Positions 1 to 64,000 of a DNA stretch of 64,000 nucleotides are shown one piece after another (positions within the stretch are counted from its first letter, which is position 1; each line of letters opens with the position of its first letter). The position numbers and the translations under genes are program-made. Under the pieces are notes generated by a model. The model worked only from the letters and a program-made list of their open reading frames with translations, was not told the DNA's origin and ran no database searches. Source of the stretch: Gammaproteobacteria bacterium (GTDB lineage: Bacteria > Pseudomonadota > Gammaproteobacteria > Xanthomonadales > Wenzhouxiangellaceae); the NCBI GenBank assembly GCA_021772975.1, contig JAJFKY010000016.1:248001-312000 (forward strand), read 5' to 3'.

Positions 1-183
1 ACTGTTGGTGCTTTTGCCGGTTTCAGCCTGCTGGCTGACGGTGCTGACAGGTTTGCTGTCGAAACCGTCATCTGTAAGCTCACCAGCCGGGAATGGTCCG
101 GCCTGGGCCAGCAGTAAAACGAAGCCGGTGGCCAATGCAAGACGGTTTGAGATCAAATGTCTGCGGTGCGTATTGGCTAACAT
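1..183 (-). CDS. Secreted protein, N-terminal part only (runs off the left edge)
   Basis: An open frame reads leftward from an ATG at 181-183 to the window edge without a stop, giving 61 residues. It begins with basic residues (MLANTHRRH), then a hydrophobic run (LALATGFVLLLAQAG) and small residues, which looks like a Sec signal peptide. The presumed mature part starts ELTDDGFDSKPVS and is rich in Ser, Thr and Gln. A purine-rich GCGAGAG lies 8 to 14 bases before the ATG as a plausible ribosome binding site, and an inverted repeat (204-225) lies just upstream. The rest of the protein is outside the window, so no function can be given. The DDGFD stretch resembles the GFE tails of other exported proteins here, but it is at the wrong end, so I attach little weight to it. 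Confidence 0.55.
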   Translation of the reverse strand, partial: MLANTHRRHLISNRLALATGFVLLLAQAGPFPAGELTDDGFDSKPVSTVSQQAETGKSTNS

Positions 184-203
184 GATGGTGTACTCTCGCT
201 TTA

Positions 204-225
204 GTGTTGTATTAGACTACAACAC
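204..225. promoter_or_regulatory. Perfect 8-bp inverted repeat upstream of the partial gene
   Basis: GTGTTGTA (204-211) and TACAACAC (218-225) are perfect reverse complements separated by TTAGAC. The site sits about 20 bases upstream of the start at 183, where a repressor operator would be expected. The core is reminiscent of TGTA/TACA-type operators of BlaI/MecI-family repressors, but the arm order differs from the classical site and no such regulator is visible in the window. Confidence 0.4.
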
Positions 226-319
226 CTAAACACCAAATGCAAATACATCTTTGGTCTAATAATGGATTACGTTAGGATGGTCGCCCGCAAGCGGGCTCTA
301 CAGAGTTTCCCGATAAATT

Positions 320-417
320 GTAGGAGCGCACCCGGGCGCGACCGATGTCACCACCAATCTCATCAATACCAGCGCCGGCTGTTACAGGGAGGTGGTCGCG
401 CCCGGGTGCGCTCCTAC
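320..417. repeat. REPIN-like inverted doublet of REP family 1
   Basis: Two copies of a 24-bp element face each other. The first reads GTAGGAGCGCACCCGGGC... (320-343) and the second is its near-perfect reverse complement (394-417). The 50-bp spacer holds TCACCACCAATC and AATACCAGCGCC. Another doublet at 28690-28781 has the same arms and recognisably the same spacer in the opposite orientation, so the whole doublet is the repeated unit. This matches the REPIN arrangement of paired REP sequences usually mobilised by RAYT transposases. No RAYT gene is in the window. Confidence 0.75.
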
Positions 418-427
418 GCTTTCGGGT

Positions 428-486
428 GATCGCGGCCGGGTCCGCTCCTACGGTTTTGAGGGGATCGTGGCCGGGTGCGCTGCTAC
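428..486. repeat. Two further REP family 1 units, one overlapping the symporter stop codon
   Basis: Units at 428-451 (GATCGCGGCCGGGTCCGC...) and 463-486 (GATCGTGGCCGGGTGCGC...) are in direct orientation and continue the cluster begun at 394. They are diverged copies of the same 24-bp element. The last one covers the stop codon (483-485) of the symporter gene, so its final base triplets double as repeat sequence. Confidence 0.7.
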
Positions 487-1889
487 AGTTTCGGGGTTCT
501 TTTACTGCCGAGTAAGGCCAGAGCTGTTGCCAGTATCAGTGGTATCCAGCGCTCGGCGACATCACCGGGTGTATCCGGACAGGCACTGATCACGATGGTG
601 CTTAAAAATCCGGTCAGCATAGCCGCCAGCTTCCAGTTCGATTGGATTGCGCCGCGCCACAACATCACCATCAATACCGGCCCAAACGCTGCCCCCAGTG
701 CCTGCCAGGCAAACAACACCCGTGAGAATATCGCCTCGGGAAAGAAAATCGCCAGAATAATCGCCGCCACACCGATAGCCAGCACTACCCAGCGGGCGGT
801 GTGCATCTGGCTGTGCTGCATATCGTGGCTGACCGCCGAAGCCGCGGTCAGCAACTGGCTGTCAGCGGTCGACATGATCGCGGACAGTACGCCGGCAATC
901 ACCACCCCCGCCAGCACCGGATGCAATAACAGTTCGCCGGCCACCAGCAGCACGTCTTCCCGGTTATCCAGTTCTCCCAGCAATACTCGTCCGCACAGAC
1001 CCAGCAACACCATCCCGGCGAATATCACGATTCCCCAGCCAATCGCGATCCGGCGTGCGGTGGGGATTTGCCCGCTGTCCGCCATGGCCATAAACCGATT
1101 GACCACATGCGGTTGTCCGGGGTAGCCGAAACCGATACCGAACAGGCCGGTGACAAATAACATCGCGGTCAGCAATCCGGGTTGATTGACGATGGTCAGC
1201 AGGCCGGGGTCATTCAATGCCCGCAGTCCGGTCAGCAACTGAGCAAAGCCCCCGATTTTGAGCAGTGCCAGCGTGGGTAGTAATAACGACACCGCCAGCA
1301 TCACCATACCTTGCAGTGCGTCAGTCACGCTGGCGGCCCAGAAGCCGCCTAGCCATACGTAAGCGAGCACCACCACCGCGCCGATCACAATCGCCAGTTC
1401 GGCGCTGACCGGGAGAACCCGCGCAAATGTAGTGCCAGCCGCCTGGAACTGGGCGGCAATATAAAACGCAAAGCTGAACAGAATAATCAGCGCGCCAAAC
1501 CAGCGAATTCGGCGTTGTTGAGTAACGGTTTGATTGTCGGTGTTTCCGGCGATGAACTCGACTACCGTAACCGCTCCACTGGCATGACTTTGCCGATGCA
1601 AACGGGGAGCAACCAGGTACCAATTGATTAAAAACCCGGTCAGCACCGCCGGCACCAGCCACACGGCCTGCAATCCCCAGGCAAAAGCCGCACCGCTGAC
1701 ACCGAGTAAACTCCAGGCTGACGAGGAACTGGTTGCGGCACTTAATGAAGCCACCACCGGACCGAGTTTTCGGCCGCCCAGATAAAAATCCTCATTGTCA
1801 TGATTGCGGCGGCTGGCCCACCAGCCGATCGCCAGCAGCACGACCTGGTAAACAACGATAACAGCGATGATGGTAGTGGCGCTGGACAT
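483..1889 (-). CDS. Sodium:solute symporter, PutP-like
   Basis: A 468-residue polytopic inner-membrane protein of the sodium:solute symporter (SSS) family, which imports small organic solutes with Na+. The N-terminal part carries DFYLGGRKLGP (about residues 34-44) followed by a Ser-rich stretch (SLSAATSSSSAWSLLG) typical of PutP-type members. The signature GYPGQPHVVNRFMAM lies near residue 260. Roughly a dozen hydrophobic segments are visible. PutP itself carries proline, but the substrate here cannot be told from sequence. The gene starts 21 bases after fadH stops on the same strand and may be cotranscribed with it. The stop codon lies inside a REP unit, so the extreme C-terminus may have been altered by that repeat. 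Confidence 0.85.
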   Translation of the reverse strand: MSSATTIIAVIVVYQVVLLAIGWWASRRNHDNEDFYLGGRKLGPVVASLSAATSSSSAWSLLGVSGAAFAWGLQAVWLVPAVLTGFLINWYLVAPRLHRQSHASGAVTVVEFIAGNTDNQTVTQQRRIRWFGALIILFSFAFYIAAQFQAAGTTFARVLPVSAELAIVIGAVVVLAYVWLGGFWAASVTDALQGMVMLAVSLLLPTLALLKIGGFAQLLTGLRALNDPGLLTIVNQPGLLTAMLFVTGLFGIGFGYPGQPHVVNRFMAMADSGQIPTARRIAIGWGIVIFAGMVLLGLCGRVLLGELDNREDVLLVAGELLLHPVLAGVVIAGVLSAIMSTADSQLLTAASAVSHDMQHSQMHTARWVVLAIGVAAIILAIFFPEAIFSRVLFAWQALGAAFGPVLMVMLWRGAIQSNWKLAAMLTGFLSTIVISACPDTPGDVAERWIPLILATALALLGSKRTPKL

Positions 1890-1910
1890 GTTGATAGCCG
1901 TTGCTTTTAG

Positions 1911-3959
<2,049 letters not shown>

Positions 3960-3983
3960 TCAGGGCGTCATGATAAAGCACAA

Positions 3984-5861
3984 TCAGCCGGCTTCTAGTT
4001 TTTCCCAGCGTGTGTATAACGATTCCAGTTCGTCAGTAATGTTTTTCAGGCGTAATTGAGTGGCGCTGATGGCGCTTTTATCCTGGCCGTAGAAAGCCGG
4101 ATCACTGATAGCATCGGTCAGCTCGGTCTGTTCGTTTTCCAGCGCCTCAATTTTTTTCGGTAATTCTTTCAATTCACGCTGCTGGTTGTAGCTGAGCTTC
4201 TTATCGATGGATTTGCCGCTGTCTTTCGGTTTGTCCGATTTACGCTGGTTGGCTTTCGCGGCAGGTTCAGGCCGGGCTTTTTGCCGCAGCCAGTCCTGAT
4301 AACCGCCAACATATTCATTGACCACGCCCTGACCTTCAAACACCAGCGTGCTGGTGACCACATTATCAATAAATGCCCGGTCATGACTGACCAGCAGCAC
4401 CGTGCCCGGGTAGTCGATCAACAACTCTTCCAGCAGGTCCAGCGTGTCGGTGTCCAGATCGTTGGTGGGTTCGTCCAGCACCAGCAGATTGGAGGGCTTG
4501 GAAAACAGCCGTGCCAGCATCAGTCGGTTGCGTTCACCGCCCGACAGCACCGCCGCCGGCTGCCTGGCACGTTGCGGATTAAACAGGAAGTCCTGCAGAT
4601 AGCTGATCACATGCCGGGCTTTGCCATTGATCATCACCGTATCGCTGCCATCGCCGACGTTGTCCTGCACGGTTTTGCTGTCGTCAATCAGGCTGCGGTA
4701 CTGGTCGAAATAGCCGATCTCCAGATTGGTGCCCAGTCTGATGGTCCCGGCGTCCGGTGTCAGCTCGCCGAGCAGCAGTTTAATCAAGGTGGTTTTACCA
4801 GCGCCGTTGGGACCAATGATGCCGATCTTGTCACCGCGCATGATGGTGGTGGTCAATTGCTCGACCACGGTTTGGCCGGCAAATCCAAACTGCAGATCTT
4901 CGGCTTCTACCACCAGCTTGCCGGACAATCTGGCGGTTTGTGAACCGATAATGGCAGCGCCCTGCTGTTCGCGGCGCTCGCCGCGTTCACGGCGCATGGC
5001 TTCCAGCGCGCGTACCCGGCCTTCGTTACGGGTCCGACGGGCTTTGATACCCTGTCGAATCCAGACTTCTTCCTGGGCCAGGCGTTTATCGAACAAAGCA
5101 TTGTGTTTTTGTTCGGTTTCCAGCAATTGCTGTTTGCCGAGCAGGTATTTGTCGTAGTCACCCGGCCAGTCGGTCAATTTCCCACGGTCCAATTCAATAA
5201 TCCGGGTGGCCAGTTTGCGCAGAAAAACCCGATCATGGGTAATGAATAACAGGCTGCCGGGCCAGTTCAGCAGGTATTCTTCCAGCCATTCGATCGCCTG
5301 AATGTCCAGATGGTTGGTGGGCTCATCCAGCAGCAACAAGTCCGGCTCGCTGACCAGCGCCGCCGCCAGCAATACCCGCCGACGGATACCACCGGACAAC
5401 GCAGACACTTCGACATCACCATCCAGATCAAGCCGGGTCAGGGCGGTCTCGACGCGCTGATTAATTTCCCAGCCTCCGGCGCTTTCCAGCTGATGCTGGC
5501 AGCGCTCCAGTTCCTGCATGGCCTCCGGGTCGGTGGCAATTTTTAATATCAGTTCGTGGTAACGCCGCACCAAAACCCCGGTTTCACCGAGCCCCGAAGC
5601 CACAAAGTCAAACACCGTGCCGTCAATATCCTGCGGCACGTTCTGCGCCAGCTGGGCGACTTTTATGCCGGCCGAGCGCACCACCTGACCGTCATCGGGT
5701 AACAGTTCGCGGGCGATGACTTTCAGTAAAGTGGACTTGCCCGCGCCATTGCGACCAATCAGGCACAGCCGTTCACCCGGATCAATCGAGAAATTAACCT
5801 GGTCCAGCAGCGGCTGATCGCCAAAGCTCAGCGAGACATCGCGGAAAGTCAGTAACGGCAT
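3984..5861 (-). CDS. uup: ABC-F ATPase Uup
   Basis: A 625-residue soluble ABC-F protein with two ATPase domains and no membrane segments. Domain 1 has Walker A GRNGAGKST (about 37-45), signature LSGGIRRRV and Walker B LLLDEPTNHLD. Domain 2 has GPNGAGKTT, LSGGERNRL and LVLDEPTNDLD. A charged linker lies between them, and a C-terminal Lys/Glu-rich coiled coil (about 560-625) is the hallmark of Uup rather than EttA or YheS. Uup acts on the ribosome or on branched DNA intermediates and affects transposon excision in E. coli. The ATG follows directly on the stop codon of the DUF924 gene, which suggests translational coupling. Confidence 0.93.
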   Translation of the reverse strand: MPLLTFRDVSLSFGDQPLLDQVNFSIDPGERLCLIGRNGAGKSTLLKVIARELLPDDGQVVRSAGIKVAQLAQNVPQDIDGTVFDFVASGLGETGVLVRRYHELILKIATDPEAMQELERCQHQLESAGGWEINQRVETALTRLDLDGDVEVSALSGGIRRRVLLAAALVSEPDLLLLDEPTNHLDIQAIEWLEEYLLNWPGSLLFITHDRVFLRKLATRIIELDRGKLTDWPGDYDKYLLGKQQLLETEQKHNALFDKRLAQEEVWIRQGIKARRTRNEGRVRALEAMRRERGERREQQGAAIIGSQTARLSGKLVVEAEDLQFGFAGQTVVEQLTTTIMRGDKIGIIGPNGAGKTTLIKLLLGELTPDAGTIRLGTNLEIGYFDQYRSLIDDSKTVQDNVGDGSDTVMINGKARHVISYLQDFLFNPQRARQPAAVLSGGERNRLMLARLFSKPSNLLVLDEPTNDLDTDTLDLLEELLIDYPGTVLLVSHDRAFIDNVVTSTLVFEGQGVVNEYVGGYQDWLRQKARPEPAAKANQRKSDKPKDSGKSIDKKLSYNQQRELKELPKKIEALENEQTELTDAISDPAFYGQDKSAISATQLRLKNITDELESLYTRWEKLEAG

Positions 5862-6476
5862 TTATTGACCAAAACGGTGACCATCCTTGCTGTTCAACCA
5901 CTCCAGCTCCGGCTCGCTAGAGACCCGGCCGAGAATATCATTGCGGTGCGGGAAGCGGCCAAACTGCTCAATAATGTCATGATGCAATTGCGCGAACTTG
6001 AGATAGTTGCCGGCGGGTTCCTGAAAATCCGGGAAATCGTCTCGCAGTGTCCGGGCTTGCCGCACACTGATGGTCTGGGCGGCAATGTCTTCGCTGTGCT
6101 GCAGGGGCATATAAAAGAATGCCCGCTCGTGCAGCTGCAATTCCTGATCCTGGCCTGCATCAATACCGGCCAGACTGAGCGCCAGCGCCTCACCATCCCA
6201 TTCAAACGCCTGCGGTGTGGAGCGATACAGCACCCGCGGTAACTGATCCAGCAACAGAATCAGGCCCAGCCGTGAGTGCGGGGTATAGTGCCAGTGGGTC
6301 AGTTCATTGCGGGCCGCACGCAAATGCAGGCCAGTCCAGTTTTTGCGCAGTGTGGCATCCTGCTCAGGGCTGGGTGCAAACCAGAGTTGCTGGCGGTCGG
6401 GATCGGGCTCGTTGCGCTGAGCGGCCGGCCCGAACCAGTCGGTCAGCAGATGTTCCAGAGTGGCATGATCTTGCAT
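5862..6476 (-). CDS. DUF924 family protein
   Basis: A 204-residue soluble helical protein of the DUF924 family, whose biochemical role is unknown. Family landmarks are visible: a WFxP-type motif near the N-terminus (DWFGPAAQ, then LWFAPSPEQD), the core LGLILLLDQLPRVLYR (about 70-85), and the C-terminal FGRFPHRNDILGR. The stop codon (5862-5864) abuts the start of uup, so the two are probably one transcript. The length is normal for the family. Confidence 0.85.
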   Translation of the reverse strand: MQDHATLEHLLTDWFGPAAQRNEPDPDRQQLWFAPSPEQDATLRKNWTGLHLRAARNELTHWHYTPHSRLGLILLLDQLPRVLYRSTPQAFEWDGEALALSLAGIDAGQDQELQLHERAFFYMPLQHSEDIAAQTISVRQARTLRDDFPDFQEPAGNYLKFAQLHHDIIEQFGRFPHRNDILGRVSSEPELEWLNSKDGHRFGQ

Positions 6477-6534
6477 ACCCGTATTGTAACGGTTGTCCGC
6501 ATACGATTGGCAGCCGCCGTGCTCCGGCCACAGT

Positions 6535-6563
6535 AAAAAGCCCCGCGGAGTCCGCGGGGCTTT
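6535..6563 (-). terminator. Rho-independent terminator of the 731-residue secreted protein gene
   Basis: AAAGCCCCGCGGA (6537-6549) and TCCGCGGGGCTTT (6551-6563) are perfect reverse complements. Read on the minus strand the hairpin is followed by TTTTTACTG, a typical U-tract, 31 bases past the stop codon at 6595. It separates this gene from the DUF924-uup transcript further down. Confidence 0.9.
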
Positions 6564-6594
6564 GCTTCAACCGATAGTCCTTTTACGGATAACG

Positions 6595-8790
6595 CTAGAC
6601 GGTCTCCGTGGAAAGGTTAGAACATACTGCAGTAGAGTTCTGCTCACAGATTTGATAGGTAAACGTGCCGCTGCCCGGGCGGTCGCGGAATTGACCGTCG
6701 TTGCGGGTACGACGCAGGAATGCGCCATTGCGATAGACGTCTACCCGACCGGTGGTGGCACCGCTCCAGTTAAGCGTGACACGGCCACGGCTATTCACGG
6801 AAGTAGATAAGCTGATGGTTGGAGTGCCGGGATCAGTCACGGTGATGTTGCGGCTGGTGGTGTTGCTGGCACCGCCGTCATCGGTAACCGTCAAGGCCAC
6901 ATTAAAGGTGCCTGCCGCGGCGTAGGTGTGCGCTACGCTTACACCCGTGTCGCTAGCGCCATCACCAAAGTTCCAGCTATAGGCAACAATCGTACCGTCG
7001 CTGTCACTGCTGGCGCTGCCGTCAAAGGCGCAATTCAGATCGGTACAGTTATCGGTAAATGAAGCGGTGGGTGGGATATTAACCGGACCGCCGCCGCCAC
7101 AGGACGGGATGGTAAAGCTGCACACCCGTGTGTTCCACTCGAAGTTACCAGTGGTTTCCACATACTCGTTGGTGTGCCAGAAAGTACAGCCGTCGACTGG
7201 ATCAACACTGGTGCTGGCATAGTCAGCCCAGCGGTTGGCGCCGGTGGTGGCGCCGGAACCAATCACACAGAATGATTCCGCCTGGACCTGTCCGGGGCCA
7301 TCGACGCCGCGTTCATGCACGGTAATCGCAATCGACGGGAAGGTGCCGGGACCGGCCACGGTGTAGCCAAGACCGATATTGCCATCCTGGTCCAGCGAAG
7401 CGGAGCCCATCCAGCGGTTCAGACTGTCATTGAAGTCAACCACGCCCAGTTGCGCGCCGCCGTCTGCGATCACATGCGCGTCATTAGCGGGATTGATCTC
7501 AAAACCGGCCCACATCACACCGGCCTGATCACCACCGATATCCACATTGGTGGTGGCCACGGTGCGCAGCACGCCTTCGGCCGGGAAATAACGGTTATTA
7601 AACCGGTAGATAGTAAAGCCGGCCAGTGCGTCCAGCAGATTATTGCCGGAGTTCTGGTCGATACAGTCGCGTGAGAAGCCACAGAAGTTCTGATCAAATT
7701 CCGGCACATTGATATCACTGAGCTGGGTCAGAGTGGAGTTGTTGGGATTATTAAAATCCAGGCAGGCTTTCCAGAAGCGGTAGCGGTCAGAACCGGGCAG
7801 GCCAAATGACTCAGCATCGGTGGCATGCACCAGGTAATTACAGCTGCCAGCCGGCGGCAGATCCGGGCCTTCCAGGTGGCCGACCTGAACACCGAATTCC
7901 AGATTGGTATTGGTGAACTGGATAAAACCCGCATTGGGGTTACCAGCCAGCATTTCGGAACGGTCAAATACCGTCAGATTAACGCCGGCGAAACTCAACT
8001 GCGGGCCAGCAAATTCATGTGTGGTCATATAGTAGCCGTCCGGCCATACGGTAATTTTCGGATAATCGTTGAAGCCGTTGGGGCTGACCACGAAGTCATA
8101 CAGTGTGTATGGACCTAACGGGTCTTCGCCATCCGACAGTGCCACGCACTGATGGCCGTCGCTGATACCGGTGCCGGTAAACTGACTGAACAGCCAGCGG
8201 CCCGCGAGATGGTCATAAACCACAATCGGATCACCGGCATTTTCTGACTGACATACACCCCCAAAACCCTGCCAGAAACTGTTGCCGGCGAATGGGCCGC
8301 CAACCGGGTTGCCGGTGGCTTTGTCAAATACCATCCAGCCCAGGTTAATGTACTGCACATAATGGGTCAGGCCGACGTCGCCGTTGGTATCCGGCGGAGT
8401 AATACGGAAGCCGAACAGGCTGGCGTTGTCGTCGTTGCCATAGCCTTCAGTGCTGATGTCGACGTTGGGCGCATTAACCTGCGGACTGAAACTGCTGTTT
8501 ACCTGAGTACCTTCAGGTTCTGATTGACGCGCGCTGTTGCTGCGCAGTTTGGCAGGAATCTGATGGCGGTTGACTTCACCAAGCTTGGGAGGCGAAAGCA
8601 GGCCGGCACGAGCGTTTTCATCCCGCAGCGCCTGCTGGGTAAAGGCATCATCAGCGCGGCCAAAGGCAGCCGCCTGACCGGTCCTTACTGTTTGGTTGCT
8701 TGCTTCATCAACAAGATTATCCTGCGCTATGAGGCTGCCTGAGGACAAGCTCAGCAGGCTGGTAACTAATAAAGTATATTTTATTTTCAT
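6595..8790 (-). CDS. Large secreted protein with PKD and Fn3-like C-terminal domains
   Basis: A 731-residue exported protein. Residues 1-22 form a signal peptide (MKIKYTLLVTSLLSLSSGSLIAQ). Residues about 120-540 are a Cys-containing, probably beta-propeller-like region with DTNGDVGLTHYVQYIN, then DPIVVYDHLAGRWLFSQFTG and DYPKITVWPDGYYMT. The same order of motifs occurs in the products of 15719-17455 and 51016-53958, so the three are paralogues. A PKD domain follows (about 573-655, with AFDGSASSDSDGTIVAYSWNFGDG), then an Fn3-like module ending YRNGAFLRRTRNDG...YQICE, which is common at the C-termini of gammaproteobacterial exported proteases. No catalytic motif is visible. It does not carry the GFE tail of its two paralogues. 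A strong terminator follows. Confidence 0.8.
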   Translation of the reverse strand: MKIKYTLLVTSLLSLSSGSLIAQDNLVDEASNQTVRTGQAAAFGRADDAFTQQALRDENARAGLLSPPKLGEVNRHQIPAKLRSNSARQSEPEGTQVNSSFSPQVNAPNVDISTEGYGNDDNASLFGFRITPPDTNGDVGLTHYVQYINLGWMVFDKATGNPVGGPFAGNSFWQGFGGVCQSENAGDPIVVYDHLAGRWLFSQFTGTGISDGHQCVALSDGEDPLGPYTLYDFVVSPNGFNDYPKITVWPDGYYMTTHEFAGPQLSFAGVNLTVFDRSEMLAGNPNAGFIQFTNTNLEFGVQVGHLEGPDLPPAGSCNYLVHATDAESFGLPGSDRYRFWKACLDFNNPNNSTLTQLSDINVPEFDQNFCGFSRDCIDQNSGNNLLDALAGFTIYRFNNRYFPAEGVLRTVATTNVDIGGDQAGVMWAGFEINPANDAHVIADGGAQLGVVDFNDSLNRWMGSASLDQDGNIGLGYTVAGPGTFPSIAITVHERGVDGPGQVQAESFCVIGSGATTGANRWADYASTSVDPVDGCTFWHTNEYVETTGNFEWNTRVCSFTIPSCGGGGPVNIPPTASFTDNCTDLNCAFDGSASSDSDGTIVAYSWNFGDGASDTGVSVAHTYAAAGTFNVALTVTDDGGASNTTSRNITVTDPGTPTISLSTSVNSRGRVTLNWSGATTGRVDVYRNGAFLRRTRNDGQFRDRPGSGTFTYQICEQNSTAVCSNLSTETV

Positions 8791-9341
8791 TGATTTATTC
8801 CGATGGTAAAAATAAATAGGCGCGAACCCCCCGGCCAGGTAATACTTACAAAATAAAAAAACAGCAGGAAAAATACTCAGAAAGTTGAGCTACTTCCTTG
8901 TAGGCGGTTGGTCCTTAAAGCTTATCGATCATACTGCATTTAGAGCAGCCAATAAAGAAAAAAAAGCTATATATACCAAATGTTTACTTAAATTTTATTT
9001 TTTCAGGCTAAATAAGTTGGAAAACACCGAAACTACTGCAGTGGTATTGACTTAAATTAGAGCAAAATAAATATCAATATTATTGCCTTAATAATCAGGT
9101 ATTAATTAATCCACAGCTGATCAATACTGTCCATATTGCTACCTCCATTGCCGGGAAAAGAAACTGGGGAAAAGAAACTGGACACACACAATTCTCACTT
9201 TACCCATTGTTAAAAATGTGAACGCTTTAGCTTTTAATTTTACCCGCCCAAACAGGAACCACACTGCAGTCGTAGACTACGACGTATGATTATTGTTTAA
9301 CTAGCAGCAAAATACTACGCGTTTAGCAGCGACACCATCGG
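8791..9341. other. AT-rich gene-free stretch
   Basis: This stretch contains no convincing coding region on either strand. Positions about 8800-9130 are markedly AT-rich, with runs of A and T, unlike the GC-rich neighbourhood. This may be the promoter region of the secreted protein gene, a relic of foreign DNA, or both. A short palindrome lies at 9269-9283. Confidence 0.5.
9269..9283. promoter_or_regulatory. Short palindrome GTCGTA-GAC-TACGAC
   Basis: Perfect 6-bp arms around a 3-bp centre in an otherwise AT-rich, gene-free stretch. It shares the AGACTAC core with the inverted repeat at 204-225. It may be an operator left from a lost gene. No regulator or promoter can be assigned to it. Confidence 0.25.
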
Positions 9342-9515
9342 TTATGGGCAGCGCCTACCGGCAACCTTGCCCTGGGGGATGACTGCCCGGATAGATGCCA
9401 ACTCCTGTGCGGTCAGATGTATATCAGTAGTCAGCAATGTGCCGATGAAGTCTCCTTGTTAAACGCGTACCCGGAATCGGCACACGGTTTTCTTACCATG
9501 CCAATTGTGCTGGCT
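9342..9515 (-). pseudogene. Remnant of an aldo/keto reductase gene (C-terminal end)
   Basis: Read on the minus strand, VPIPGTR (from the GTG at 9481-9483) is followed by RRLHRHIAD. After a frame change comes TDIHLTAQELASIRAVIPQG, then KVAGRRCP and a stop at 9342-9344. This is the order expected at the C-terminus of aldo/keto reductases, where IVPIPGT, the L.EN segment and LT..EL..I are conserved. A weak upstream match (IGMVRKP) fits the strand preceding VPIPGT. The reading frame is broken at least once and the N-terminal 200 or more residues are absent, so this is a decayed gene fragment. Confidence 0.6.
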
Positions 9516-9616
9516 AAGGTTTGGGTGTCTCAACCCTGTTGGGGTTTTCCAGAACATGCTCTGCCATTAGCTTAATGACGGTTGTTACATCTATCGTTTT
9601 CCTGCTTATGTTTTTC

Positions 9617-9660
9617 TTGTATCACATGCTACAATAAACTATTATGTAGCACTTGCTACA
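9617..9660 (+). promoter_or_regulatory. Promoter with three TGCTACA half-sites upstream of the small membrane protein genes
   Basis: A candidate -35 (TTGTAT, 9617-9622) and -10 (TATTAT, 9640-9645) are spaced by 17 bases. Three copies of a heptamer surround the -10: TGCTACA at 9627-9633, its reverse complement TGTAGCA at 9645-9651, and TGCTACA again at 9654-9660. Such half-sites overlapping a -10 suggest a repressor operator. The cognate regulator is not identified. BlaI/MecI-type proteins bind TACA/TGTA-containing sites, but that link is only a guess. Confidence 0.45.
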
Positions 9661-9697
9661 ATATGCGCAAACTCAATATCAGCAGAGGACTATTGAA

Positions 9698-10099
9698 ATG
9701 GCCTTCATCAAAATTCTTCCCTTCCTCGCCTTTGGCGGCTTTATCCTATTTGCAGTTATACATGCGTATCGCGATGATGCGACGCAAAACGCTGGCTGGT
9801 TATTCCCGGCTGGATTGAGTGTAGCGTTTCTTGCCTGGTCAATTTCGGCGGTGCTTATCGAGGGGCCCTTCGGGTTCTGGACCGAACATACTCGTAACCT
9901 GTGGGGCAATCAGATTAGTTTTGATCTATTGCTTGCCGTGGGCATCGGTTGGTTCTTGATCGTGCCGCAGGCAAAGCGGCTTGGGATGCATCTTTATTTG
10001 TGGTTATTACTCATCGTATGCACCGGTAGTATTGGCTTTCTGGCGATGGTGTCTCGGCTGTTGTTCTTAAGAGCACGTTATGCAGACACAACCGGATAG
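9698..10099 (+). CDS. Small inner-membrane protein, possibly DUF2834-like
   Basis: A 133-residue protein with four hydrophobic segments. I chose the ATG at 9698, not the upstream one at 9653, because an AGAGGA ribosome binding site precedes it and the protein then begins MAFIKILPFLAFGGF, a plausible first membrane helix. The earlier start would also lie within the operator cluster. The second half (WGNQISFDLLLAVGIGWFL, then AKRLGMHLYLW and a charged FLRARY end) resembles DUF2834-type proteins, in which an aspartate follows a helix start and RLGM precedes another helix. Function unknown. It probably forms a transcript with the next gene, 45 bases downstream. Confidence 0.65.
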   Translation: MAFIKILPFLAFGGFILFAVIHAYRDDATQNAGWLFPAGLSVAFLAWSISAVLIEGPFGFWTEHTRNLWGNQISFDLLLAVGIGWFLIVPQAKRLGMHLYLWLLLIVCTGSIGFLAMVSRLLFLRARYADTTG

Positions 10100-10144
10100 C
10101 CGATCTGATCGGTTTCCAATCAATCATTTTATCGGCGCAAATCT

Positions 10145-10489
10145 ATGTTGTTCTTTCGAATTCTGATGATCACCATGCTGATTGCAATTGTAACTTACAC
10201 CGCCGTGGTCGGCGCCAATCATGGTTGGAACCTGCTGCCTGTTTTTTTCGGTGACATACGCGCAATGACATGGCCTGGGCAGTTTAATACTGACTTTATG
10301 GGTTTCCTGCTGCTCTCCGGGCTTTGGATTGCCTGGCGGCACAGCTTCTCGGTTCTAGGTTTGGTATTGGCTCCGCTGGCGATTTTAGGCGGAATTTTGT
10401 TCTTATCTTTATACCTTTTGATAGTTTCGTATCGCGTAGAAGGCAGCTTTGATCAACTGCTCATTGGAAAAACGCGGGCTGGAGGATGA
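10145..10489 (+). CDS. Small conserved inner-membrane protein
   Basis: A 114-residue protein with three hydrophobic segments. The motif NHGWNLLPVFFGDI followed by MTWPGQFNTDF between helices 1 and 2, and a WIAWRH motif after helix 2, give it a recognisable conserved look. I know of similar uncharacterised proteins but no function. It lies 45 bases downstream of the preceding membrane protein gene and may act with it. The ribosome binding site is weak. Confidence 0.65.
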   Translation: MLFFRILMITMLIAIVTYTAVVGANHGWNLLPVFFGDIRAMTWPGQFNTDFMGFLLLSGLWIAWRHSFSVLGLVLAPLAILGGILFLSLYLLIVSYRVEGSFDQLLIGKTRAGG

Positions 10490-10761
10490 GGTAAGCAAGA
10501 CACCAAACAAGAGTGTCTGAAATATTCTTGAAGAAGCTTGGACCAGAACGAGGCCTTTGAGCTTGCATAAAAAAATGAAAGAAATGGAAAAACAGCAATA
10601 AGTTCACAAACCTCTGCGTATATGACAGGGCAGTGTCTATAAATCGAAAACTTTGGATTTGGAAGTCATTTAAGCAGTGCTGGCCAGCGGCGGAATCGGA
10701 CCACCGAAACGCGGGCTGATCGAATGCGCGCGCAGACTCACGGAGCAATCGCTCCTGCTTA
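10490..10761. other. Gene-free stretch before the efflux operon
   Basis: No supported gene on either strand. A minus-strand open frame (10461-10748) has low-complexity Phe/His-rich composition, no ribosome binding site and no recognisable domain, and I do not call it. A plus-strand stretch near 10680-10770 reads LASGGIGPPKRGLIECARRL, which could be a decayed coding fragment, but I cannot assign a family. Confidence 0.4.
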
Positions 10762-10801
10762 TTGACAATGGGCGAAGGTGTTAATAGACTGACCAGTCAG
10801 T
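10762..10801 (+). promoter_or_regulatory. Promoter and TetR-type operator of the efflux operon
   Basis: TTGACA (10762-10767) and TAGACT (10785-10790) are separated by the optimal 17 bases. The -10 overlaps a perfect palindrome, ACTGAC-CA-GTCAGT (10788-10801), of the form typical of TetR/AcrR operators. It lies 20 bases before the ATG of the tetR-like gene. Binding there would block RNA polymerase, so autorepression of the regulator-pump operon is the natural reading. Confidence 0.75.
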
Positions 10802-10820
10802 AAATCAATGAAACAACCTC

Positions 10821-11426
10821 ATGGCCAGACCTGTCGCCGAAGACACCCGTACTCGCATTCTGGACGCTGCCGAGCAGTGTTTTATCCGGCAGGGCTTTGC
10901 CGCCACCAGCATGCGTGAGATCGCCACCCGGTCGGATACCACCAATAGCCTGATTGTGCATCACTTCTCCACCAAGGCGGAGTTGTGGGAACAGGTCAAG
11001 CAGCGCCGTATGCAGGGTTTTCTGGAGCGTCAGCAGGCGATTCTGGCCAGGACCGAGCTGGATATGGAGCAGTTTCTGGAAGCCACCCGGCTGTACTTTG
11101 AACTGCTGCGCGATGATCCCGCGCTGGTGCAGTTACTGGCCCGCGCGGAACTGGAGCAGGATTTGACCTGTTCACGTTTCAAGCAGGAACTGGTGACCGG
11201 CTTTGTGGAACGGATCAGTGCCGGTCAGCAGCAGCGGATTTTCCATCAGCGTGTCCAGCCAGCCTATCTGCTGGCCTTGATCATTGGTTCGATCACGCAA
11301 TGGATGGAGGCGCGTCATCAGTTCACCAGCTGGGATGAGATTGCCGGTGACACTGATCCGGACGATGCTTTTCTGCAGACTTTTATTGATGTGCTGTTGC
11401 ACGGCATACAGGGACCCAAGGCATGA
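10821..11426 (+). CDS. TetR/AcrR family repressor of the efflux operon
   Basis: A 201-residue repressor. The N-terminal helix-turn-helix spans about residues 8-55 (TRTRILDAAEQCFIRQGFAATSMREIATRSDTTNSLIVHHFSTKAELW in order), followed by an all-helical ligand-binding domain. The stop overlaps the start of the membrane-fusion protein gene by four bases (ATGA). Together with the palindrome on its own promoter, this indicates autoregulation and derepression of the pump by an unknown ligand. The domain after residue 80 resembles CerR/YttP-type C-terminal TetR domains only loosely. Confidence 0.88.
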   Translation: MARPVAEDTRTRILDAAEQCFIRQGFAATSMREIATRSDTTNSLIVHHFSTKAELWEQVKQRRMQGFLERQQAILARTELDMEQFLEATRLYFELLRDDPALVQLLARAELEQDLTCSRFKQELVTGFVERISAGQQQRIFHQRVQPAYLLALIIGSITQWMEARHQFTSWDEIAGDTDPDDAFLQTFIDVLLHGIQGPKA

Positions 11427-12517
11427 GCAGACTGTTGCTGAGTTTAGTGTTGCTGGCGTTGCTGAGCGGATGTGGTAGCGATTCAGAACCGCGCAAGGCA
11501 ACTGATCAACTGGTTGATGCGGCGCCGGTAGTGCGGGCTGATCTGGTGCAGCCGATGCTGTTCTCGGGTGTCAGTCAGGCTGCTGAACGGGCCGATCTGG
11601 CATTTCAATCCAGTGGGGTATTGCGGCTGCGCCCGGTGCGCATTGGTGATGAGGTTGCCCCTGGCGATCTGCTCGCGGCGCTGGAAAACCCTGATCTGGA
11701 GCCCGCCAAACAGGCCGCTGAAGCGACCCTGGCACGCTTGCAGACCGAGCAGACACAGGCGCAGCGCAATGTGCAAAGGCTGCAGGCTTTATTTACCGAA
11801 GGGGCGGTAGGTGAACAGACCCTGGAAGAGGAACAGACCCGGCTGGAATCACTCAATGATCAGATTCGGCAGGCGCGGGCACAACTGCTCAGTGATTCTG
11901 GCCGGGTCGATGACTCACGCCTGTCGGCGCCATTTGGTGGTCTGATCGGTCAGGTTAATTTTGAAGTCGGGGAATATGTTCGGGCCGGTGAAACAGTGCT
12001 GATTCTGGGCGGCCTGGATGTTATGGAAGTCATGCTCGAATTGCCGACCGCGGTGTGGAAGGACCTGCGCGAAAATCAACCGGTGCCGGTGGACATTCTG
12101 GGACTGGGTACGGCAACCATTGGTGAGGTTTATGATATCGGCGCTTTGGCTGATCCGCTGACCGGTCTGTTTCCGGTGGTGGTGCGTTATCCGGGCGTCG
12201 CCCAGGCGCGCGCCGGACAACGTGTCAGCGTGCAGTTTGAACAACGCCGGCCGGATGTTATGCAGGTGCCGTTGAGCGCCATAGTTGATCCGATCGGTGG
12301 CGCGCCGCGCGTATACCGGGTGCAGCAGGGCACCGCTGTCAGTACGGTGGTTGAGGTAATCGGTTTTGCCGGTACCCAGGTGGCCATCCAGGTGTCGGCC
12401 GGCAGCCAGCTGGAAGCCGGCGATCAGGTGATTACCGCCGGCCATATGTCACTGGTCAACGGCCAGCGAATAAATCTTCGGGCACCGTCAGACGGCGCAC
12501 TCGCGCAACAGCACTGA
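11423..12517 (+). CDS. RND efflux periplasmic adaptor lipoprotein (HlyD/AcrA type)
   Basis: A 364-residue membrane-fusion protein linking an RND pump to an outer-membrane channel. The signal peptide ends in a lipobox (LLALLSGCGSDS), so it should be a lipoprotein anchored in the inner membrane. A biotinyl-lipoyl-like half (VLRLRPVRIGDEVAPGDLLAALENPDL) precedes a helical hairpin rich in Gln and Glu (about 90-155), then the second lipoyl half (LSAPFGGLIGQVNFEVGEYV) and beta-barrel domains. It overlaps the tetR-like gene by four bases and stops one base before the pump gene. No TolC-like gene is present, so the outer-membrane partner must be encoded elsewhere. Confidence 0.9.
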   Translation: MSRLLLSLVLLALLSGCGSDSEPRKATDQLVDAAPVVRADLVQPMLFSGVSQAAERADLAFQSSGVLRLRPVRIGDEVAPGDLLAALENPDLEPAKQAAEATLARLQTEQTQAQRNVQRLQALFTEGAVGEQTLEEEQTRLESLNDQIRQARAQLLSDSGRVDDSRLSAPFGGLIGQVNFEVGEYVRAGETVLILGGLDVMEVMLELPTAVWKDLRENQPVPVDILGLGTATIGEVYDIGALADPLTGLFPVVVRYPGVAQARAGQRVSVQFEQRRPDVMQVPLSAIVDPIGGAPRVYRVQQGTAVSTVVEVIGFAGTQVAIQVSAGSQLEAGDQVITAGHMSLVNGQRINLRAPSDGALAQQH

Positions 12518-12518
12518 T

Positions 12519-15500
12519 ATGAACAAGCTGACCAGGTTACTGGGACAAAAAAGGCTGGTAATGGCCACCGTGCTGTTACTGGCGATTGTCGGTATCAGCG
12601 CCTGGTTTAATATGAACCGGCAGGAAGACCCGGCCTTCCCGTATCGCTATGGCTTCGTCACCGTGGCTTATCCGGGCGCCGACGTGGATCAGGTTGAACG
12701 CCTGATTACCCAGCCGCTGGAAGAAGAACTGGCGCAGGTCGAATACGTGGATGAGCTGCGCAGCACCATCCGGGCCGGTTTTGCGCTGGTGGTGGTGGTG
12801 ATGCAGCAAAGCGTATATGACACCGACACCGCCTGGGATCGTATCCGGATAGCGGCGCAACGGGCGGAGGCCAGGTTTCCGCAGGGCGCGCAGCCGGTGC
12901 AGATTGATGATCGGATCATTGATGCCGCCACGGTGGTGGTGGCCATTACCGGCTCGAATGATCAGATCGCCATGCAGGATGCCGCCGAACGCCTGCGTGA
13001 CCGGATGTTAACGGTCAATGGGGTGGCAAGGGTGCGGCTGTTCGGACATACCGATGAGCAGGTCACTATCGCCTATGATGATGTTCAGGCGGAAACCCTG
13101 GGCCTGAGTCCAGCAGCGCTGGCGGCGCAATTGCAGGGCCGCAATCAGGTGGTGCCGGGGGGCTATCTGAATACCGCCGGCCGGCAACTGCAAATCCGTC
13201 CGCAAACCGATTTTGCCGACCTGGCGGCTCTGCAGGCCACACCGATTGCCCTGGGCAATGGCGTCACCCTGCCGCTGTCCAGTATTGCCGAGGTGCGCCT
13301 GACGCCCCGCGAACCGGCGCGGGAGACCGCCTGGCTGGGTAATCAGCGCGCGGTGGTGGTGGGTATCATCGGTCAGAACGATTCGCTGAATGCTGAATTT
13401 TTTGGCCGGCAGATACGTGCCCAGGTAGAAGAACTGCGGCCGTTGTTTGCACCGCTGGAAATCAGTGAGCTGTTTTTTCAGCCGGACCGGGTGCACGAGC
13501 GCTTAAGCGAGCTGGGCGGTAACCTGCTGGTTGGGGTACTTATCGTAGCGATCATTTTATTTCTGGTCATGGGCCTGCGGATGGGCCTGCTGGTGGCGTT
13601 GATGGTGCCGCTGGTGACCTTGACCTCACTGGCGCTCTACAGCCTGGGTGGTGGCGTGCTGCATCAGATGGCGGTGGCCGGGATGGTGATTGCGCTGGGG
13701 ATGCTGGTGGATAACGCGATCGTGATGGCGGAAAACATTCAGTGGCATATCGATCGGCACATCCCCCGGCCGCAAGCGGCCCGGCGTTCGGTGCGTGAAC
13801 TGGCCGGTCCCCTGGGAGCGGCCACGGGCACCACCGTGGCGGTATTTATTCCGATGGTACTGGCCAGGGGAGATACCGCGGATTTTACCCGCGCGGTGCC
13901 CAGCATGATTATTTTGATGCTGCTGGTCAGCTACGTGTACGCGGTGATGGTCACCCCGGTTATGGCGGGGTGGTTTTTAAGTCCGCCGAAAGCCCGCAAA
14001 ACGATTCCGCAGCGGGCCAATGAGTGGCTGGGCAGACAGGCTCGAAGTGTTGGCCGGCTGGCGGTGGATTATTCGCCGGTGGTATTGCTGGGCGCGGTCG
14101 GGTTTCTGGTGCTGGCGGCGATTCTGAGTGGCGGCGTCAGCCGCAACTTCTTCCCGGATACCGACCGTAACCAGTTTATTGTGGATGTGTATTATCCGGA
14201 AGGCACGCCGATCAGCGAAACCACCGCGTTTGCCCTGCAACTGGCCAATGAAATGCGCACGCAGCCCGGTGTCCAGCAGACTTATACCTTCACCGGCAAT
14301 AGTGGACCCAAGTTCTATTACAACCTGAATGAGACGCCGCGCTCGCCCTATCTGGGCCGGGTTATCGTACAGGCCGACGATGTCAGTGATATCGGACCGC
14401 TATCGGACTGGGTGCGCGCTCAGAATGACAGCCGCTGGCCGCAGGTGCAGCTGGTGCCACGCCGGCTGGAGCAGGGGCCGCCGACACCAGCGCCGGTGGA
14501 AGTGCGGATGCTGGCGGACGACTGGAGTACGCTGCGTGAAGGCATTGAGCAGGTCACGCGAATCCTGCGGGATATCGACGGCACGGTGGACGTCCGTCAT
14601 GACATGGGGATCGGGGTACCCACGCTGCGTATCAACGTTGACGACCGCCGGGCCCAACCGGCCGGTGTCACGCGGGAACTGATTGGTCAAAGTCTGGCCC
14701 GCCAGAGCCAGGGTTTGCGGATTGGTACCTTCCGGGCCGAACGTGACCCGATGCCGATTGTATTGCGCTCAGCCCGCGGCGAGTACTTTCCCGCCGACCA
14801 GATAGCCGCGGTGCAAAGCTGGAGCACGGATGGTGCAACCCGGTTGCCGATACTGGGTTTGAGCGAGCCCGAATTGATCTGGCAGCCGGCGGTCAGGCAT
14901 CATTTTAATCTGCAACCCTCCAGCACCGTATTCAGTGAATTGCTGGATGGGGTGACCTATGCTGGAGTGTATGCGGAGCTGGAGCGCCGTCTGCAACAGA
15001 CACCCCTGCCGCCGGGCGTGAAAATTTCCGCCGGGGGCGCGCAGCGTTCCTCCGGACAGGCCAACAGTGCGTTGTTCAGTACCTTGCCGCTGGGTCTTAT
15101 TCTACTGCTGTTTTTTCTGTTGCTGCAGTTCAACTCCTTCCGCCGGGTCGGCCTGGTTCTGGTTACCGTACCGCTGGCACTGGCCGGGGTGGTGCCAGGT
15201 CTGTTGCTGACCGGGTATCCGTTTGGCTTTATGGCTTTGCTGGGGGTGATCGCCTTGATCGGGATCGTGGTCAATAACGCCATCGTGCTGCTGGATGTGG
15301 TGGATCAACATCTGCAGGATGGCGAAAACCTGCGGCTTGCGATCATTGAAGCGGTGGCCCGCCGCACCCGTCCGGTGTTACTGACCACGGCCACCACCGT
15401 GGCCGGTCTGCTGCCACTGACGGCAACTCAGAGCACATTGTGGCCACCTATGGCGTGGACGATTATTTCCGGTTTGCTGGTTTCAACCTTGTTCACTTTG

Positions 15501-15539
15501 GGCGTGGTGCCCGCTTTGGCCAGATGGGTATTGCGCTGA
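12519..15539 (+). CDS. RND efflux pump permease (AcrB/MexB-like superfamily)
   Basis: A 1006-residue inner-membrane proton-driven transporter. It has the duplicated RND plan: one N-terminal membrane helix, a large periplasmic loop (about 30-330), six helices (about 335-470 and following), a second N-terminal-type helix (about 525), a second loop (about 550-830), and six C-terminal helices. The proton-relay region GMLVDNAIVMAENI (about 395-408) has the conserved Asp. Its counterpart in the second half, GIVVNNAIVLLDVV, lacks one. It is slightly shorter than AcrB and may belong to the group found with TetR-regulated two-gene operons. The substrate is unknown. The gene begins one base after the adaptor stop. 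Confidence 0.92.
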   Translation: MNKLTRLLGQKRLVMATVLLLAIVGISAWFNMNRQEDPAFPYRYGFVTVAYPGADVDQVERLITQPLEEELAQVEYVDELRSTIRAGFALVVVVMQQSVYDTDTAWDRIRIAAQRAEARFPQGAQPVQIDDRIIDAATVVVAITGSNDQIAMQDAAERLRDRMLTVNGVARVRLFGHTDEQVTIAYDDVQAETLGLSPAALAAQLQGRNQVVPGGYLNTAGRQLQIRPQTDFADLAALQATPIALGNGVTLPLSSIAEVRLTPREPARETAWLGNQRAVVVGIIGQNDSLNAEFFGRQIRAQVEELRPLFAPLEISELFFQPDRVHERLSELGGNLLVGVLIVAIILFLVMGLRMGLLVALMVPLVTLTSLALYSLGGGVLHQMAVAGMVIALGMLVDNAIVMAENIQWHIDRHIPRPQAARRSVRELAGPLGAATGTTVAVFIPMVLARGDTADFTRAVPSMIILMLLVSYVYAVMVTPVMAGWFLSPPKARKTIPQRANEWLGRQARSVGRLAVDYSPVVLLGAVGFLVLAAILSGGVSRNFFPDTDRNQFIVDVYYPEGTPISETTAFALQLANEMRTQPGVQQTYTFTGNSGPKFYYNLNETPRSPYLGRVIVQADDVSDIGPLSDWVRAQNDSRWPQVQLVPRRLEQGPPTPAPVEVRMLADDWSTLREGIEQVTRILRDIDGTVDVRHDMGIGVPTLRINVDDRRAQPAGVTRELIGQSLARQSQGLRIGTFRAERDPMPIVLRSARGEYFPADQIAAVQSWSTDGATRLPILGLSEPELIWQPAVRHHFNLQPSSTVFSELLDGVTYAGVYAELERRLQQTPLPPGVKISAGGAQRSSGQANSALFSTLPLGLILLLFFLLLQFNSFRRVGLVLVTVPLALAGVVPGLLLTGYPFGFMALLGVIALIGIVVNNAIVLLDVVDQHLQDGENLRLAIIEAVARRTRPVLLTTATTVAGLLPLTATQSTLWPPMAWTIISGLLVSTLFTLGVVPALARWVLR

Positions 15540-15589
15540 GTGGTTTGCCGCTGACGATCAGTGTCAGCACATCAGCGGAATAAAAACGA

Positions 15590-15720
15590 TATAATCCAAG
15601 GTCTTGCGTTTCGCGGTTGCGGAATCTTTAAGCAGGCATGGTTCGAAACCATGTACTGAGTTGCTGATGATTCAGAGTAGATTTTAAGGATAAAACCATC
15701 TCAATTAAGGATAAAACCAT
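15590..15720 (+). promoter_or_regulatory. Leader of the 578-residue secreted protein gene, with a duplicated ribosome binding region
   Basis: A TATAAT box (15590-15595) lies 123 bases before the ATG, without a good -35. The leader contains a tight hairpin (CATGG-TTCGAAA-CCATG, 15637-15653). It ends with two 16-base copies of TTAAGGATAAAACCAT, at 15684-15699 and 15705-15720. The second supplies the AAGGA ribosome binding site and the first two bases of the ATG. In the first copy the following base is C, so it makes ATC and not a start codon. Confidence 0.4.
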
Positions 15721-17455
15721 GTCACAAGCTTTCATTCAAGGCACTTCACGATTGGCTTTAGCAGTGGTTGCCGGGTTGGCCGCCATTATCGTCAGTGCGC
15801 AAACACCAGGTAACCAGCCCCCGGTCATTCAAGGCGCGCAAACCATTGGCGGAACAGTGATACCCGCCAGGGTCAGTGTAGATATGTATAGCTTGCCTGA
15901 AGTCAGTCTGTGGCAGCCTGGCGATCCCATTCGATTCAAGCCGCCACGCCAACAGACGCCCCCTCAAAGCGGTATTGTGACCAACCCCGCGCCGCGTGGT
16001 TTTGATCTGGACCCACTGCTTGCGGCACAGTTAGCGGTGGCGGGGCCAATTGATGGCGGCGGGATCGAAAACCCGATTCTGAATCAGGATGGCTTTGCCC
16101 AAAGTGGCAGCCCATCGGATGTGATTGCGGATGTTGGGCGACAATTTTATATCCAGGTAGTGAATGCCACCCCGGTTAGAATCTTTGACAAGATCACCGG
16201 TGTAGAGGAACTGACATTTGAGTTATCTGACCTGGCCGCGGGCAGCGGGACCGGCTGTGGTGGTGGTATCGGCGACCCGGTGATTAACTTTGATCAACTG
16301 GCCGATCGCTGGGTGATCTCTGAATTCACCGGTAATTCGATCTGTTTTTATGTATCCGAGCAAACTGATCCGACCACCGGTAACTGGTTTGTTTATGAGT
16401 TTATCTCCGCATCGGGAACCTTGCCTGATTATTTTAAAGTGGGTGTCTGGCCGGATGCTTATTATGTTGGTGTCAACGATGTATTTATGGGCGGGCGCAC
16501 CAACTATGCCCTGGATCGCGACAATATGATTCTGGGTAACCCGGCACGTCCGGCACAGGTATTTGTATCACTACCGGAATTGGGTGGTTTTAACTTCCAG
16601 TTGCTGCAACCCGCCGATCTGGATGGCACCAGTCTGCCGCCTGATGGTGCACCAGGCATCTTGCTGCGTCATCGTGATGATGAGGTGCATAACACCACAG
16701 GCGTTGATCCCAACGCGGACTTTATCGATTATTTTGAGTTCAGCGTCGATTTTGAAACACCCGCCAACAGCACTTTTTCCGGTCCATTTTTGATTCCGGT
16801 AGCGGAGTTTGATTCGGATTTATGCGGGACTTTTAACTTTAATTGTGTCGATCAGCCAGGCAGCGGCATAATACTGGATTCGGTAGCCGAACCAATTATG
16901 TGGCGGGTGCAATATCGCAGCTTTGACGATCAACAGGTGATGGTGGGCAGTTTCACCGTGGATGTTGATGGCAATGATCTGCATGGTGCACGCTGGTTTG
17001 TGATGCAGCGTGACCCCGGTGTTGCCACAGCAGGCTGGACAGTGCAACAAGAGGGTATTTATGCCTTGGGTGACACCACCAATCGATGGCTGCCAAGCAT
17101 CGGCATGGATCAATCAGGCAATATTCTGATGGGAGTCAGTGCCACTGATCCGGTAACCGGTGTGTTCCCCAGTATCCGCTACTCTGGCCGCCTGGTGGAT
17201 GACCCTTCCGGCACGTTGCCGCGCGGTGAGTTTAGCTTGATAGAGGGCAGCGCACCGAATAGCACCACCGGTCGCTGGGGTGATTATGCTTCTGTCACCG
17301 TCGACCCGGATGATGATTGCACCTTTTATCTAAGTACCGAATACAACGAAACCACTACTTCCAGTACGCGTTTTGGTTCATTCCGTTTTGATGCCTGTGG
17401 CGAACTGGACGAGGAATTCTTTCAGGATGGCTTCGAGGATATCCTGATTCCTTAA
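15719..17455 (+). CDS. Secreted protein with C-terminal DGFE tail
   Basis: A 578-residue exported protein with a signal peptide (about 1-28, ending VSAQ). It is a close paralogue of the product of 51016-53958. Both begin their mature part with (V/T)IQGA(Q/D)T(I/L)GG, carry SLWxPGDPIR, then a core with GDPVINFDQLADRWVISEFTGNSICFYVS, LPDYFKVGVWPDAYYVG and LRHRDDEVH, and both close the core with WGDYASVTVDPDDDCTFY followed by a short tail. The tail here is EEFFQDGFEDILIP. The core resembles the 731-residue protein at 6595-8790 more distantly. No enzyme motif is visible. A secreted beta-propeller-like role at the cell surface is plausible but unproven. Confidence 0.8.
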   Translation: MSQAFIQGTSRLALAVVAGLAAIIVSAQTPGNQPPVIQGAQTIGGTVIPARVSVDMYSLPEVSLWQPGDPIRFKPPRQQTPPQSGIVTNPAPRGFDLDPLLAAQLAVAGPIDGGGIENPILNQDGFAQSGSPSDVIADVGRQFYIQVVNATPVRIFDKITGVEELTFELSDLAAGSGTGCGGGIGDPVINFDQLADRWVISEFTGNSICFYVSEQTDPTTGNWFVYEFISASGTLPDYFKVGVWPDAYYVGVNDVFMGGRTNYALDRDNMILGNPARPAQVFVSLPELGGFNFQLLQPADLDGTSLPPDGAPGILLRHRDDEVHNTTGVDPNADFIDYFEFSVDFETPANSTFSGPFLIPVAEFDSDLCGTFNFNCVDQPGSGIILDSVAEPIMWRVQYRSFDDQQVMVGSFTVDVDGNDLHGARWFVMQRDPGVATAGWTVQQEGIYALGDTTNRWLPSIGMDQSGNILMGVSATDPVTGVFPSIRYSGRLVDDPSGTLPRGEFSLIEGSAPNSTTGRWGDYASVTVDPDDDCTFYLSTEYNETTTSSTRFGSFRFDACGELDEEFFQDGFEDILIP

Positions 17456-17517
17456 CAGCGTTGGTTGCTTATCAGCTGTTGCCCTGGTCTTGCTTTCCGG
17501 CCTGGGCAACAGCCCGG

Positions 17518-18900
17518 CTATTCATCCGGGAACACAAACCCCACCGGCATATAAGTAAACCAGGCGACCGCGACTTGACTGTTATTGGCGGCGTCAATAA
17601 AAAAACCCTCACCCGAGCGTTCCGGAACACCGGCCCAGGTACCGGATATCCAGTCGCCATTGGTCACATTGTTAAACCCCTGAACCAGGCAGCTGTCACC
17701 CGGCGCATTGGGCAGCAGGCGCGTGATACGATAACCGCCACCGCCAAATAAACCGCTGGGCTCAATATCTCCCGTATAGTTCATCAGACCGCTGTCGCAG
17801 GCGTCGAACAGGATTTCAAAAGAACCCCAGATATGCCGTTGTATTTGAGCTGCATCAAAGCCATCACCAAATGCGCCCCCGGTGGTAAAGCGCATGGTCT
17901 GAATAACAACACGGTTATTATCGACAATCTCCCCCAGGCCGGTCAGCCAGAATTGCTGGGGTGTGGTATCAGCCATGCTGTCTGGTTTGTGCAGTACAAA
18001 AATATACGTTGCACCATCCAGACCGCCACTGCCGGATGGGACCAGCGTATCGATAAACACACCCGTGTTAGCATTTAGGCGCACCACACTATTGCTTTGG
18101 CTATCGGTGGCGAAAAGTACATTGTCAGGACCAAAAGCAATGCCGGTAACGCCACCCAGCAAGGGACCAAATTGACCAACAAAAGCACCGCTGTCCGCGG
18201 CATACTCCAGAATCTGATTGCTGCGCCAGCTGGAAACCAGCATGCGTTGACCGTTGGGTGAAAACGCCACCACCCGCGGCGCATTCAGTCCACCGCTGCC
18301 TGCCGGGATGGAATTGCTTAGCACCGCGCCGGTCTGGCCGTTGACGCGTAACACCGTGTTGCTGTCAAAACCAGGAATATTCAGGTTGCCACTGGAGTCA
18401 AATTGCATGCCGGCATCAATGCCCAGAATACCGGCGGTCTGGGCGGGCACGAAAACCCCCTGATCCTGGCCGGTCGCCGAGTCAAACCTGCGCACCAGGT
18501 GCTGGGAAAAACTGCCAACATACAAGCTGCCATTGGCATCCACGGCAGCGCCGGTCGGATCCAGTAAACCGCTGCTTTGGTTTACCACCACAGCGGAAAA
18601 TTCCAGGGTCCGCCGGTCAAAACGCACCACTCGATGGTTTCCCTCACTGACCACCAGCAAATCGCCATCCGGTGCTTCTACAATGGCCTGCGGACCCGCA
18701 AGTGCTCCGGTATTGTCCAGATTGCGGATAAATTGACCATCACAGCCATCGTAAATCTTTACGTTATTTGAGTTAAACCCGCTGACCAGCAACAACGTTC
18801 CACAATTGGGGTCCCCCAGGGTCTGGGCGTTGACTGAGGCATTTATCAGGCTGAGCAAGCCAAGGCTCAGGGTCAATCTTAAAAGTCCGTGCATTATCAA
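17518..18900 (-). CDS. Secreted NHL/SMP-30-like beta-propeller protein with SGEGF-WFTY module
   Basis: A 460-residue exported protein. The signal peptide spans about 1-25 (LSLGLLSLINASVNAQ). Residues about 35-300 contain repeated propeller blades, each with a pattern like GPQAIVEAPDGDLLVVSEGNHRVVRFD, DPTGAAVDANGSLYVGSF and NAPRVVAFSPNGQRMLVSS, as in NHL or SMP-30/gluconolactonase-like folds. The C-terminal 130 residues hold the module SGTWAGVPERSGEGFF...VAWFTYMPVG, a W/SGEG/WFTY pattern seen repeatedly in Xanthomonadales-type exported proteins and of unknown role. It is divergent from the membrane regulator gene at 19089, with 188 bases between, and convergent with the preceding gene. Confidence 0.75.
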   Translation of the reverse strand: MIMHGLLRLTLSLGLLSLINASVNAQTLGDPNCGTLLLVSGFNSNNVKIYDGCDGQFIRNLDNTGALAGPQAIVEAPDGDLLVVSEGNHRVVRFDRRTLEFSAVVVNQSSGLLDPTGAAVDANGSLYVGSFSQHLVRRFDSATGQDQGVFVPAQTAGILGIDAGMQFDSSGNLNIPGFDSNTVLRVNGQTGAVLSNSIPAGSGGLNAPRVVAFSPNGQRMLVSSWRSNQILEYAADSGAFVGQFGPLLGGVTGIAFGPDNVLFATDSQSNSVVRLNANTGVFIDTLVPSGSGGLDGATYIFVLHKPDSMADTTPQQFWLTGLGEIVDNNRVVIQTMRFTTGGAFGDGFDAAQIQRHIWGSFEILFDACDSGLMNYTGDIEPSGLFGGGGYRITRLLPNAPGDSCLVQGFNNVTNGDWISGTWAGVPERSGEGFFIDAANNSQVAVAWFTYMPVGFVFPDE

Positions 18901-19088
18901 TTCTCCAGCAATTAAGACCCACTGTCCGTCTATCGTCGTCGGAATGCCTGTGATAATTCTCTGTTTTTTCTCCTTTTTTGAATTTCATTTTCAAATCAAT
19001 TATTTATGCTTGTGGAAAAGCTATAATCTGCCGTTGTGGAGGTGATATTGGCTATACTCACAGGTGTGCTTAAGGTACAGATAGAACG

Positions 19089-21197
19089 GTGATTGATCGA
19101 TTAAAAACGGACCTGACGAGGCAAGTGTTCCAATTGGGAGAATGGCTGATTGAGCCTGAACTCAACCGGGTGTCTGACCAGCATCAAAGTCACAGGCTTC
19201 AGCCACAATTGATTCAATTGCTGTGCTATTTGGCGGCCCACCCATTGGAAATGCTGAGTCGTGAACGTCTGTTATCCGAGGTTTGGGAACGCGAATTTGT
19301 CAATGATGAAGTGTTGTCACGCAGCATTGCCATATTGCGCCAGACTCTGGACGATGATGCCCGTCAACCCAGTTACATTGAAACGATTCCACGCAAGGGT
19401 TACCGGTTATTACAGCAACCGGCGTTGATCAGCCCGGCCTCAGCGGAACACCCAGCAAGCAGTCAACGGACAAACTATTGGAGCGCGTTCCTGGGGCTCG
19501 GATTATTGGCAGTGCTGCTGTTCATCTGGCTACAGCCATCCGGGTTTAATTCTGATCAGGTCTCCGATAATGTCACGGCAAACGATCCAACTCGCGCGGC
19601 AATCAACTATACCAGTCAACCGGGTATCGAACGGTCCGCGGATATTTCCGTTGATGGCAGGCAATTGCTTTATGTCAGGAATAAACCGGGGGGTAGCGAT
19701 ATCTATCTGGGCGATAATCAACCGGGTACTCATCAGCTATTAATTAAGGGTTCCGGATACCTGGAATCACCGGTTTTTTCGCCGGATCAGGCTCAAGTGG
19801 CTTATCTGTACCGTCAAGCCGATGGCTGCAGCGTGATGTTATTCACGATTCAGACCCGGCGGAGTGAGCCGATCGGCAGTTGCTGGAACAACCCGGCAAC
19901 GACCATTGCCTGGTCACACGACGGCAGACGGCTGGTTTATTCCTATGACGCGCCTGTTGGTGTCGGCTTGGCGTTGTTGGATCTGGCCAGCATGCAGAGC
20001 AAGGTTTTGACCCATCCGGATAATCCGCAACACACCGACAGCGGCGCCAGATTTTCACCGGATGATCGGTATGTATCATTCACCCGCGGCAACCAGATCA
20101 TTCGCGAGTTATACCAGCTTGAGCTCAATGCCGCTGATGGAGTCCTGCATGCTGCCAGGCGATTAACGTTTGATCAGCAACTGGTTAATGGCCATGACTG
20201 GGTGGATATTCATCGGCTTGTCTATGCGTCGGATAAACAGGCCTTTCAGGCGTTATGGCTGTTGCGATTAGACACTCTGGAGGTCAGCTACCTGGGCGCC
20301 AGACGGGCAAGAAATCCAGTGTATAACCTGCGACTGAATCAACTGGTTTACGAACAATGGCAATATCAGGCGAATATCTGGTCGCTTAAGCTGCACAGCG
20401 ATAGTGACCCGAAACCTTTAATCGTATCCAACCGTTATGATAACCAGCCGGTATTTTCTCCTGACAATAGTACGCTGGCCTTTTGCTCCAACCGCACCGG
20501 GGTAGATTCACTGTGGCTGGCCAATTCGAATGGCTCGGGAGCACATATTGCCTATAGCGTTGCTGACGCCCGGGTAGCGCGGCCCGCCTGGTCACCCGAC
20601 GGTGAGCGGCTGATTGTCAGCGTCTATGGCGAACAGGGCAGTCAATTACATGAGCTGACCAGCCAGGGCGAGCTGGTGCGCGTGATTAACTGGGCCGGCG
20701 AGCATGCTTACAACGCGGTTTATCATCCGGACGGTCTGCGTTTATTGTATATCCAGGACACGCCGGAAACCTCGGAACTGTGGGCAGCAAGCCTGGTTGC
20801 TGCTGGTCATGCCAGGCGCCGGATTGGAACGGTATCAGCCAACCGTGTTCAGGTCAGCCGCGGTGGTCAGGTGTTGTATACCAGGCCAGCGATGGACGGG
20901 ATTTTCAGTGTGCAGCTGGACACTTTGCAGCAAAAACCGATCGTCCCAGGGTTCAGCTTGGACTCCTGGAATCATTGGTTGGTGGTCAATGAGAGCATTG
21001 TTTATGCTGACTCTCGGGGTATCTGGAAAATGGCTGTAACGGGCGGTGAGCCCAACCAATTGACCGGGTTTGTACCGACGGCGATCGGAATCACCATGGC
21101 GATGAGCAATGACGAGCAGACATTGCTGGTGACCAGGACCGACGCGGCGGAAATTGATTTAATGTTAAGTCAGTTGCTGTTTGCCCATCAAGATTAG
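19089..21197 (+). CDS. ToxR/CadC-like transmembrane transcription regulator with C-terminal beta-propeller
   Basis: A 702-residue one-component regulator. Residues about 12-108 form an OmpR-type winged helix (FQLGEWLIEPELNRV, LLCYLAAHPLEMLSRERLLSEVWER and the closing SYIETIPRKGYRL). A single membrane helix follows (about 131-150, SAFLGLGLLAVLLFIWL), then a periplasmic TolB/WD40-like propeller with repeats such as SPDQAQVAYLY, SPDDRYVSFTR, SPDNSTLAFCSN and SPDGERLIVS. This architecture senses a periplasmic signal and binds DNA from the membrane. The start codon is GTG with a weak ribosome binding site. The neighbouring divergent secreted propeller gene is a reasonable target but this is inference. 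Confidence 0.85.
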   Translation: MIDRLKTDLTRQVFQLGEWLIEPELNRVSDQHQSHRLQPQLIQLLCYLAAHPLEMLSRERLLSEVWEREFVNDEVLSRSIAILRQTLDDDARQPSYIETIPRKGYRLLQQPALISPASAEHPASSQRTNYWSAFLGLGLLAVLLFIWLQPSGFNSDQVSDNVTANDPTRAAINYTSQPGIERSADISVDGRQLLYVRNKPGGSDIYLGDNQPGTHQLLIKGSGYLESPVFSPDQAQVAYLYRQADGCSVMLFTIQTRRSEPIGSCWNNPATTIAWSHDGRRLVYSYDAPVGVGLALLDLASMQSKVLTHPDNPQHTDSGARFSPDDRYVSFTRGNQIIRELYQLELNAADGVLHAARRLTFDQQLVNGHDWVDIHRLVYASDKQAFQALWLLRLDTLEVSYLGARRARNPVYNLRLNQLVYEQWQYQANIWSLKLHSDSDPKPLIVSNRYDNQPVFSPDNSTLAFCSNRTGVDSLWLANSNGSGAHIAYSVADARVARPAWSPDGERLIVSVYGEQGSQLHELTSQGELVRVINWAGEHAYNAVYHPDGLRLLYIQDTPETSELWAASLVAAGHARRRIGTVSANRVQVSRGGQVLYTRPAMDGIFSVQLDTLQQKPIVPGFSLDSWNHWLVVNESIVYADSRGIWKMAVTGGEPNQLTGFVPTAIGITMAMSNDEQTLLVTRTDAAEIDLMLSQLLFAHQD

Positions 21198-21276
21198 CCT
21201 GAATTTACGAGCAGAGCAGGGCGTTACTGTGTGCTGGTAAATTAAGGGACACACATGCAGTGCTGATGTAATTCAT

Positions 21277-22827
21277 TTAGTCAATGGGCTGCGTCAGCAC
21301 CGCGGTAATGATCGCAATGCCTTCGATAAAATTCCCCATCCGCAAATTCTCATTGGGGCTGTGCTGGTTGTTGTCGATATTCACCGTTGGCACGGCCACT
21401 GCCGGAATTCCCAGTGTTTCCACAAATGGCGAGATGGGAATCGAGCCACCGGCGGTGCGGATTCGGATCGGATCATGCCCATATAGATGACGCAGCGCGG
21501 CGGTGGTCAGGCGGCCGGGTCGGGAGTCGAAAGCGGTGCGGAAGGCAGCGTAGCTGATAGTGCTGTCAAAACTGATCAGCCGCGGATGTGCCTGGCGTTG
21601 CCGGTCGCTGGGCGGCGGGTTGACGACGCGGTAACCCAGGGCTTCGATATGTTCACGAATTAATCGGATCAGGCGCTCCGGGTCACTTTCCTTGACCAGC
21701 CGGATATCCAGCTCGGCGGTTGCGCTGGCCGGAATGATGGTACGGGCCTGCGCACCGATCCAGCCGGCACCCAGACCACGGATATTCAAGGACGGATACT
21801 GCAGTGCCTCCTGTAGCGTGCCGGCCACGGCATCGGGCCGGGCAAAGCCCAGCTCACGCTGGATAGCGGCTTCGTCATCGGGCACGGCGTCCAGGACTTT
21901 GCGCACCTCATCGCTAAGCTCAATGCCGTCATAAAAACCCGGGACCAGCACCCGACCATCGGGTGACTTGAGCGACGCCAGGATGTGGGCCAGGTGAAAA
22001 CCGGGATTCGGTGCGTAGTTACCGTAATGGCCGCTGTGCTGAGGGACTTTGGGTCCATGGGCAGTCAGCGTTATGGTCGCGATACCACGGGCGCCAAACA
22101 CCAGCGTTGGCTGGTTGGAAGCATGTGGCGGGCCATCGAAAATCAGCAGCATATCGGCCGCCAGCAATTCACGCTTGGCCTGGACTGCCGCGGGCAGGTT
22201 GGGTGAGCCCAGTTCTTCTTCCAGGTCAATAATCACCTTGAGATTAAAAGCGGGATCAACACCGGCTGCCGCCAGATTATCCAATGCGGTCAGAAATTGA
22301 ATATTGGGGCCTTTGGAATCCGAAGCGGAACGGGCAAACACCCGCCAATCCGGCCATAACTCAACATCCTGATTGGGCCACGGAATGATCTGCCAGCCAC
22401 CGCTGCCATCCAGGGTTTTCATCACCGGGGTAAACGGGTCAGGCTGGTCCCAGGCAGTCGGATCAACCGGCTGGCCGTCCGCCTGCAGATAGATCAGTGC
22501 AGTTTTTTCAGCCTGCGGTGATGAGCGTTCGGCCAGCAATAAGGGGCTGCCGGGCGTGTTGATCCGCGTGACTTTAAAACCACGCTGCTGAAACTGGGGT
22601 TCCAGCCATGTCGCCAGTCGTTCAATATCTTCCGGAAAATTGGCATCGTTGGGCAGGCTGAGGTATTCGCGGTACAGGCTTAGAGCCTGATAGGCGTGTT
22701 CATCAGTCAGGGCATGGATCTGATCCGCCGATAACGGCTGCTGTTGAGCCACAGATAACTGAGTCGTCAGGGCGAAAAGCAGTAGTGATATCCAGCGTGG
22801 CGGCATGATTAATTTCCCGGTAGTCAT
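21277..22827 (-). CDS. Secreted M20-family metallopeptidase
   Basis: A 516-residue exported dipeptidase-like enzyme with a signal peptide (about 10-28, ISLLLFALTTQLSVAQ). M20 landmarks are present in order: YLQADGQPVD (about 94-103), ARSASDSKGP with the bridging Asp, DLEEELGS with the catalytic and metal Glu pair, LIFDGPP with the metal Asp, and the C-terminal His in NNQHSPNENL. The first motif normally reads GHxD, with His as a zinc ligand, and here it is Gln (LQAD). I have an impression that a QxDGQPVD form occurs in a subgroup of these exported enzymes, so it may not be inactive. The gene is convergent with the membrane regulator. Confidence 0.85.
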   Translation of the reverse strand: MTTGKLIMPPRWISLLLFALTTQLSVAQQQPLSADQIHALTDEHAYQALSLYREYLSLPNDANFPEDIERLATWLEPQFQQRGFKVTRINTPGSPLLLAERSSPQAEKTALIYLQADGQPVDPTAWDQPDPFTPVMKTLDGSGGWQIIPWPNQDVELWPDWRVFARSASDSKGPNIQFLTALDNLAAAGVDPAFNLKVIIDLEEELGSPNLPAAVQAKRELLAADMLLIFDGPPHASNQPTLVFGARGIATITLTAHGPKVPQHSGHYGNYAPNPGFHLAHILASLKSPDGRVLVPGFYDGIELSDEVRKVLDAVPDDEAAIQRELGFARPDAVAGTLQEALQYPSLNIRGLGAGWIGAQARTIIPASATAELDIRLVKESDPERLIRLIREHIEALGYRVVNPPPSDRQRQAHPRLISFDSTISYAAFRTAFDSRPGRLTTAALRHLYGHDPIRIRTAGGSIPISPFVETLGIPAVAVPTVNIDNNQHSPNENLRMGNFIEGIAIITAVLTQPID

Positions 22828-22866
22828 TTCAGCAGATCAAGTCTAGCAAGAAAGCCTTACGAAAAT

Positions 22867-22978
22867 GTAGCTCGGCTTAGAGCCATAGGCTTGTAAGCCG
22901 ACAATGCACTCGCATGAAGCGTTTGCCTTGTGTTGATGTTTCCGCTGTCGGATTACGGCTGCGCCTGCTCCGACCTAC
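22867..22978. repeat. Repeat family 2, two inverted units
   Basis: GTAGCTCGGCTTAGAGCC... (22867-22903) contains inverted TCGGCTTA/TAAGCCGA arms. A diverged partner (22947-22978) reads GTCGGATTACGGCTGCGCC and ends CCGACCTAC. The same pairing occurs at 44894-44998. These are dispersed imperfect palindromes located between genes, and a REP-like nature is likely. Confidence 0.6.
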
Positions 22979-23026
22979 GTCAGCCGACAATGCACTAAGC
23001 GGATAAACAGATGACTATGTAACAAG

Positions 23027-23053
23027 CAAAAAAAACCCGGGCAGCGCCCGGGT
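23027..23053 (-). terminator. Rho-independent terminator of the beta-helix protein gene
   Basis: ACCCGGGC (23035-23042) and GCCCGGGT (23046-23053) form an 8-bp stem with a 3-base loop. On the minus strand the hairpin is followed by a run of T. It lies 23 bases past the stop codon at 23076. Confidence 0.92.
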
Positions 23054-23075
23054 CAGATGCCTTGCTATCTTATCG

Positions 23076-26000
23076 TTATTTCGTTTGGCGCTTGCGCAGA
23101 CCGATCAATGCGGCCAGCGGCAACAGCAGTGCCATCAGCCATTTACCGAAGGCGGTCATGGCGGGAACTTCGATCGGTTCTTCAGGTACAACCTGGCCAT
23201 CGACCACATCAACCGTTGATTGCTGTTCGCCATCTTCAGTACCGTTGGTCACGCCGATGATATCCACAATAATGGTTTCATCCGGATCATTGATACCATC
23301 ATCGACCGCGTTAATGGTCGCTATGCCCGAGGTCTGACCAGCGGGGATCAGCACCATGTCTGTATCCACGGTGTAATCATCGGGCATCACCGCGGTGCCG
23401 GAGAAACCGAGCTGCACGGTGACATCCTGGCCGGACGGCGTATTCAGGCTGACGATGATTTGCGAAGTCTGACCTTCGTTTACCATCAACGCCGAGACAT
23501 CCAGGCTGACCAGTGGTGGTTCATCATCATCAGTGATGGTGGTGCTGACCTGCTGTACGCCGTTTTCGACGCCGTTGGTCACGGTATCGATATCCACCAG
23601 CACCTGCTCGTCGGGCTCATCCAATGCATCATCCACAGCCGTCAGCATGATGTCCGCCGAGGTCATACCCATCGGGATGACAATGCTGGCTGGTGCAGTG
23701 AAGTCGCTCATATCGGCGGCACCGGAAAATGCCAGATTGACGGTGATGTTCTGCGTGCTCGGATTGGACAGGGTGGCGGTAATGGTCGCCATGCCGCCGT
23801 TTTCAGCGATCGGATCACCTGCCAGTGACAGGGTGACGCTGGGCACGCCTTTGTCGTCTTCGATCACACCGTTAAGCTGAGGAAGACCACCCAGGGTGCT
23901 TGACGGTACCTGTAGCAGGTCCACGCTGAAGGGCTCGTCACCTTCACTGATATTGTCATCAATGCCGGTGATGGTGGCCGGAGCCTGTGACATCAGACTG
24001 CCGTCATTCGGAATAAACAGCGTATCGCTGTCGACGCTGAAGTCGGTATCCAGAATGGCTACGCCCGAGAAGCTCAAATCAACAAACAACGAGATGCCGG
24101 CTGATTCCGTCAACAGAGCATCAATGGTACCCATGCCACCGGGTTCGGGAATGGGGCTGCCGGTCAAACTGACGGCCAGATTGGGATTGGGCGTGGCTTC
24201 AAATGCACCGATATCGGTTTGTGTGCCGATGGTGCGCGGGAAGCCGCTCAGGCGTTGATCATCGACCGCGGCGGCGAAGTTCAGACCGCTATTGATCGCC
24301 GGACTGCCGGCCATCAGCGCGTGGGTCTGGGTTGGTCCACCATTACTGGCCAGTGCGCCCAACAAGGGATCGGCATTCAAAATATTAAAGCCGTCGTCAC
24401 TAATCGGAGCACCGGCGTCATCATCTATCAGGCTGAACAGCACCCCAAAGTTGCCACCTTCGCCAGCCAGATTGGCATTGCCCGAACCGGAGGTATTGCC
24501 GGCGATGATGGAACTGCCGATGGTGACGTTATAGGCATTGCCGCCACGCAGGTAAATTTCGATATCAGCATAGATGCCACCCCCATAGCGGCTGGCGGTG
24601 TTGTTGGCAATGGTGCTGCTGGCAATGAAAATGCTGTCCGCGCCTGGCGAAAAGATTCCGCCACCGTCGCCTTCACTGGCCATATTGCCTGAGATGGTGG
24701 AGTTGCGAATGAGTATGGAGCCATCTTCGGAATAGGCATAAATGCCACCAGCATTGCCGGTGCTGGCGGTATTGCCGGAGATGGTGGTGTTATCGATGGT
24801 CAGCGCATAATTGCCTTCAGGGTCGACGAAGCGCATACCACCGGTATCATCATCGGCGCTGTTGCCGGCAATCACGGAGTCGGAAATGCTGACACTGCTG
24901 TAGAAGCCGTAGTCGCCGCCCCGCACAGAGCCATCAACACTGCGTCTGTTCTGATAAGTCGATAACAGCAGGCCACCCACATTACCATCACTGGTGTTGT
25001 TGGTGATCCGGGTATTGTGGATTCGGATCGGGGCGTTGACATCCGCCAGCGTCATGGCGATACCGCCGCCGATGCCTTCGCCTACCGAGTTGGCGGTAAA
25101 GCTGGAGTCAATAATATTGATGGCCTCATAACGATTACCACTCACCGCCAGGCCACCACCATAGTTTTCCGCGCTGTTGCCGGAAAAAGTGCTGTTAACA
25201 ATATTGAGTGAAGCGTACTGCGCATCCAGCAGCACGCCACCGCCATCACCATACATGGAGGTGTTGTTGCTGATGGTGCTGTCAACAATGGACAACGCGG
25301 TACCATCCTGGTCGGCGTAAAATGCAATGCCGCCGCCATCCTGATAAGCGCTGTTGTTATCGATCAGACTGTTGTTAACGATATGCAGCCGTGAACCCTC
25401 TTCGCCGATGAATATACCGCCACCCCGGCCTTCTTCATTCATTGCCGTGTTGTAGCTGACCGTAGTGTTATCCAGCGTCAGGCTGTCGCTATAGCCTTGC
25501 AATTCGTCAACATGAATGCCGCCACCATCTCCACCGGTGGTATTGCCAGTGATCAGGGAGTTGCTGATGCCGGCGGAGTTGGTCAGGTTCTCGATCAGAA
25601 TGCCGCCGCCGCCATAGCTGCCACTGTTATTGGAAATGGTGCCATTGTCGATGGCCAGAATGGCGCCGTCATCAATATGCACCCCGCCGCCGTAGTTGGC
25701 GGAATTATTATCGATGGTGCTATTGCGTACCACCAGCGCACCGGTGGTGACGTTGTTGCCAAAATAACCGGAATAGTCGTCCACAGAAATACCACCGCCA
25801 TTGCCACCCTCATAGCCGTTAGCGGTGTTGTAGCTGATGGTGGAGTCGATAACCCGCAGCACGCCATCATACTGGGCGATGCCGCCACCCGCATAAGCCT
25901 GGCTGTTGGTGATCAGGCTGTCGCGAACGGTCAGTTCGGCATTATTGGAATAAATGGCGCCGCCACTCTCACTGGTATAACCGTCGGTTATGGTCAAACC

Positions 26001-28517
26001 GACGATGTCAACCGACAGCAGATTGTAATAGGGATCGCCCAGATTGCCGCGCTGTGGCTTTCCGCCGCTATAGATTCTGAAAATACGCGATGCACCGCCT
26101 TCGCCACGGACCGGCTCCGGAGCAACAAAGCCACCACTGACGGTAATCACACTGGGGACAGGTGCATTGATAACGATATCATCGTTAATATCAATATCAC
26201 CGGAGGTCAGCGTAATGGTGCCGGACAGGCCTGCCTGAAATTCAACGACATCCAGTCCATAGGTGTTGTTTGAGTCATAAACGGCCTGGCGCAGACTGCC
26301 GGGACCGCTATCGTATAGATTGGTGACGGTTCGGGTCGCGGCCGGGAAGCTCAAAGCTGCGTCGGTGGCTGATTCTACCGCACCCATATCAGTCTGCAGG
26401 CCGACCATGCGGGCAAAGCCGGTGCCGCGCTGATCATTAGCGCTGGCTGCCGCGTTCAGGCCGGCATCAATCGCCGGGCTGCCGGTCATCAGGGCATGCG
26501 TCATGGTAGGGCCGCCATTGTCGGCCAGCGGACCCAGCATCGGGTCGGCGTAAAAAATATTGTTGTTGTTCTGATCCAGGCTGATACCGTCCGGGTCTTC
26601 AATCAGACTGAATTCCACATACAGATCAGTGCCACCCAGATCCGGGTTACTTTCGTAGGTGGTGTTATTGGCAATAATGCTGCCGCGGATCTGCAGGCCG
26701 CTGTCAGCGTTGTAGACACCGCCACCGCCACCGTAGGCATAGTTGCCGGTAATGGTGCTGTTATCGATCAGTGCTTCCCCATCTTCATGGGTCAGGAATA
26801 GGCCGCCGCCATATTCACCGGCACTGTTATCGGAGAAGGTGCTGTTTTTGATCAGCGGTGCACCGTCATCGGAATAAAGCCACAGACCACCGCCGCTTGC
26901 TTCCGCCGTATTGCCTGAGAAGGTAACATTGTCGATATTCACGCTGTAGCCGTCATCGTCGTACAGCCACATGCCACCACCTTCGCTGGCCTGATTGTCG
27001 GCGATGGTGGTATTGCGGATGACCAGGCTGGTGTACAGGCCGTCATCAAAGTAAAAATGCAGACCGCCGCCGTCATCACCCGCATAGTTGCCGATAAAGT
27101 CGCTGTCTTCAATCAAAATGGCCTGATGAATATCATCCACTTCGAGCATCAGACCGCCGCCTTCATTACTGGCGGTGTTATTGGAAACGACGCTGTTCTG
27201 AATGGTGATAAACCCATAGTGGGTGCCGGCACCACCGTCATAGTAAACCGCTATACCGCCTCCGCCACCGCTCTCAGCTTCATTGCCACTGACCGAACTG
27301 TTGCGAATCAGCAGGCTAGGTTCATCGGCATAGAAATGGATACCGCCGCCATAGCCTTCAGTCGCTGAATTGTTGTCGATATTGCTGTCTTCAATACGCA
27401 AAAGATCAGCCCGGCTATCGCTATTGAAGCGCACGCCGCCGCCTTCCTGGGCAGTATTGCCACTGATAACACTATTGTTGAGAATGCTTAAATTGCCATC
27501 CTCGGCAGCAATGCCACCACCACCACCATATTCGACATTGTTGTTGCTTATGGTGGTGTTATTGATTTCTACAACAGCACCGGCAGCGGTTCCCGAAACG
27601 CTGACCCCGCCAGCATAATCGGCGGTATTATTGCTGATGGTACTGTTGGCGATCAGCGCATTAACATAAACATCATCGAGTTCGATTGCTCCCCCGTTTC
27701 CGCCTGAGCTGTTGTCCATGAACTCGGAAGAGTCAATCACAACACTGTTGATATTTTGCGCTGAGACCGCGCCACCATCGTTACTGCTGTAATTGTAGGT
27801 AAAGCCGCTGCCGCTGATGCTAAGTCCGCCGCCATTGACAGCTACCGCACCGCCGTCTGAGTTGTTGGCACGGTTATCGTCGAAGGTGGAATCACTGATA
27901 TCGACAAATACGCCATTGCTGTACAGCGCTCCGCCGCTGCCGTTGCCGCTGGTGCTGTTATTGATCGTGACGTTGCGCAGGCTCAACCGGGTATTTTGCT
28001 GGTTGGCGCGAATGGCGCCACCATTGTCGTAATAGTAGCCGTTGCTCAGGGTAAGATCGCTGATCTCGGTAAACCCGGAGACCTCGCTGTTCTGTACATC
28101 AAAAATTCGTGAGCTTGAATTGGCATCGATGGTAATGACCGTTTCACCGGGACCCTGAATGGCCACGCTGTCATCAATATCGATTTCACCAGTGGTCAGC
28201 ATAATGGTGCCATTCAGACCGTTATTGAAACGTATGCCATCGGGACCGGGGTTGGCATTCGCATCCATCACGGCCTGGCGCAGACTGCCGGGGCCGGCGT
28301 CGTCCAGGTTATACACCTCAAACACATCGGCCTGGGCAATACCCGCAACCGTGACCAGCGAGCTGACCAGCATCGCGGTGGGCAGATTGCCCGCGCGTCT
28401 GACCGGTTGGCAATAACTCTCGCCCAACGAATGGGTAATGGCCTGCGACAGTGAATTACGAGGAATAGCGATAGGATTGATGGAGTTTTCACCAATCTGG
28501 ATATGCAATCTGCTCAA
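23076..28517 (-). CDS. 1813-residue beta-helix surface protein with Calx-beta repeats and IPTL-CTERM-like anchor
   Basis: A very large exported protein. After a long N-terminal leader (signal near residues 45-63), two similar halves (about 65-715 and 730-1410) each begin with [10 protein letters not shown] or [10 protein letters not shown], continue with dozens of right-handed beta-helix rungs such as NSTISGNTA...GGGI, and end with a choice-of-anchor Q-like closing stretch ([40 protein letters not shown]). About 1415-1765 hold Calx-beta-like domains ([28 protein letters not shown] and similar). The last 32 residues are an IPTL-CTERM-type tail: VPAMTAFG, a hydrophobic helix and RKRQTK. A surface or secreted adhesin-like role is likely. 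It has its own terminator. Confidence 0.88.
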
Positions 28518-28689
28518 AACCTGACTCCCGGATAGTCTTATTTATTATTTATGAAGGTGCGCGTTGACGCTAAATTCACGCAATTCTAACCCATTTTTAA
28601 TCGCAAATGGTAACCAATACGCATAAAATTATGAATTATTCCAACAGCATAGCTCTATCACATAAGCAAGATAATGAATAGTAAGATAT

Positions 28690-28781
28690 GTAGGAGCGCA
28701 CCCGGGCGCGACCATCTCGATCTAAATAAGGCGCTGGTATTGATTGGTGGTGAGGTTGATCGCGCCCGGGTGCGCTCCTAC
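28690..28781. repeat. REPIN-like inverted doublet of REP family 1, second copy
   Basis: Arms at 28690-28713 (GTAGGAGCGCACCCGGGC...) and 28758-28781 (reverse complement form). The spacer GGCGCTGGTATTGATTGGTGG is the reverse complement, with small differences, of the spacer in the doublet at 320-417. It ends four bases from the stop of the TIGR02466-like gene and may end or stabilise that transcript. Confidence 0.75.
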
Positions 28782-28784
28782 AGG

Positions 28785-29513
28785 CTAGCTTGCTGATCGT
28801 TCGGGTTTTTGCTGTTTGGGGTTGCGCCAGAACAGGTTGAAAGACACCGAAATGCGTGGTTCCGCGCGGTAGTGTGGCGCGACCATATGGGTAGCGTAAG
28901 CGGGGAAAATCAACAGCTTACCGTTGACTGGCCGATAACTGATGGTGGTAGGGCGGTCAAATCGCCGACCCATCGGCAGCGGGTTGAAAAACATCAGGTC
29001 ACCCTCGCGAATCGCACCCGCGGGCTGTTCCGGCTGGTCAATTTCCGCCTCCAGGTAAAACACGCCGGACCAGTCCGCCGGCAGATGCTGATGCGGCGCG
29101 TTCCAGGCGCCGGTATCACTGATGTTGCCCCAGCAGGCGGCCAGTTCGGGATAGCCCGGGCGCGTTTCGCCGTGGAAATGTTTGGCCGCGATGCGGGCAA
29201 TGTTCTGAATTTTGCTACACATCCAATGGATATGCGGGTTGTCCTGCATAAACAGATCTTCGTTGGAATGCCAGCCGCGCACATTGCTGCGATGCACGCC
29301 TTCATCCTGTTCCCGCAGCCTGGTCAGATAATCAATCAAGGCCTGCTGATGCTGCTCAAATTCGCGCACCATAATTGAATACACCGGCACGCCAAAGTGA
29401 CCGCTCTGTTCCAGCTGGCCCTGAGTTTGGCTGTTGCCGTCCTCATTGCCATCAGTCTGGGTTTGGGTCTGCTCTGAGGTGCGATTTTGACCGTTATCTC
29501 TGGGGGTGTTCAT
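28785..29513 (-). CDS. TIGR02466-like putative 2-oxoglutarate/Fe(II) oxygenase
   Basis: A 242-residue protein resembling the TIGR02466 family of putative 2OG-Fe(II) oxygenases. The C-terminal half carries NISDTGAWNAPHQHLPADWSG, a double-stranded beta-helix style stretch with candidate iron ligands, then KLLIFPAYATHMVAPHY and a closing RISVSFNLFW with the Arg expected to bind 2-oxoglutarate. I start it at 29513 because GAGG precedes that ATG and this gives a 7-base gap to the fusion gene. The longer open frame back to 29609 would overlap that gene. The N-terminal 40 residues are Gln/Thr-rich and probably disordered. It is downstream of, and likely cotranscribed with, the hydroxylase-sulfotransferase fusion. 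Confidence 0.78.
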   Translation of the reverse strand: MNTPRDNGQNRTSEQTQTQTDGNEDGNSQTQGQLEQSGHFGVPVYSIMVREFEQHQQALIDYLTRLREQDEGVHRSNVRGWHSNEDLFMQDNPHIHWMCSKIQNIARIAAKHFHGETRPGYPELAACWGNISDTGAWNAPHQHLPADWSGVFYLEAEIDQPEQPAGAIREGDLMFFNPLPMGRRFDRPTTISYRPVNGKLLIFPAYATHMVAPHYRAEPRISVSFNLFWRNPKQQKPERSAS

Positions 29514-29520
29514 AGCTGCC

Positions 29521-32500
29521 TCATTCAGCGCCAGGACTGGACGGATTGGCCGGCGTGATGGTGCGCTGGGCCTGCGGAACCTCACGCAGTGCGGCATCCG
29601 GCAAGACATACGAACTGGACAGCAGTTTGTTCATCGGTTCCAGAATTTCCGGAAAATGAATCCCGGCCAGCAACTGCACGGAAAAGATCTCCTGCACCGC
29701 GCCTTCAAACTTAAGATAGCCCACAGTCTGACCGGTTTTGATATTCATGACCCATACGCCGCAGGTGCGCTCTTTCAAGCGCTTGGTAATCGGAATACCA
29801 CTGAAAATCGCGCTTTCTCGCACCTGGGAAAGGCCGATAAAGGCGTAATCGCCGGCAAAGTCGATACCGCGGGTAAAACCGGGCACCAGGCCTACCGTCT
29901 CCAGTTTGCCAGTCTCGATATCCACTGTGGCCAGGCTGCCGTTACCCGATTCCAGGACCCACAGTTTGCCCTGATACCAGCGTGGTGAATGCGGCATGGA
30001 CAGCCCCTGGCAGATAATTTCATTGCTGTCGATATCGATCAATACCCCCCCATCGGCCTTGCTGGCGCGCCAGCCCTGCGGAGTATCGGCGGTGCCCAGG
30101 GCAGTAACATATCTGGGTTTATCCTCTACCAGACACAGACCATTCAGGTGACAGCGGTCTTCCGGGGCCAGTGCGGAGATAAACTTCGGGCGCCAGCGCG
30201 GCACGAAGCTGTATTCAGGGTCCAGGCTGCACAGGCATGAAAAGCGGGTATTGATAAACCACAGGTCCTTGCCCGCCCAGCACATTTCGTGAATATCTAT
30301 ATCGCCGGTGACGTGGGTGTTACGGGGCAGGTAGCAGGCATCGTATTTGCCGATCGGTTCCAGCTTTTTGGCTACATTGGGCATGTTACGGAAAAACTGA
30401 ATCTGATGACTGGTGCCCACCGCCATACGGCCACGATCAGCGGCCATTCCCATCGGTTTATCAAACATCTGAAAATGGGTATTGAGTTTGCCATTATCCG
30501 GACGCGCAACGATGAGCCGGCCGGCCTGATAGGTGGTGACCAGCATCGAGAAATTGGCTTTTTCCAGCATATTGGGAATATTGGACGTGTGCACGCTGGC
30601 CAATGGCGCATTAGGATCAGGTTGCATGGGTCCGGGCTGTGCCCGCCGTGTTTGTGCAGTCGGGGCCGGCTGAAAGGTCCGATCCAGGGCTCTGGCATAC
30701 TCAGTGATGCGTTGCTGGGTTGCCTCGGTGGCAGGCAATACCCGTTTGAGCTCGGGTTCGTTTTTCTTCCACTTGTCCGGGTCGGGTTTGGTCAGGGTAT
30801 GCCGGGATAACGCCAGGCCCTGTTCCAGCGACTGATCCCAGGCCACACCGGCAAACTGGCACAGGCGTTTGACCTGCTGTTCGGGCGCGGCAATCAACTG
30901 CTCATAACTGACTGCACAGATTCGCTCGCTGGGAATCTGTTGCAACGCATCCAGCATCGCATTGTGTGCGCTGAGCCACTGTTGCGTGGCGATTTCCTCG
31001 ACCGCTTTTTTGTTCAACCGCCGCCATTCGGAAATCAACAGCAACGACCAGGCCAGCTCATGGTCCCAGCCGGGTAAATCGGGATAAGTGACAAATTTTC
31101 CGGAACGCCAAGCATCCATGATACTGCTGATATTCTCACGCGGCTGGCGATACAGATATATATATTGTGCGTCCGGGAAAACCTTGTTGAAGAACGGAAT
31201 GCGCAAGGCATTCTTGGGGGTTTTTTCCAACATCCGCACCGGTCGATTGTGCGCTTTGGCGGCATTGCCGTTGCGGTCATGCAGGCGCGCCAGAAAACTG
31301 GCGCGGATGGTCTGGATGGTTTCCGGATCGGCATCTTCGGCATGCAGACGATTGGATTCGAAATCGCGGTTTTCCGGGTTCAGCTTGTCAATACGCTCAA
31401 TCAGATAATGGCTTTCACCGCCAATCGTATAGAGTTCTGGTGACCTGGCCAGGGTTTCAAATAACAGGGTGCTACCGGAACGGGGAGCAGCAACCACAAT
31501 CAATGGGCGATCCAGTTTATTGACTCGGCGCTGCTGTGCGGCTGGCCCGCGGGCTTGGGCGCCAGCCGGCGTATTCAGCAAATCAGGGTTCAGTGAAGGC
31601 TCGATCATGCCCTGGCGAATCATGGAGATCGGGTCCATGCCGTTGGGCAGCATGACTTTTTCCTGATGCGGCTGGAGCGCCTGAAGCAGCTCCTGGCGGG
31701 TCTGATCGTACATTTTGAACCCCGCCGCCTGCATGCCAAAACGCGACCACAAAGTCCGCCACTGCTGACGGAAGCGGACGGTGGCCTGCTCAATGGCTTC
31801 CACATGCCTCGCCGGGGCAGGATCAGCATGCCGCATGTCTGCCAGGATGGGGGCCAGCACACTGTCCTGCTCCCAGGGTGACATCACCAAAGGCGCGTTG
31901 ACGGTTTCCGTGGCCAGGTTCAGTTGCTGATCAGGTTGATAGTCAATTTTCTGCGGTTCAATCCGTGCCGGGATATTGATATGCGGCTGTGCAGCCTGTT
32001 TGACCAGATCCCAAAATCGCGCCGAGCCGACCGTATCAGCCACCAGGTGGATACGGGTAAATTCACTCGGGTTCTCGACCTTATGTTGTTTCCAGGTATC
32101 AAAAATCCAACTCTCGCCTTCACCCATGTGCACCGCTTGATCGCCGCAATGAAAACGCACATCCGGATTGGTCATAATCGGCACGTGTACGCGCACTCGC
32201 TGATGCCAGTAATAATTGGCGTCCATATGTCGCTGTACATTGGCGCGATCGGCAATCCGCATTAGCCGGGTGCGTCCGAATATGGTTGCAAACGACGCCA
32301 GCACCTGTTGTAGATAGGGGCACTTTTTCAGATGCGGCGTGGGCAGCATCGGGCCTTTCAGTGCATCATCACGCGGGTTGCCGTTGGCGGCGATCAGCAG
32401 CAGCGCATCGTTGCCTTTAAACCCCTGTGGATGCGGCATCCAGTCGTCCGGACCAAATTGGGCGACTTCTGCTTGCAGGCGTTTGGCATCAAAGCGAAGC

Positions 32501-32532
32501 GGGAGTTGGTAAAACTCGGTGTCCAGTCTCAT
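29521..32532 (-). CDS. Asp/Asn beta-hydroxylase, sulfotransferase and TIGR03032-type three-domain fusion
   Basis: A 1003-residue protein without signal peptide or membrane helix. Residues 1-170 match aspartyl/asparaginyl beta-hydroxylases: HMD (His102, Asp104), RVHVPIMTNP, GEGESWIFDTWKQH (His150) and an Arg at 160. Residues about 340-610 are a PAPS-dependent sulfotransferase with the 5'-phosphosulfate loop APRSGSTLLFETLARS (349-364) and a 3'-phosphate site around YLYRQPRENISSIMDAW. Residues about 650-985 match TIGR03032, an uncharacterised family that looks propeller-like (MLVTTYQAGRLIVAR, HEMCWAGKDLWFINTRFSCL, GLSMPHSPRWYQGKLWVLESG). The order implies hydroxylation and sulfation of one substrate recognised by the third domain, which is inference. 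It lies 44 bases after a lipoprotein gene. Confidence 0.88.
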   Translation of the reverse strand: MRLDTEFYQLPLRFDAKRLQAEVAQFGPDDWMPHPQGFKGNDALLLIAANGNPRDDALKGPMLPTPHLKKCPYLQQVLASFATIFGRTRLMRIADRANVQRHMDANYYWHQRVRVHVPIMTNPDVRFHCGDQAVHMGEGESWIFDTWKQHKVENPSEFTRIHLVADTVGSARFWDLVKQAAQPHINIPARIEPQKIDYQPDQQLNLATETVNAPLVMSPWEQDSVLAPILADMRHADPAPARHVEAIEQATVRFRQQWRTLWSRFGMQAAGFKMYDQTRQELLQALQPHQEKVMLPNGMDPISMIRQGMIEPSLNPDLLNTPAGAQARGPAAQQRRVNKLDRPLIVVAAPRSGSTLLFETLARSPELYTIGGESHYLIERIDKLNPENRDFESNRLHAEDADPETIQTIRASFLARLHDRNGNAAKAHNRPVRMLEKTPKNALRIPFFNKVFPDAQYIYLYRQPRENISSIMDAWRSGKFVTYPDLPGWDHELAWSLLLISEWRRLNKKAVEEIATQQWLSAHNAMLDALQQIPSERICAVSYEQLIAAPEQQVKRLCQFAGVAWDQSLEQGLALSRHTLTKPDPDKWKKNEPELKRVLPATEATQQRITEYARALDRTFQPAPTAQTRRAQPGPMQPDPNAPLASVHTSNIPNMLEKANFSMLVTTYQAGRLIVARPDNGKLNTHFQMFDKPMGMAADRGRMAVGTSHQIQFFRNMPNVAKKLEPIGKYDACYLPRNTHVTGDIDIHEMCWAGKDLWFINTRFSCLCSLDPEYSFVPRWRPKFISALAPEDRCHLNGLCLVEDKPRYVTALGTADTPQGWRASKADGGVLIDIDSNEIICQGLSMPHSPRWYQGKLWVLESGNGSLATVDIETGKLETVGLVPGFTRGIDFAGDYAFIGLSQVRESAIFSGIPITKRLKERTCGVWVMNIKTGQTVGYLKFEGAVQEIFSVQLLAGIHFPEILEPMNKLLSSSYVLPDAALREVPQAQRTITPANPSSPGAE

Positions 32533-32577
32533 CGTTCGGGGTTTCCGTGCTGGCTGATGGGTAGTGATCAGCCGTTA

Positions 32578-33360
32578 TTAATTGTCATTATTCTGGTTGG
32601 CCTGTCTTTGCTGGCGGCGCTGTTGACGCAGTTGCTGACGTTGTTCCGGCGTGATTTCAGCTTTGACGATGGCTTTATCGAGTTCAAAATCCATCCATTC
32701 CAGGCTGGCAATTTCACCACCCTGTGCGGCCAGTTGCCGTAGTTGCTCCGCTGTCAGCGCCTCCAGCATATCCACAGTGGCGGCATGGCGTGCCTTTAGC
32801 CAGCGTTGCTCCAGTTCAGCGATATCATTCAGATTGTTTTCAAGTTGAGTAACGCTGCCGGCCTGTAATGCCAGCCGATTGGCCTCGTGCAGCGTTGACA
32901 GCTGCTGGGCCAGTTGCTTTTGTTCATCCAGCAATTGCTGCAGGCGACCGTCCAGGCTGGCGATTTGATCAGCTTCCAGATTCAGTGATTTATTGCCACT
33001 TTTTTTATTCCACCAGGATTTATTGGTCAGGCGTTGGATACGCTTTTGTTCACGCTGCGCGGCTTTTTCCGCTGGGGTTTTTGCTGGTTTGTCGGTCGGC
33101 TCAGCATCACGGCGAGCCTGACGGGCAGCTTCACGCTCGGCCTGGGCTGCCTGACGCCTGGCCTGGTTGGCTGCTTTGACTGCCGGATCGACCTCCGGCC
33201 GTGGCGGCCGTACAGGTTGTTGAGTTACCGTTGATTCAGCCACGGCAGCTTGATTTTCAGGTTCTGCCTCAGGTTGAGTATCTGTCGGTGAATCGCAGGC
33301 GGCTAATTGCAGCAACAGCAATAAAGCCGCGATGCGGATGCAGGCGTTCTGATTCGACAT
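32578..33360 (-). CDS. Lipoprotein with Ala/Arg-rich and coiled-coil regions
   Basis: A 260-residue exported protein of unknown family. The signal peptide ends in a lipobox (LLLLLQLAACDSP), giving Cys22 as the lipidated residue. Residues about 25-60 are Pro/Glu/Gln-rich, about 60-110 alternate Ala with Arg, Lys and Glu, and the rest is a long amphipathic helix region (LDGRLQQLLDEQKQLAQQLSTLHEANRLALQ) with an LTAEQLRQL and an ITPEQRQQLRQQ motif. The latter recall the LTxxQ motifs of Spy/CpxP-type periplasmic proteins, but overall similarity is weak. It lies between the PAPS synthase gene and the sulfotransferase fusion on the same strand and could be a structural or substrate component. Confidence 0.65.
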   Translation of the reverse strand: MSNQNACIRIAALLLLLQLAACDSPTDTQPEAEPENQAAVAESTVTQQPVRPPRPEVDPAVKAANQARRQAAQAEREAARQARRDAEPTDKPAKTPAEKAAQREQKRIQRLTNKSWWNKKSGNKSLNLEADQIASLDGRLQQLLDEQKQLAQQLSTLHEANRLALQAGSVTQLENNLNDIAELEQRWLKARHAATVDMLEALTAEQLRQLAAQGGEIASLEWMDFELDKAIVKAEITPEQRQQLRQQRRQQRQANQNNDN

Positions 33361-33696
33361 TGATCTGACTCAGTTGATTAATGGCGCGATTATGCCGTTA
33401 TTTGAACGAACATGCAGCTATCGAGTTGTTCGCGACCAGCCTTGGGCGTCTCAGCGACCAGATACCGCAATGGTCGCGGCCGGGTCCGCTGCTACGGTGT
33501 TGATGTGATTACCGCTGTATCGTCGAACCCCATGCACTCCGGCTCGACCAAAATCTTCTGTACCGATTCTTCCGCGCTGATGCAAACCAGCAAAGATTCC
33601 TGTAGGAGCGGACCTGGCCGCGAGCGGCATTGAAAATCTCAGCGACCAAATACCGGAATGGTCGGGTCCGGGTCCGCTGCTACGGTGTTGATATAA
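33361..33696. repeat. Spacer with direct duplication and three REP family 1 units
   Basis: A 130-bp segment (33451-33580) is repeated at 33639-33770 with about nine in ten bases alike by eye. The second copy is the genuine 3' end of the sat/cysC gene plus its flank. REP-type units sit at 33472-33495, 33602-33624 (opposite orientation) and 33660-33683. No complete gene is present. Confidence 0.7.
33509..33580 (-). pseudogene. Duplicated 3' end fragment of the sat/cysC gene
   Basis: The minus strand reads SAEESVQKILVEPECMG, against SPEESVQKILIELECMG in the intact gene next door, and then diverges (FDDTAVITSTP, stop) from the authentic LLAIQR ending. It lacks a start and the rest of the gene, so it is a non-functional copy made together with the REP-bearing flank. 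Confidence 0.7.
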
Positions 33697-35430
33697 TTAC
33701 CGCTGTATTGCCAATAACCCCATGCACTCCAGCTCAATCAAAATCTTCTGTACCGATTCTTCCGGACTGAGTGATTGGGTATCCAGTTCCAGTTCAGGGT
33801 TTTCGGGTGCCTCGTACGGGTCGGAGATGCCGGTGAACTCCTTGATTTCACCGCGTCGCGCTTTGGCATACAGGCCCTTGCGGTCACGCTGTTCACATAC
33901 TTCCAGGGAAGTGGATACGTGAATTTCCAGAAAGCCGCCCAATGATTCGATCATGTCGCGAACCTGCTGGCGGGTGTGGCTGTAGGGTGCGATCGGGGCG
34001 CAGATCGCGACGCCACCGTTTTTGGTGATTTCCGAGGCCACGTAGCCAATCCGGAGAACATTAATATCCCGGTGCTCACGTGAAAAACCCAGTTCGCTGG
34101 ATAGATGCGTGCGCACGATATCACCGTCCAGCAGCGTCACCGGACGGTTACCGATTTCACGCAGCTTGATCATCAGCGCGTTGGCTATGGTGGATTTGCC
34201 GGCGCCGGACAGGCCGGTGAAAAAGATGGTAAAACCCTGACGGGCGCGTGGCGGATAGCTTTTCTGCAGTTCCTCGACCACTTCCGGAAAAGTAAACCAG
34301 TCGGGAATATCCAGTCCTTCATATAGACGGCGGCGCAGTTCGGTGCCGGACAGATTCAGCACTTTTTCACCTTCGCGGACTTCATCAGCGGCCACATATT
34401 CAGCCCGGTCCTGCACAAACACCATCATTTTAAAGGGCACCATTTCAATGCCGATCTCCTGCTGGTGCTCGCGCAACAGGGCCTGGGCGGCGAACGGATC
34501 ATAAAACGGCTGGCCCTGGCTGTCATTGCCGGGCCCGGCGTGGTCACGGCCGACAATCATGTGCGTACAGCCATAATTGCGGCGGATAATGGCGTGCCAG
34601 AGTGCTTCGCGTGGACCGCCCATGCGCATCGCCAATGGCAGCAGGCTTAGCTGGGTGGTGTCATCGGGGTAGCGTTGCAGGACTTTTTCATAGCAGCGCA
34701 CGCGGGTCAGATAGTCCACATCCCCAGGCTTGGTCATGCCCACCACCGGATGTATCAGCAGATTGGCTTCCGCCTGTTTGGCGGCGCTGAACGTCAGTTC
34801 CTGATGTGCGCGGTGCATCGGGTTGCGGGTCTGGAACGCGACAATCCGGCGCCAGCCCAGTTGTTTGAACAGTGCCTGCAGGCTGGCGGGGGTGTGACGC
34901 AGATGACGGCAATCATAATGATGCGGCAACTGCAGACCCCGCAGTTTGCCACCCAGGTACACCGGGCCGGTCTCGTTGAGCAGGTAATTAACGGCAGGGT
35001 GTTTGTGGTCATTGGTACCGAATACCTGTTCCGCCTCACGCTGCAGATCCGGTTGCCATTTTGATTCGATGCTCAACACCGCCAGTGCCAGACCTTCGCT
35101 GTCACGCAGGGTCAGCTGATCGCCGACGCCAAGCTCTGCAGCGAATTGTTCGCTCACGTCCAGCACCACCGGTATCGGCCACAGTGTGCCATCGGCCAGC
35201 CGCATATCCGCGCAGACACTGGCATAGTCCTGCTCGGTCATAAACCCCCGCAAGGGTGAAAACCCGCCGTTCAGCAGCAGTTCCAGATCACATAGATGCC
35301 GCTCACTCAGGGTCAGTGAGGGCAGGCTTCCGGCCAGCTCTTTCAGGTTCTGGTGTTCAGTGGGTGGCGCTAGTAAGTCCACCAGATGGCCGCCATGGGC
35401 GCTTAGCCGGTTATTGGGTTTGCTAGTCAC
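33697..35430 (-). CDS. sat/cysC: Bifunctional ATP sulfurylase / APS kinase (PAPS synthesis)
   Basis: A 577-residue enzyme that makes 3'-phosphoadenosine 5'-phosphosulfate from ATP and sulfate. Residues about 1-385 are an ATP sulfurylase: the QTRNPMHRAHQEL motif (a QxRNPxHxxH type) and GRDHAGPGN are intact. Residues about 400-577 are an APS kinase with the P-loop GLSGAGKST and DGDIVRTHLSSELGFS. I start it at the GTG (35428-35430), which has AGGACA upstream and gives VTSKPNNRLSAHGG. The longer ATG frame adds 59 unlikely residues that run into the neighbouring promoter region. PAPS can feed sulfate reduction or sulfotransferases. The sulfotransferase fusion downstream on the same strand suggests the latter here. 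Confidence 0.92.
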   Translation of the reverse strand: MTSKPNNRLSAHGGHLVDLLAPPTEHQNLKELAGSLPSLTLSERHLCDLELLLNGGFSPLRGFMTEQDYASVCADMRLADGTLWPIPVVLDVSEQFAAELGVGDQLTLRDSEGLALAVLSIESKWQPDLQREAEQVFGTNDHKHPAVNYLLNETGPVYLGGKLRGLQLPHHYDCRHLRHTPASLQALFKQLGWRRIVAFQTRNPMHRAHQELTFSAAKQAEANLLIHPVVGMTKPGDVDYLTRVRCYEKVLQRYPDDTTQLSLLPLAMRMGGPREALWHAIIRRNYGCTHMIVGRDHAGPGNDSQGQPFYDPFAAQALLREHQQEIGIEMVPFKMMVFVQDRAEYVAADEVREGEKVLNLSGTELRRRLYEGLDIPDWFTFPEVVEELQKSYPPRARQGFTIFFTGLSGAGKSTIANALMIKLREIGNRPVTLLDGDIVRTHLSSELGFSREHRDINVLRIGYVASEITKNGGVAICAPIAPYSHTRQQVRDMIESLGGFLEIHVSTSLEVCEQRDRKGLYAKARRGEIKEFTGISDPYEAPENPELELDTQSLSPEESVQKILIELECMGLLAIQR

Positions 35431-35527
35431 AGTATTGTCCTGTTGGCTGTTGTTGGTTGCCTGCTGCAGCAAGTATGCACAGGAGGTGGCGTAGTATAGC
35501 CAGAATTCAAGCCGGCTTATCCGAATG

Positions 35528-35558
35528 TTCACCCAATATTGCTCATCTTGGTTATAAT
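35528..35558 (+). promoter_or_regulatory. Candidate promoter of the FKBP gene
   Basis: A perfect TATAAT at 35553-35558 has a poor -35 (TTCACC, 35528-35533) at a 19-base distance. This is within the region between the divergent sat/cysC and FKBP genes. The -10 is convincing, but the -35 is only a guess. Confidence 0.4.
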
Positions 35559-35636
35559 GAAAGGTTATTGAGATATGTCTGGAACCCTGCGCGGATCCAC
35601 CAGTCACAGCCTGATAATTACAACTCGGAGTTCTTT

Positions 35637-36359
35637 ATGTACCCCAACAAAATGTTAAATGCCGGTTTTGCCGGTATGTTCTTAGTTGCGTCTGCCGCTA
35701 GCGTGTCCAACGCTCAGGCACAGACCTCACTGGATACGGATGCCCAGAAGCTGGGTTACACCATTGGCATGGATATCGGTAATTCCTTGAAACAGCAGGG
35801 TGGCGAAATCGACCTGGATGCCATGTACGCTGCAGTCAAAGATGTTTACGAAGGTAAAGAAACCTTACTGACTGCCGAAGAAGCAGCCGCTATCCGGCAG
35901 GATTTTCTGAACAAGCGCCGTGAAGCCGCTGCCTCCGAGCGTGAGCAGCAGGCAGTCGAAAACAAGACTGAAGGGGAAGCGTTTCTGGCGGAAAATGCCA
36001 ATAAAGCGGGCGTGATGGTAACCGACAGCGGCCTGCAGTATGAAGTGGTCAACGCCGGTGACGGCCCGACCCCGGAGGCCACTGATCGCGTAACCGTGCA
36101 TTACCGCGGCACGTTGTTGAATGGCACTGAATTTGACAGTTCCTACAAGCGCGGTGAACCTGCGACTTTTGGTCTGAATCAGGTTATTCCCGGTTGGACC
36201 GAGGGTGTGCAGTTAATGCCGGTAGGCAGCACCTATAAGTTCTATATTCCCAGTGAACTGGCATACGGTGAAAACGGTGGCGGTCAGGTTATTGGCCCGA
36301 ATGCCACGCTGATTTTTGAAGTTGAACTGATCTCCATCGACGCTCAGGCCACACAATAA
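35637..36359 (+). CDS. Periplasmic FKBP-type peptidyl-prolyl isomerase
   Basis: A 240-residue chaperone-isomerase. The ATG at 35637 has CGGAG seven bases upstream and is followed by a signal peptide (MYPNKMLNAGFAGMFLVASAASVSNAQAQ). Residues about 30-125 are the helical dimerisation domain of the FkpA/FklB/Mip type (QKLGYTIGMDIGNSLKQQG). Residues about 145-238 are the FKBP domain with VTVHYRGTLLNGTEFDSSYKRG, FGLNQVIPGWTEGVQLMPVGS and IPSELAYGENG, with active-site aromatics in place. A TATAAT box (35553-35558) lies 78 bases upstream. The gene is divergent from sat/cysC. Confidence 0.92.
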   Translation: MYPNKMLNAGFAGMFLVASAASVSNAQAQTSLDTDAQKLGYTIGMDIGNSLKQQGGEIDLDAMYAAVKDVYEGKETLLTAEEAAAIRQDFLNKRREAAASEREQQAVENKTEGEAFLAENANKAGVMVTDSGLQYEVVNAGDGPTPEATDRVTVHYRGTLLNGTEFDSSYKRGEPATFGLNQVIPGWTEGVQLMPVGSTYKFYIPSELAYGENGGGQVIGPNATLIFEVELISIDAQATQ

Positions 36360-36369
36360 TCCTACAACC

Positions 36370-36394
36370 TGCCGGCCCGGATTGTCCGGGCCGG
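36370..36394. terminator. GC-rich hairpin after the FKBP gene
   Basis: CCGGCCCGGA and TCCGGGCCGG form a perfect 10-bp stem around TTG, 10 bases or so after the FKBP stop codon. No T-run follows on the plus strand, so termination may be weak or the hairpin may only protect the mRNA end before the next gene. Confidence 0.45.
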
Positions 36395-36413
36395 TCATCA
36401 CCACACGAAGATT

Positions 36414-37046
36414 ATGGGTTCTCTCCAAGATCAATTACTTAAAGCGGGGCTTATTGACCAGGATCGCCTGGCCCAGGCCGAGCAGGATAAGCAGGCACGC
36501 CGTCAGCAGCGTCGGCCGGGCAAACCGGGCTCCGGCGGTCATGCGGGCAAATCCGGACCCAAGACGGCTAAGAAATTCACTCGCAAAGCCGAGCATCAGA
36601 AGACCGATAAGAAGCATCGCTCAGACAGTGATCTGGCAGCCGCTTACCGGGCCAAGGCCAATGCTGAAAAACGCGACAAGGAATTTCAGAAGCAGAAAAA
36701 AATAGCCGAGCAGGAAGCCCGTCGGCTACGTAATCTGCAATTGGATAAAATTGTTGAGGGCAAGCTGCTAAACGACGAGAGCGCCGAGCTGCCGCGCTAC
36801 TTCAATTATATGGGCAAGGTCCGGCGTATCCTGGTGACCGAAGCGCAGCTCAAAGCCATTAACGCCGGTGAGTTGGGTATCGCGGTATTGCGCAGCCGGC
36901 CGGTGTTGCTGGACCAGCCGACCCATCAGGAGTATGCGGCACTGGCCCCTGATTTAATCCCGGATATCGGTGGCGAAGAACCCAGCGGCGATGCTTGGGA
37001 CGATCAGTACAAGGGCTTTGAAGTACCGGATGATTTGCGCTGGTGA
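36414..37046 (+). CDS. DUF2058 family protein
   Basis: A 210-residue, highly charged soluble protein of the DUF2058 (YaiL-type) family. It begins SLQDQLLKAGLIDQDRLAQAEQDK, continues with a Lys/Arg/Gln-rich helical stretch and ends with the conserved C-terminal part FNYMGKVRRILVTEAQLKAINAGELGIAVL and the closing DDQYKGFEVPDDLRW. Function unknown. In related bacteria it is a nucleoprotein-like housekeeping gene. It lies 54 bases downstream of the FKBP gene, separated by the hairpin. Confidence 0.88.
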   Translation: MGSLQDQLLKAGLIDQDRLAQAEQDKQARRQQRRPGKPGSGGHAGKSGPKTAKKFTRKAEHQKTDKKHRSDSDLAAAYRAKANAEKRDKEFQKQKKIAEQEARRLRNLQLDKIVEGKLLNDESAELPRYFNYMGKVRRILVTEAQLKAINAGELGIAVLRSRPVLLDQPTHQEYAALAPDLIPDIGGEEPSGDAWDDQYKGFEVPDDLRW

Positions 37047-37131
37047 TTAATCCCGTACGGCATACAATATCCGGGCTGGCGCCGCATAATTTCGAACCTT
37101 ATTGTTGACTGCTGATCGCTGTTGAATACTG

Positions 37132-37593
37132 TCACAGCGGTATTCTGGTCGAGGTTTTAATCTCCCGTAAGCACAAACTGGAATGGATCGCATCCACGCC
37201 GGGCAGCTTGCGGATGGTGTTGAGCGTCAATTCGCCGTAGGATTCCAAATCCTCAGCCAGCACATGCAGCAGATAATCCGCTGATCCCGTGACGTTATAA
37301 CAGGCCATAATGTGGGGCAGGGTCTGGATAGCGTCTTCAAATTCGCGCGCCAGTTCTATGCGGTGGCTGGCAAATTTCACCTGGATAAAGGCAATCACGC
37401 CGAAGCCCAACAGTTTGGGGTTGAGCATGGCCTGATAGCGCGTGATGTATCCGGATTCTTCCAGTTTTTTGACCCGCCGCCAGCAGGGGGCTTCACTCAG
37501 ACAGACCTGTTCAGCAAGCTGGCTGTTGGCCATTCGGCCGTCTTCCTGGAGCAGTTTAAGCAGGGCTTTATCGATGGTGTCCAAATCAGACAT
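37132..37593 (-). CDS. Lrp/AsnC family transcription regulator
   Basis: A 153-residue regulator. Residues about 3-60 are the AsnC-type winged helix (LDTIDKALLKLLQEDGRMANSQLAEQVCLSEAPCWRRVKKLEESGYI) and about 68-150 the RAM ligand-binding domain (LPHIMACYNVTGSADYLLHVLAEDLESY). I start it at 37593, the ATG directly before SDLDTIDKAL, because the longer frame adds 34 residues of non-conserved sequence. It is divergent from methionine gamma-lyase with 136 bases between. An amino acid sensing role over that gene is the likely one, as is common for this arrangement. Confidence 0.9.
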   Translation of the reverse strand: MSDLDTIDKALLKLLQEDGRMANSQLAEQVCLSEAPCWRRVKKLEESGYITRYQAMLNPKLLGFGVIAFIQVKFASHRIELAREFEDAIQTLPHIMACYNVTGSADYLLHVLAEDLESYGELTLNTIRKLPGVDAIHSSLCLREIKTSTRIPL

Positions 37594-37665
37594 GGCAATA
37601 ATCTTCTTTAATATATTAAAAATAAGAAATTTACTTGCTAAGAATTGCACAATTAAACATTCATT

Positions 37666-37680
37666 GGCAAGGTAATTGCC
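37666..37680. promoter_or_regulatory. Inverted repeat GGCAA-N5-TTGCC in the lrp-mgl divergent region
   Basis: Perfect 5-bp arms around GGTAA, centred about 57 bases before the methionine gamma-lyase ATG, in an otherwise AT-rich stretch. Its place between a Lrp-type gene and its presumed target suggests a binding site. A consensus Lrp box cannot be claimed. Confidence 0.35.
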
Positions 37681-37729
37681 GGATTTGTGGCGCACAATAA
37701 AAGCTCAATATCAACCGGAGTGGGTGGTT

Positions 37730-38941
37730 ATGAGCAAGTTTCTGAAGCAACAGGGTTTTGCCACACGTGCGATTCATCACGGTTATGATGCCCAGGCCAA
37801 CCTGGGTGCGCTGAATCCACCGGTCTATCAATCGTCAACATTTGCCTTCGCTAACGCAGAGCAGGGGGGCGCGCGTTTTGCCGGCGAACAGTGCGGTTAT
37901 ATCTATGGCCGCTTGGGCAACCCCACCAATAGTATATTAGAAGCCCGGCTGGCGGAGCTGGAAGGCGCCGAAGCCGGTTTGAGTACCGGTTCCGGCATGG
38001 GCGCGATTACTTCACTGCTGTGGACGCTGTTAGCGCCGGGCGATGAAATTATCGCGGATAAAACCCTGTATGGCTGTACTTTCAGCTTTCTCAATCATGG
38101 TTTGGCCAGGTGTGGTATCCGGGTAACGCATATCGATATGAGTTCCTGTGAAGCATTGCGGCAGGCCATTTCCGGGCGTACCAAAGTGGTTTATTTCGAA
38201 ACCCCGGCCAACCCGAATATGCGCCTGATGGATATCCAGGCGATCAGCGCCATAGCTCATGAACAGCAAGCCTGGGTGGTGGTGGACAATACCTATTGCA
38301 GCCCCTATTTGCAGCGGCCGATTGCTCTCGGCGCGGATTTTGTGGTGCATTCGGCGACCAAATACCTGAATGGTCATGGTGATGTGATCGCCGGCGCTGT
38401 GGTTGGGCCATGCGAGCAGATTGAGCAGGTGCGTATGTTCGGCGTTAAAGATATGACTGGCTCGGTATTGTCTGCTCAGGATGCCAACCTGGTGATGCGC
38501 GGGCTGAAAACCCTGGCTATCCGGATGGAAAAGCACACCAGCAATGCTCAGGTTATCGCGGAGTATCTGGCCGGACACCCGCTGGTGGATGTGGTCTATT
38601 ATCCGGGTCTGCCTGCGTTCCCGCAGTATGAGCTGGCCAAGCGGCAGATGACCTTACCCGGCGGGATGCTGGCGTTTGAACTGGCCGGTGGCCAGTCCGC
38701 CGGAATCGCGTTTATGAATAATCTGCAACTCATTCAGCGGGCGGTCAGCCTGGGTGACGCGGAAACACTGGCGGAACATCCGGCCAGCATGACGCATTCC
38801 AGTTATACCCCGGAAGAACGTCAACAGCACTTAATCAGTGAGGGGTTAATCAGATTATCGGCGGGGCTGGAGGATGCTGATGACCTGCTGGCCGATATCG
38901 AACAGGCACTGCATCCGATCGGAATGCGGCTTACAGGCTGA
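37730..38941 (+). CDS. Methionine gamma-lyase
   Basis: A 403-residue PLP-dependent enzyme of the Cys/Met metabolism family, splitting methionine to methanethiol, 2-oxobutyrate and ammonia. Landmarks: YIYGRLGNPT (phosphate-binding), SGMGAITSLLWTLL, TLYGCTFSFLNHGLARCGI, and the PLP lysine in SATKYLNGHGDVIAG. The Cys in LYGC is the residue that distinguishes methionine gamma-lyases from cystathionine gamma-synthases and lyases, which supports the specific call. The ATG at 37730 has GGAGTGGG upstream. It is convergent with hutI and divergent from the Lrp-type gene. Confidence 0.85.
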   Translation: MSKFLKQQGFATRAIHHGYDAQANLGALNPPVYQSSTFAFANAEQGGARFAGEQCGYIYGRLGNPTNSILEARLAELEGAEAGLSTGSGMGAITSLLWTLLAPGDEIIADKTLYGCTFSFLNHGLARCGIRVTHIDMSSCEALRQAISGRTKVVYFETPANPNMRLMDIQAISAIAHEQQAWVVVDNTYCSPYLQRPIALGADFVVHSATKYLNGHGDVIAGAVVGPCEQIEQVRMFGVKDMTGSVLSAQDANLVMRGLKTLAIRMEKHTSNAQVIAEYLAGHPLVDVVYYPGLPAFPQYELAKRQMTLPGGMLAFELAGGQSAGIAFMNNLQLIQRAVSLGDAETLAEHPASMTHSSYTPEERQQHLISEGLIRLSAGLEDADDLLADIEQALHPIGMRLTG

Positions 38942-38951
38942 TATCAGTGAT

Positions 38952-40169
38952 CTACGATTGAGCAGGGATGATCGGGCTGTACGGATTGTGTCCCAGCGCA
39001 TAAACCAAATCCACCGGCTGATCAATATCCCAGCAGGCCAGTTCAGCCTGCTTGCCCACTTCCAGGGTGCCGCATTCATGTTCCGCTCCCAGGGCTTTGG
39101 CAGCGTGGCGGGTGACGCCGAGCAGTGCTTCCAGGGGTGTCATTTGAAACAGTACACAGCCCATGTTCATGGCGGTCAACAGCGATAACAGCGGCGAGGT
39201 GCCCGGGTTGTGATCGGTGGCAATCGCCATTGGCACCTGGTGCTCACGCAGGCTGGCAATTGGTGGCAGCCGGGTTTCGCGCAGGTAATAAAAAGCACCA
39301 GGTAACAAAGTGGCCACGGTGCCGGCCTGCGCCATGGCCTGCACACCGGCCGCATCCAGATACTCCAGATGATCAGCGGACAGGCCACCATAACGGGCTA
39401 CGAGGCTGGCGCCGTGTTGATTGGATAATTGCTCAGCGTGCAGTTTGACCGGCAAATTCAGACGTTGAGCGGTCCGAAACACCTGTTCAATCTGTGCTGT
39501 GCTGAAGCCGATGGATTCACAAAAACCATCCACTGCGTCAATCAGCCCTTCGGCCGCCAGGCTGGGCAGCATGGCGGTGCAGATATGCTCGATATAGCCA
39601 TCCGCATTGTTGCTGAATTCCGGTGGCAGGGCATGCGCGCCCAGGAATGTGCTGTGGGTTTTAATGCCGACGCGCTCAGCAATGGCGCGCGCCACCTGCA
39701 GCATGCGCCGCTCGGTGTCCAGGTTCAGACCATAACCGGATTTGATCTCAATGCGGGTCACGCCTTCAGCGGCCAGCGTGCGGACACGGTTGACGGCGGA
39801 GTCCAGCAGTTCCGCGAAGCTGGCGGCACGGGTGGCCTTGACGGTGCTGTTGATGCCGCCGCCGCGGGCGGCAATCTCGGCATAGCTGATGCCTTCCAGG
39901 CGCTGTGCAAATTCGTCACCGCGATTGCCCGCGTAAACCAGATGAGTATGGCAGTCGATCAGACCCGGCGTGATCCAGTGCCGCCGACAATCGATTTCCA
40001 TTTCAGCAGTGGTCCCGGCCGGCAGATTTTTGTCCGGTCCCAGCCAGGCAATTCTGTGGCGCTGATCAATCAGTAATGCGCCGTCCCGGATAATCCCATA
40101 ATCGCTGTCATCAGTCAGGGTGATGAGGTTGGCATGCCTCAGCAGGCTGGGATAGCGGTTGGATTTCAC
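38952..40169 (-). CDS. hutI: Imidazolonepropionase
   Basis: A 405-residue metal-dependent amidohydrolase that opens imidazolonepropionate to N-formimidoylglutamate, step three of histidine degradation. The metal-binding HxH lies in [50 protein letters not shown] and [11 protein letters not shown] follow in the family order. The length matches. It starts 16 bases after hutG and completes the hutU-hutG-hutI order. Confidence 0.95.
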
Positions 40170-40185
40170 GGAATAACTGCTTGCT

Positions 40186-41184
40186 TCAGGCTTGCTGTCG
40201 GCTCAGCATTCGCGCCAGCAGGCGCGCGGCGATGCGGGCAGTGCGTGAATCAATATCAAAGCGCGGGTTCATTTCCGCGATATCCGCCAGCGCCACCTTG
40301 CCTGACTGCAGCACGGCATCCAGTAACGGTTCAATCACGCTCAGTTCCACACCACGCGCGGCGGGGGCGCTGACACCGGGGGCAATATGCGCAGGCAGCA
40401 CATCCAGGCAAAAGGATAGATACAGATAATCCTTATCCCGGATAAACTCACTGACAGCATGCAGGGCCATATCCAGGCGTGATGGCGCCAGCTGCTCATC
40501 GCTCAGCCAGCGCACCCGGCGTACTCTGGCGGTATCAAATAGCAGCGGCGTGTTAGCGAACTCACTGATGCCCAGGCACAGGTAATCAAATGGCCAGATA
40601 TGCTCGTCACATTGCCGGGCAATCTGTTCAAACGGCGTGCCGGAACTGGGTTGCGGGTCGCGGCGCAGGTCAAAATGCGCGTCAAAATTGATGATGCCGA
40701 TCGAGGGCATCGCCTCGCCACGTTGCTGCAGATGCTGCGCCAGACCACTGAATGACCCGAATGCCACATCGTGTCCGCCACCCAGCACCAGCGGGAAGGC
40801 GCGCTGGTTTAAACAGTGCGCCACTGCACTTGCCAGTTGTGCCTGCGCCTGTTCCATGGTTAATCTGTCCGGCCGGGTATCGATATTGCCCAGGTCTATC
40901 ACAGCGCTGGGCGGGCGGGGCAGATTGGCCAGTGCAGCGCGGATCGCGCGTGGTCCTTCAGCGGCGCCGGTGCGTCCCTGATTACGCGCCACCCCTTCAT
41001 CACAGGCATAACCCAGCAGCGCCACTTTACTGGCTAAATCATCGCCGCCGAGGTCGCTGATGTCCTGCAATTCCGGATCAAGACAAGCCACCACCTGATG
41101 CCAGCGCAAACTGCCATCGGCATCGACCCGGCCCTGCCAGGGAGAGGGGGTTTTAGAGTGTGATGTCTGGTTCTTCATTAACAT
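40186..41184 (-). CDS. hutG: Formimidoylglutamase
   Basis: A 332-residue arginase-fold binuclear manganese enzyme that converts N-formimidoylglutamate to glutamate and formamide. Metal motifs: [23 protein letters not shown] and [18 protein letters not shown]. The start ATG (41184) has AGAGGA upstream, and the first codons read [14 protein letters not shown] partial copy of this 5' end lies further upstream in the hutU-hutG spacer. Finding the arginase-type HutG means this organism uses the one-step route from formimidoylglutamate, not HutF plus HutG deformylase. Confidence 0.93.
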
Positions 41185-41518
41185 ACTTGATCCTCTGACT
41201 ATATTGGTATTGTGTCAGTTATTTTTTTCCAGGTCATTCCCGCGCCGGCGGGAAGCCATGTCTCAAAGCTTTTCGGCAAGCTGTTTAATGACAAAAAAAA
41301 CAAAAACCATTTATGCCACTATTTTTGATTTATCCAGGTTAAGCTTCGCAGGCACCGGGTATCGGTCAGTTCTCGATCATGCGGAAGATGGATTCCCGCC
41401 CCGGTCCGCACTCGGGGCAGGCTCTGCGCGGGAATGACGGATGGCAGGGACCGCTAACCGCTTAATCCGCTGATTGTATGCTTCATCCTACAGCTTAGTC
41501 GAGTATAGGCAGGTCTAT
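41111..41518. repeat. Copy 1 of a duplicated hutG-5'/spacer/hutU-3' unit
   Basis: Starting within the 5' end of hutG, this segment runs through its ribosome binding site, a block with CATTCCCGCGCCGGCGGGAA (41235-41254) and a further GC-rich hairpin, to a remnant of the hutU 3' end. It matches copy 2 (41590-41972) closely along its length. The GC-rich part near 41392-41437 contains an extra 25-base segment absent in copy 2 but present in copy 3. Confidence 0.8.
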
Positions 41519-41666
41519 CACCGCACTGGATGGCCGGGGCAGGTTGGCCAGGGCGGTACGAACCGCACGCGGACCTTCGGCAGCGTAGGCTGCCATCAGC
41601 ATCAACACGGCCCTGCCAGGGAGAGGGGGTTTTAGAGTGTTGTGATGTCTGGTTTTTCATTAACAT
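41495..41666 (-). pseudogene. Chimeric hutG fragment ending in hutU-derived codons
   Basis: The minus strand starts [20 protein letters not shown] and continues DADGSLR exactly as HutG, with one extra Gln. It then jumps, with a frame shift, to [20 protein letters not shown] and AVID, a later part of HutG (about 50 codons are deleted). It finally joins LPILD and a stop (41495-41497), which is the C-terminus of HutU (DLPMLD). It is a recombination product and not a working gene. Confidence 0.8.
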
Positions 41667-41972
41667 ACATGATCCTCTGACTATATTGGTATTGTGTCAG
41701 TTATTTTTTCCAGGTCATTCCCGCGCCGGCGGGAAGCCATGTCTCAAAGCTTTTCGGCAAGCTGTTTAATGACAAAAAAACAAAAACCATTTATGCCACT
41801 ATTTTTGATTTATCCAGGTTAAGCTTCGCAGGCACCGGGTATCGGTCAGTTCTCGATCATGCTTAAGATGGATTCCCGCCGGCGCGGGAATGACGGATGG
41901 CAAGGACCGCTAATCGGTTAATCCGCTGATTGTATGATTCATCCTACAGCTTAGTAGAGCACAGGCAGGTCA
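41590..41972. repeat. Copy 2 of the hutG-5'/spacer/hutU-3' unit
   Basis: Matches copy 1 (41111-41518) nearly base for base, including the hutG ribosome binding site and start codon, the CATTCCCGCGCCGGCGGGAA block, and a further remnant of the hutU end at 41951-41974 (reading DLPVLY and stop). The long GC-rich hairpin is shorter than in copies 1 and 3. Confidence 0.8.
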
Positions 41973-41977
41973 AAATG

Positions 41978-42148
41978 GTGCAGGCAATGGGTATCGGTCA
42001 GTTTCCGGTCATGCGGAAGATGGATTCCCGCCCCGGTCCGCACTCGGGGCAGGCTCTGCGCGGGAATGACGGATGGCAGGGACCGCTAATCGGTTAACTG
42101 ATCGGCTGTATGCTTCATCCTACAGCTTAATCGAGCATAGGCAGATCA
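41978..42148. repeat. Copy 3 (partial) of the unit, joined to the intact hutU end
   Basis: Matches the second half of copy 1 (from about 41348) to the hutU terminal codons. This copy contains the authentic hutU stop codon (42127-42129). It has the longer GC-rich hairpin region, with GCACTCGGGGCAGGCTCTG inside inverted GGGAAT-type arms. Confidence 0.75.
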
Positions 42149-43815
42149 AGGTCGTTTTGTTGAGCGGTCTGTTTGGCCAACTCATAACCCGCATCGGCAT
42201 GCCGCATAACCCCCGTGCCCGGGTCGTTGAACAGCACCCGTTCCAGTCGTTGCGCGGCGGCATCGCTGCCATCCGCCACGATTACTACCCCCGCATGCTG
42301 AGAATAACCCATGCCTACGCCACCACCGTGATGAAAAGACACCCAGGTCGCGCCACCGGCGGTATTCAAGAGCGCATTCAATAATGGCCAATCAGAGATG
42401 GCATCCGAGCCATCCAGCATCGCTTCGGTTTCGCGGTTGGGAGAGGCCACCGAACCGGTATCCAGGTGATCGCGGCCAATCACAATCGGCGCTTTCAGTT
42501 CACCGGTTTTGACCATCTCGTTAAACGCCAGGCCCGCCAGGTGCCGTTCGCCCAGCCCCAGCCAGCAGATCCGTGCCGGCAGGCCCTGAAAGGCAATCCG
42601 TTCGGCGGCCATATCCAGCCAGCGATGCAGGCTTTCGTGCTGTGGAAATAACTCTTTAAGTTTGGCGTCGGTCTTGTGGATATCTTCGGGATCACCGGAT
42701 AAGGCCACCCAGCGGAACGGTCCTTTGCCTTCGCAGAACAATGGCCGGATATAAGCCGGCACAAAACCGGGGAAATCAAAGGCATTCTCAACGCCCTTAT
42801 CAAAGGCCACCTGACGGATGTTGTTGCCGTAATCGACGGTGGGAATATCCATCGCATGGAAATCCAGCATGGCCTGGACATGCACCGCGCACGACTCAGC
42901 CGCCGCCTCCGCTAAGGTCTTGAACTGATCCGGATCATCCTGGGCCGCCTTCCATTGCTCCACCGTCCATTGTTGCGGCAGATAGCCATTTACCAGATCA
43001 TGCGCCGAGGTCTGATCGGTCACCAGGTCTGGCTTGATCTCGCCGTTTCCGGCACGCCTGACCAGTTCTGGAAAAATGTCCGCGGCATTGCCCAGCAAAC
43101 CGATCGAACGGGCCTGACCAGCCTCGCAATAGTGCTTGATGCGCGCCAGTGCATCATCCAGATCATCCGCCTGCTCGTCCAGATAACGGGTGCGCAAACG
43201 GAACTCGATGCGGGTTTGCTGGCATTCCACATTCAGCGAGCAGGCGCCGGCAAAACTGGCCGCCAGCGGCTGCGCGCCACCCATGCCGCCCAGCCCGGCG
43301 GTCAAAATCCAGCGTCCACCCCAGTCACCGCCAAAATGCTGACGCCCGGCTTCAGCAAAGGTCTCATAAGTGCCCTGCACAATGCCCTGGCTGGCAATGT
43401 AAATCCAACTGCCGGCGGTCATCTGGCCGTACATCATCAGGCCTTTGCGATCCAGCTCGTTGAAGTGCTCCCAGGTCGCCCAGGCCGGTACCAGGTTGGA
43501 GTTGGCGATCAACACCCTCGGCGCGTCGCTATGCGTCTTGAACACCCCCACCGGTTTGCCGGACTGTACCAATAAGGTTTCATCCGGCTGCAGGCGCTTG
43601 AGTGTCGCCAGAATCTGATCAAAACAATCCCAGTCCCGCGCCGCCCGGCCAATCCCGCCGTAAACCACCAGCCGCGCGGGGTCTTCGGCGACATCCGGGT
43701 CGAGGTTGTTCTGAATCATCCGGTAAGCGGCTTCGATCTGCCAGTTCTGGCAGTTCAGATCGGAGCCGGTGGGGGCTTTGATGGTGCGGGTCGGGTCGTT
43801 TCTTTTACTGGACAT
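42127..43815 (-). CDS. hutU: Urocanate hydratase
   Basis: A 562-residue NAD-dependent enzyme that converts urocanate to imidazolonepropionate. Diagnostic stretches: [16 protein letters not shown], the NAD-binding [53 protein letters not shown] (with the active-site Cys) and [22 protein letters not shown]. The ATG at 43815 (MSSKRNDP) fits the family N-terminus. The longer frame adds 34 unrelated residues. It is the first gene of hutU-hutG-hutI. HutH, the first enzyme of the pathway, is not in the window. Confidence 0.93.
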
Positions 43816-43994
43816 AGTTTCTATCAATGATTGACTCAATACACCCGTCATTATCCCACTTTTGACGCAGTGTGTAATGGTGCGGCCTGAAGTTCCGCCA
43901 TTTAAAACAGTGCGCATAGTTGAATGATTTGCCGCTGTCCAAATGGGGCTGGGTATAGTGTGCTATTGCTGAATCAGCAGTCGGCTTTGGAATA

Positions 43995-44711
43995 TTAATC
44001 GCTGGCGGATTCTTTTTCCTCAATGCCCGGGAGCCACTTATGCCGCTGCAAGAGAAGTTTTTCGCCAGTGCTCCCATATAGCACAAGTTTATCGTCAACA
44101 AATTTATAACCGGTTATCGCTTCAGGTATAAAAAGGGAGTGTTGATTTTCAAGGGATTGGCGTTCAGCAATGCAGGAATTGGTTTTGCGATACTGGGTTT
44201 CCAAGGCAACGCATTCCGAGCGACTTAAGTTGTAATGTTGGCATTGCCATTGAACTTCATCAGGTTCCAGAAATGAGTAACAACTCTCCGCCGTTACGAT
44301 CGCACACGAGAACCCAGCGCTAATCCCTGTCAATACACCAGGTTCAGGCGAGGTGAAACACTGAATATGCATCTCGTTAGAGATGCAAGCCTTGAACAGG
44401 AAACCGTACTCATCGTAGTACTCATTTGCCCGATCAGACCTGATTGACACTTGAGCCAGACCGCAATCACTGAGCTCGGTATAGGTTTGTTCCGAATGGA
44501 TACCGGTGATTCGCCAGTCACCCAGCAACTCAAGGGGTGCCTCGTTGCTATCAGCTGTATAACCAGCGATCGAAATCACACTTAGGACCAGCAGTACATA
44601 CCGATCGCATTGCCCGATCCAGGAAAACAGACTAAATGATATTATTGAGTGCCCTTGCATTACCCCTGACTTTAACGTAATTCGGACGGCATGCAAAGTT
44701 ATTGATAGCAC
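43995..44711 (-). CDS. Hypothetical Cys-rich exported protein
   Basis: A 238-residue open frame with lower GC than its neighbours. I do not recognise a family. The segment RYVLLVLSVISIAGYTADS (about residues 37-55) could be a signal sequence, so a later ATG (44660, MQGHSIISF) is a better start than the first. The mature part would have about nine Cys, suggesting disulfides, and reads GDWRITGIHSEQTYTELSDCG near its start, recalling small lipocalin-like or secreted stress proteins only superficially. It has no clear ribosome binding site. It may be a recently acquired gene or a poorly conserved orphan. Confidence 0.5.
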   Translation of the reverse strand: MLSITLHAVRITLKSGVMQGHSIISFSLFSWIGQCDRYVLLVLSVISIAGYTADSNEAPLELLGDWRITGIHSEQTYTELSDCGLAQVSIRSDRANEYYDEYGFLFKACISNEMHIQCFTSPEPGVLTGISAGFSCAIVTAESCYSFLEPDEVQWQCQHYNLSRSECVALETQYRKTNSCIAERQSLENQHSLFIPEAITGYKFVDDKLVLYGSTGEKLLLQRHKWLPGIEEKESASD

Positions 44712-45039
44712 ACGCGAATAAAGTTTTATAGGAGTTTGGCAGCCAGCCGAGGCACTGTATTTTAATATTAGCGACTTGGGTTTGGTGGCATTTTAATCGG
44801 CATTATTGCTGGCCGGTCATGCCATGCATGGATATGCGGTTGGCTGAGATGGCTGAGTGGACGCTGTGGGTTGTGGTGGTGTTTAGTTTGGATGTCGGCT
44901 TACGGCTGGCGCCTAAGCCGACCTGCCACAATTTCCAGGTTGACCTGCAATTAACACGGAAGTAGGTCGGTTTAGAACCGCAGGTTCGTAAACCGACAAA
45001 ACCCTACCAGCAAAGTCCGGCCAAGCTGGCGACGCAGGA
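44712..45039. other. Spacer with family 2 repeats
   Basis: No gene is supported. Family 2 repeat units lie at 44894-44927 and 44962-44998. The rest is unremarkable and lies past the stop of metH. Confidence 0.55.
44894..44998. repeat. Repeat family 2, inverted pair
   Basis: Unit one reads GTCGGCTTACGGCTGGCGCC and ends CCTAAGCCGACCTGCC (44894-44927). Unit two reads GTAGGTCGGTTTAGAACCGC and ends GTAAACCGACA (44962-44998). The pair is inverted, like the one at 22867-22978, and each unit has internal inverted TCGG.TTA arms. These lie 42 bases past the metH stop codon. Confidence 0.6.
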
Positions 45040-48000
45040 TTATATATTACTGGCCAACCATTGTTCCGCGTCATTTTCAGACCACTGTTTGCGCTGCGCA
45101 TAATCTTTGAGTTGATCTTCGCCCAGCTTGCCCACCACAAAATACCGGCTGTCCGGATGGCTGAAATAATAGCCGCTCACCGATGCCGCTGGCAGCATGG
45201 CCATTGATTCGGTTAATGAAATGCCGATATTTTTCTCGGCGTCCAGCAAATCAAATATTTTCAGTTTCTCGGTGTGATCGGGGCAGGCCGGATAACCGGG
45301 CGCCGGTCGGATGCCATGGTACTGTTCGGCGATCATCTGTTCGTTATCCAGCCCTTCGTTTTTCGCATAGCCCCAGAACTCACGCCGGACTTTCGCGTGC
45401 AGCCATTCAGCCAGGGCTTCAGCCAGGCGGTCGGCCAGGGCTTTGAGCAGGATCGCGTTGTAGTCGTCGTTGGCCCGTTCATAGCGCTGTACATGTGGCT
45501 CGATACCCAGCCCGGTGGTCACCGCAAATAATCCTATCCAGTCATCGATATCATCGTCAGCAGCAATATAATCAGCCAGACTGCGATTGGGGTTGTCGTT
45601 TTGTTTGTCGTTTTGCTGACGCAGGAAGCACAGTGTCGACTGAATCTCTTGCCGTGCTTCGTCGGCGAATAAAATCACATCATCACCATCACGGCGGGCG
45701 GGCAGGATGGCGTAGACGGCTTTGGCGGTCAGCCATTGACCGTTGATGATTTGCTCCAGCATCGCTTTGGCATCGGTCAGCAATTGACGGGCCGGCTCGC
45801 CTTTGTCCGGATCATCCAGTATGTCCGGATACTTGCCGGTCATTTCCCAGCTGGCGAAAAACGGCCCCCAGTCGATATAGTCGATCAATTCGCTAAGTGG
45901 AATATCATTCAGCACCTGCACGCCGGTGTTTGCCGGTTTTCGCGGCGGGTAATTTTTCCAGTCCAGCTGGGGGGCATTGGTGCGTGCCTGTGCCAGGCCC
46001 AGCAGCGACTTGCGCTTGCCTTTATTGGCATGCTGTTCACGGACGCGCTGATATTCCTCGGCGATGTCAGCGACGTAGTGATCTTTTTTACTGCTTAATA
46101 ATTTCTGCGCCACGCCCACCGCGCGCGAGGCGTCTTTAACCCAGATGGTGGGTGATTGATATTCAGGGGCAATTTTTAACGCGGTGTGGACCCGCGAGGT
46201 GGTTGCCCCGCCAATTAATAAGGGCAGGTTTAATCCCTGGTCCTGCATACCGTTGGCTACCTTGGTCATTTCGCGCAGCGATGGCGTGATCAAACCCGAC
46301 AGCCCGATCAGCGCCACCTGTTCGCTGACCGCGGTATCGATAATTTTCTGCATCGGCACCATCACACCCAGATCAATTACCTCAAAATTATTGCAGGCCA
46401 GCACCACGCCGACGATATTTTTGCCGATATCGTGTACATCGCCTTTCACGGTGGCCATTAATATTTTTGGTTTTTCGGAGCTGGTGCCGGTTTGCCGCTG
46501 ATGCTCTTCAATATACGGAATCAGATGCGCGACGGCCTTTTTCATCACCCGCGCGCTTTTGACCACCTGGGGTAAAAACATTTTGCCGGAGCCGAATAAG
46601 TCCCCGACCACATTCATGCCGTCCATCAGTGGGCCTTCGATCACCTCCAGGGCCTGAACGGCCTGCTGACGGGCCTGTTCGGTATCGGCCTCGATATCAG
46701 TATCGATACCGTGTACCAGCGCGTGGGTCAGGCGGGCATTGATATCCAGCTCGCGCCAGCTGGTGTCATTCAGATTTTGCCGGGTGCCGCGGCTGCCGGC
46801 ATAGTCCTGAGCAACCTCAAGCAAGCGCTCGCCGGCGTCATCAGAGCGGTTTAAAATGACCGCTTCAACCGCGTCGCGCAGCCGGGCGGGAATATCATCG
46901 TAGACCGCCAACTGACCGGCATTGACGATACCCATGTCCATGCCCGCTTGAATGGCATGATACAAAAACACCGAATGCATGGCTTCACGCACCAGGTTGT
47001 TGCCACGGAACGAGAAGGACAGATTGCTGACGCCGCCGGAGATATGCACGGCCGGCATGTTGTTGCGCAGCCAGCGGGTGGCTTCGATAAAATCCAGACC
47101 GTAACGATTGTGCTCGGCAATGCCGGTGGCCACGGCGAAAATATTCGGGTCGAAAATAATGTCTTCAGGAAGCATGCCGACCGTTTCGGTCAGCAGCTGA
47201 TAGGCGCGCTGGCAGATGGCAATGCGGCGCTCCAGATTGTCCGCCTGCCCCTGCTCATCGAAAGCCATCACCACCACGGCGGCACCGTATCGCTGTACAA
47301 TCCTGGCCTGCTGCAGGAATGGCCGTTCACCTTCTTTCAGGCTGATCGAATTGACAATCCCTTTGCCCTGCACGCATTGCAGACCGGCTTCCAGCACGTC
47401 GAAATCGGACGAGTCCAGCATGATCGGGACTTTGGCGATATCCGGTTCCGCGGCGATCAGATTCAGGAATTTCACCATCGCCGCCACCGAATCCAATAGA
47501 CCTTCGTCCATATTGATGTCGATGATCTGCGCGCCGTTTTCGACCTGCTGTCGGGCCACGCTGAGGGCCTGGTCGTAATCGTCTGTTTCGATCAGTTTGC
47601 GGAACATCGCCGAGCCGGTCACATTGGTGCGCTCACCGACGTTGACGAAATTCAGATTCGGCGTCAGCGTTAAGGCTTCCAGACCGGCCAGCCGGGTGTG
47701 GCGTTCAAGCTGTGGAATGGCCCGTGGCGGCAGACCTTCCAGGGCCTGCGCTACCGCTGCGATATGCTCGGGGGTAGTGCCGCAACAGCCGCCGGCCATA
47801 TTCAGCCAGCCGTGTCCGGCAAAGCGCGCCAGCCATTGGCCCATTTCATCCGCTGTTTGATCATAACCACCCAGCTCGTTGGGCAGGCCGGCGTTGGGAT
47901 AAGTGAATACCGGACAGTCGGCGATTTCAGACAATTCCTGTACATAGGGTGCTAACTCCTCCGCACCCAAAGCACAATTCAGTCCCACGGCGAATGGGTT

Positions 48001-48741
48001 GGCATGCCGGATCGAGTGCCAGAAAGCGCCCAGTGTCTGACCGGATAACGTGCGCCCGCTGGCATCGGTGATGGTGCCGGAAATTAACAGCGGCACGCGC
48101 TCGCCACGCTGCTCAAACACATCCAGGCAGGCGGCGATGGCGGCTTTGCAGTTGAGTGTGTCGAAAATGGTTTCGATGATTAAGGCATCAACGCCGCCTT
48201 CAATTAAAGCATGAATGGCTTCCACGTAGGCCGCCCGCAACTCAGCAAAACTGGTATTTCGATAGCCCGGGTTGGTGACGTCAGGCGAGATCGATGCGGT
48301 ACGGTTGGTGGGCCCCAGTGCCCCGAGCACAAAACGCGGACGCTCAGGCGTCTTCAGGGTTTGCTGATCGGCGGCGGTTCTGGCCAGACGGGCGGATTTC
48401 CGGTTCAGCTCGGTAACCAATGACTCCAGGCCATAATCAGCCTGGGAAATCCGATTGGCATTGAAAGTATTGGTTTCAATCAAATCGGCGCCGGCCTCCA
48501 GATAGGCCTGGTGGATGTCCTGAATGATCCGCGGCTGGCTCAGACTCAGCAGGTCATTGTTGCCTTGCAGGTCCAGCGAATGCCCGGCAAAACGTTGTCC
48601 ACGGTAACCGGATTCATCCAGCTCATGCTGCTGCACCATGGTGCCCATGGCGCCATCAATGATCAGAATGCGCTGTGTCAGCGCCGCTTGTAACTGACTG
48701 GCACGCCGTGGATCAAGCCAGGGCAGCTCGTTTGGGGTCAT
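45040..48741 (-). CDS. metH: Cobalamin-dependent methionine synthase
   Basis: A full-length, 1233-residue enzyme transferring a methyl group from methyltetrahydrofolate through cobalamin to homocysteine. Domains in order: homocysteine-binding (about 1-335, [11 protein letters not shown] and zinc Cys in GLNCALG and [10 protein letters not shown]), methyltetrahydrofolate (about 350-640, [11 protein letters not shown]), cobalamin with its ligand in [12 protein letters not shown] (about 745-755), and activation domain (about 920-1233, [35 protein letters not shown]). The start is the ATG at 48741, ten bases after the ArsR-methyltransferase gene. No cobalamin riboswitch is visible, and control is more likely through that regulator. 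Confidence 0.96.
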
Positions 48742-48751
48742 GCTGCTTGGA

Positions 48752-49681
48752 TCATGGTTTAATGGCCAGCAGGCTGAGGACACTGAAATGCGGCGGCCGC
48801 CGTTCACTGGCGGCCTGCATGATCTGGGTCTCGGCCAGGCCTGCTTGTTTGGCCAGTTTACGCAATTCCGTCTGGGTAAAGCCCAGATTGGCGTGGCTGT
48901 AAGGCGCGACCATATTGGCGTGGGAATGTTTTTTCAGGGTTGCGGCCAGCAGCCGGCCACCGGAGCGCAATACCCTGGCCGCTTCCCGGAATGCCCGGGC
49001 GGGTTGATCCGAGTAAGGCAGAGCATGCAGCATCAATACGGTGTCAAATTCGCCATCATCCAGCGGCAGTTGATGCATATCGCCCTGACGGAACTCAATA
49101 TTGGTCAACTCGGTGGTGCGCTGATTGCCGGCCGCGACCACTTTGTCACTGATATCTACGCACACCATCCGTCTGGCCTGGGGCGCGAGCAACTCCGCGG
49201 TCACGCCGTCACCCGAAGCAATATCCAGCACCTCGCCCAATTCCAGCAGGCGCACCAACGAGCGCGCGGTGGCCTCCCAGGTCCGGCCCGGAGAATAATG
49301 CCGCTCCATATCACCAGCCACCGCGTCGGCCCAGTTATGCGAGGATGCCCGCGCCTGCAGCACCTTGCTGATACGGTCACGGTCCTGCAGCAACAATGGA
49401 TCATCAGCCTGCCGGGCCAGGGTCTGCCACAACGCGTGGGCCGGGGAATCAGCCTGCGCTTCGGTAGCACGATAGTAAACGGATACGCCGGCGCGACGGT
49501 CAGTCACCAAACCGGCTTCTTTAAGTCTGGCCAGATGAGTGGAAACACGCGGCTGCGCCAGATGGGTGATCGCAGCCAGTTCCGCCACGCTGAGTTCTTC
49601 GTGTTCCAGCAAGTGCAGCAGCCGCATGCGGGTGTTGTCCGCGAACAGCCGGCACAGTCCTGATGTCTGTCCGAGGTCGAT
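48752..49681 (-). CDS. ArsR-type repressor fused to a SAM-dependent methyltransferase
   Basis: A protein of about 291 residues from the first ATG (49627), or 309 with an extended N-terminus. An ArsR winged helix (about 1-90: [29 protein letters not shown]) is followed by a Rossmann methyltransferase ([51 protein letters not shown]). The motif [19 protein letters not shown] normally opens the ArsR domain, but its first part is encoded upstream of the ATG. The open frame reaches a TAG at 49694-49696 without ATG, GTG or TTG. The best start is an ATC at 49679-49681, eight bases after AGAAGG. Such fusions occur near metH and methionine-cycle genes, as with SahR, suggesting feedback on metH. Confidence 0.85.
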
Positions 49682-49686
49682 AACTA

Positions 49687-49712
49687 TATCCTTCTATCGG
49701 GATAAAGAGATA
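49687..49712. promoter_or_regulatory. Candidate operator of the ArsR-methyltransferase-metH operon
   Basis: On the minus strand the arms TATCTCTTTATC and GATAGAAGGATA flank CC, with 9 of 12 positions complementary. It lies just upstream of the likely start and overlaps the AGAAGG ribosome binding site. This is a typical location for an ArsR-type autoregulatory operator. It may also affect the divergent gene at 49816. Confidence 0.5.
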
Positions 49713-49815
49713 AGCCTATCGGTACTCAGGGTCGCGGTCAACTCTTAAGCAGAGCTGGCAGCCGCATGGAATAATGCCTGCCGGGAATTGGATTTGAGAT
49801 AAGCGGAGAAAACCC

Positions 49816-50955
49816 ATGCAACGCCTTTTATCAACGCTCTTGCTGAGCCTGGTCTGTTCGGCACTGTGGGCACAGGCTGATTATTATCCGCCGCGTCATC
49901 ACTGGCAGACCCGCGGCGCTGAACAGGTCGGATTTGATCCGGACAAACTGGCGGCGGCAGTGGCTTTCGCCCGCACGCAGGCAGTGACCGAACCCAGCGA
50001 CCTGCGGCAGATTCTGCTGGATACCTATGTTGGCCGCGAGCCGGATTACCGGGTGCTTGGTCCGACGGCGCCGCGCGCTCAGGACAGCGGCATGGTGATC
50101 CGGGGCGGCTACCTGATTGCGCAATGGGGTGATACCCGCCGGGTGGATATGACTTTCAGCGCGGTCAAAAGTTACCTGTCGACGGTCGCCGGGCTGGCGC
50201 TCGCCGACGGTTTGATCGACGATGTGCATGCTCCGCTGGCAGGTTATGTGACCGATGGCAAGTTCAGCAGCGAACATAACCGCGCCATTACCTGGCAGCA
50301 CCTGCTGCAGCAAACCTCAGACTGGCAGGGCAGCTTATGGGAAACACCGGACTGGGCCGACCGGCCGGTCGGTGAGACGCTGCAGGCACAGCAAAACCGC
50401 GTGCTGCATCCGCCCGGCGGCCATTTCAAATATAACGATGTGCGGGTCAATTTGCTGGCTTATGCCCTGTTGCAGGTATGGCGCGAACCACTGCCACAAA
50501 TTCTTAAACGCCGCATTATGGATCCCATCGGGGCTTCCAATACCTGGCGCTGGCATGGTTATGAAAACTCCTGGGTGGAACTGGATGGACTGCGCATGCA
50601 GTCGGTATCCGGTGGCGGTCACTTTGGTGGCGGCCTGTTTATCAGCGCCGAGGATCATGCGCGTTTTGGTTTGCTGTTTTTGCGCAAAGGCCGCTGGGCT
50701 GACCGGCAGCTGTTTCCCGAGAGCTGGGTGGAACAGGCTGTGCAGCCAGCCGAAGTGCGTCCGGACTACGGTTATATGTGGTGGCTGAACACCGGCCGGG
50801 AACGTATTCCGGCAGCGCCCGAATCGGCCTATTACGCCGCCGGCTTCGGTGGCAACTATGTGTATGTCGATAACGACAACGACCTGGTTATCGTGCTGCG
50901 CTGGATACCGGATATTGCGGCCGTGGTGCAGCGGTTTCTGCAGGCACTTGATTAG
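49816..50955 (+). CDS. Secreted serine hydrolase, class C beta-lactamase-like
   Basis: A 379-residue exported enzyme of the beta-lactamase/transpeptidase fold (PF00144 type). The signal peptide is MQRLLSTLLLSLVCSALWAQA. The nucleophile is in FSAVKSYLSTVAGLAL (SxxK, Ser and Lys three apart), and the Tyr motif is KYNDVRVN (YxN type). A closing GGNYVYVDNDNDLVIVLRW fits the family in place of a KTG motif. RBS GGAGAAA is upstream. Substrate unknown; these include esterases, D-amino acid hydrolases and lactamases. It is divergent from the regulator gene, with a short shared region. Confidence 0.87.
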   Translation: MQRLLSTLLLSLVCSALWAQADYYPPRHHWQTRGAEQVGFDPDKLAAAVAFARTQAVTEPSDLRQILLDTYVGREPDYRVLGPTAPRAQDSGMVIRGGYLIAQWGDTRRVDMTFSAVKSYLSTVAGLALADGLIDDVHAPLAGYVTDGKFSSEHNRAITWQHLLQQTSDWQGSLWETPDWADRPVGETLQAQQNRVLHPPGGHFKYNDVRVNLLAYALLQVWREPLPQILKRRIMDPIGASNTWRWHGYENSWVELDGLRMQSVSGGGHFGGGLFISAEDHARFGLLFLRKGRWADRQLFPESWVEQAVQPAEVRPDYGYMWWLNTGRERIPAAPESAYYAAGFGGNYVYVDNDNDLVIVLRWIPDIAAVVQRFLQALD

Positions 50956-50960
50956 TGGAT

Positions 50961-50989
50961 GCATAAAAAAGCCGCCAGGCCGGCGGCTT
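50961..50989 (-). terminator. Terminator between convergent genes
   Basis: AAGCCGCC (50969-50976) and GGCGGCTT (50982-50989) form a stem with a 5-base loop. The minus-strand side is followed by TTTTTT, making a good terminator for the 51016-53958 gene. It is also close enough to the stop at 50955 to serve the serine hydrolase gene on the other strand, with a weaker T-tract. Confidence 0.85.
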
Positions 50990-51015
50990 CCAAACATCAC
51001 ATCACATGACTTGCG

Positions 51016-53958
51016 CTACCTCAGCGGCGGTACGAGATCTTCAAAGCCATCGACCAGAATATCCTCTGACCCCAGGCAGGACTGTACTCTGACATCATCA
51101 ATAAACCAGCCATCATCGGCGCGGCCAAGGGTGCCATCGGTGCCCAGCCGGAAGCGGAAACGCACGGTTTCGCCCTGGAAGTCCGACAGATCAACCACTG
51201 ACTCGAAGAAATCCTGAGGATCAGCACACCATGCCTGCAGACCAACCAGCGGATTGGGGCCAGTCATAAAGTTATTGACGGTGCCATCGTAGGGGTCCGT
51301 AGCCAGGTCCATATCGGTGACCTGGGTCCAGGTGACGCCATCATCACTGCTGATTTCCAGAACAGCCGCATCCCAGCAGGCGTTATTGGCTGCATCGGCC
51401 TCGATGGTCTGACTGTTCTGGTAGCGCAGTACCATCGGCAACTCGCCGGTTGGCAACGTCACCGGTGGCGAGACCAGTAACTGATCGGAGATGCTGGGCA
51501 GATCTTCGGCGAACCAGGCAAAGCTGCCACTGGAGGTTTCCGCGCCGGAACGCTGCCAGGTGTTCTGAGTGCCACTGGATGTCCAGCCGTTGTCGCCATT
51601 TTCAATATCATCATCAAACAGGATATTGGTGGGCGAACCGGCCGGGCAGTCACCAGGCGCCGGTTCGGTAGTGAAGTTGAACGTCTGACTGATCTGTTCG
51701 CCACAGGCATTGACTGAGCGCACCCGCCAGAAATAACGGCTATTGGAGTCCAGTGGATTGGCAACAATGTGTGGCGACGCGGCCACTGTGGCGGTATATT
51801 CGATACTGCTGAAATCCTGATCATCATCAATTTCAATAATGAACTGATCGGTCTGACCGGTGCCCATCCAGAACAGTTCGGGCTGCACGCTGACCAGCGT
51901 GGCCGAGTTAGGCGGCATTTGCAGCATCGGTACATCGGGTACCTGGTCGAAGACGTTGGCGGCTACCGTCAGGCTGCGATCGGTGGCGCCGGAAGCGGTG
52001 CCAAGAATATCAATCAGATTCAAACCAGTCGCAGCGGCAGCGCTGATGCTGATCTGCGCTACGGTGGCGTTGCCGGGAATGACCGGGTTGACGGTAAAGC
52101 TGCCGCTGACGCCGGTCGGCGGTGAATCCAGCGCCAGGGTGACCGGGTTAACAAAATCAGAAATACTACCCACATTAATCGTAATGTCATCCAGATCATC
52201 CGGTGCACAGACCTGCTGCTGGGTATTGGCGGCACTGAGGGTGAAGCCGGGCTCGCCGCAGGCCGCAAAGCGGAAAGAGGCAATTTGGGTTGACCAGTTA
52301 TTGGTGGCGTTGTGCTGGGCGGTAAACCAGAAGGTACAACCGTCCACCGGGTCGACATTCAGCGAGGTGTAATCCCCGTAACGGACACTGCTGTTGGGTG
52401 CCAGACCTTCAATAATACTGACCTCGCCCTGCGGCATGGTGCCGATGGAGTCGGTGGACAGACGGCCGTTGTAGCGCATACCGGGAAACACATCATCACC
52501 GGCGCCGGTATCACCCACTCCGGCCACGTTGTAACCGGCCACGATATTGCCCGCTTCATCCTGGGCCACACTGGCCATCCAGCGGCTGATCCCGTCAGTG
52601 CCGTTAATGCTGCCTGGCTCGGTGACCGAACCCTCCTGGAAGCTACTGTAACCACTGCCATTACTACGCAATTCAAACCAGCGGACACCCCCGATATCGG
52701 TGTCCGTCACATCCGTTACCATATTCGCTACGATGGATTCATAGCTGCCGAAATTGCGATATTGGGCGCGCCACATAATCGGTTGCAGCAGGGCAAATAA
52801 AGTGGTGCCGGAACCAGGTTGGGTCAGGCAGCCGCTGAACACCAGGTTGCAGAACTCGGAATCAAACTCCGCGACCGAGACATTGATCGGACCGGTAAAG
52901 GAACTGTTGCCCGGGGTGTCAAAGTCAGCGACGAATTCCCACAACTCAATGATGTCGGTGGTCGGCATTCCGGTCGGGCCATGGATTTCAGTATCGCGGT
53001 GGCGCATAAATAAACCGGGTGAACCGTTGGGCGGTTCCAGGTCACCGTCCCAGTCAACCGGCATGATGTGCTGAAAACCAAAACCCGGCAGACCGGGGCC
53101 GGTAAATACCAATGGCGCCCGGGCGGTCAGACCCTCGATCATATTGACGCGGTCGAGCGCATATTGACGCGGCCCCTCATTGGCCCCGATGTAGTAAGCA
53201 TCCGGCCAGACACCGTATTTCGGATAGTCCGGCAGTCCGCCGGTTGCGGAAATAAATTCGTATAAAAACCAGGAGCCGATGGTCGGGTCGTCGGTCTGGG
53301 AAATGTACACACAAAATGAGTTACCGGTGAATTCAGTCACCACCCAGCGGCCCGGTTGCATACCCGGACCGTTATCAACGGTTTCGTCGAAATTAACGAT
53401 CGGATCGCCGGAGGCGTTGGTACACCCGGTGCCCGAACCGGCTGCCAGATCTTCCAGGTCAAAGTTGGCCGCTACGCTGCCATCGGTTTTATCCAGTATC
53501 AGCACCTGCGTACCACCAACTCCCCCACCGCCATTGACCGTTTGCAGATAAAAGTTGTTACCGATATCACCTACCGTGTCGGACGGATTGACGCCGGTAA
53601 AACCGGTGCCCGGTTCATTCACGATGACGGTGCCGAAATCCGGGTCGCCGCCGCCGTTATTGCGGCTGGCCTGAAACTGCCGGTCGATCAACGGGTCGCG
53701 CTCAACGGGCCTGGGTTCGCGTGGCGGCGGATTGAAATCTTTGTCGTTGCTCAGTGGCATCTCACGAATCGGATCGCCCGGCCGCCATAGCGACGGCGCC
53801 GGCAAACTGGCCGGATCAATATTGATGATCACCGGTGAGACCGCGCCGCCGAGCGTATCCGCGCCCTGTATGGTGGTGGTTTGCTGGGCCAGTAAAGGGG
53901 TACAGAAAAGACCTGCCAGGCAAATGGCCCACGCCCCGAAACGTGCTGATTTAAACAT
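51016..53958 (-). CDS. Large secreted protein, paralogue of the 578-residue protein, with DGFE tail
   Basis: A 980-residue exported protein. The signal peptide ends LFCTPLLAQ (about residue 24). The N-terminal core (about 30-560) has the same motif order as the product of 15719-17455: IQGADTLGGAVSP, SLWRPGDPIREMP, GDPIVNFDETVDNG, LPDYPKYGVWPDAYYIG, LFMRHRDTEIHG and RYGDYTSLNVDPVDGCTFWF. It is followed by about 70 residues of an immunoglobulin-like domain, an Fn3-like domain (about 690-785, YFWRVRSVNACGEQ), and a jellyroll/MAM-like module (about 800-960, GETVRFRFRLGTDG...DDGWFIDDVRVQSC). The tail is EDILVDGFEDLVPPLR. Cotranscription with the DUF4097-like gene 21 bases upstream is likely. Confidence 0.82.
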   Translation of the reverse strand: MFKSARFGAWAICLAGLFCTPLLAQQTTTIQGADTLGGAVSPVIINIDPASLPAPSLWRPGDPIREMPLSNDKDFNPPPREPRPVERDPLIDRQFQASRNNGGGDPDFGTVIVNEPGTGFTGVNPSDTVGDIGNNFYLQTVNGGGGVGGTQVLILDKTDGSVAANFDLEDLAAGSGTGCTNASGDPIVNFDETVDNGPGMQPGRWVVTEFTGNSFCVYISQTDDPTIGSWFLYEFISATGGLPDYPKYGVWPDAYYIGANEGPRQYALDRVNMIEGLTARAPLVFTGPGLPGFGFQHIMPVDWDGDLEPPNGSPGLFMRHRDTEIHGPTGMPTTDIIELWEFVADFDTPGNSSFTGPINVSVAEFDSEFCNLVFSGCLTQPGSGTTLFALLQPIMWRAQYRNFGSYESIVANMVTDVTDTDIGGVRWFELRSNGSGYSSFQEGSVTEPGSINGTDGISRWMASVAQDEAGNIVAGYNVAGVGDTGAGDDVFPGMRYNGRLSTDSIGTMPQGEVSIIEGLAPNSSVRYGDYTSLNVDPVDGCTFWFTAQHNATNNWSTQIASFRFAACGEPGFTLSAANTQQQVCAPDDLDDITINVGSISDFVNPVTLALDSPPTGVSGSFTVNPVIPGNATVAQISISAAAATGLNLIDILGTASGATDRSLTVAANVFDQVPDVPMLQMPPNSATLVSVQPELFWMGTGQTDQFIIEIDDDQDFSSIEYTATVAASPHIVANPLDSNSRYFWRVRSVNACGEQISQTFNFTTEPAPGDCPAGSPTNILFDDDIENGDNGWTSSGTQNTWQRSGAETSSGSFAWFAEDLPSISDQLLVSPPVTLPTGELPMVLRYQNSQTIEADAANNACWDAAVLEISSDDGVTWTQVTDMDLATDPYDGTVNNFMTGPNPLVGLQAWCADPQDFFESVVDLSDFQGETVRFRFRLGTDGTLGRADDGWFIDDVRVQSCLGSEDILVDGFEDLVPPLR

Positions 53959-53979
53959 GGGTTACTTCCTTGAGAGTTG

Positions 53980-54834
53980 TTATTTTGCGGTTGTCCGCAG
54001 GATTTCACTGCCGGTATTGATCAGCCGAATATACCCTGTATCGCTTTGCAGATACAGTTTTTGGGGGTGTTTGCCGGTGTGCATATTGACCTGACGGCCG
54101 GTTAGTTCGCGGTTGCGCAGCAACTCCAGATCATTGGTGGTCTTGGGGCGCCCGGACAGCATTTCGAAGCGCATTGGCATGTCCGGGTAATAGCGGACAT
54201 TGATGTCACCCCGAATGGTCTGAATCCGTCCGCGGTCGCGGCTGTCGAGCTGGTCGGTACGTGGAACAAACTGCACGCTGACATCACCATTATTGGTATT
54301 GATAGCCACCGCCGCGGCGCTTTCCAGCGAGACCGCCTGGTCGACCGCCTGGACCTTGATGTGATTGTTCATTTTTTTGCTGGAAACCTCGCCATGCTCG
54401 GCGATGATTTCGATATTCACGCCCTCCGGTACCAGCAGGGCAGCGTCAACGCGGCCTTCCCGCGGTGAAGCCGGTTGCCCGTCTTCTGGGTAGACCACCT
54501 TCACAGCAATGCGCCGGTCGGTGCGCTCAACCATCAATTCCGCGACTTTGGGCTGAGCGCCGATTTTCTGCATCACCGCGTGAAACAGTGCCATCCGGTC
54601 ACCGCTCTGGCGCAAACGGATATCTCCCCAGCGGTTATCCAGCACCAGGGTGGTGCCGGCCGGAATCTGCTCTTCCCAGTCCAGGCGTACCAGCTCATAA
54701 GCGGCTTCGTCCTGGCTGGTCAGAGTGGCTGGTTCGGCTGCTGAAAAGCCACTTGAAATGATCAGTGAAATGATGAATATCAAAGAGTTGCAGACGGTTG
54801 TCAGGCTGGGTTGGTGATCTGTGCTGTGCTTCAT
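53980..54834 (-). CDS. Exported DUF4097-like protein
   Basis: A 284-residue exported protein with a signal sequence (about 14-33, NSLIFIISLIISSGFSAAEP). The mature part alternates beta-strand motifs (TLVLDNRWGDIRLRQSGDRM, RIAVKVVYPEDG, INTNNGDVSVQFVP, DINVRYYPDMPMRFEM), as in DUF4097-type beta-strand repeat proteins. No enzyme motif is seen. It is directly upstream of the large secreted protein gene, with a 21-base gap. It is divergent from the methyltransferase gene. Confidence 0.7.
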   Translation of the reverse strand: MKHSTDHQPSLTTVCNSLIFIISLIISSGFSAAEPATLTSQDEAAYELVRLDWEEQIPAGTTLVLDNRWGDIRLRQSGDRMALFHAVMQKIGAQPKVAELMVERTDRRIAVKVVYPEDGQPASPREGRVDAALLVPEGVNIEIIAEHGEVSSKKMNNHIKVQAVDQAVSLESAAAVAINTNNGDVSVQFVPRTDQLDSRDRGRIQTIRGDINVRYYPDMPMRFEMLSGRPKTTNDLELLRNRELTGRQVNMHTGKHPQKLYLQSDTGYIRLINTGSEILRTTAK

Positions 54835-54911
54835 GGATAATGGCGTGATGAGTAATCAACTGCCTAGCATAGTTTTAGTAGCGGCTTTCGGCAATCCGGA
54901 GTCTGACGCGT

Positions 54912-55688
54912 ATGGCTGAAATCCACACTTTACCGTCTTCCGGACAGGCCGCGCCGGATGAGATTATCAGCCAGCAACCGGCGGCCTGGGTTGATCTGCC
55001 GGCGGATGATCAGCACCAGTTGCTGCTTGCGCTGGTAGGCACGACTTTTGGTCAGCAGCCGGAACAGCAGCTCAAACTTATCCGCGCCAGCCGGGCGCGC
55101 TTTGCCCGCCGTTTTGTGCGCATGGCCGCTGTCAGCAAGCACCATACCGTGCTGGAAATAGGTTCGGGGTGCGGTTTTGGTACGCGTGTGCTGGCGGCAA
55201 AAGCCACCCGGGTGCTGGCCTGTGATATCAGCCCGGCTTACCTGAGTTATGCACGACACGAATGTGCTGACCTGAACAATATTGAATTCATTCAGACTCA
55301 CAGTCGTTCGCTGACGGTGTTGGCAGACCAGAGTGTGGATGTGGTGATTTCAATTTCGGTGTTTATCCATCTGAACCTGTACGACATCTATTGGTATTGC
55401 CGGGAAATTGCCCGGGTGCTGAAACCGGAGGGACGGTTGTGCTTTGATTTTGCCGATAGTGACAAATTATTCCGGCGCGATTGGCTGCGGCCCGCCAATG
55501 GCCGCTCACGTGATCACTTTTTTGTTGAGCAGGCGGGGCATTATCTGGACGGACCGACTGATTTACCGCAATTAATGCAATGGAATTCCCTGCGCGGCAT
55601 CCTGAATGTGGCGCGGCGATGTGGTTTGCGTCTGGTACGCCGCCGCAGTGACCGGCTGCTGTTCAAAAAAATGCCAGCCGAAGAATAA
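54912..55688 (+). CDS. SAM-dependent methyltransferase, class I
   Basis: A 258-residue soluble methyltransferase. The Rossmann motifs are VLEIGSGCGFGTRVLAA (motif I, about 78-94), VLACDISPAYLSYARHE (motif II, Asp of the adenosine ribose), VDVVISISVFIHLNLYDIYWY (motif IV) and EIARVLKPEGRLCFDFAD (motif V). An N-terminal region (about 1-70, DLPADDQHQLLLALVG) precedes the fold. Substrate unknown. GGAG lies about ten bases before the start. Its function is not tied to its neighbours by sequence. Confidence 0.88.
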   Translation: MAEIHTLPSSGQAAPDEIISQQPAAWVDLPADDQHQLLLALVGTTFGQQPEQQLKLIRASRARFARRFVRMAAVSKHHTVLEIGSGCGFGTRVLAAKATRVLACDISPAYLSYARHECADLNNIEFIQTHSRSLTVLADQSVDVVISISVFIHLNLYDIYWYCREIARVLKPEGRLCFDFADSDKLFRRDWLRPANGRSRDHFFVEQAGHYLDGPTDLPQLMQWNSLRGILNVARRCGLRLVRRRSDRLLFKKMPAEE

Positions 55689-55690
55689 GC

Positions 55691-55768
55691 CCACAGCTGG
55701 ACGTGGGCGGCAATGTATAGCGTCGCTAAACGATGCCGCCCGAGCTGGACGGAGCAATCTTAGCGACG
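55691..55768. repeat. Nested inverted repeats between convergent genes
   Basis: Three nested palindromes fill this gap: CCCAC-N8-GTGGG (55691-55708), GGGCGGCA with TGCCGCCC (55706-55742), and CGTCGCTAA (55722-55730) with TTAGCGACG (55760-55768), which contains the stop of the DNRLRE gene. They may end both transcripts. There is no T-run. Confidence 0.4.
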
Positions 55769-56584
55769 TAATCCAGCCACAGCGGTTGCGCACAGCAGCA
55801 GTGATATCAGTATCAGCAGTGATACCGCGGATAGGGCCGGGACCGCGGCAGGTGGTGGCAACGGCGGTGGTGGCGGCGGTAATACGCCGGCTTCGAAGCT
55901 GACCGTCAAGACCGGTTGAGTATCGGGCTGGCTGATATTTTCCCGGCTGGAAATTCGCCGGGCATTCATGTCGCCGGTTTCATCGCCAAGAATAATCCAG
56001 CCAAAATTACCGGCCGGATTGCTGACCATAGCCTGAACATCAGCGATCAGTTGGGCGGAATCAAAAGCAAATTCGCCGTTACCGTTACTCAGGCTGGTGA
56101 CGGCCGAGGGCTGAGGCTGAAAGTCTCCACCCGGCGTAGTCCACAGCATGGTGTCAAAAAAGGTGTGCAGCCAGGTCGCGTCATCGGGTGTTGCGCCGGT
56201 GCCACCGCCCTCCGGTCCGGGCGCATCGGAGGTGCCTTCTCCCCAGTCGGTGCTGATGCGGTGCACGCTGGCGTCAAACGAAGTGGCGCCCGGCGGAACC
56301 ATATTGACACTGATGGTCAGGCTGACATCATTCACCAGGCTGTCGGTCGGTATGGCGCTTAAATCAAAGGCCAGCACCGCCCGTCGCAGCACATTGCCGG
56401 CGTTGGGTCCGGTCATGCCAAAAAACAGATATTCACCGGCGCCGTTGCTCAGATCGCCCAGTGGGCGTTCGTACAGGGTGTTGTCACGCACCGGCAGCAG
56501 ATCGACGGTCATCGGTTGCGCCCATCCGGTCACAGCATTGAGACCGCAGACCAGGAGTAGTGATTTCAGTAGCTTATGTTGCAT
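55760..56584 (-). CDS. DNRLRE-like exported protein with IPTL-CTERM-like tail
   Basis: A 274-residue protein with a signal peptide (about 1-22, LLLVCGLNAVTGWAQ). The mature part (about 24-230) is DNRLRE-like: PVRDNTLYERPLGDLSNGAGEYLFFGMTG with RRAVLAFDLSAIP and VSLTISV, as in beta-sandwich modules of surface proteins. A Pro-rich linker (PPPPPPLPPP) leads to the tail VPALSAVSLLILISLLLCAT and GLRR, a hydrophobic helix with a basic end. This is an IPTL-CTERM-type variant. Its first residues (VPAL.A) resemble those of the 1813-residue protein (VPAM.A). Confidence 0.75.
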   Translation of the reverse strand: MQHKLLKSLLLVCGLNAVTGWAQPMTVDLLPVRDNTLYERPLGDLSNGAGEYLFFGMTGPNAGNVLRRAVLAFDLSAIPTDSLVNDVSLTISVNMVPPGATSFDASVHRISTDWGEGTSDAPGPEGGGTGATPDDATWLHTFFDTMLWTTPGGDFQPQPSAVTSLSNGNGEFAFDSAQLIADVQAMVSNPAGNFGWIILGDETGDMNARRISSRENISQPDTQPVLTVSFEAGVLPPPPPPLPPPAAVPALSAVSLLILISLLLCATAVAGLRR

Positions 56585-56795
56585 AGTTCTTCACAGAATA
56601 TTCGCAAAAAATGAGTTATCGTAGCTGGGTTAGACCACTTGAGATTGCCGGTCCAGTGCGTTGCTACAGACAGCGTGGCAAGATTAAGCAGCAGATTGAT
56701 GCTGATGTCAACGAATAAAAACTTTTAACGTTGGTAGGCTTAATACCACAGCAAAAAATACACAACGAGCATTCATAACCAGCCAGGTAAATATT

Positions 56796-58550
56796 ATGCA
56801 AGGAATTTCACGGCGTGACTTTTTAGTCACCAGCGGAGCCGCCAGCGCGCTGGCCGGCATCTCAGCCACGGATTCAGCTCATGCGCAGAGCACGCCCCCT
56901 TTTGCGAACAGCCTGTTTCCATCCAAGCCGGTTAATCGTGGCGATACCGGCCAGTTACCCCCGTTTGCGGTACGGGTATTGAACAAAGCCGGTTTTGGCC
57001 CTGCCCGGGGCGATCTGGCCGCTTTCAACGCGCTCGGCGGCAATGATACCCAGCGCCTGCAGAACTGGGTTGATGATCAGCTGAATCCGACTCCCGCTGA
57101 TCCGGCCGTCGATGCCCGGCTGTCCGGGCTGACCTCACCGGGTCAGGACTTCGATACCATCAATAAAACCGGTCAGCAGTTGTGGCTGGAGCACGTGCGC
57201 TATGAAGGCCCTGATGAATTCGCAACCCGCATCCGCCCGACCGCCCAGATGGAGCGTTTGGTATTGCTGCGCGGCGCTTACAGCCGCTGGCAGTTGCGGG
57301 AATTGCTGGCCGATTTCTGGCATAACCATTTTCATGTTTACAGCTATCTGAGCAACGAAACCCGCGGCTATGTGCCCGCCTATGATCGGGATGTGCGTGA
57401 GCATATGTTCGGTAACTTCTTTGATATGCTGCTGGCCAACACGCGCAATGCATCAATGCTGTTTTATCTCGATAACTTTCGCAATTCCTGGCCGAATCCG
57501 AATGAAAACTACGCACGCGAAGTGCTGGAATTGCACACTCTGGGCGCAGTCGAGAACTACTACGGCGCGATTGCGCCGGTTACGGTTCCCAATAACAGCG
57601 TGGGGCAACGCGCCGGTTATACCGAAATCGACGTGTTCCAGTTTGCCCGGGCCTTGACTGGCTGGGGCGTGGCTGATGGTAACGATGGCGCGCCGGACAC
57701 CGGTCAGTTCCTGTTCCGCGGCGATCGTCACTATGATTTTTCCAATGGCCCGATTCAGGTCATGGATATCAGCATCGCCAGTGATGGCGGTGAAAACGAC
57801 GTGATTCAGATTCTGCAGTATCTGGCTGATCATTTCGGTACCGCCCGGTTTATCGCTACCAAGCTATGTCAAAGACTGGTCGGCGATGATGCCTCGGCCG
57901 GTTTGATTGATACCATCGCCAATGAATTTTATAACCGCCGCAGTGACAGTGATCAGTTGCGCGAGGTGTATCGGGCAATCCTGACCTCGGATGAATTTCA
58001 GAATACCTGGGGCGGCAAGGCCCGCCGTCCACTGGAAACCGTGTTGCGCGCCTGGCGGGCGGCCAACGTGGATTTCACCCCGGCGGAAAGCAACGGTATC
58101 AGCGGCGGCGTGCTGGGGCGTCTGGAGCAGGCCGGGCAACGTCCCTGGGACATCGAGCCACCGACCGGTTTTCCCGACTTCAAAGGTTTCTGGCAGGGCA
58201 CCGGCACCTTGATAGGCAGCTGGCGGGCAGTCACCTACCTGCTGACCAGAAACGATATTTTAAATCTGGCGGCGGAAACCAACGGCATGATTCCGGTGGC
58301 CAATCAGCGCACAGCCATTAATATCGCCAGCAACTGGTTCAGTACCGCGCTCGGATTTACCCCCGAACCGGCGGTCGTCAGTGAGGTAGAGCAATTCATC
58401 AGCAGTCTGTCCGGTGTCGGGGTCAACGAACCTCTGGATAACGCGGGCAACATCAATACCGCCGATACCGGTAACGGCAGTCGTTACCAGCGTATCCTCA
58501 GGGCAACCACAGGCTTGATTATCATGCTGCCTGTCGGCCAGCGCCGCTAG
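56796..58550 (+). CDS. DUF1800 protein, Tat-exported (copy 1)
   Basis: A 584-residue protein of the DUF1800 family, uncharacterised but widespread next to DUF1501 genes. The twin-arginine signal is SRRDFLVTSGAASALAG. Conserved features: FAVRVLNKAGFGPARGDLAAF, the LRELLADFWHNHFHVY motif with several His, NENYAREVLELHTLGA with Glu/His residues and the terminal LPVGQRR. It shares the great majority of positions with the product of 60235-62037. The gene precedes the DUF1501 gene by 10 bases. A role as a peri- or extracytoplasmic hydrolase is suggested by the His/Asp-rich motifs but unproven. Confidence 0.88.
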   Translation: MQGISRRDFLVTSGAASALAGISATDSAHAQSTPPFANSLFPSKPVNRGDTGQLPPFAVRVLNKAGFGPARGDLAAFNALGGNDTQRLQNWVDDQLNPTPADPAVDARLSGLTSPGQDFDTINKTGQQLWLEHVRYEGPDEFATRIRPTAQMERLVLLRGAYSRWQLRELLADFWHNHFHVYSYLSNETRGYVPAYDRDVREHMFGNFFDMLLANTRNASMLFYLDNFRNSWPNPNENYAREVLELHTLGAVENYYGAIAPVTVPNNSVGQRAGYTEIDVFQFARALTGWGVADGNDGAPDTGQFLFRGDRHYDFSNGPIQVMDISIASDGGENDVIQILQYLADHFGTARFIATKLCQRLVGDDASAGLIDTIANEFYNRRSDSDQLREVYRAILTSDEFQNTWGGKARRPLETVLRAWRAANVDFTPAESNGISGGVLGRLEQAGQRPWDIEPPTGFPDFKGFWQGTGTLIGSWRAVTYLLTRNDILNLAAETNGMIPVANQRTAINIASNWFSTALGFTPEPAVVSEVEQFISSLSGVGVNEPLDNAGNINTADTGNGSRYQRILRATTGLIIMLPVGQRR

Positions 58551-58560
58551 GAGAGCAGAC

Positions 58561-59925
58561 ATGAAAAAAACCAACAACAACACACTTGATCGCCGTTCTT
58601 TCCTGCGTGCCGGCGGCCTGGCCGGCGCGGGCGCGGGTCTGGCCGGTCTGGCGCCAAAATCCGTCCGGGTCGCGTTTGGCGGCGGTGGCGGTATCAATGA
58701 AAACGTCGTGGTATATATCTTTATGCGCGGCGGACCTGACTGGTTAAGCTTCGTAACGCCGATGAACGGTCATCCGGACCGCGGTAATTATGAATCGCTG
58801 CGCACCAACGGCACGGTCATACCCAGTAACCAGTTGCTGGCACTGGATGATGGCTGGGGCATCCACCCCAACGCCGGCGCGCTGCGTGATCTATATCAGA
58901 ACAATGACCTGGGTATCGTGCTGGCAGCCGGTCTGCCGTTCGCCAACCGCAGTCATTTTGAAGCCGAACGCTATATTGAACTGGGTACGCCGGGTAATCG
59001 CTTTACCAGCAGCGGCTGGCTGGCGCGGCACATTCAGTCGGCCATCAATCTGCCGGCCAGCATACCGATTCCCGCCATGGCGGCGGAGAGCAGCATTACC
59101 TTTTCATTGCTGGGTGAGCCTTCCGCGTTAAGCCTGGGTAATCCGGGCGCGTTTGACCTGGAAGGCGGCAACAGCAACTTTGAAGAAGAACAGGAAGCCG
59201 CACTGGCCAGTATTTACGGACTGGGTGACAGTGACACGGAAGTGGCGGGCGCGCAGGCACTGACCGCGTTGGAAATTGTTGAGTCGATTGACTTTAACGG
59301 TTATGTGCCGGCCAACGGCGCCGTCTATCCCAATTCCGATCTGGGCAGTGAACTGCGTCTGATTGCGCAATTGATCAAGGAAAATACCGGTGTGCGCGCT
59401 GCACAGGCGGATCGTGGCGGCTGGGATACCCATGTCGATCAGGGCGTGCTGGTGGAAGGCGAGTATGGTGGCCGGGTGCGGGATATTTCTGACAGCGTCG
59501 CGGCGTTCCTGCAGGATCTGGATGTGCCCGCGCCTAACAATGGCAATTGGAAAGACCGCACCGTGGTGATGCTGATGGGCGAATTCGGCCGGCGCGTGTT
59601 TGATAATAACGATGCCGGCACTGATCATGGCTGGGGCGGCAATATGCTGGTGGCCGGCGGAGCCTCGGTGAACGGCGGTCAGCTATACGGTGACTTCCTG
59701 GGCCTGGGGCCGGGGCAGATATTTCAGAATGCCGATGTGTTTGTGACCACTGACTACCGTAATGTCTTCAGTGAAATATTGATTCGCCATCTGGCCAACA
59801 ATGAGCTTGGCACCATCCTGCCGGGCTTTGTTGATTATGACCCATTGGGCATTATCAATGGTCCCGATTTGCCCCCCAATTATGGTGATGCGGAAATTGT
59901 CTCACTGAATGGATTTGAATCCTGA
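58561..59925 (+). CDS. DUF1501 protein, Tat-exported (copy 1), with GFE tail
   Basis: A 454-residue protein of the DUF1501 family, related by fold to alkaline phosphatase/sulfatase-like enzymes. The Tat signal is DRRSFLRAGGLAGAGAGLAG. Key segments: YIFMRGGPDWLSFVTPMNGH, ANRSHFEAERYIELG, DRGGWDTHVDQG (candidate metal ligands), VVMLMGEFGRRVFDNNDAGTDHGWGGN with conserved Asp/His. The C-terminus is EIVSLNGFES. The AGGAGAGCAGAC ribosome binding site precedes the ATG, and the gap to the DUF1800 gene is 10 bases. It is closely related to the product of 62049-63410. Confidence 0.88.
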   Translation: MKKTNNNTLDRRSFLRAGGLAGAGAGLAGLAPKSVRVAFGGGGGINENVVVYIFMRGGPDWLSFVTPMNGHPDRGNYESLRTNGTVIPSNQLLALDDGWGIHPNAGALRDLYQNNDLGIVLAAGLPFANRSHFEAERYIELGTPGNRFTSSGWLARHIQSAINLPASIPIPAMAAESSITFSLLGEPSALSLGNPGAFDLEGGNSNFEEEQEAALASIYGLGDSDTEVAGAQALTALEIVESIDFNGYVPANGAVYPNSDLGSELRLIAQLIKENTGVRAAQADRGGWDTHVDQGVLVEGEYGGRVRDISDSVAAFLQDLDVPAPNNGNWKDRTVVMLMGEFGRRVFDNNDAGTDHGWGGNMLVAGGASVNGGQLYGDFLGLGPGQIFQNADVFVTTDYRNVFSEILIRHLANNELGTILPGFVDYDPLGIINGPDLPPNYGDAEIVSLNGFES

Positions 59926-60234
59926 TCAGGACACTGCAACCACTTTAATATTCTGATCAGCGAGGCTGTTCAGAACAGGCTGTTCGGTTTTGCCCGGGCA
60001 GCCTCAGGCTGATTTTATTCAGAGGTTCCTTAGTAATATTTCAATCCACTTCGACGGCATGCGTACAGGCTTTTTTGGCTGGCTGCTACGGCATTGATTA
60101 TTCACATTTTTTTCTCACCTGTACGTTATCTTTGTGCACATGTGAATACCTTATCGCATCCCGACCAGCAGGCTTAATCGAATCGTATGGCCCGGTGTTG
60201 GATTTTTAGCAACCCCCAGACAGACAGGTCAATT
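59926..60234. other. Spacer between the two cassettes
   Basis: No gene is supported. A hairpin CAGCCT-C-AGGCTG (59999-60011) followed by ATTTTATT could be a weak terminator for cassette 1. Another short palindrome CTGTTC-A-GAACAG lies nearby. The rest shows no recognisable element. Confidence 0.45.
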
Positions 60235-62037
60235 ATGAATGGAATCTCACGCCGTAATTTCATGGCCGGCAGCGCCAGCGCAGCGGGTATGGCCAGCTTG
60301 GCTGCTACGCGGACGCAGGCCCAGGTCGCAACGGAATTTCCCGAAAGCTTATTTCCGGGCAGAAATGTTAACCGCGGAGATACCGGAGCACTGCCTCCGT
60401 TTGCCGTGCGGGTACTCAACAAAGCGGCTTTCGGGCCTGCCCGAGGCGATGTAGAAGCGTTTGATAATTTACCCGGCGGCAGTGATTTCGGACGGCTGCA
60501 GAACTGGGTGGAGCAGCAGTTAAACCCGACCGCCGCTGACCCTGAAGTGGATGCCCGCGTGGCTCAGGCGGGTTCTGAGTACGCTACCATTTTTGCCAGT
60601 GATGTGGTGCTGTGGACTCAGTTTGTGCGCAGTGACGAAGGCAGTGTGCGCAGCCGGCCATTTAGCGAGCTGGACCGGATTACTTATTTACGCGGCGCCT
60701 ACAGTCAATGGCAGTTCCGCGAGGTGATCTCCGATTTCTGGAACAATCATTTCCATGTTTACAGCCGCTCTGATAACGAAACCCGCGGCTTTATGCCTTC
60801 CTATCAGCGTGCGTTGCGCGGCGATGCCGCGGGCAGCCGTCTGTTCGGCAATTTTTTTGAGCTGTTATTTAACAGCACCCGCAATGCCGCGATGCTGTAT
60901 TTCCTGGATAACTATCGCAATTCCTGGCCCAATCCCAATGAGAACTACGCACGCGAGGTGCTGGAACTGCATACCCTGGGCGCGTTGGAAAATTATTACG
61001 GTGCGGTTGATCCGTCTACGGTTCCGGACAATGCCTTCGGCGAGCGGTCCGGTTATACCGAAATCGATGTGTTTCAGTTTGCCCGCGCATTGACCGGATG
61101 GGGGGTTGCCGATGGTGATGACGGCGCGCCCGATACCGGTGCATTTCTGTTTCGCCCCAACCGGCACTATGACGAACATGGCGAGGAGCCTATCCAGGTT
61201 CTGGATGTCACCATCAACACCGATCAGGGCGAAAACGATGTGATTCAGATACTGCAGTATCTGGCTGAACATTTTGGCACCGCCCGTTTTATCGCCGGCA
61301 AGCTATGCCGCCGTCTGGTCAGTGACAATCCGCCCGAATCGCTGGTGCAGAGTACCGCCATGGAATTTTACAATCGCCGCGGTGATCCTGATCAGTTGCG
61401 TGAGGTTTACCGGCATATTTTACTGTCGCCGGAATTTCAGAATACCTGGGCGGAAAAATCATTCCGGCCACTGGAGAGCATGCTGCGCACCTGGCGGGCG
61501 GCGGCGATCGAATTTATTCCCACCGTCAACCGGCCCGGCACCACCAATCGCAATAATATTGCCAGTGGTATTAATGACCGTCTGGAAGACGCCGGCCAGC
61601 GGCCGTGGAATATTGAGTTTCCCACCGGCTATCCGGATTTCAAGGCGTTCTGGCGTGCTACCGGCACGCTGGTATCCAGTTGGCGGCTGGTGACTTATCT
61701 GCTTAGCCGGCGGGACGACAACAGTGGCAATATGGCTGATGGGTTTGCTTTGAATCTGGCCCAGCAGACCAATGATTTACTGCCTGATCCTAACGACCGT
61801 ACTCCGGTTCAGATTGGTAATACCCTGGCTTTGACCGCCCTGGGTTTTACCCCCGATGCGGGCACCATGGTCATCATTATTCAGTTTATCGCCGAGCAGG
61901 CCGGGGTATTTATTAACCAGCCGTTGGATAACGGTGCTGGTATCGATACCTCAAATCTGGGCAATAGCAATTACCAACGAATTATCCGCGCCGCTATGGC
62001 CTTAATCATTTTACTGCCCGTCGGTCAACGCCGCTAA
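60235..62037 (+). CDS. DUF1800 protein, Tat-exported (copy 2)
   Basis: A 600-residue paralogue of the product of 56796-58550. The start is at 60235, where MNGISRRNFMAGSASAAG makes a Tat signal and AGG lies upstream; the longer frame adds 16 residues before it. It repeats the family motifs (FAVRVLNKAAFGPARGDVEAF, NHFHVYSRSDNETRG, NENYAREVLELHTLGA, GQRPWNIEFPTGYPDFKAFW) and ends LPVGQRR. A few inserted residues account for its extra length. It pairs with the DUF1501 gene 11 bases downstream. Confidence 0.88.
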   Translation: MNGISRRNFMAGSASAAGMASLAATRTQAQVATEFPESLFPGRNVNRGDTGALPPFAVRVLNKAAFGPARGDVEAFDNLPGGSDFGRLQNWVEQQLNPTAADPEVDARVAQAGSEYATIFASDVVLWTQFVRSDEGSVRSRPFSELDRITYLRGAYSQWQFREVISDFWNNHFHVYSRSDNETRGFMPSYQRALRGDAAGSRLFGNFFELLFNSTRNAAMLYFLDNYRNSWPNPNENYAREVLELHTLGALENYYGAVDPSTVPDNAFGERSGYTEIDVFQFARALTGWGVADGDDGAPDTGAFLFRPNRHYDEHGEEPIQVLDVTINTDQGENDVIQILQYLAEHFGTARFIAGKLCRRLVSDNPPESLVQSTAMEFYNRRGDPDQLREVYRHILLSPEFQNTWAEKSFRPLESMLRTWRAAAIEFIPTVNRPGTTNRNNIASGINDRLEDAGQRPWNIEFPTGYPDFKAFWRATGTLVSSWRLVTYLLSRRDDNSGNMADGFALNLAQQTNDLLPDPNDRTPVQIGNTLALTALGFTPDAGTMVIIIQFIAEQAGVFINQPLDNGAGIDTSNLGNSNYQRIIRAAMALIILLPVGQRR

Positions 62038-62048
62038 GGAGTGCAAGC

Positions 62049-63410
62049 ATGATCAATTCTGACGCTAATCGAATTAACCGCCGCTCATTCCTGCGTTCTA
62101 CCGCTCTGGCCAGTGGTGCGGTAGGGGTAGCCACGCTGACGGGTGGTTCACTGCAGGTTGCACTCGGGGCCAGCAGTATTAATAAGAATATTTTTGTGTA
62201 TATTTTTATGCGTGGGGGACCCGACTGGTTAAGTTTTATTACTCCCATGAACGGGCATCCCAGCCGTGGCGATTATGAGGCGCTGCGCAGCAACGGCACC
62301 CAGGTTCCCAACAATCGGCTGTTAGCACTCGCGGACGGCTGGGGAGTAAATGATTTCGGCGCCTCGCTGCAGGGTTTGTTTCAGGACGGTGATCTGGCGA
62401 TTGTCCATGCAGCCGGCCTGCCGTTTTCCAATCGCAGTCATTTTGAAGCCGAACGGTTTGTGGAGTTGGGCACACCGGGTAATCGCTTTACCACCACCGG
62501 CTGGATGGCCCGGCATATTCAAACAGCCATTAATCTGCCCGGCAGCGTGCCGGTGCTGGGCATGGCGGCGGAAAGCAGTATAACCCTGTCATTGCTGGGC
62601 GAAGTATCCGCCCTGAGTCTGGGCAATCCGGCTGCGTTTGAACTGGAAGGCGGCAATGACATTCGCGAGGACGAACTGCAAATCGCACTGGAGCAGATTT
62701 ATGCCCAGGGTGAAAGTGATATCGAAGTTTCCGGCAGTCAGGCACTGGAGGCGGTGGAGATCGTGCAGCAGGTTCTTGATCCACCTTATACGCCCGCCAA
62801 CGGCGCGCTGTATCCTGATTCTGATCTGGGCGACGAGCTGCTGATTATCGCGCGCTTGATCAAAGGCAACACCGGCGTGCGGGTGGCGCAGGCGGATCGC
62901 GGTGGCTGGGATACGCATAACGGCCAAGGTGTATTGAGCGCCGGAGGCTTTGGCGGCCGGGTGCAGGACATCGGTGACAGCATCGCTGCTTTTCTATCGG
63001 ATCTGGATGTGCCCACCGGCGAAGGCGATAACTGGAAAGACCGGGTGGTACTGATGTGCATGGGTGAGTTCGGACGACGTGCGTTTGATAACAACGACGC
63101 CGGTACCGACCATGGCTATGCCGGCAATATCCTGGTAGCCGGCGGCGATGCGGTCAATGGCGGACAGTTTTACGGCAGCTTCCCCGGCCTGGCGGACAGC
63201 GATTTATTTCAAGGCGCCGATGTCATGATGACCACCGATTACCGCACCGTATTCAGTGAAATGCTGATCCGGCATCTGGCCAACCCCGAGTTGGGCAGCG
63301 TGTTGCCGGGGTTCACCGATTACAACCCGCTCGGCTACATCAATGGCGCGGATATCACGCCCAACTTCGATCCGGCGGATACCATTTCCCGAATCGGGTT
63401 TGAGGCCTGA
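62049..63410 (+). CDS. DUF1501 protein, Tat-exported (copy 2), with GFE tail
   Basis: A 453-residue paralogue of the product of 58561-59925. The Tat signal is NRRSFLRSTALASGAVGVAT. It carries the same order of motifs: YIFMRGGPDWLSFITPMNGH, SNRSHFEAERFVELG, DRGGWDTHNGQG, VVLMCMGEFGRRAFDNNDAG and TDHGYAGN. The C-terminus is DTISRIGFEA, so the GFE tail is conserved although adjacent residues differ. AGGAG precedes the ATG. It is the second member of the tandem cassette. Confidence 0.88.
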   Translation: MINSDANRINRRSFLRSTALASGAVGVATLTGGSLQVALGASSINKNIFVYIFMRGGPDWLSFITPMNGHPSRGDYEALRSNGTQVPNNRLLALADGWGVNDFGASLQGLFQDGDLAIVHAAGLPFSNRSHFEAERFVELGTPGNRFTTTGWMARHIQTAINLPGSVPVLGMAAESSITLSLLGEVSALSLGNPAAFELEGGNDIREDELQIALEQIYAQGESDIEVSGSQALEAVEIVQQVLDPPYTPANGALYPDSDLGDELLIIARLIKGNTGVRVAQADRGGWDTHNGQGVLSAGGFGGRVQDIGDSIAAFLSDLDVPTGEGDNWKDRVVLMCMGEFGRRAFDNNDAGTDHGYAGNILVAGGDAVNGGQFYGSFPGLADSDLFQGADVMMTTDYRTVFSEMLIRHLANPELGSVLPGFTDYNPLGYINGADITPNFDPADTISRIGFEA

Positions 63411-63434
63411 TTCGCGGCAATACCTGCACTATTA

Positions 63435-63461
63435 AACCTTCTGGCTCCGTCAGGAGGTTGC
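63435..63461 (+). terminator. Weak hairpin after the second DUF1501 gene
   Basis: AACCTTCTGG and TCAGGAGGTT pair at 8 of 10 positions around a CTCCG loop, starting 25 bases past the stop. No T-run follows, so termination is uncertain. Confidence 0.3.
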
Positions 63462-63576
63462 CTGTCTGCCTGGCTGACTGATTGGCGGTCGCATTGATTT
63501 TGCTCGTTCTGGGGCGCAGATTAAGTCAGTGAGATAAGCTCACCCATATAATGACTTAGCGAAACAGGATGCAGGC

Positions 63577-63858
63577 ATGATTAAAGCGATCTGGAACAAC
63601 ACTGAAATTGCCGCCAGCGAAGCTACCGTGGTGGTTGAGGGCAACCATTATTTTCCAGCCAGTGATGTCAATCAGGATATGCTTGAACCCAGCGATATGA
63701 CCACTCATTGCCCCTGGAAAGGTGATGCCCGTTATTACCATGTGGTGGTTGACGGCCAGCGCAATGAAAATGCCGCCTGGTATTACCCCAAGCCCAAGGA
63801 TGCCGCCAAAAATATTGAGGACCGGCTGGCATTCTGGCGTGGTGTACAGGTCGGGTAG
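63577..63858 (+). CDS. DUF427 domain protein
   Basis: A 93-residue protein with the whole DUF427 fold. MIKAIWNNTEIAASEATVVVEGNHYFP opens it, and CPWKGDARYYHV and AAWYYPKPKDAAKNIEDRLAFW follow. The family is a small beta-rich domain of unknown biochemical function that sometimes acts in nucleotide- or redox-related contexts. CAGGATGCAGGC precedes the ATG. It is not clearly part of the preceding cassette, as 166 bases separate them. Confidence 0.88.
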   Translation: MIKAIWNNTEIAASEATVVVEGNHYFPASDVNQDMLEPSDMTTHCPWKGDARYYHVVVDGQRNENAAWYYPKPKDAAKNIEDRLAFWRGVQVG

Positions 63859-64000
63859 CCAGGTTTGTCAACGGCAAGAATATTTTGGCAGTGGTTGGTT
63901 AAGCGGTAAACGGTCGCTGTATTTCGCCAACTACTGTTTTTTACCATCGAAAGGCGCTTGCCGGCCGGTCAATTGCTGGCCGTGAGATCGAGTTCCCGCC
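63859..64000. other. Right edge, nothing recognised
   Basis: The last 142 bases hold no supported gene. A plus-strand frame there is antisense-shifted relative to the DUF427 gene and has no family resemblance. The sequence may be an upstream region of a gene beyond the window. Confidence 0.4.

Follow-up and report, generated by a model that had tools for sequence, protein, structure and literature searches.

The window, a 64,000-nucleotide stretch of a gammaproteobacterial contig (Wenzhouxiangellaceae), carries on its minus strand, where all features described here lie, one open frame from 23076 to 28517 that encodes a giant secreted beta-helix protein of 1813 aa (TTG start). A homologue of 1911 aa is encoded in a second genome of the same genus (G001), with a GTG start at the aligned position, and CCGGGAG stands upstream of the start in both. 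The long N-terminal leader (residues 1-62; 28332 to 28517), similar to that of the homologue, may be an extended signal peptide. It is followed by two beta-helix units, A (residues 63-715, 653 aa; 26373 to 28331) and B (residues 726-1440, 715 aa; 24198 to 26342). Each unit has an opener, GPGSLRQA (near residues 75 and 738), and a choice-of-anchor Q closing segment detected with NF041518 and by profile (residues 644-718, 26364 to 26588, in unit A; residues 1370-1442, 24192 to 24410, in unit B). With 146.2 bits over two stretches of NF041518 (cut-off, 25 bits) and more than 80 bits for each domain, the protein belongs to the choice-of-anchor Q group; it also matches Beta_helix (PF13229; 110.7 bits, eight stretches) and, above the cut-off, the Chlam_PMP repeats (PF02415). 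It does not qualify as an autotransporter of the chlamydial Pmp type: the PF02415 repeats matched, but the six Pfam families that hit the protein at E 1 include no C-terminal autotransporter barrel. The CSLREA model was likewise absent from the NCBIfam matches of the protein at E 1.

Behind the units lies a Calx-beta part (23205 to 24188) with three copies (residues 1444-1552, 1558-1661, and 1667-1771). PF03160 matched two stretches with 30.7 bits (cut-off, 27), and our own profile, built from the giant protein and its G001 homologue, counted three copies here and four in the homologue. The chain ends in a tail (residues 1784-1813; 23079 to 23168) that opens with VPAM (VPTL in the homologue) and continues into a membrane stretch and a basic end; Calx-beta part and tail are present in both species. 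We call the tail IPTL-like because its shape agrees, although model TIGR04174 gave no match to the whole protein at E 1 or to the tail alone at E 10, and the tail is absent from the 14 matches of that model in the protein's own genome. Of the Calx-beta-like domains and IPTL-type tail proposed in the first-pass annotation, the domains are borne out by a family match and the tail by its shape only. The genome has six proteins above the IPTL cut-off and encodes the cognate exosortase XrtH (TIGR04177; 197.7 bits, cut-off 86). Directly 3' of the stop codon, a hairpin with a T run (23034 to 23054) resembles an intrinsic terminator, as judged by its position and nine pairs; terminator-like sites in the region numbered 10 versus 12.2 expected in shuffles, and a promoter scan found 12 versus 10.7 expected.

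The AlphaFold model of unit A is a right-handed beta-helix (mean pLDDT, 92.0; pTM, 0.92) that matches solved beta-helices with Z scores of 23 to 27. In line with the first-pass annotation, the protein thus has two halves, each with an opener, a long beta-helix (modeled for unit A) and a choice-of-anchor Q closing. The top fold match is rhombotarget A (PDB 9cdv/9cdu; Z 27.3, rmsd 2.2, 268 residues, 22% identity), chosen for the highest identity among tied top rows, with rows 2 to 6 lying within Z 1; it is an Acinetobacter protein processed by rhombosortase. A search of solved structures with the giant protein returned only weak matches to LptA and VexL (E 0.02 to 0.09), which we regard as chance, and when the same protein was searched against the named genomes, 13 stretches fitted a pattern and none was confirmed.

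Upstream of the giant gene, a co-oriented run, conserved in G001, comprises genes for a 3'-phosphoadenosine-5'-phosphosulfate (PAPS) synthase, a lipoprotein, a three-domain fusion and a 2-oxoglutarate (2OG) oxygenase. This operon, which we find more telling than the giant gene, was missed by the first-pass annotation. The bifunctional ATP sulfurylase/APS kinase (33697 to 35607) matched NF004040 with 950 bits and has the same place in the gene order of G001. The probable lipoprotein (260 aa; 32578 to 33360) had no Pfam or NCBIfam match and has a 274-aa relative at the same place in G001. The putative 2OG-Fe(II) oxygenase (28785 to 29609) is of the TIGR02466 type by family match, and its true start is probably downstream of 29609, near 29520. 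The fusion (29521 to 32532) combines an AspH-type hydroxylase (residues 1-240), a sulfotransferase (about 333-599) and a DUF4915/TIGR03032 domain (about 642-970). Its first domain matched PF05118 (Asp_Arg_Hydrox) with 56.8 bits (cut-off, 22.6) and the second Sulfotransfer_3 with 101.7 bits (cut-off, 27). Across 18 aligned triple fusions, the HxD...H ligands (H102, D104, and H150) are invariant, as are P350 R351 S352 G353 (PRSG), R462 and S470, the PAPS-binding motifs. Moreover, among AspH domains found either alone or together with a sulfotransferase, all 87 have intact iron ligands and R/H. The solved relatives nearest by sequence include the protein-tyrosine sulfotransferases (4e-13), the CurM sulfotransferase (7e-17) and L-proline cis-4-hydroxylase (5e-13).

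The pairing of fusion and beta-helix gene recurs in other genomes. Named genomes were scanned for the AspH domain with five query rows, two of which (L174 and L175) had been chosen from beta-helix matches, and the best 80 of 137 loci, ranked by likeness to the AspH domain of the window, comprised 16 triple fusions and 64 others (two of the latter, L204 and L206, showed the sulfotransferase alone with the profiles used). Among these best 80 of 137, an opener/closer beta-helix gene lay within 2 kb of 14 of the 16 triple fusions (13 of 15 without the G001 locus, L176) and within 1.5 kb of 13, compared to 4 of the 64 other loci (13/3 versus 4/60 within 1.5 kb; Fisher p = 3.6e-9). The triple fusion at L186 is flanked by 2.2 kb and 7.7 kb that contain no beta-helix gene, and at L180 the upstream flank measures just 0.3 kb; both genomes have choice_anch_Q genes elsewhere. 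The gene pair occurs in 20 genomes, and in five of them (G433, G435, G436, G437, and G440) the sole choice_anch_Q gene is the neighbour of the enzyme. Within the class sample, 17 genomes have TIGR03032 above the cut-off, and 10 of these also encode choice_anch_Q, versus 69 of 352 without TIGR03032 (p = 6e-4). Adjacency probabilities were computed as if genes were placed uniformly and independently, with the number of domains standing in roughly for the number of genes and kinship disregarded.

Seen from DUF4915, 49 neighbourhoods were annotated (47 plus the window and L048; short fragments and weak matches were left out), and 13 of them contain an opener or closer gene by our own profiles, while L163 has one by NF041518. 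Where an AspH domain is present as well, 7 of 12 neighbourhoods have a beta-helix neighbour, and of the five without one, two are on contigs shorter than 7 kb; AspH proteins at L142, L148 and L152 are without such a neighbour. Among 65 flanking proteins there was no recurrent third partner beyond TIGR02466 (3 of the 65); the commonest Pfam family was 2OG-FeII_Oxy_5 (three members), and the rest varied.

The linked beta-helices are rich in tyrosine. The median (identical units from overlapping loci removed) is 4.66% in units beside a sulfotransferase-bearing enzyme (n = 26), 3.61% beside DUF4915 without sulfotransferase (n = 10), 0.39% where DUF4915 occurs only elsewhere in the genome (n = 10) and 1.19% in genomes without TIGR03032 (n = 12; linked versus none, p = 4e-7). 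Within genomes, tyrosine is higher in the linked unit in 10 of 11 pairs (p = 0.002) if genes of the same cluster 2.5 to 7 kb away are counted as linked, and in 11 of 14 (p = 0.005) if they are counted as unlinked; the pair of G439 runs the opposite way, and in G427 the unlinked gene is likewise tyrosine-rich (5.5%). Since tyrosine is also abundant beside DUF4915 without sulfotransferase, its richness may answer to DUF4915 and not to sulfation. Near tyrosine, acidic residues show no more than a mild enrichment, and this on the downstream side only; the classic acidic tyrosine-sulfation motif is weak.

We favour, with a probability of about 0.6, the reading that the giant protein is an exported, probably membrane-anchored surface protein that partners the upstream fusion, most probably as its substrate. 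In our model, the neighbouring PAPS synthase would supply PAPS, the DUF4915 beta-propeller would grip the beta-helix chain, the AspH-type domain would add hydroxyl groups to side chains, and the sulfotransferase domain would move sulfate from PAPS to the beta-helix, all of this in the cytoplasm ahead of export. The long leader would then direct export, the IPTL-like tail would anchor the protein, and the Calx-beta domains would form a stalk for the two stacked right-handed beta-helix units. Tyrosine is the most likely acceptor of sulfate, because the linked beta-helices are rich in it. More tentatively, and with the odds somewhat against it, the fusion may represent an undescribed modification system in several phyla, a single polypeptide of hydroxylase, tyrosine-type sulfotransferase and propeller dedicated to one class of secreted beta-helix proteins, which would create rows of sulfated (and perhaps hydroxylated) side chains along the helix before export and anchoring.

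The giant protein could also be an ordinary large beta-helix adhesin or polysaccharide binder, with an operon that acts on capsule, a lipid or a small molecule and a linkage that reflects shared regulation or an island of surface genes. Polysaccharide lyases, epimerases and phage tailspikes are indeed among the folds closest to the model of unit A, and three further choice_anch_Q genes of the window genome lie distant from the enzyme. Furthermore, 27 of 31 AspH-plus-sulfotransferase genes without DUF4915 have no beta-helix neighbour, and therefore this enzyme pair has other uses too. However, shared location would have to explain why 14 of 16 triple fusions (best 80 of 137 loci) are paired in distant groups amid otherwise varied neighbours, why the sole choice_anch_Q gene is the one involved in five genomes and why the neighbouring beta-helices have a distinct composition, and we consider it unlikely.

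A modified surface protein, as we prefer, might carry the modification on Asp or Asn instead: coil Asx residues would be beta-hydroxylated and sulfate placed onto the new hydroxyl. The Asp_Arg_Hydrox family match is in keeping with this, and nine AspH-like proteins with DUF4915 have lost both the hydroxylase ligands and the sulfotransferase, a joint loss that suggests coupled steps. Asp is raised in linked units (6.20% versus 3.51% in genomes without TIGR03032), but Asn is reduced (8.12% versus 10.98%), Asp shows no consistent difference within genomes (9 of 14 pairs, p = 0.50) and the hydroxylase domain resembles proline hydroxylases too, which makes Asx a rather improbable acceptor.

If the dedicated system is real, a beta-helix doubled as in this genus would offer twice the length of decorated surface. 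Over 640 aligned residues, units A and B share 42.0% identity (BLASTP E 3e-79), and 45 of 52 unit-bearing proteins examined have one unit. The same two units occur in G001, with identities of 58% for A-A' and 53% for B-B' compared to 42% for A-B. A maximum-likelihood tree was built from the opener and closer (169 columns) of 61 units, with rows deduplicated by whole open frame. In it, the four units of the two species form one clade with support 100, its nearest outgroup being single units from elsewhere; within the clade, B groups with B' at support 100 and A groups with A' (re-rooting left this support value unprinted). The four-unit clade and these pairings support a single tandem doubling, as judged from sequence, before the two species split. 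The doubling of an ancestral unit, as had been proposed, is supported, but the homologue with the same two units, a finding that the first-pass annotation had listed as counting against its reading, shows the arrangement to be old and not recent. The dense repeat pattern expected at the DNA level is lacking: the gene has just one exact direct repeat of at least 16 nt (23 nt, in the two openers), the units share 25 12-mers versus 15.9 (sd 6.5) in 200 synonymous-codon shuffles, their codon-aligned DNA identity is 52.4%, and Tandem Repeats Finder (score down to 30; 23000 to 28600) reported five short arrays, the longest of 31 bp and one outside the gene. A recent origin of the two units by duplication, or an artefact of assembly, to which the sharing of all main parts by A and B might point, is highly improbable given that A and B resemble each other less than each resembles its counterpart, that the tree groups them with those counterparts, that they have scarcely any DNA in common and that the independent G001 assembly has the identical architecture; the last two points also speak against the misassembly raised earlier.

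A literature search returned no paper on TIGR03032, DUF4915 or choice-of-anchor Q proteins, and the pairing described here offers a first functional handle on them. If the fusion sulfates its neighbour, bacteria would have a dedicated sulfation system for large surface proteins, and the fusion would also be a candidate tool for sulfating proteins. Taken alone, the giant protein is of a known kind. It shares the NF041518 domains and the Beta_helix and Chlam_PMP repeats with choice-of-anchor Q proteins with Pmp-like repeats and differs from them in having two full opener-helix-closer units and three Calx-beta domains in one chain. Rhombotarget A, of about 430 residues compared to 653 in one unit here, matches model residues 2-319 only and, unlike the giant protein, shows no doubling. 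Protein-tyrosine sulfotransferases 1/2 and CurM, which come closest to the sulfotransferase domain among solved structures by sequence and by fold, are single-domain in their structures, whereas here the domain is fused to AspH and DUF4915. The AspH-type domain has L-proline cis-4-hydroxylase (4p7w) as its top fold match, also found by sequence profile, and shares PF05118 and HxD...H with the AspH-family hydroxylases; it differs from them in its fusion to a sulfotransferase. The closest functional parallel is RaxST/RaxX of Xanthomonas, in which an exported product is reported to be tyrosine-sulfated, with the system encoded in a single gene cluster (PMC6637879). The product there is a 60-residue precursor peptide, whereas the predicted counterpart here is a giant beta-helix, and here the sulfotransferase shares one chain with a hydroxylase and a propeller.

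The giant protein (1813 aa) is encoded by an open frame on the minus strand (positions 23076-28517) of a 3.74-Mb genome in 24 contigs, the window lying on contig C8 at 248001-312000. The two-unit beta-helix architecture proposed in the first-pass annotation was borne out: an N-terminal leader of 62 residues precedes unit A (residues 63-715) and unit B (residues 726-1440), with a Calx-beta part C-terminal to unit B and a short IPTL-like tail at the C-terminal end. Support for the TTG start comes from G001, a genome of the same genus, whose homologue begins with GTG at the matching position; CCGGGAG lies a few bases 5' of both. Just past the stop codon is a terminator-like hairpin. Unit A is modeled as a right-handed beta-helix (mean pLDDT 92.0), whose closest solved fold by Z is Rhombotarget A (27.3), tied within Z 1 with a phage protein, an alginate epimerase/lyase, and a phage tailspike. 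The genome encodes XrtH, and six of its proteins score above the IPTL cut-off. C termini of several choice-of-anchor Q proteins from relatives (L140, L144, L145, L146, and L128) carry short FQDRFE or FSDGFE-like motifs and no IPTL-like tail. Upstream of the giant gene lies one pair of palindromic elements, TGTAGGAGCG... (about 28690-28786), which are REP-like; several copies also lie upstream of its G001 counterpart (L048, about 12290-12800). An IS110-type transposase (L048:18757-19764) is found immediately 3' of the G001 gene, and none was seen at the equivalent place in the window.

When the whole protein was searched against 61 genomes (its own and 60 relatives), the one other near full-length match was that in G001 (residues 2-1668 at 56% identity and 1544-1812 at 59%); the next best scored 136 bits. 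The G001 homologue has the same two units (A' and B'), four Calx-beta copies versus three, and a tail starting VPTL. Corresponding units are 58.1% (A-A') and 53.2% (B-B') identical, compared to 42.0% for A-B, 44.2% for A'-B', 45.2% for A-B', and 43.1% for B-A', and these values mark the arrangement as old. A tree built from 61 units places these four in one clade (support, 100), within which B and B' are grouped (100). One unit therefore underwent a single doubling, which predates the split of the two species; that an ancestral unit had been doubled is what the first-pass annotation supposed. The single-unit homologues it called for exist as well: three single units of locus L182 are sister to the clade (support, 99). 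The dense internal DNA repeat pattern that it described was not found, as the DNA of the units is far diverged and shares a single exact repeat of at least 16 nt, 23 nt long. At least one full unit was present in 52 of 84 proteins matching the opening or the choice-of-anchor Q closing of a unit, and more than one in seven, the giant protein and its G001 homologue included; hence, multi-unit proteins arose elsewhere too. The duplication is thus genuine, a single old event that taken alone is ordinary.

Genes co-oriented with the giant gene lie 5' of it and encode a TIGR02466 2OG oxygenase, the triple fusion (AspH-type hydroxylase, sulfotransferase, and DUF4915/TIGR03032), a probable lipoprotein, and a PAPS synthase. 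The order is kept in G001, where additional genes separate the last two. Only four choice_anch_Q genes, with five domains between them, and two AspH genes are present in the window's genome, and it is the fused AspH gene that adjoins the giant gene. Named genomes were scanned with the AspH domain, and the triple fusion occurred in 16 of the best 80 of 137 loci. A same-family beta-helix gene lay within 2 kb in 14 of these 16, compared to 4 of the 64 other loci (within 1.5 kb). Most linked pairs are divergent, with a gap of 50 to 210 bp, the rest being codirectional or convergent, and in five genomes the sole choice_anch_Q gene is the enzyme's neighbor; the remaining neighbors are varied. As for the exceptions, the upstream flank of L180 is just 0.3 kb long. 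L186, with no beta-helix gene within its flanks, is to that extent a real one; both genomes have choice_anch_Q genes elsewhere. Record titles, many of them of metagenome bins, place the triple fusion in Gammaproteobacteria, Wenzhouxiangella relatives, Alcanivorax, Acidovorax, Planctomycetota, Acidobacteria, Thermoanaerobaculum, Pimelobacter, Nocardioides, Frankiales, and Acidimicrobiia. One bin (L179) is titled Klebsiella pneumoniae, probably wrongly. Across 369 sampled genomes of the class, co-occurrence of TIGR03032 with choice_anch_Q exceeds expectation (10 of 17 genomes with TIGR03032 versus 69 of 352 without; P = 6e-4).

A DUF4915-TPR protein at L171:2950-5851 is flanked on both sides by choice-of-anchor Q genes and overlaps a frame that is APS-kinase-like, so that a sulfate activation function again adjoins the pairing of DUF4915 with choice-of-anchor Q. 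At L159:9574-19998, a stand-alone DUF4915 gene adjoins a Calx-beta protein of >3000 aa (21 Calx-beta stretches, FG-GAP repeats), and DUF4915 may therefore also act on repeat proteins of other kinds.

In nine proteins of relatives (L139-L146 and L148), an AspH-like domain is fused to DUF4915 and the sulfotransferase is missing. All nine have lost the iron ligands, which are kept in 87 of 87 domains found alone or alongside a sulfotransferase; this joint loss suggests a coupling between hydroxylation and sulfation. A beta-helix gene still adjoins five of them (L140, L143, L144, L145, and L146), and this persistence suggests binding of the beta-helix partner by the AspH-like and DUF4915 parts. 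The AspH-like domain without iron ligands is a candidate pseudoenzyme that would serve for binding.

Tyrosine content has a median of 4.66% in unit bodies beside sulfotransferase-bearing enzymes (n = 26 units), 3.61% beside DUF4915 without the sulfotransferase (n = 10), 0.39% where DUF4915 is only elsewhere in the genome (n = 10), and 1.19% (maximum, 1.92%) in genomes without TIGR03032 (n = 12). The two units above 2% in the elsewhere-only group are those of L005 and L023, whose genomes both carry an AspH-DUF4915 protein. The difference persists in bodies of 200 to 350 aa (means of 3.8 versus 1.2%; n = 12 versus 5; P = 0.003), and within genomes 10 of 11 comparisons go in the same direction (P = 0.002). 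However, high tyrosine follows DUF4915 even without the sulfotransferase, the tyrosine surroundings are just mildly acidic, and genome G439 and one gene of G427 are misfits, all of which speaks against a simple sulfation reading.

H102, D104, H150, the PRSG motif, R462, and S470 are kept in 18 of 18 aligned triple fusions. The predicted structure of the enzyme (pLDDT 84.1) does not give the domain arrangement because of its pTM of 0.42; its fold matches include six-bladed propellers, which probably correspond to DUF4915, judging by secondary structure and the length of the alignments. It is this linked hydroxylase-sulfotransferase-propeller system, not the doubling, that merits laboratory test. 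In literature searches, with subscription journals mostly outside coverage, nothing was found on TIGR03032, DUF4915, or choice-of-anchor Q, on beta-hydroxylase, sulfotransferase, and beta-helix together, or on the gene neighborhood (four terms combined), and by title none of six papers on asparaginyl beta-hydroxylase and sulfotransferase concerns such a system. Papers did turn up on IPTL-CTERM (one), CSLREA (two), and rhombotarget (eight). The closest solved structures by sequence include the CurM sulfotransferase and protein-tyrosine sulfotransferases for the sulfotransferase domain, and L-proline cis-4-hydroxylase and a beta-hydroxylase for the hydroxylase domain.

Follow-up and report, generated by a model that had tools for sequence, protein, structure and literature searches.

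The closest described parallel to the locus reported here is the HMW1C/HMW1 system, in which an adhesin is glycosylated in the cytoplasm by a GT41 enzyme (PMC3983070, PMC3012730). HMW1C modifies HMW1 first, and export through Sec follows, directed by an extended signal sequence on the adhesin (PMC3983070). Other relatives are known for single domains. L-proline cis-4-hydroxylase (PDB 4p7w) is a stand-alone enzyme that acts on a free amino acid, and Cpz10, described as closest to the Asp/Asn beta-hydroxylases, hydroxylates a nucleoside antibiotic precursor (PMC9814697). TIGR03032 (DUF4915, PF16261) has no recorded function and no paper naming the family was found in the literature searched. The same was true of the choice-of-anchor Q proteins, and nothing relevant was found on hydroxylase-sulfotransferase fusions, on TPR-sulfotransferases with TonB receptors or on FG-GAP proteins with O-GlcNAc transferases in cyanobacteria.

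The locus lies in a 64,000-nucleotide stretch, referred to hereafter as the window, of a gammaproteobacterial contig (JAJFKY010000016.1, positions 248,001 to 312,000; Wenzhouxiangellaceae). It resembles HMW1C/HMW1 in that a putative soluble cytoplasmic enzyme is genetically linked to a large putative surface protein with a long N-terminal export segment, and some TIGR03032 proteins are fused to TPR-GT41. It differs in that HMW1C hexosylates, whereas the window fusion is predicted to hydroxylate and sulfate and has a candidate substrate only. Linkage of the enzyme gene to a large surface-protein gene was seen at the fusion loci and at TIGR03032 loci, but Pfam places no GT domain in the window protein, which would therefore be HMW1C-like in its working only and is not a member of that family.

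Results

Domains of the fusion protein

The features discussed below are collected in Table 1. The three-domain protein is encoded by a single minus-strand reading frame; the plus strand of the same interval has several stops and is not open. No signal sequence was evident by eye. The preliminary description had proposed a fusion of an Asp/Asn beta-hydroxylase, a sulfotransferase and a TIGR03032 domain, and this architecture was borne out by Pfam and NCBIfam, in which PF05118, PF13469 and PF16261/TIGR03032 all matched above their curated cut-offs. The residues that it had named (H102, D104, H150, R160) are present at those positions, and the PAPS loop also lies where it had been placed, reading APRSGSTLL at 349-357. 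An assembly chimera is ruled out, as the same order is found at full length, with 48-76% identity, in four independent assemblies (L011, L012, L013 and L016). Foldseek with the full-length model matched the segments to L-proline cis-4-hydroxylase, to the CurM/OLS/TPST2 sulfotransferases and to beta-propellers, respectively. The full-length model is weak (pLDDT 75.7, pTM 0.42, H102-D104 loop below 50), and whether the active sites face each other cannot be read from it.

Table 1. Features of the fusion locus in the window.
Feature	Coordinates	Strand	Details and evidence
Three-domain protein	29521..32532	-	1003 aa; span includes stop codon
PF05118-type 2OG/Fe(II) hydroxylase with helical extension, aa 1-301	31630..32532	-	H102-x-D104...H150...R160; Pfam, phmmer, Foldseek
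PAPS-dependent sulfotransferase, aa 342-620	30673..31509	-	APRSGS 349-354, E373/H375, K437, YRQPRENISS 461-470
TIGR03032/DUF4915 domain, predicted six-bladed beta-propeller, aa 647-973	29614..30594	-	PF16261, TIGR03032, AlphaFold2, VIA-align
Second 2OG/Fe(II) oxygenase, TIGR02466/2OG-FeII_Oxy_5, ~242 aa	28785..29513	-	PF13759 1.6e-16, TIGR02466 77 bits
Candidate substrate, 1813-aa secreted beta-helix choice-of-anchor-Q protein	23076..28517	-	PF13229 7e-32, NF041518 2.4e-43, PF03160
Bifunctional ATP sulfurylase/APS kinase (PAPS supply)	33697..35607	-	NF004040 950 bits

PF05118 matched residues 66-167 of segment 1 (E 3e-15; 56.8 bits against a cut-off of 22.6). The best match among solved structures was L-proline cis-4-hydroxylase (phmmer, E 1e-7), with which Foldseek agreed; it has sequence, predicted fold and the HxD...H...R residues in common with segment 1, which unlike it is part of a fusion. 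The name Asp/Asn beta-hydroxylase holds as far as PF05118 membership goes, but it is the label of the Pfam family only, and the nearest solved relative hydroxylates free L-proline. The NCBIfam equivalog model for the lipid A hydroxylase LpxO scored 12.5 bits against a cut-off of 500 (E 0.057). The iron triad (HxD...H) and the 2OG-binding Arg are kept in 14 of 15 aligned homologues, the exception being L014.

In segment 2, PF13469 (Sulfotransfer_3) matched residues 343-566 (E 9e-29), and PF13469 and PF00685 both scored above cut-off (101.7 and 45.6 bits). The 5'-phosphosulfate loop (PRSGS, 350-354) and the 3'-phosphate motif (461-470) are both present. Among solved structures phmmer retrieved the CurM sulfotransferase and human TPST1 and TPST2 (TPST2, E ~2e-6). 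Fold, PAPS loop and 3'-phosphate motif are common to this segment, TPST2 and CurM/OLS, from which the window sulfotransferase differs by its position behind a hydroxylase in one chain.

The third domain is a full-length, high-scoring member of TIGR03032/DUF4915: PF16261 matched residues 651-964 (444.9 bits, cut-off 35; E 2.1e-133) and TIGR03032 matched residues 647-969 (424.8 bits, cut-off 251.5; model positions 4-327 of 335). Unlike the family entry, it is fused to a hydroxylase and a sulfotransferase. AlphaFold2, run on this domain with an alignment of 17 sequences, predicted a six-bladed beta-propeller with high confidence (pLDDT 91.5, pTM 0.91). VIA-align ranked the YWTD propellers of megalin, LRP4, LRP6, LDLR and nidogen first (Z 22-24; about 240 residues, rmsd 2.8, ~10% identity), with strictosidine synthase and ASST next (Z ~20). 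The six-bladed architecture is shared with LRP6, LDLR and nidogen at Z ~24, but the TIGR03032 domain has no EGF module and stands in a cytoplasmic enzyme context, and a common fold does not establish a common function. A profile of the propeller found no significant relative among PDB sequences (best E 0.06).

Forty-eight columns are invariant in the 17 sequences, many of them His, Arg, Glu, Asp or Asn, including H748, E791-D792-R793-C794-H795, R822, H848, R851 and R888. Going by predicted strand positions, several would sit where inner strands begin, close to the central channel, an arrangement known from propellers that catalyse reactions or bind ligands.

Conservation of the fusion and pairing of its enzymes

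Besides the window, the full-length order was found in four gammaproteobacterial records of the genome collection, three from Alcanivoracaceae/Alcanivorax (L011, L012 and L016) and one MAG (L013) whose protein is 76% identical to that of the window. The L014 protein (Wenzhouxiangella) keeps segments 1 and 3 and has no sulfotransferase, and its segment 1 is without the HxD, the distal His and the Arg. The L015 protein (Woeseiaceae) has the hydroxylase and sulfotransferase only. A search of 369 genomes from the class with segment 1 and its extension added eight more strong homologues, at 40-47% identity. Hydroxylase-sulfotransferase fusions without TIGR03032 are now known at six loci (L015, L077, L078, L080, L082 and L084), while in L081 and L083 the hydroxylase stands alone, next to or not far from a TPR-sulfotransferase gene, and in L079 it stands alone at a contig end.

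The two activities travel together, which suggests that they depend on each other. That they act together, as the preliminary description proposed, is supported by the six fusions, by the two loci linked to a TPR-sulfotransferase and by the joint loss in L014, where decay of the hydroxylase coincides with absence of the sulfotransferase as coupling predicts, albeit in one event. A tethered two-step reaction, in which the installed hydroxyl would be the sulfate acceptor, is plausible.

In a tree of the TIGR03032 domain the window protein groups with L013 and L014 and the Alcanivoracaceae fusions branch apart; because the joining nodes are weakly supported, one fusion origin cannot be told from two.

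Two other hydroxylases deserve mention. Elsewhere in the window's genome (L064:9591-11307; contig C8, ~450.6-452.3 kb) an unfused PF05118 hydroxylase gene stands beside a sulfotransferase gene, the pair following directly on the cytochrome oxidase genes COX2-COX1-COX3; this is a further case of the two enzyme types occurring together. The stand-alone hydroxylase homologue of L079 (194-1324) ends in a SEC-C motif, CPCGSGRKYKRCH. This zinc motif also occurs at the C-terminus of SecA, but it was discarded as a link to Sec export, the match being clear in this one homologue only.

Genes around the fusion

The TIGR02466 oxygenase gene begins with an ATG at 29513, 7 bp past the fusion stop, and separates the fusion from the 1813-aa beta-helix gene. 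In L011 and L013 it overlaps the fusion by 4 bp; in L012 and L016 it is separated from the fusion by two beta-helix genes. The 1813-aa protein has an N-terminal signal-like segment, a Calx-beta domain and a C-terminal hydrophobic segment followed by LRKRQTK. All four other fusions (L011, L012, L013 and L016) have related beta-helix genes beside them, with three at the L011 locus and two each at L012 and L016.

Directly upstream of the window fusion (32578-33360, minus strand) is a gene whose 260-aa product is lipoprotein-like and rich in Gln, Arg and Ala; it belongs to no clear family and has a homologue in L013. L011 has an additional single-domain TIGR03032 gene (14847-16100) between two beta-helix genes; it is close kin of the fusion's propeller and looks like a recent duplication of that domain without the enzymes.

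The ATP sulfurylase/APS kinase gene lies ~1.2 kb upstream of the window fusion and is also present in the L013 neighbourhood, the only two fusions so linked. It was the sole APS kinase found in the window's genome and for this reason may be general-purpose, which weakens it as proof of a dedicated pathway.

Among the relatives without the propeller, L077 has a beta-helix neighbour. L080, L081 and L083 lie near TPR-sulfotransferase and TonB receptor genes with no beta-helix gene, and for this reason the substrate may be a molecule of a different kind.

The beta-helix proteins were compared for hints of the acceptor. Linked and unlinked proteins showed no consistent enrichment of acceptor residues. 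Tyr made up 3.5-4.2% of the linked proteins in the window and L013 genomes against 0.3-1.7% of the unlinked ones in the same two genomes, but the difference was absent in Alcanivoracaceae, and the hint was dropped as inconsistent between lineages. The linked proteins end in a hydrophobic segment followed by Arg/Lys, and the profile-detected unlinked proteins of the window and L013 genomes end in IFxDGFE-like or similar acidic tails. This tail is not diagnostic of linkage, since unlinked Alcanivoracaceae proteins also have the hydrophobic and Arg/Lys end.

Neighbours and fusion partners of TIGR03032

Of 274 genomes sampled from the window's class, 17 had TIGR03032, 14 of them with scores above the cut-off; in the class to which the Anabaena locus belongs, 28 of 96 sampled genomes had it, 25 with scores above the cut-off. 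Among 25 long members TPR repeats occur in 16, GT41 in 6, GT2 in 4, GNAT in 4 and a hydroxylase plus sulfotransferase in 5. In L051 (3141-7788) a TPR-GT41 gene, O-GlcNAc-transferase-like, is flanked by two TIGR03032 genes. In L062 (993-7298) beta-helix genes flank an APS kinase gene and the TIGR03032-TPR-GT9-like gene next to it, a second link of TIGR03032, sulfation and beta-helix proteins.

A neighbour was scored as a repeat protein if it had at least 300 aa and at least 25% Gly+Asn+Asp and lay within 2.5 kb of the TIGR03032 gene. Such a neighbour was present at 27 of 46 loci. Within the same stretches 35 of 116 near genes (30%) met the composition limits, compared to 8 of 153 far genes (5%; Fisher p=4.9e-8, neighbours at one locus being not fully independent). 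The 19 loci negative by this composition test include some at contig ends, and one of them, L056, does have beta-helix frames. Domains in 26 scanned neighbours were FG-GAP (13), choice_anch_Q (10), RTX (6), Big_9 (5), Calx-beta (4) and cadherin (3-4); nine further neighbours, scanned singly, had FG-GAP, cadherin or Big_9. From positions in 20 genomes, with matches merged into genes by hand, a choice_anch_Q gene was near TIGR03032 in 8 of the 14 genomes having any (0.26 expected at random). After close lineages were collapsed the count was 5 against 0.22 expected (P=3.6e-6).

Discussion

We tentatively take the fusion to be a cytoplasmic enzyme that modifies a co-encoded surface protein by hydroxylation and PAPS-dependent sulfation, a reading that we place somewhat short of probable. 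The propeller would dock on the repeat protein while this is still nascent or unfolded; the likeliest partner is the 1813-aa beta-helix protein encoded two genes downstream. With Fe(II), 2-oxoglutarate and O2, the PF05118 domain would hydroxylate a side chain, a chemistry suggested by the family and the intact HxD/H/R residues, and the sulfotransferase would move sulfate from PAPS, supplied by the nearby ATP sulfurylase/APS kinase, onto a hydroxyl, plausibly the newly installed one. Both PAPS and 2-oxoglutarate are found in the cytoplasm. Once modified, and thereby more acidic, the protein would be exported and anchored at the surface, and the TIGR02466 oxygenase may be a second modifying enzyme for the same substrate.

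The surface protein might also be modified at separate sites by the two catalytic domains, for example with one residue type hydroxylated and Tyr, Ser, Thr or a glycan sulfated, and no hydroxyl relay. The match of segment 2 to human TPSTs, in sequence and by Foldseek, and the Tyr-rich linked proteins of the window and L013 favour such an arrangement, but Alcanivoracaceae show no Tyr difference, and the joint loss in L014 and the repeated fusion suggest dependence. We regard separate sites as fairly unlikely.

Also unlikely, in our judgement, is a small molecule or lipid substrate (a free amino acid, a peptide natural product or an aminolipid) that is hydroxylated and then sulfated, with the propeller as a third enzyme or a binding domain. 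The best solved relative of segment 1 does act on L-proline, Cpz10 is a precedent (PMC9814697), some relatives adjoin TonB receptors, and six-bladed propellers can be enzymes, as the fold matches to strictosidine synthase and ASST illustrate. Yet in several phyla the propeller family is repeatedly linked to secreted repeat proteins of large size, and it is fused to GT41/TPR; the LpxO model matched weakly, and the neighbours examined included no recognisable biosynthetic cluster.

That TIGR03032 is the main enzyme, with the hydroxylase and sulfotransferase as lineage-specific accessories, is improbable: most of the members found do have reading frames with no room for further large domains, or are joined to other enzymes, and the invariant columns fall where predicted inner strands begin or just ahead of them, as they do in catalytic propellers, but no known enzyme matches the domain significantly in sequence and the top-ranked fold matches are receptor YWTD propellers.

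Within the preferred reading, cytoplasmic modification of the linked surface protein, substrate recognition by TIGR03032 fits the predicted fold, the mix-and-match enzyme fusions and the linkage to surface-protein genes; an active site would explain the invariant His, Arg and Glu residues equally well. A broader proposal, which we consider doubtful as a whole, is that TIGR03032/DUF4915 serves as the targeting propeller for a widespread, undescribed family of modifying machines in the cytoplasm. These would act on secreted repeat proteins of large size, whether FG-GAP, beta-helix or cadherin-like, and their chemistry could be exchanged between O-GlcNAc-type GT41, acetylation and hydroxylation-sulfation. 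In the window's lineage a hydroxylate-then-sulfate relay would yield a sulfated hydroxy-amino acid. We know of no description of a sulfated hydroxy-amino acid in proteins.

The main new content of this work is the genetic and structural case for TIGR03032/DUF4915 as a propeller module of surface-protein modification, of which the fusion would be the hydroxylation-sulfation version. For an uncharacterised family this supplies a fold prediction, candidate substrates and a role that can be tested. If the proposal is true, one propeller domain would steer modular bacterial enzymes that decorate adhesin-like surface proteins, including by oxygen-dependent hydroxylation-sulfation.
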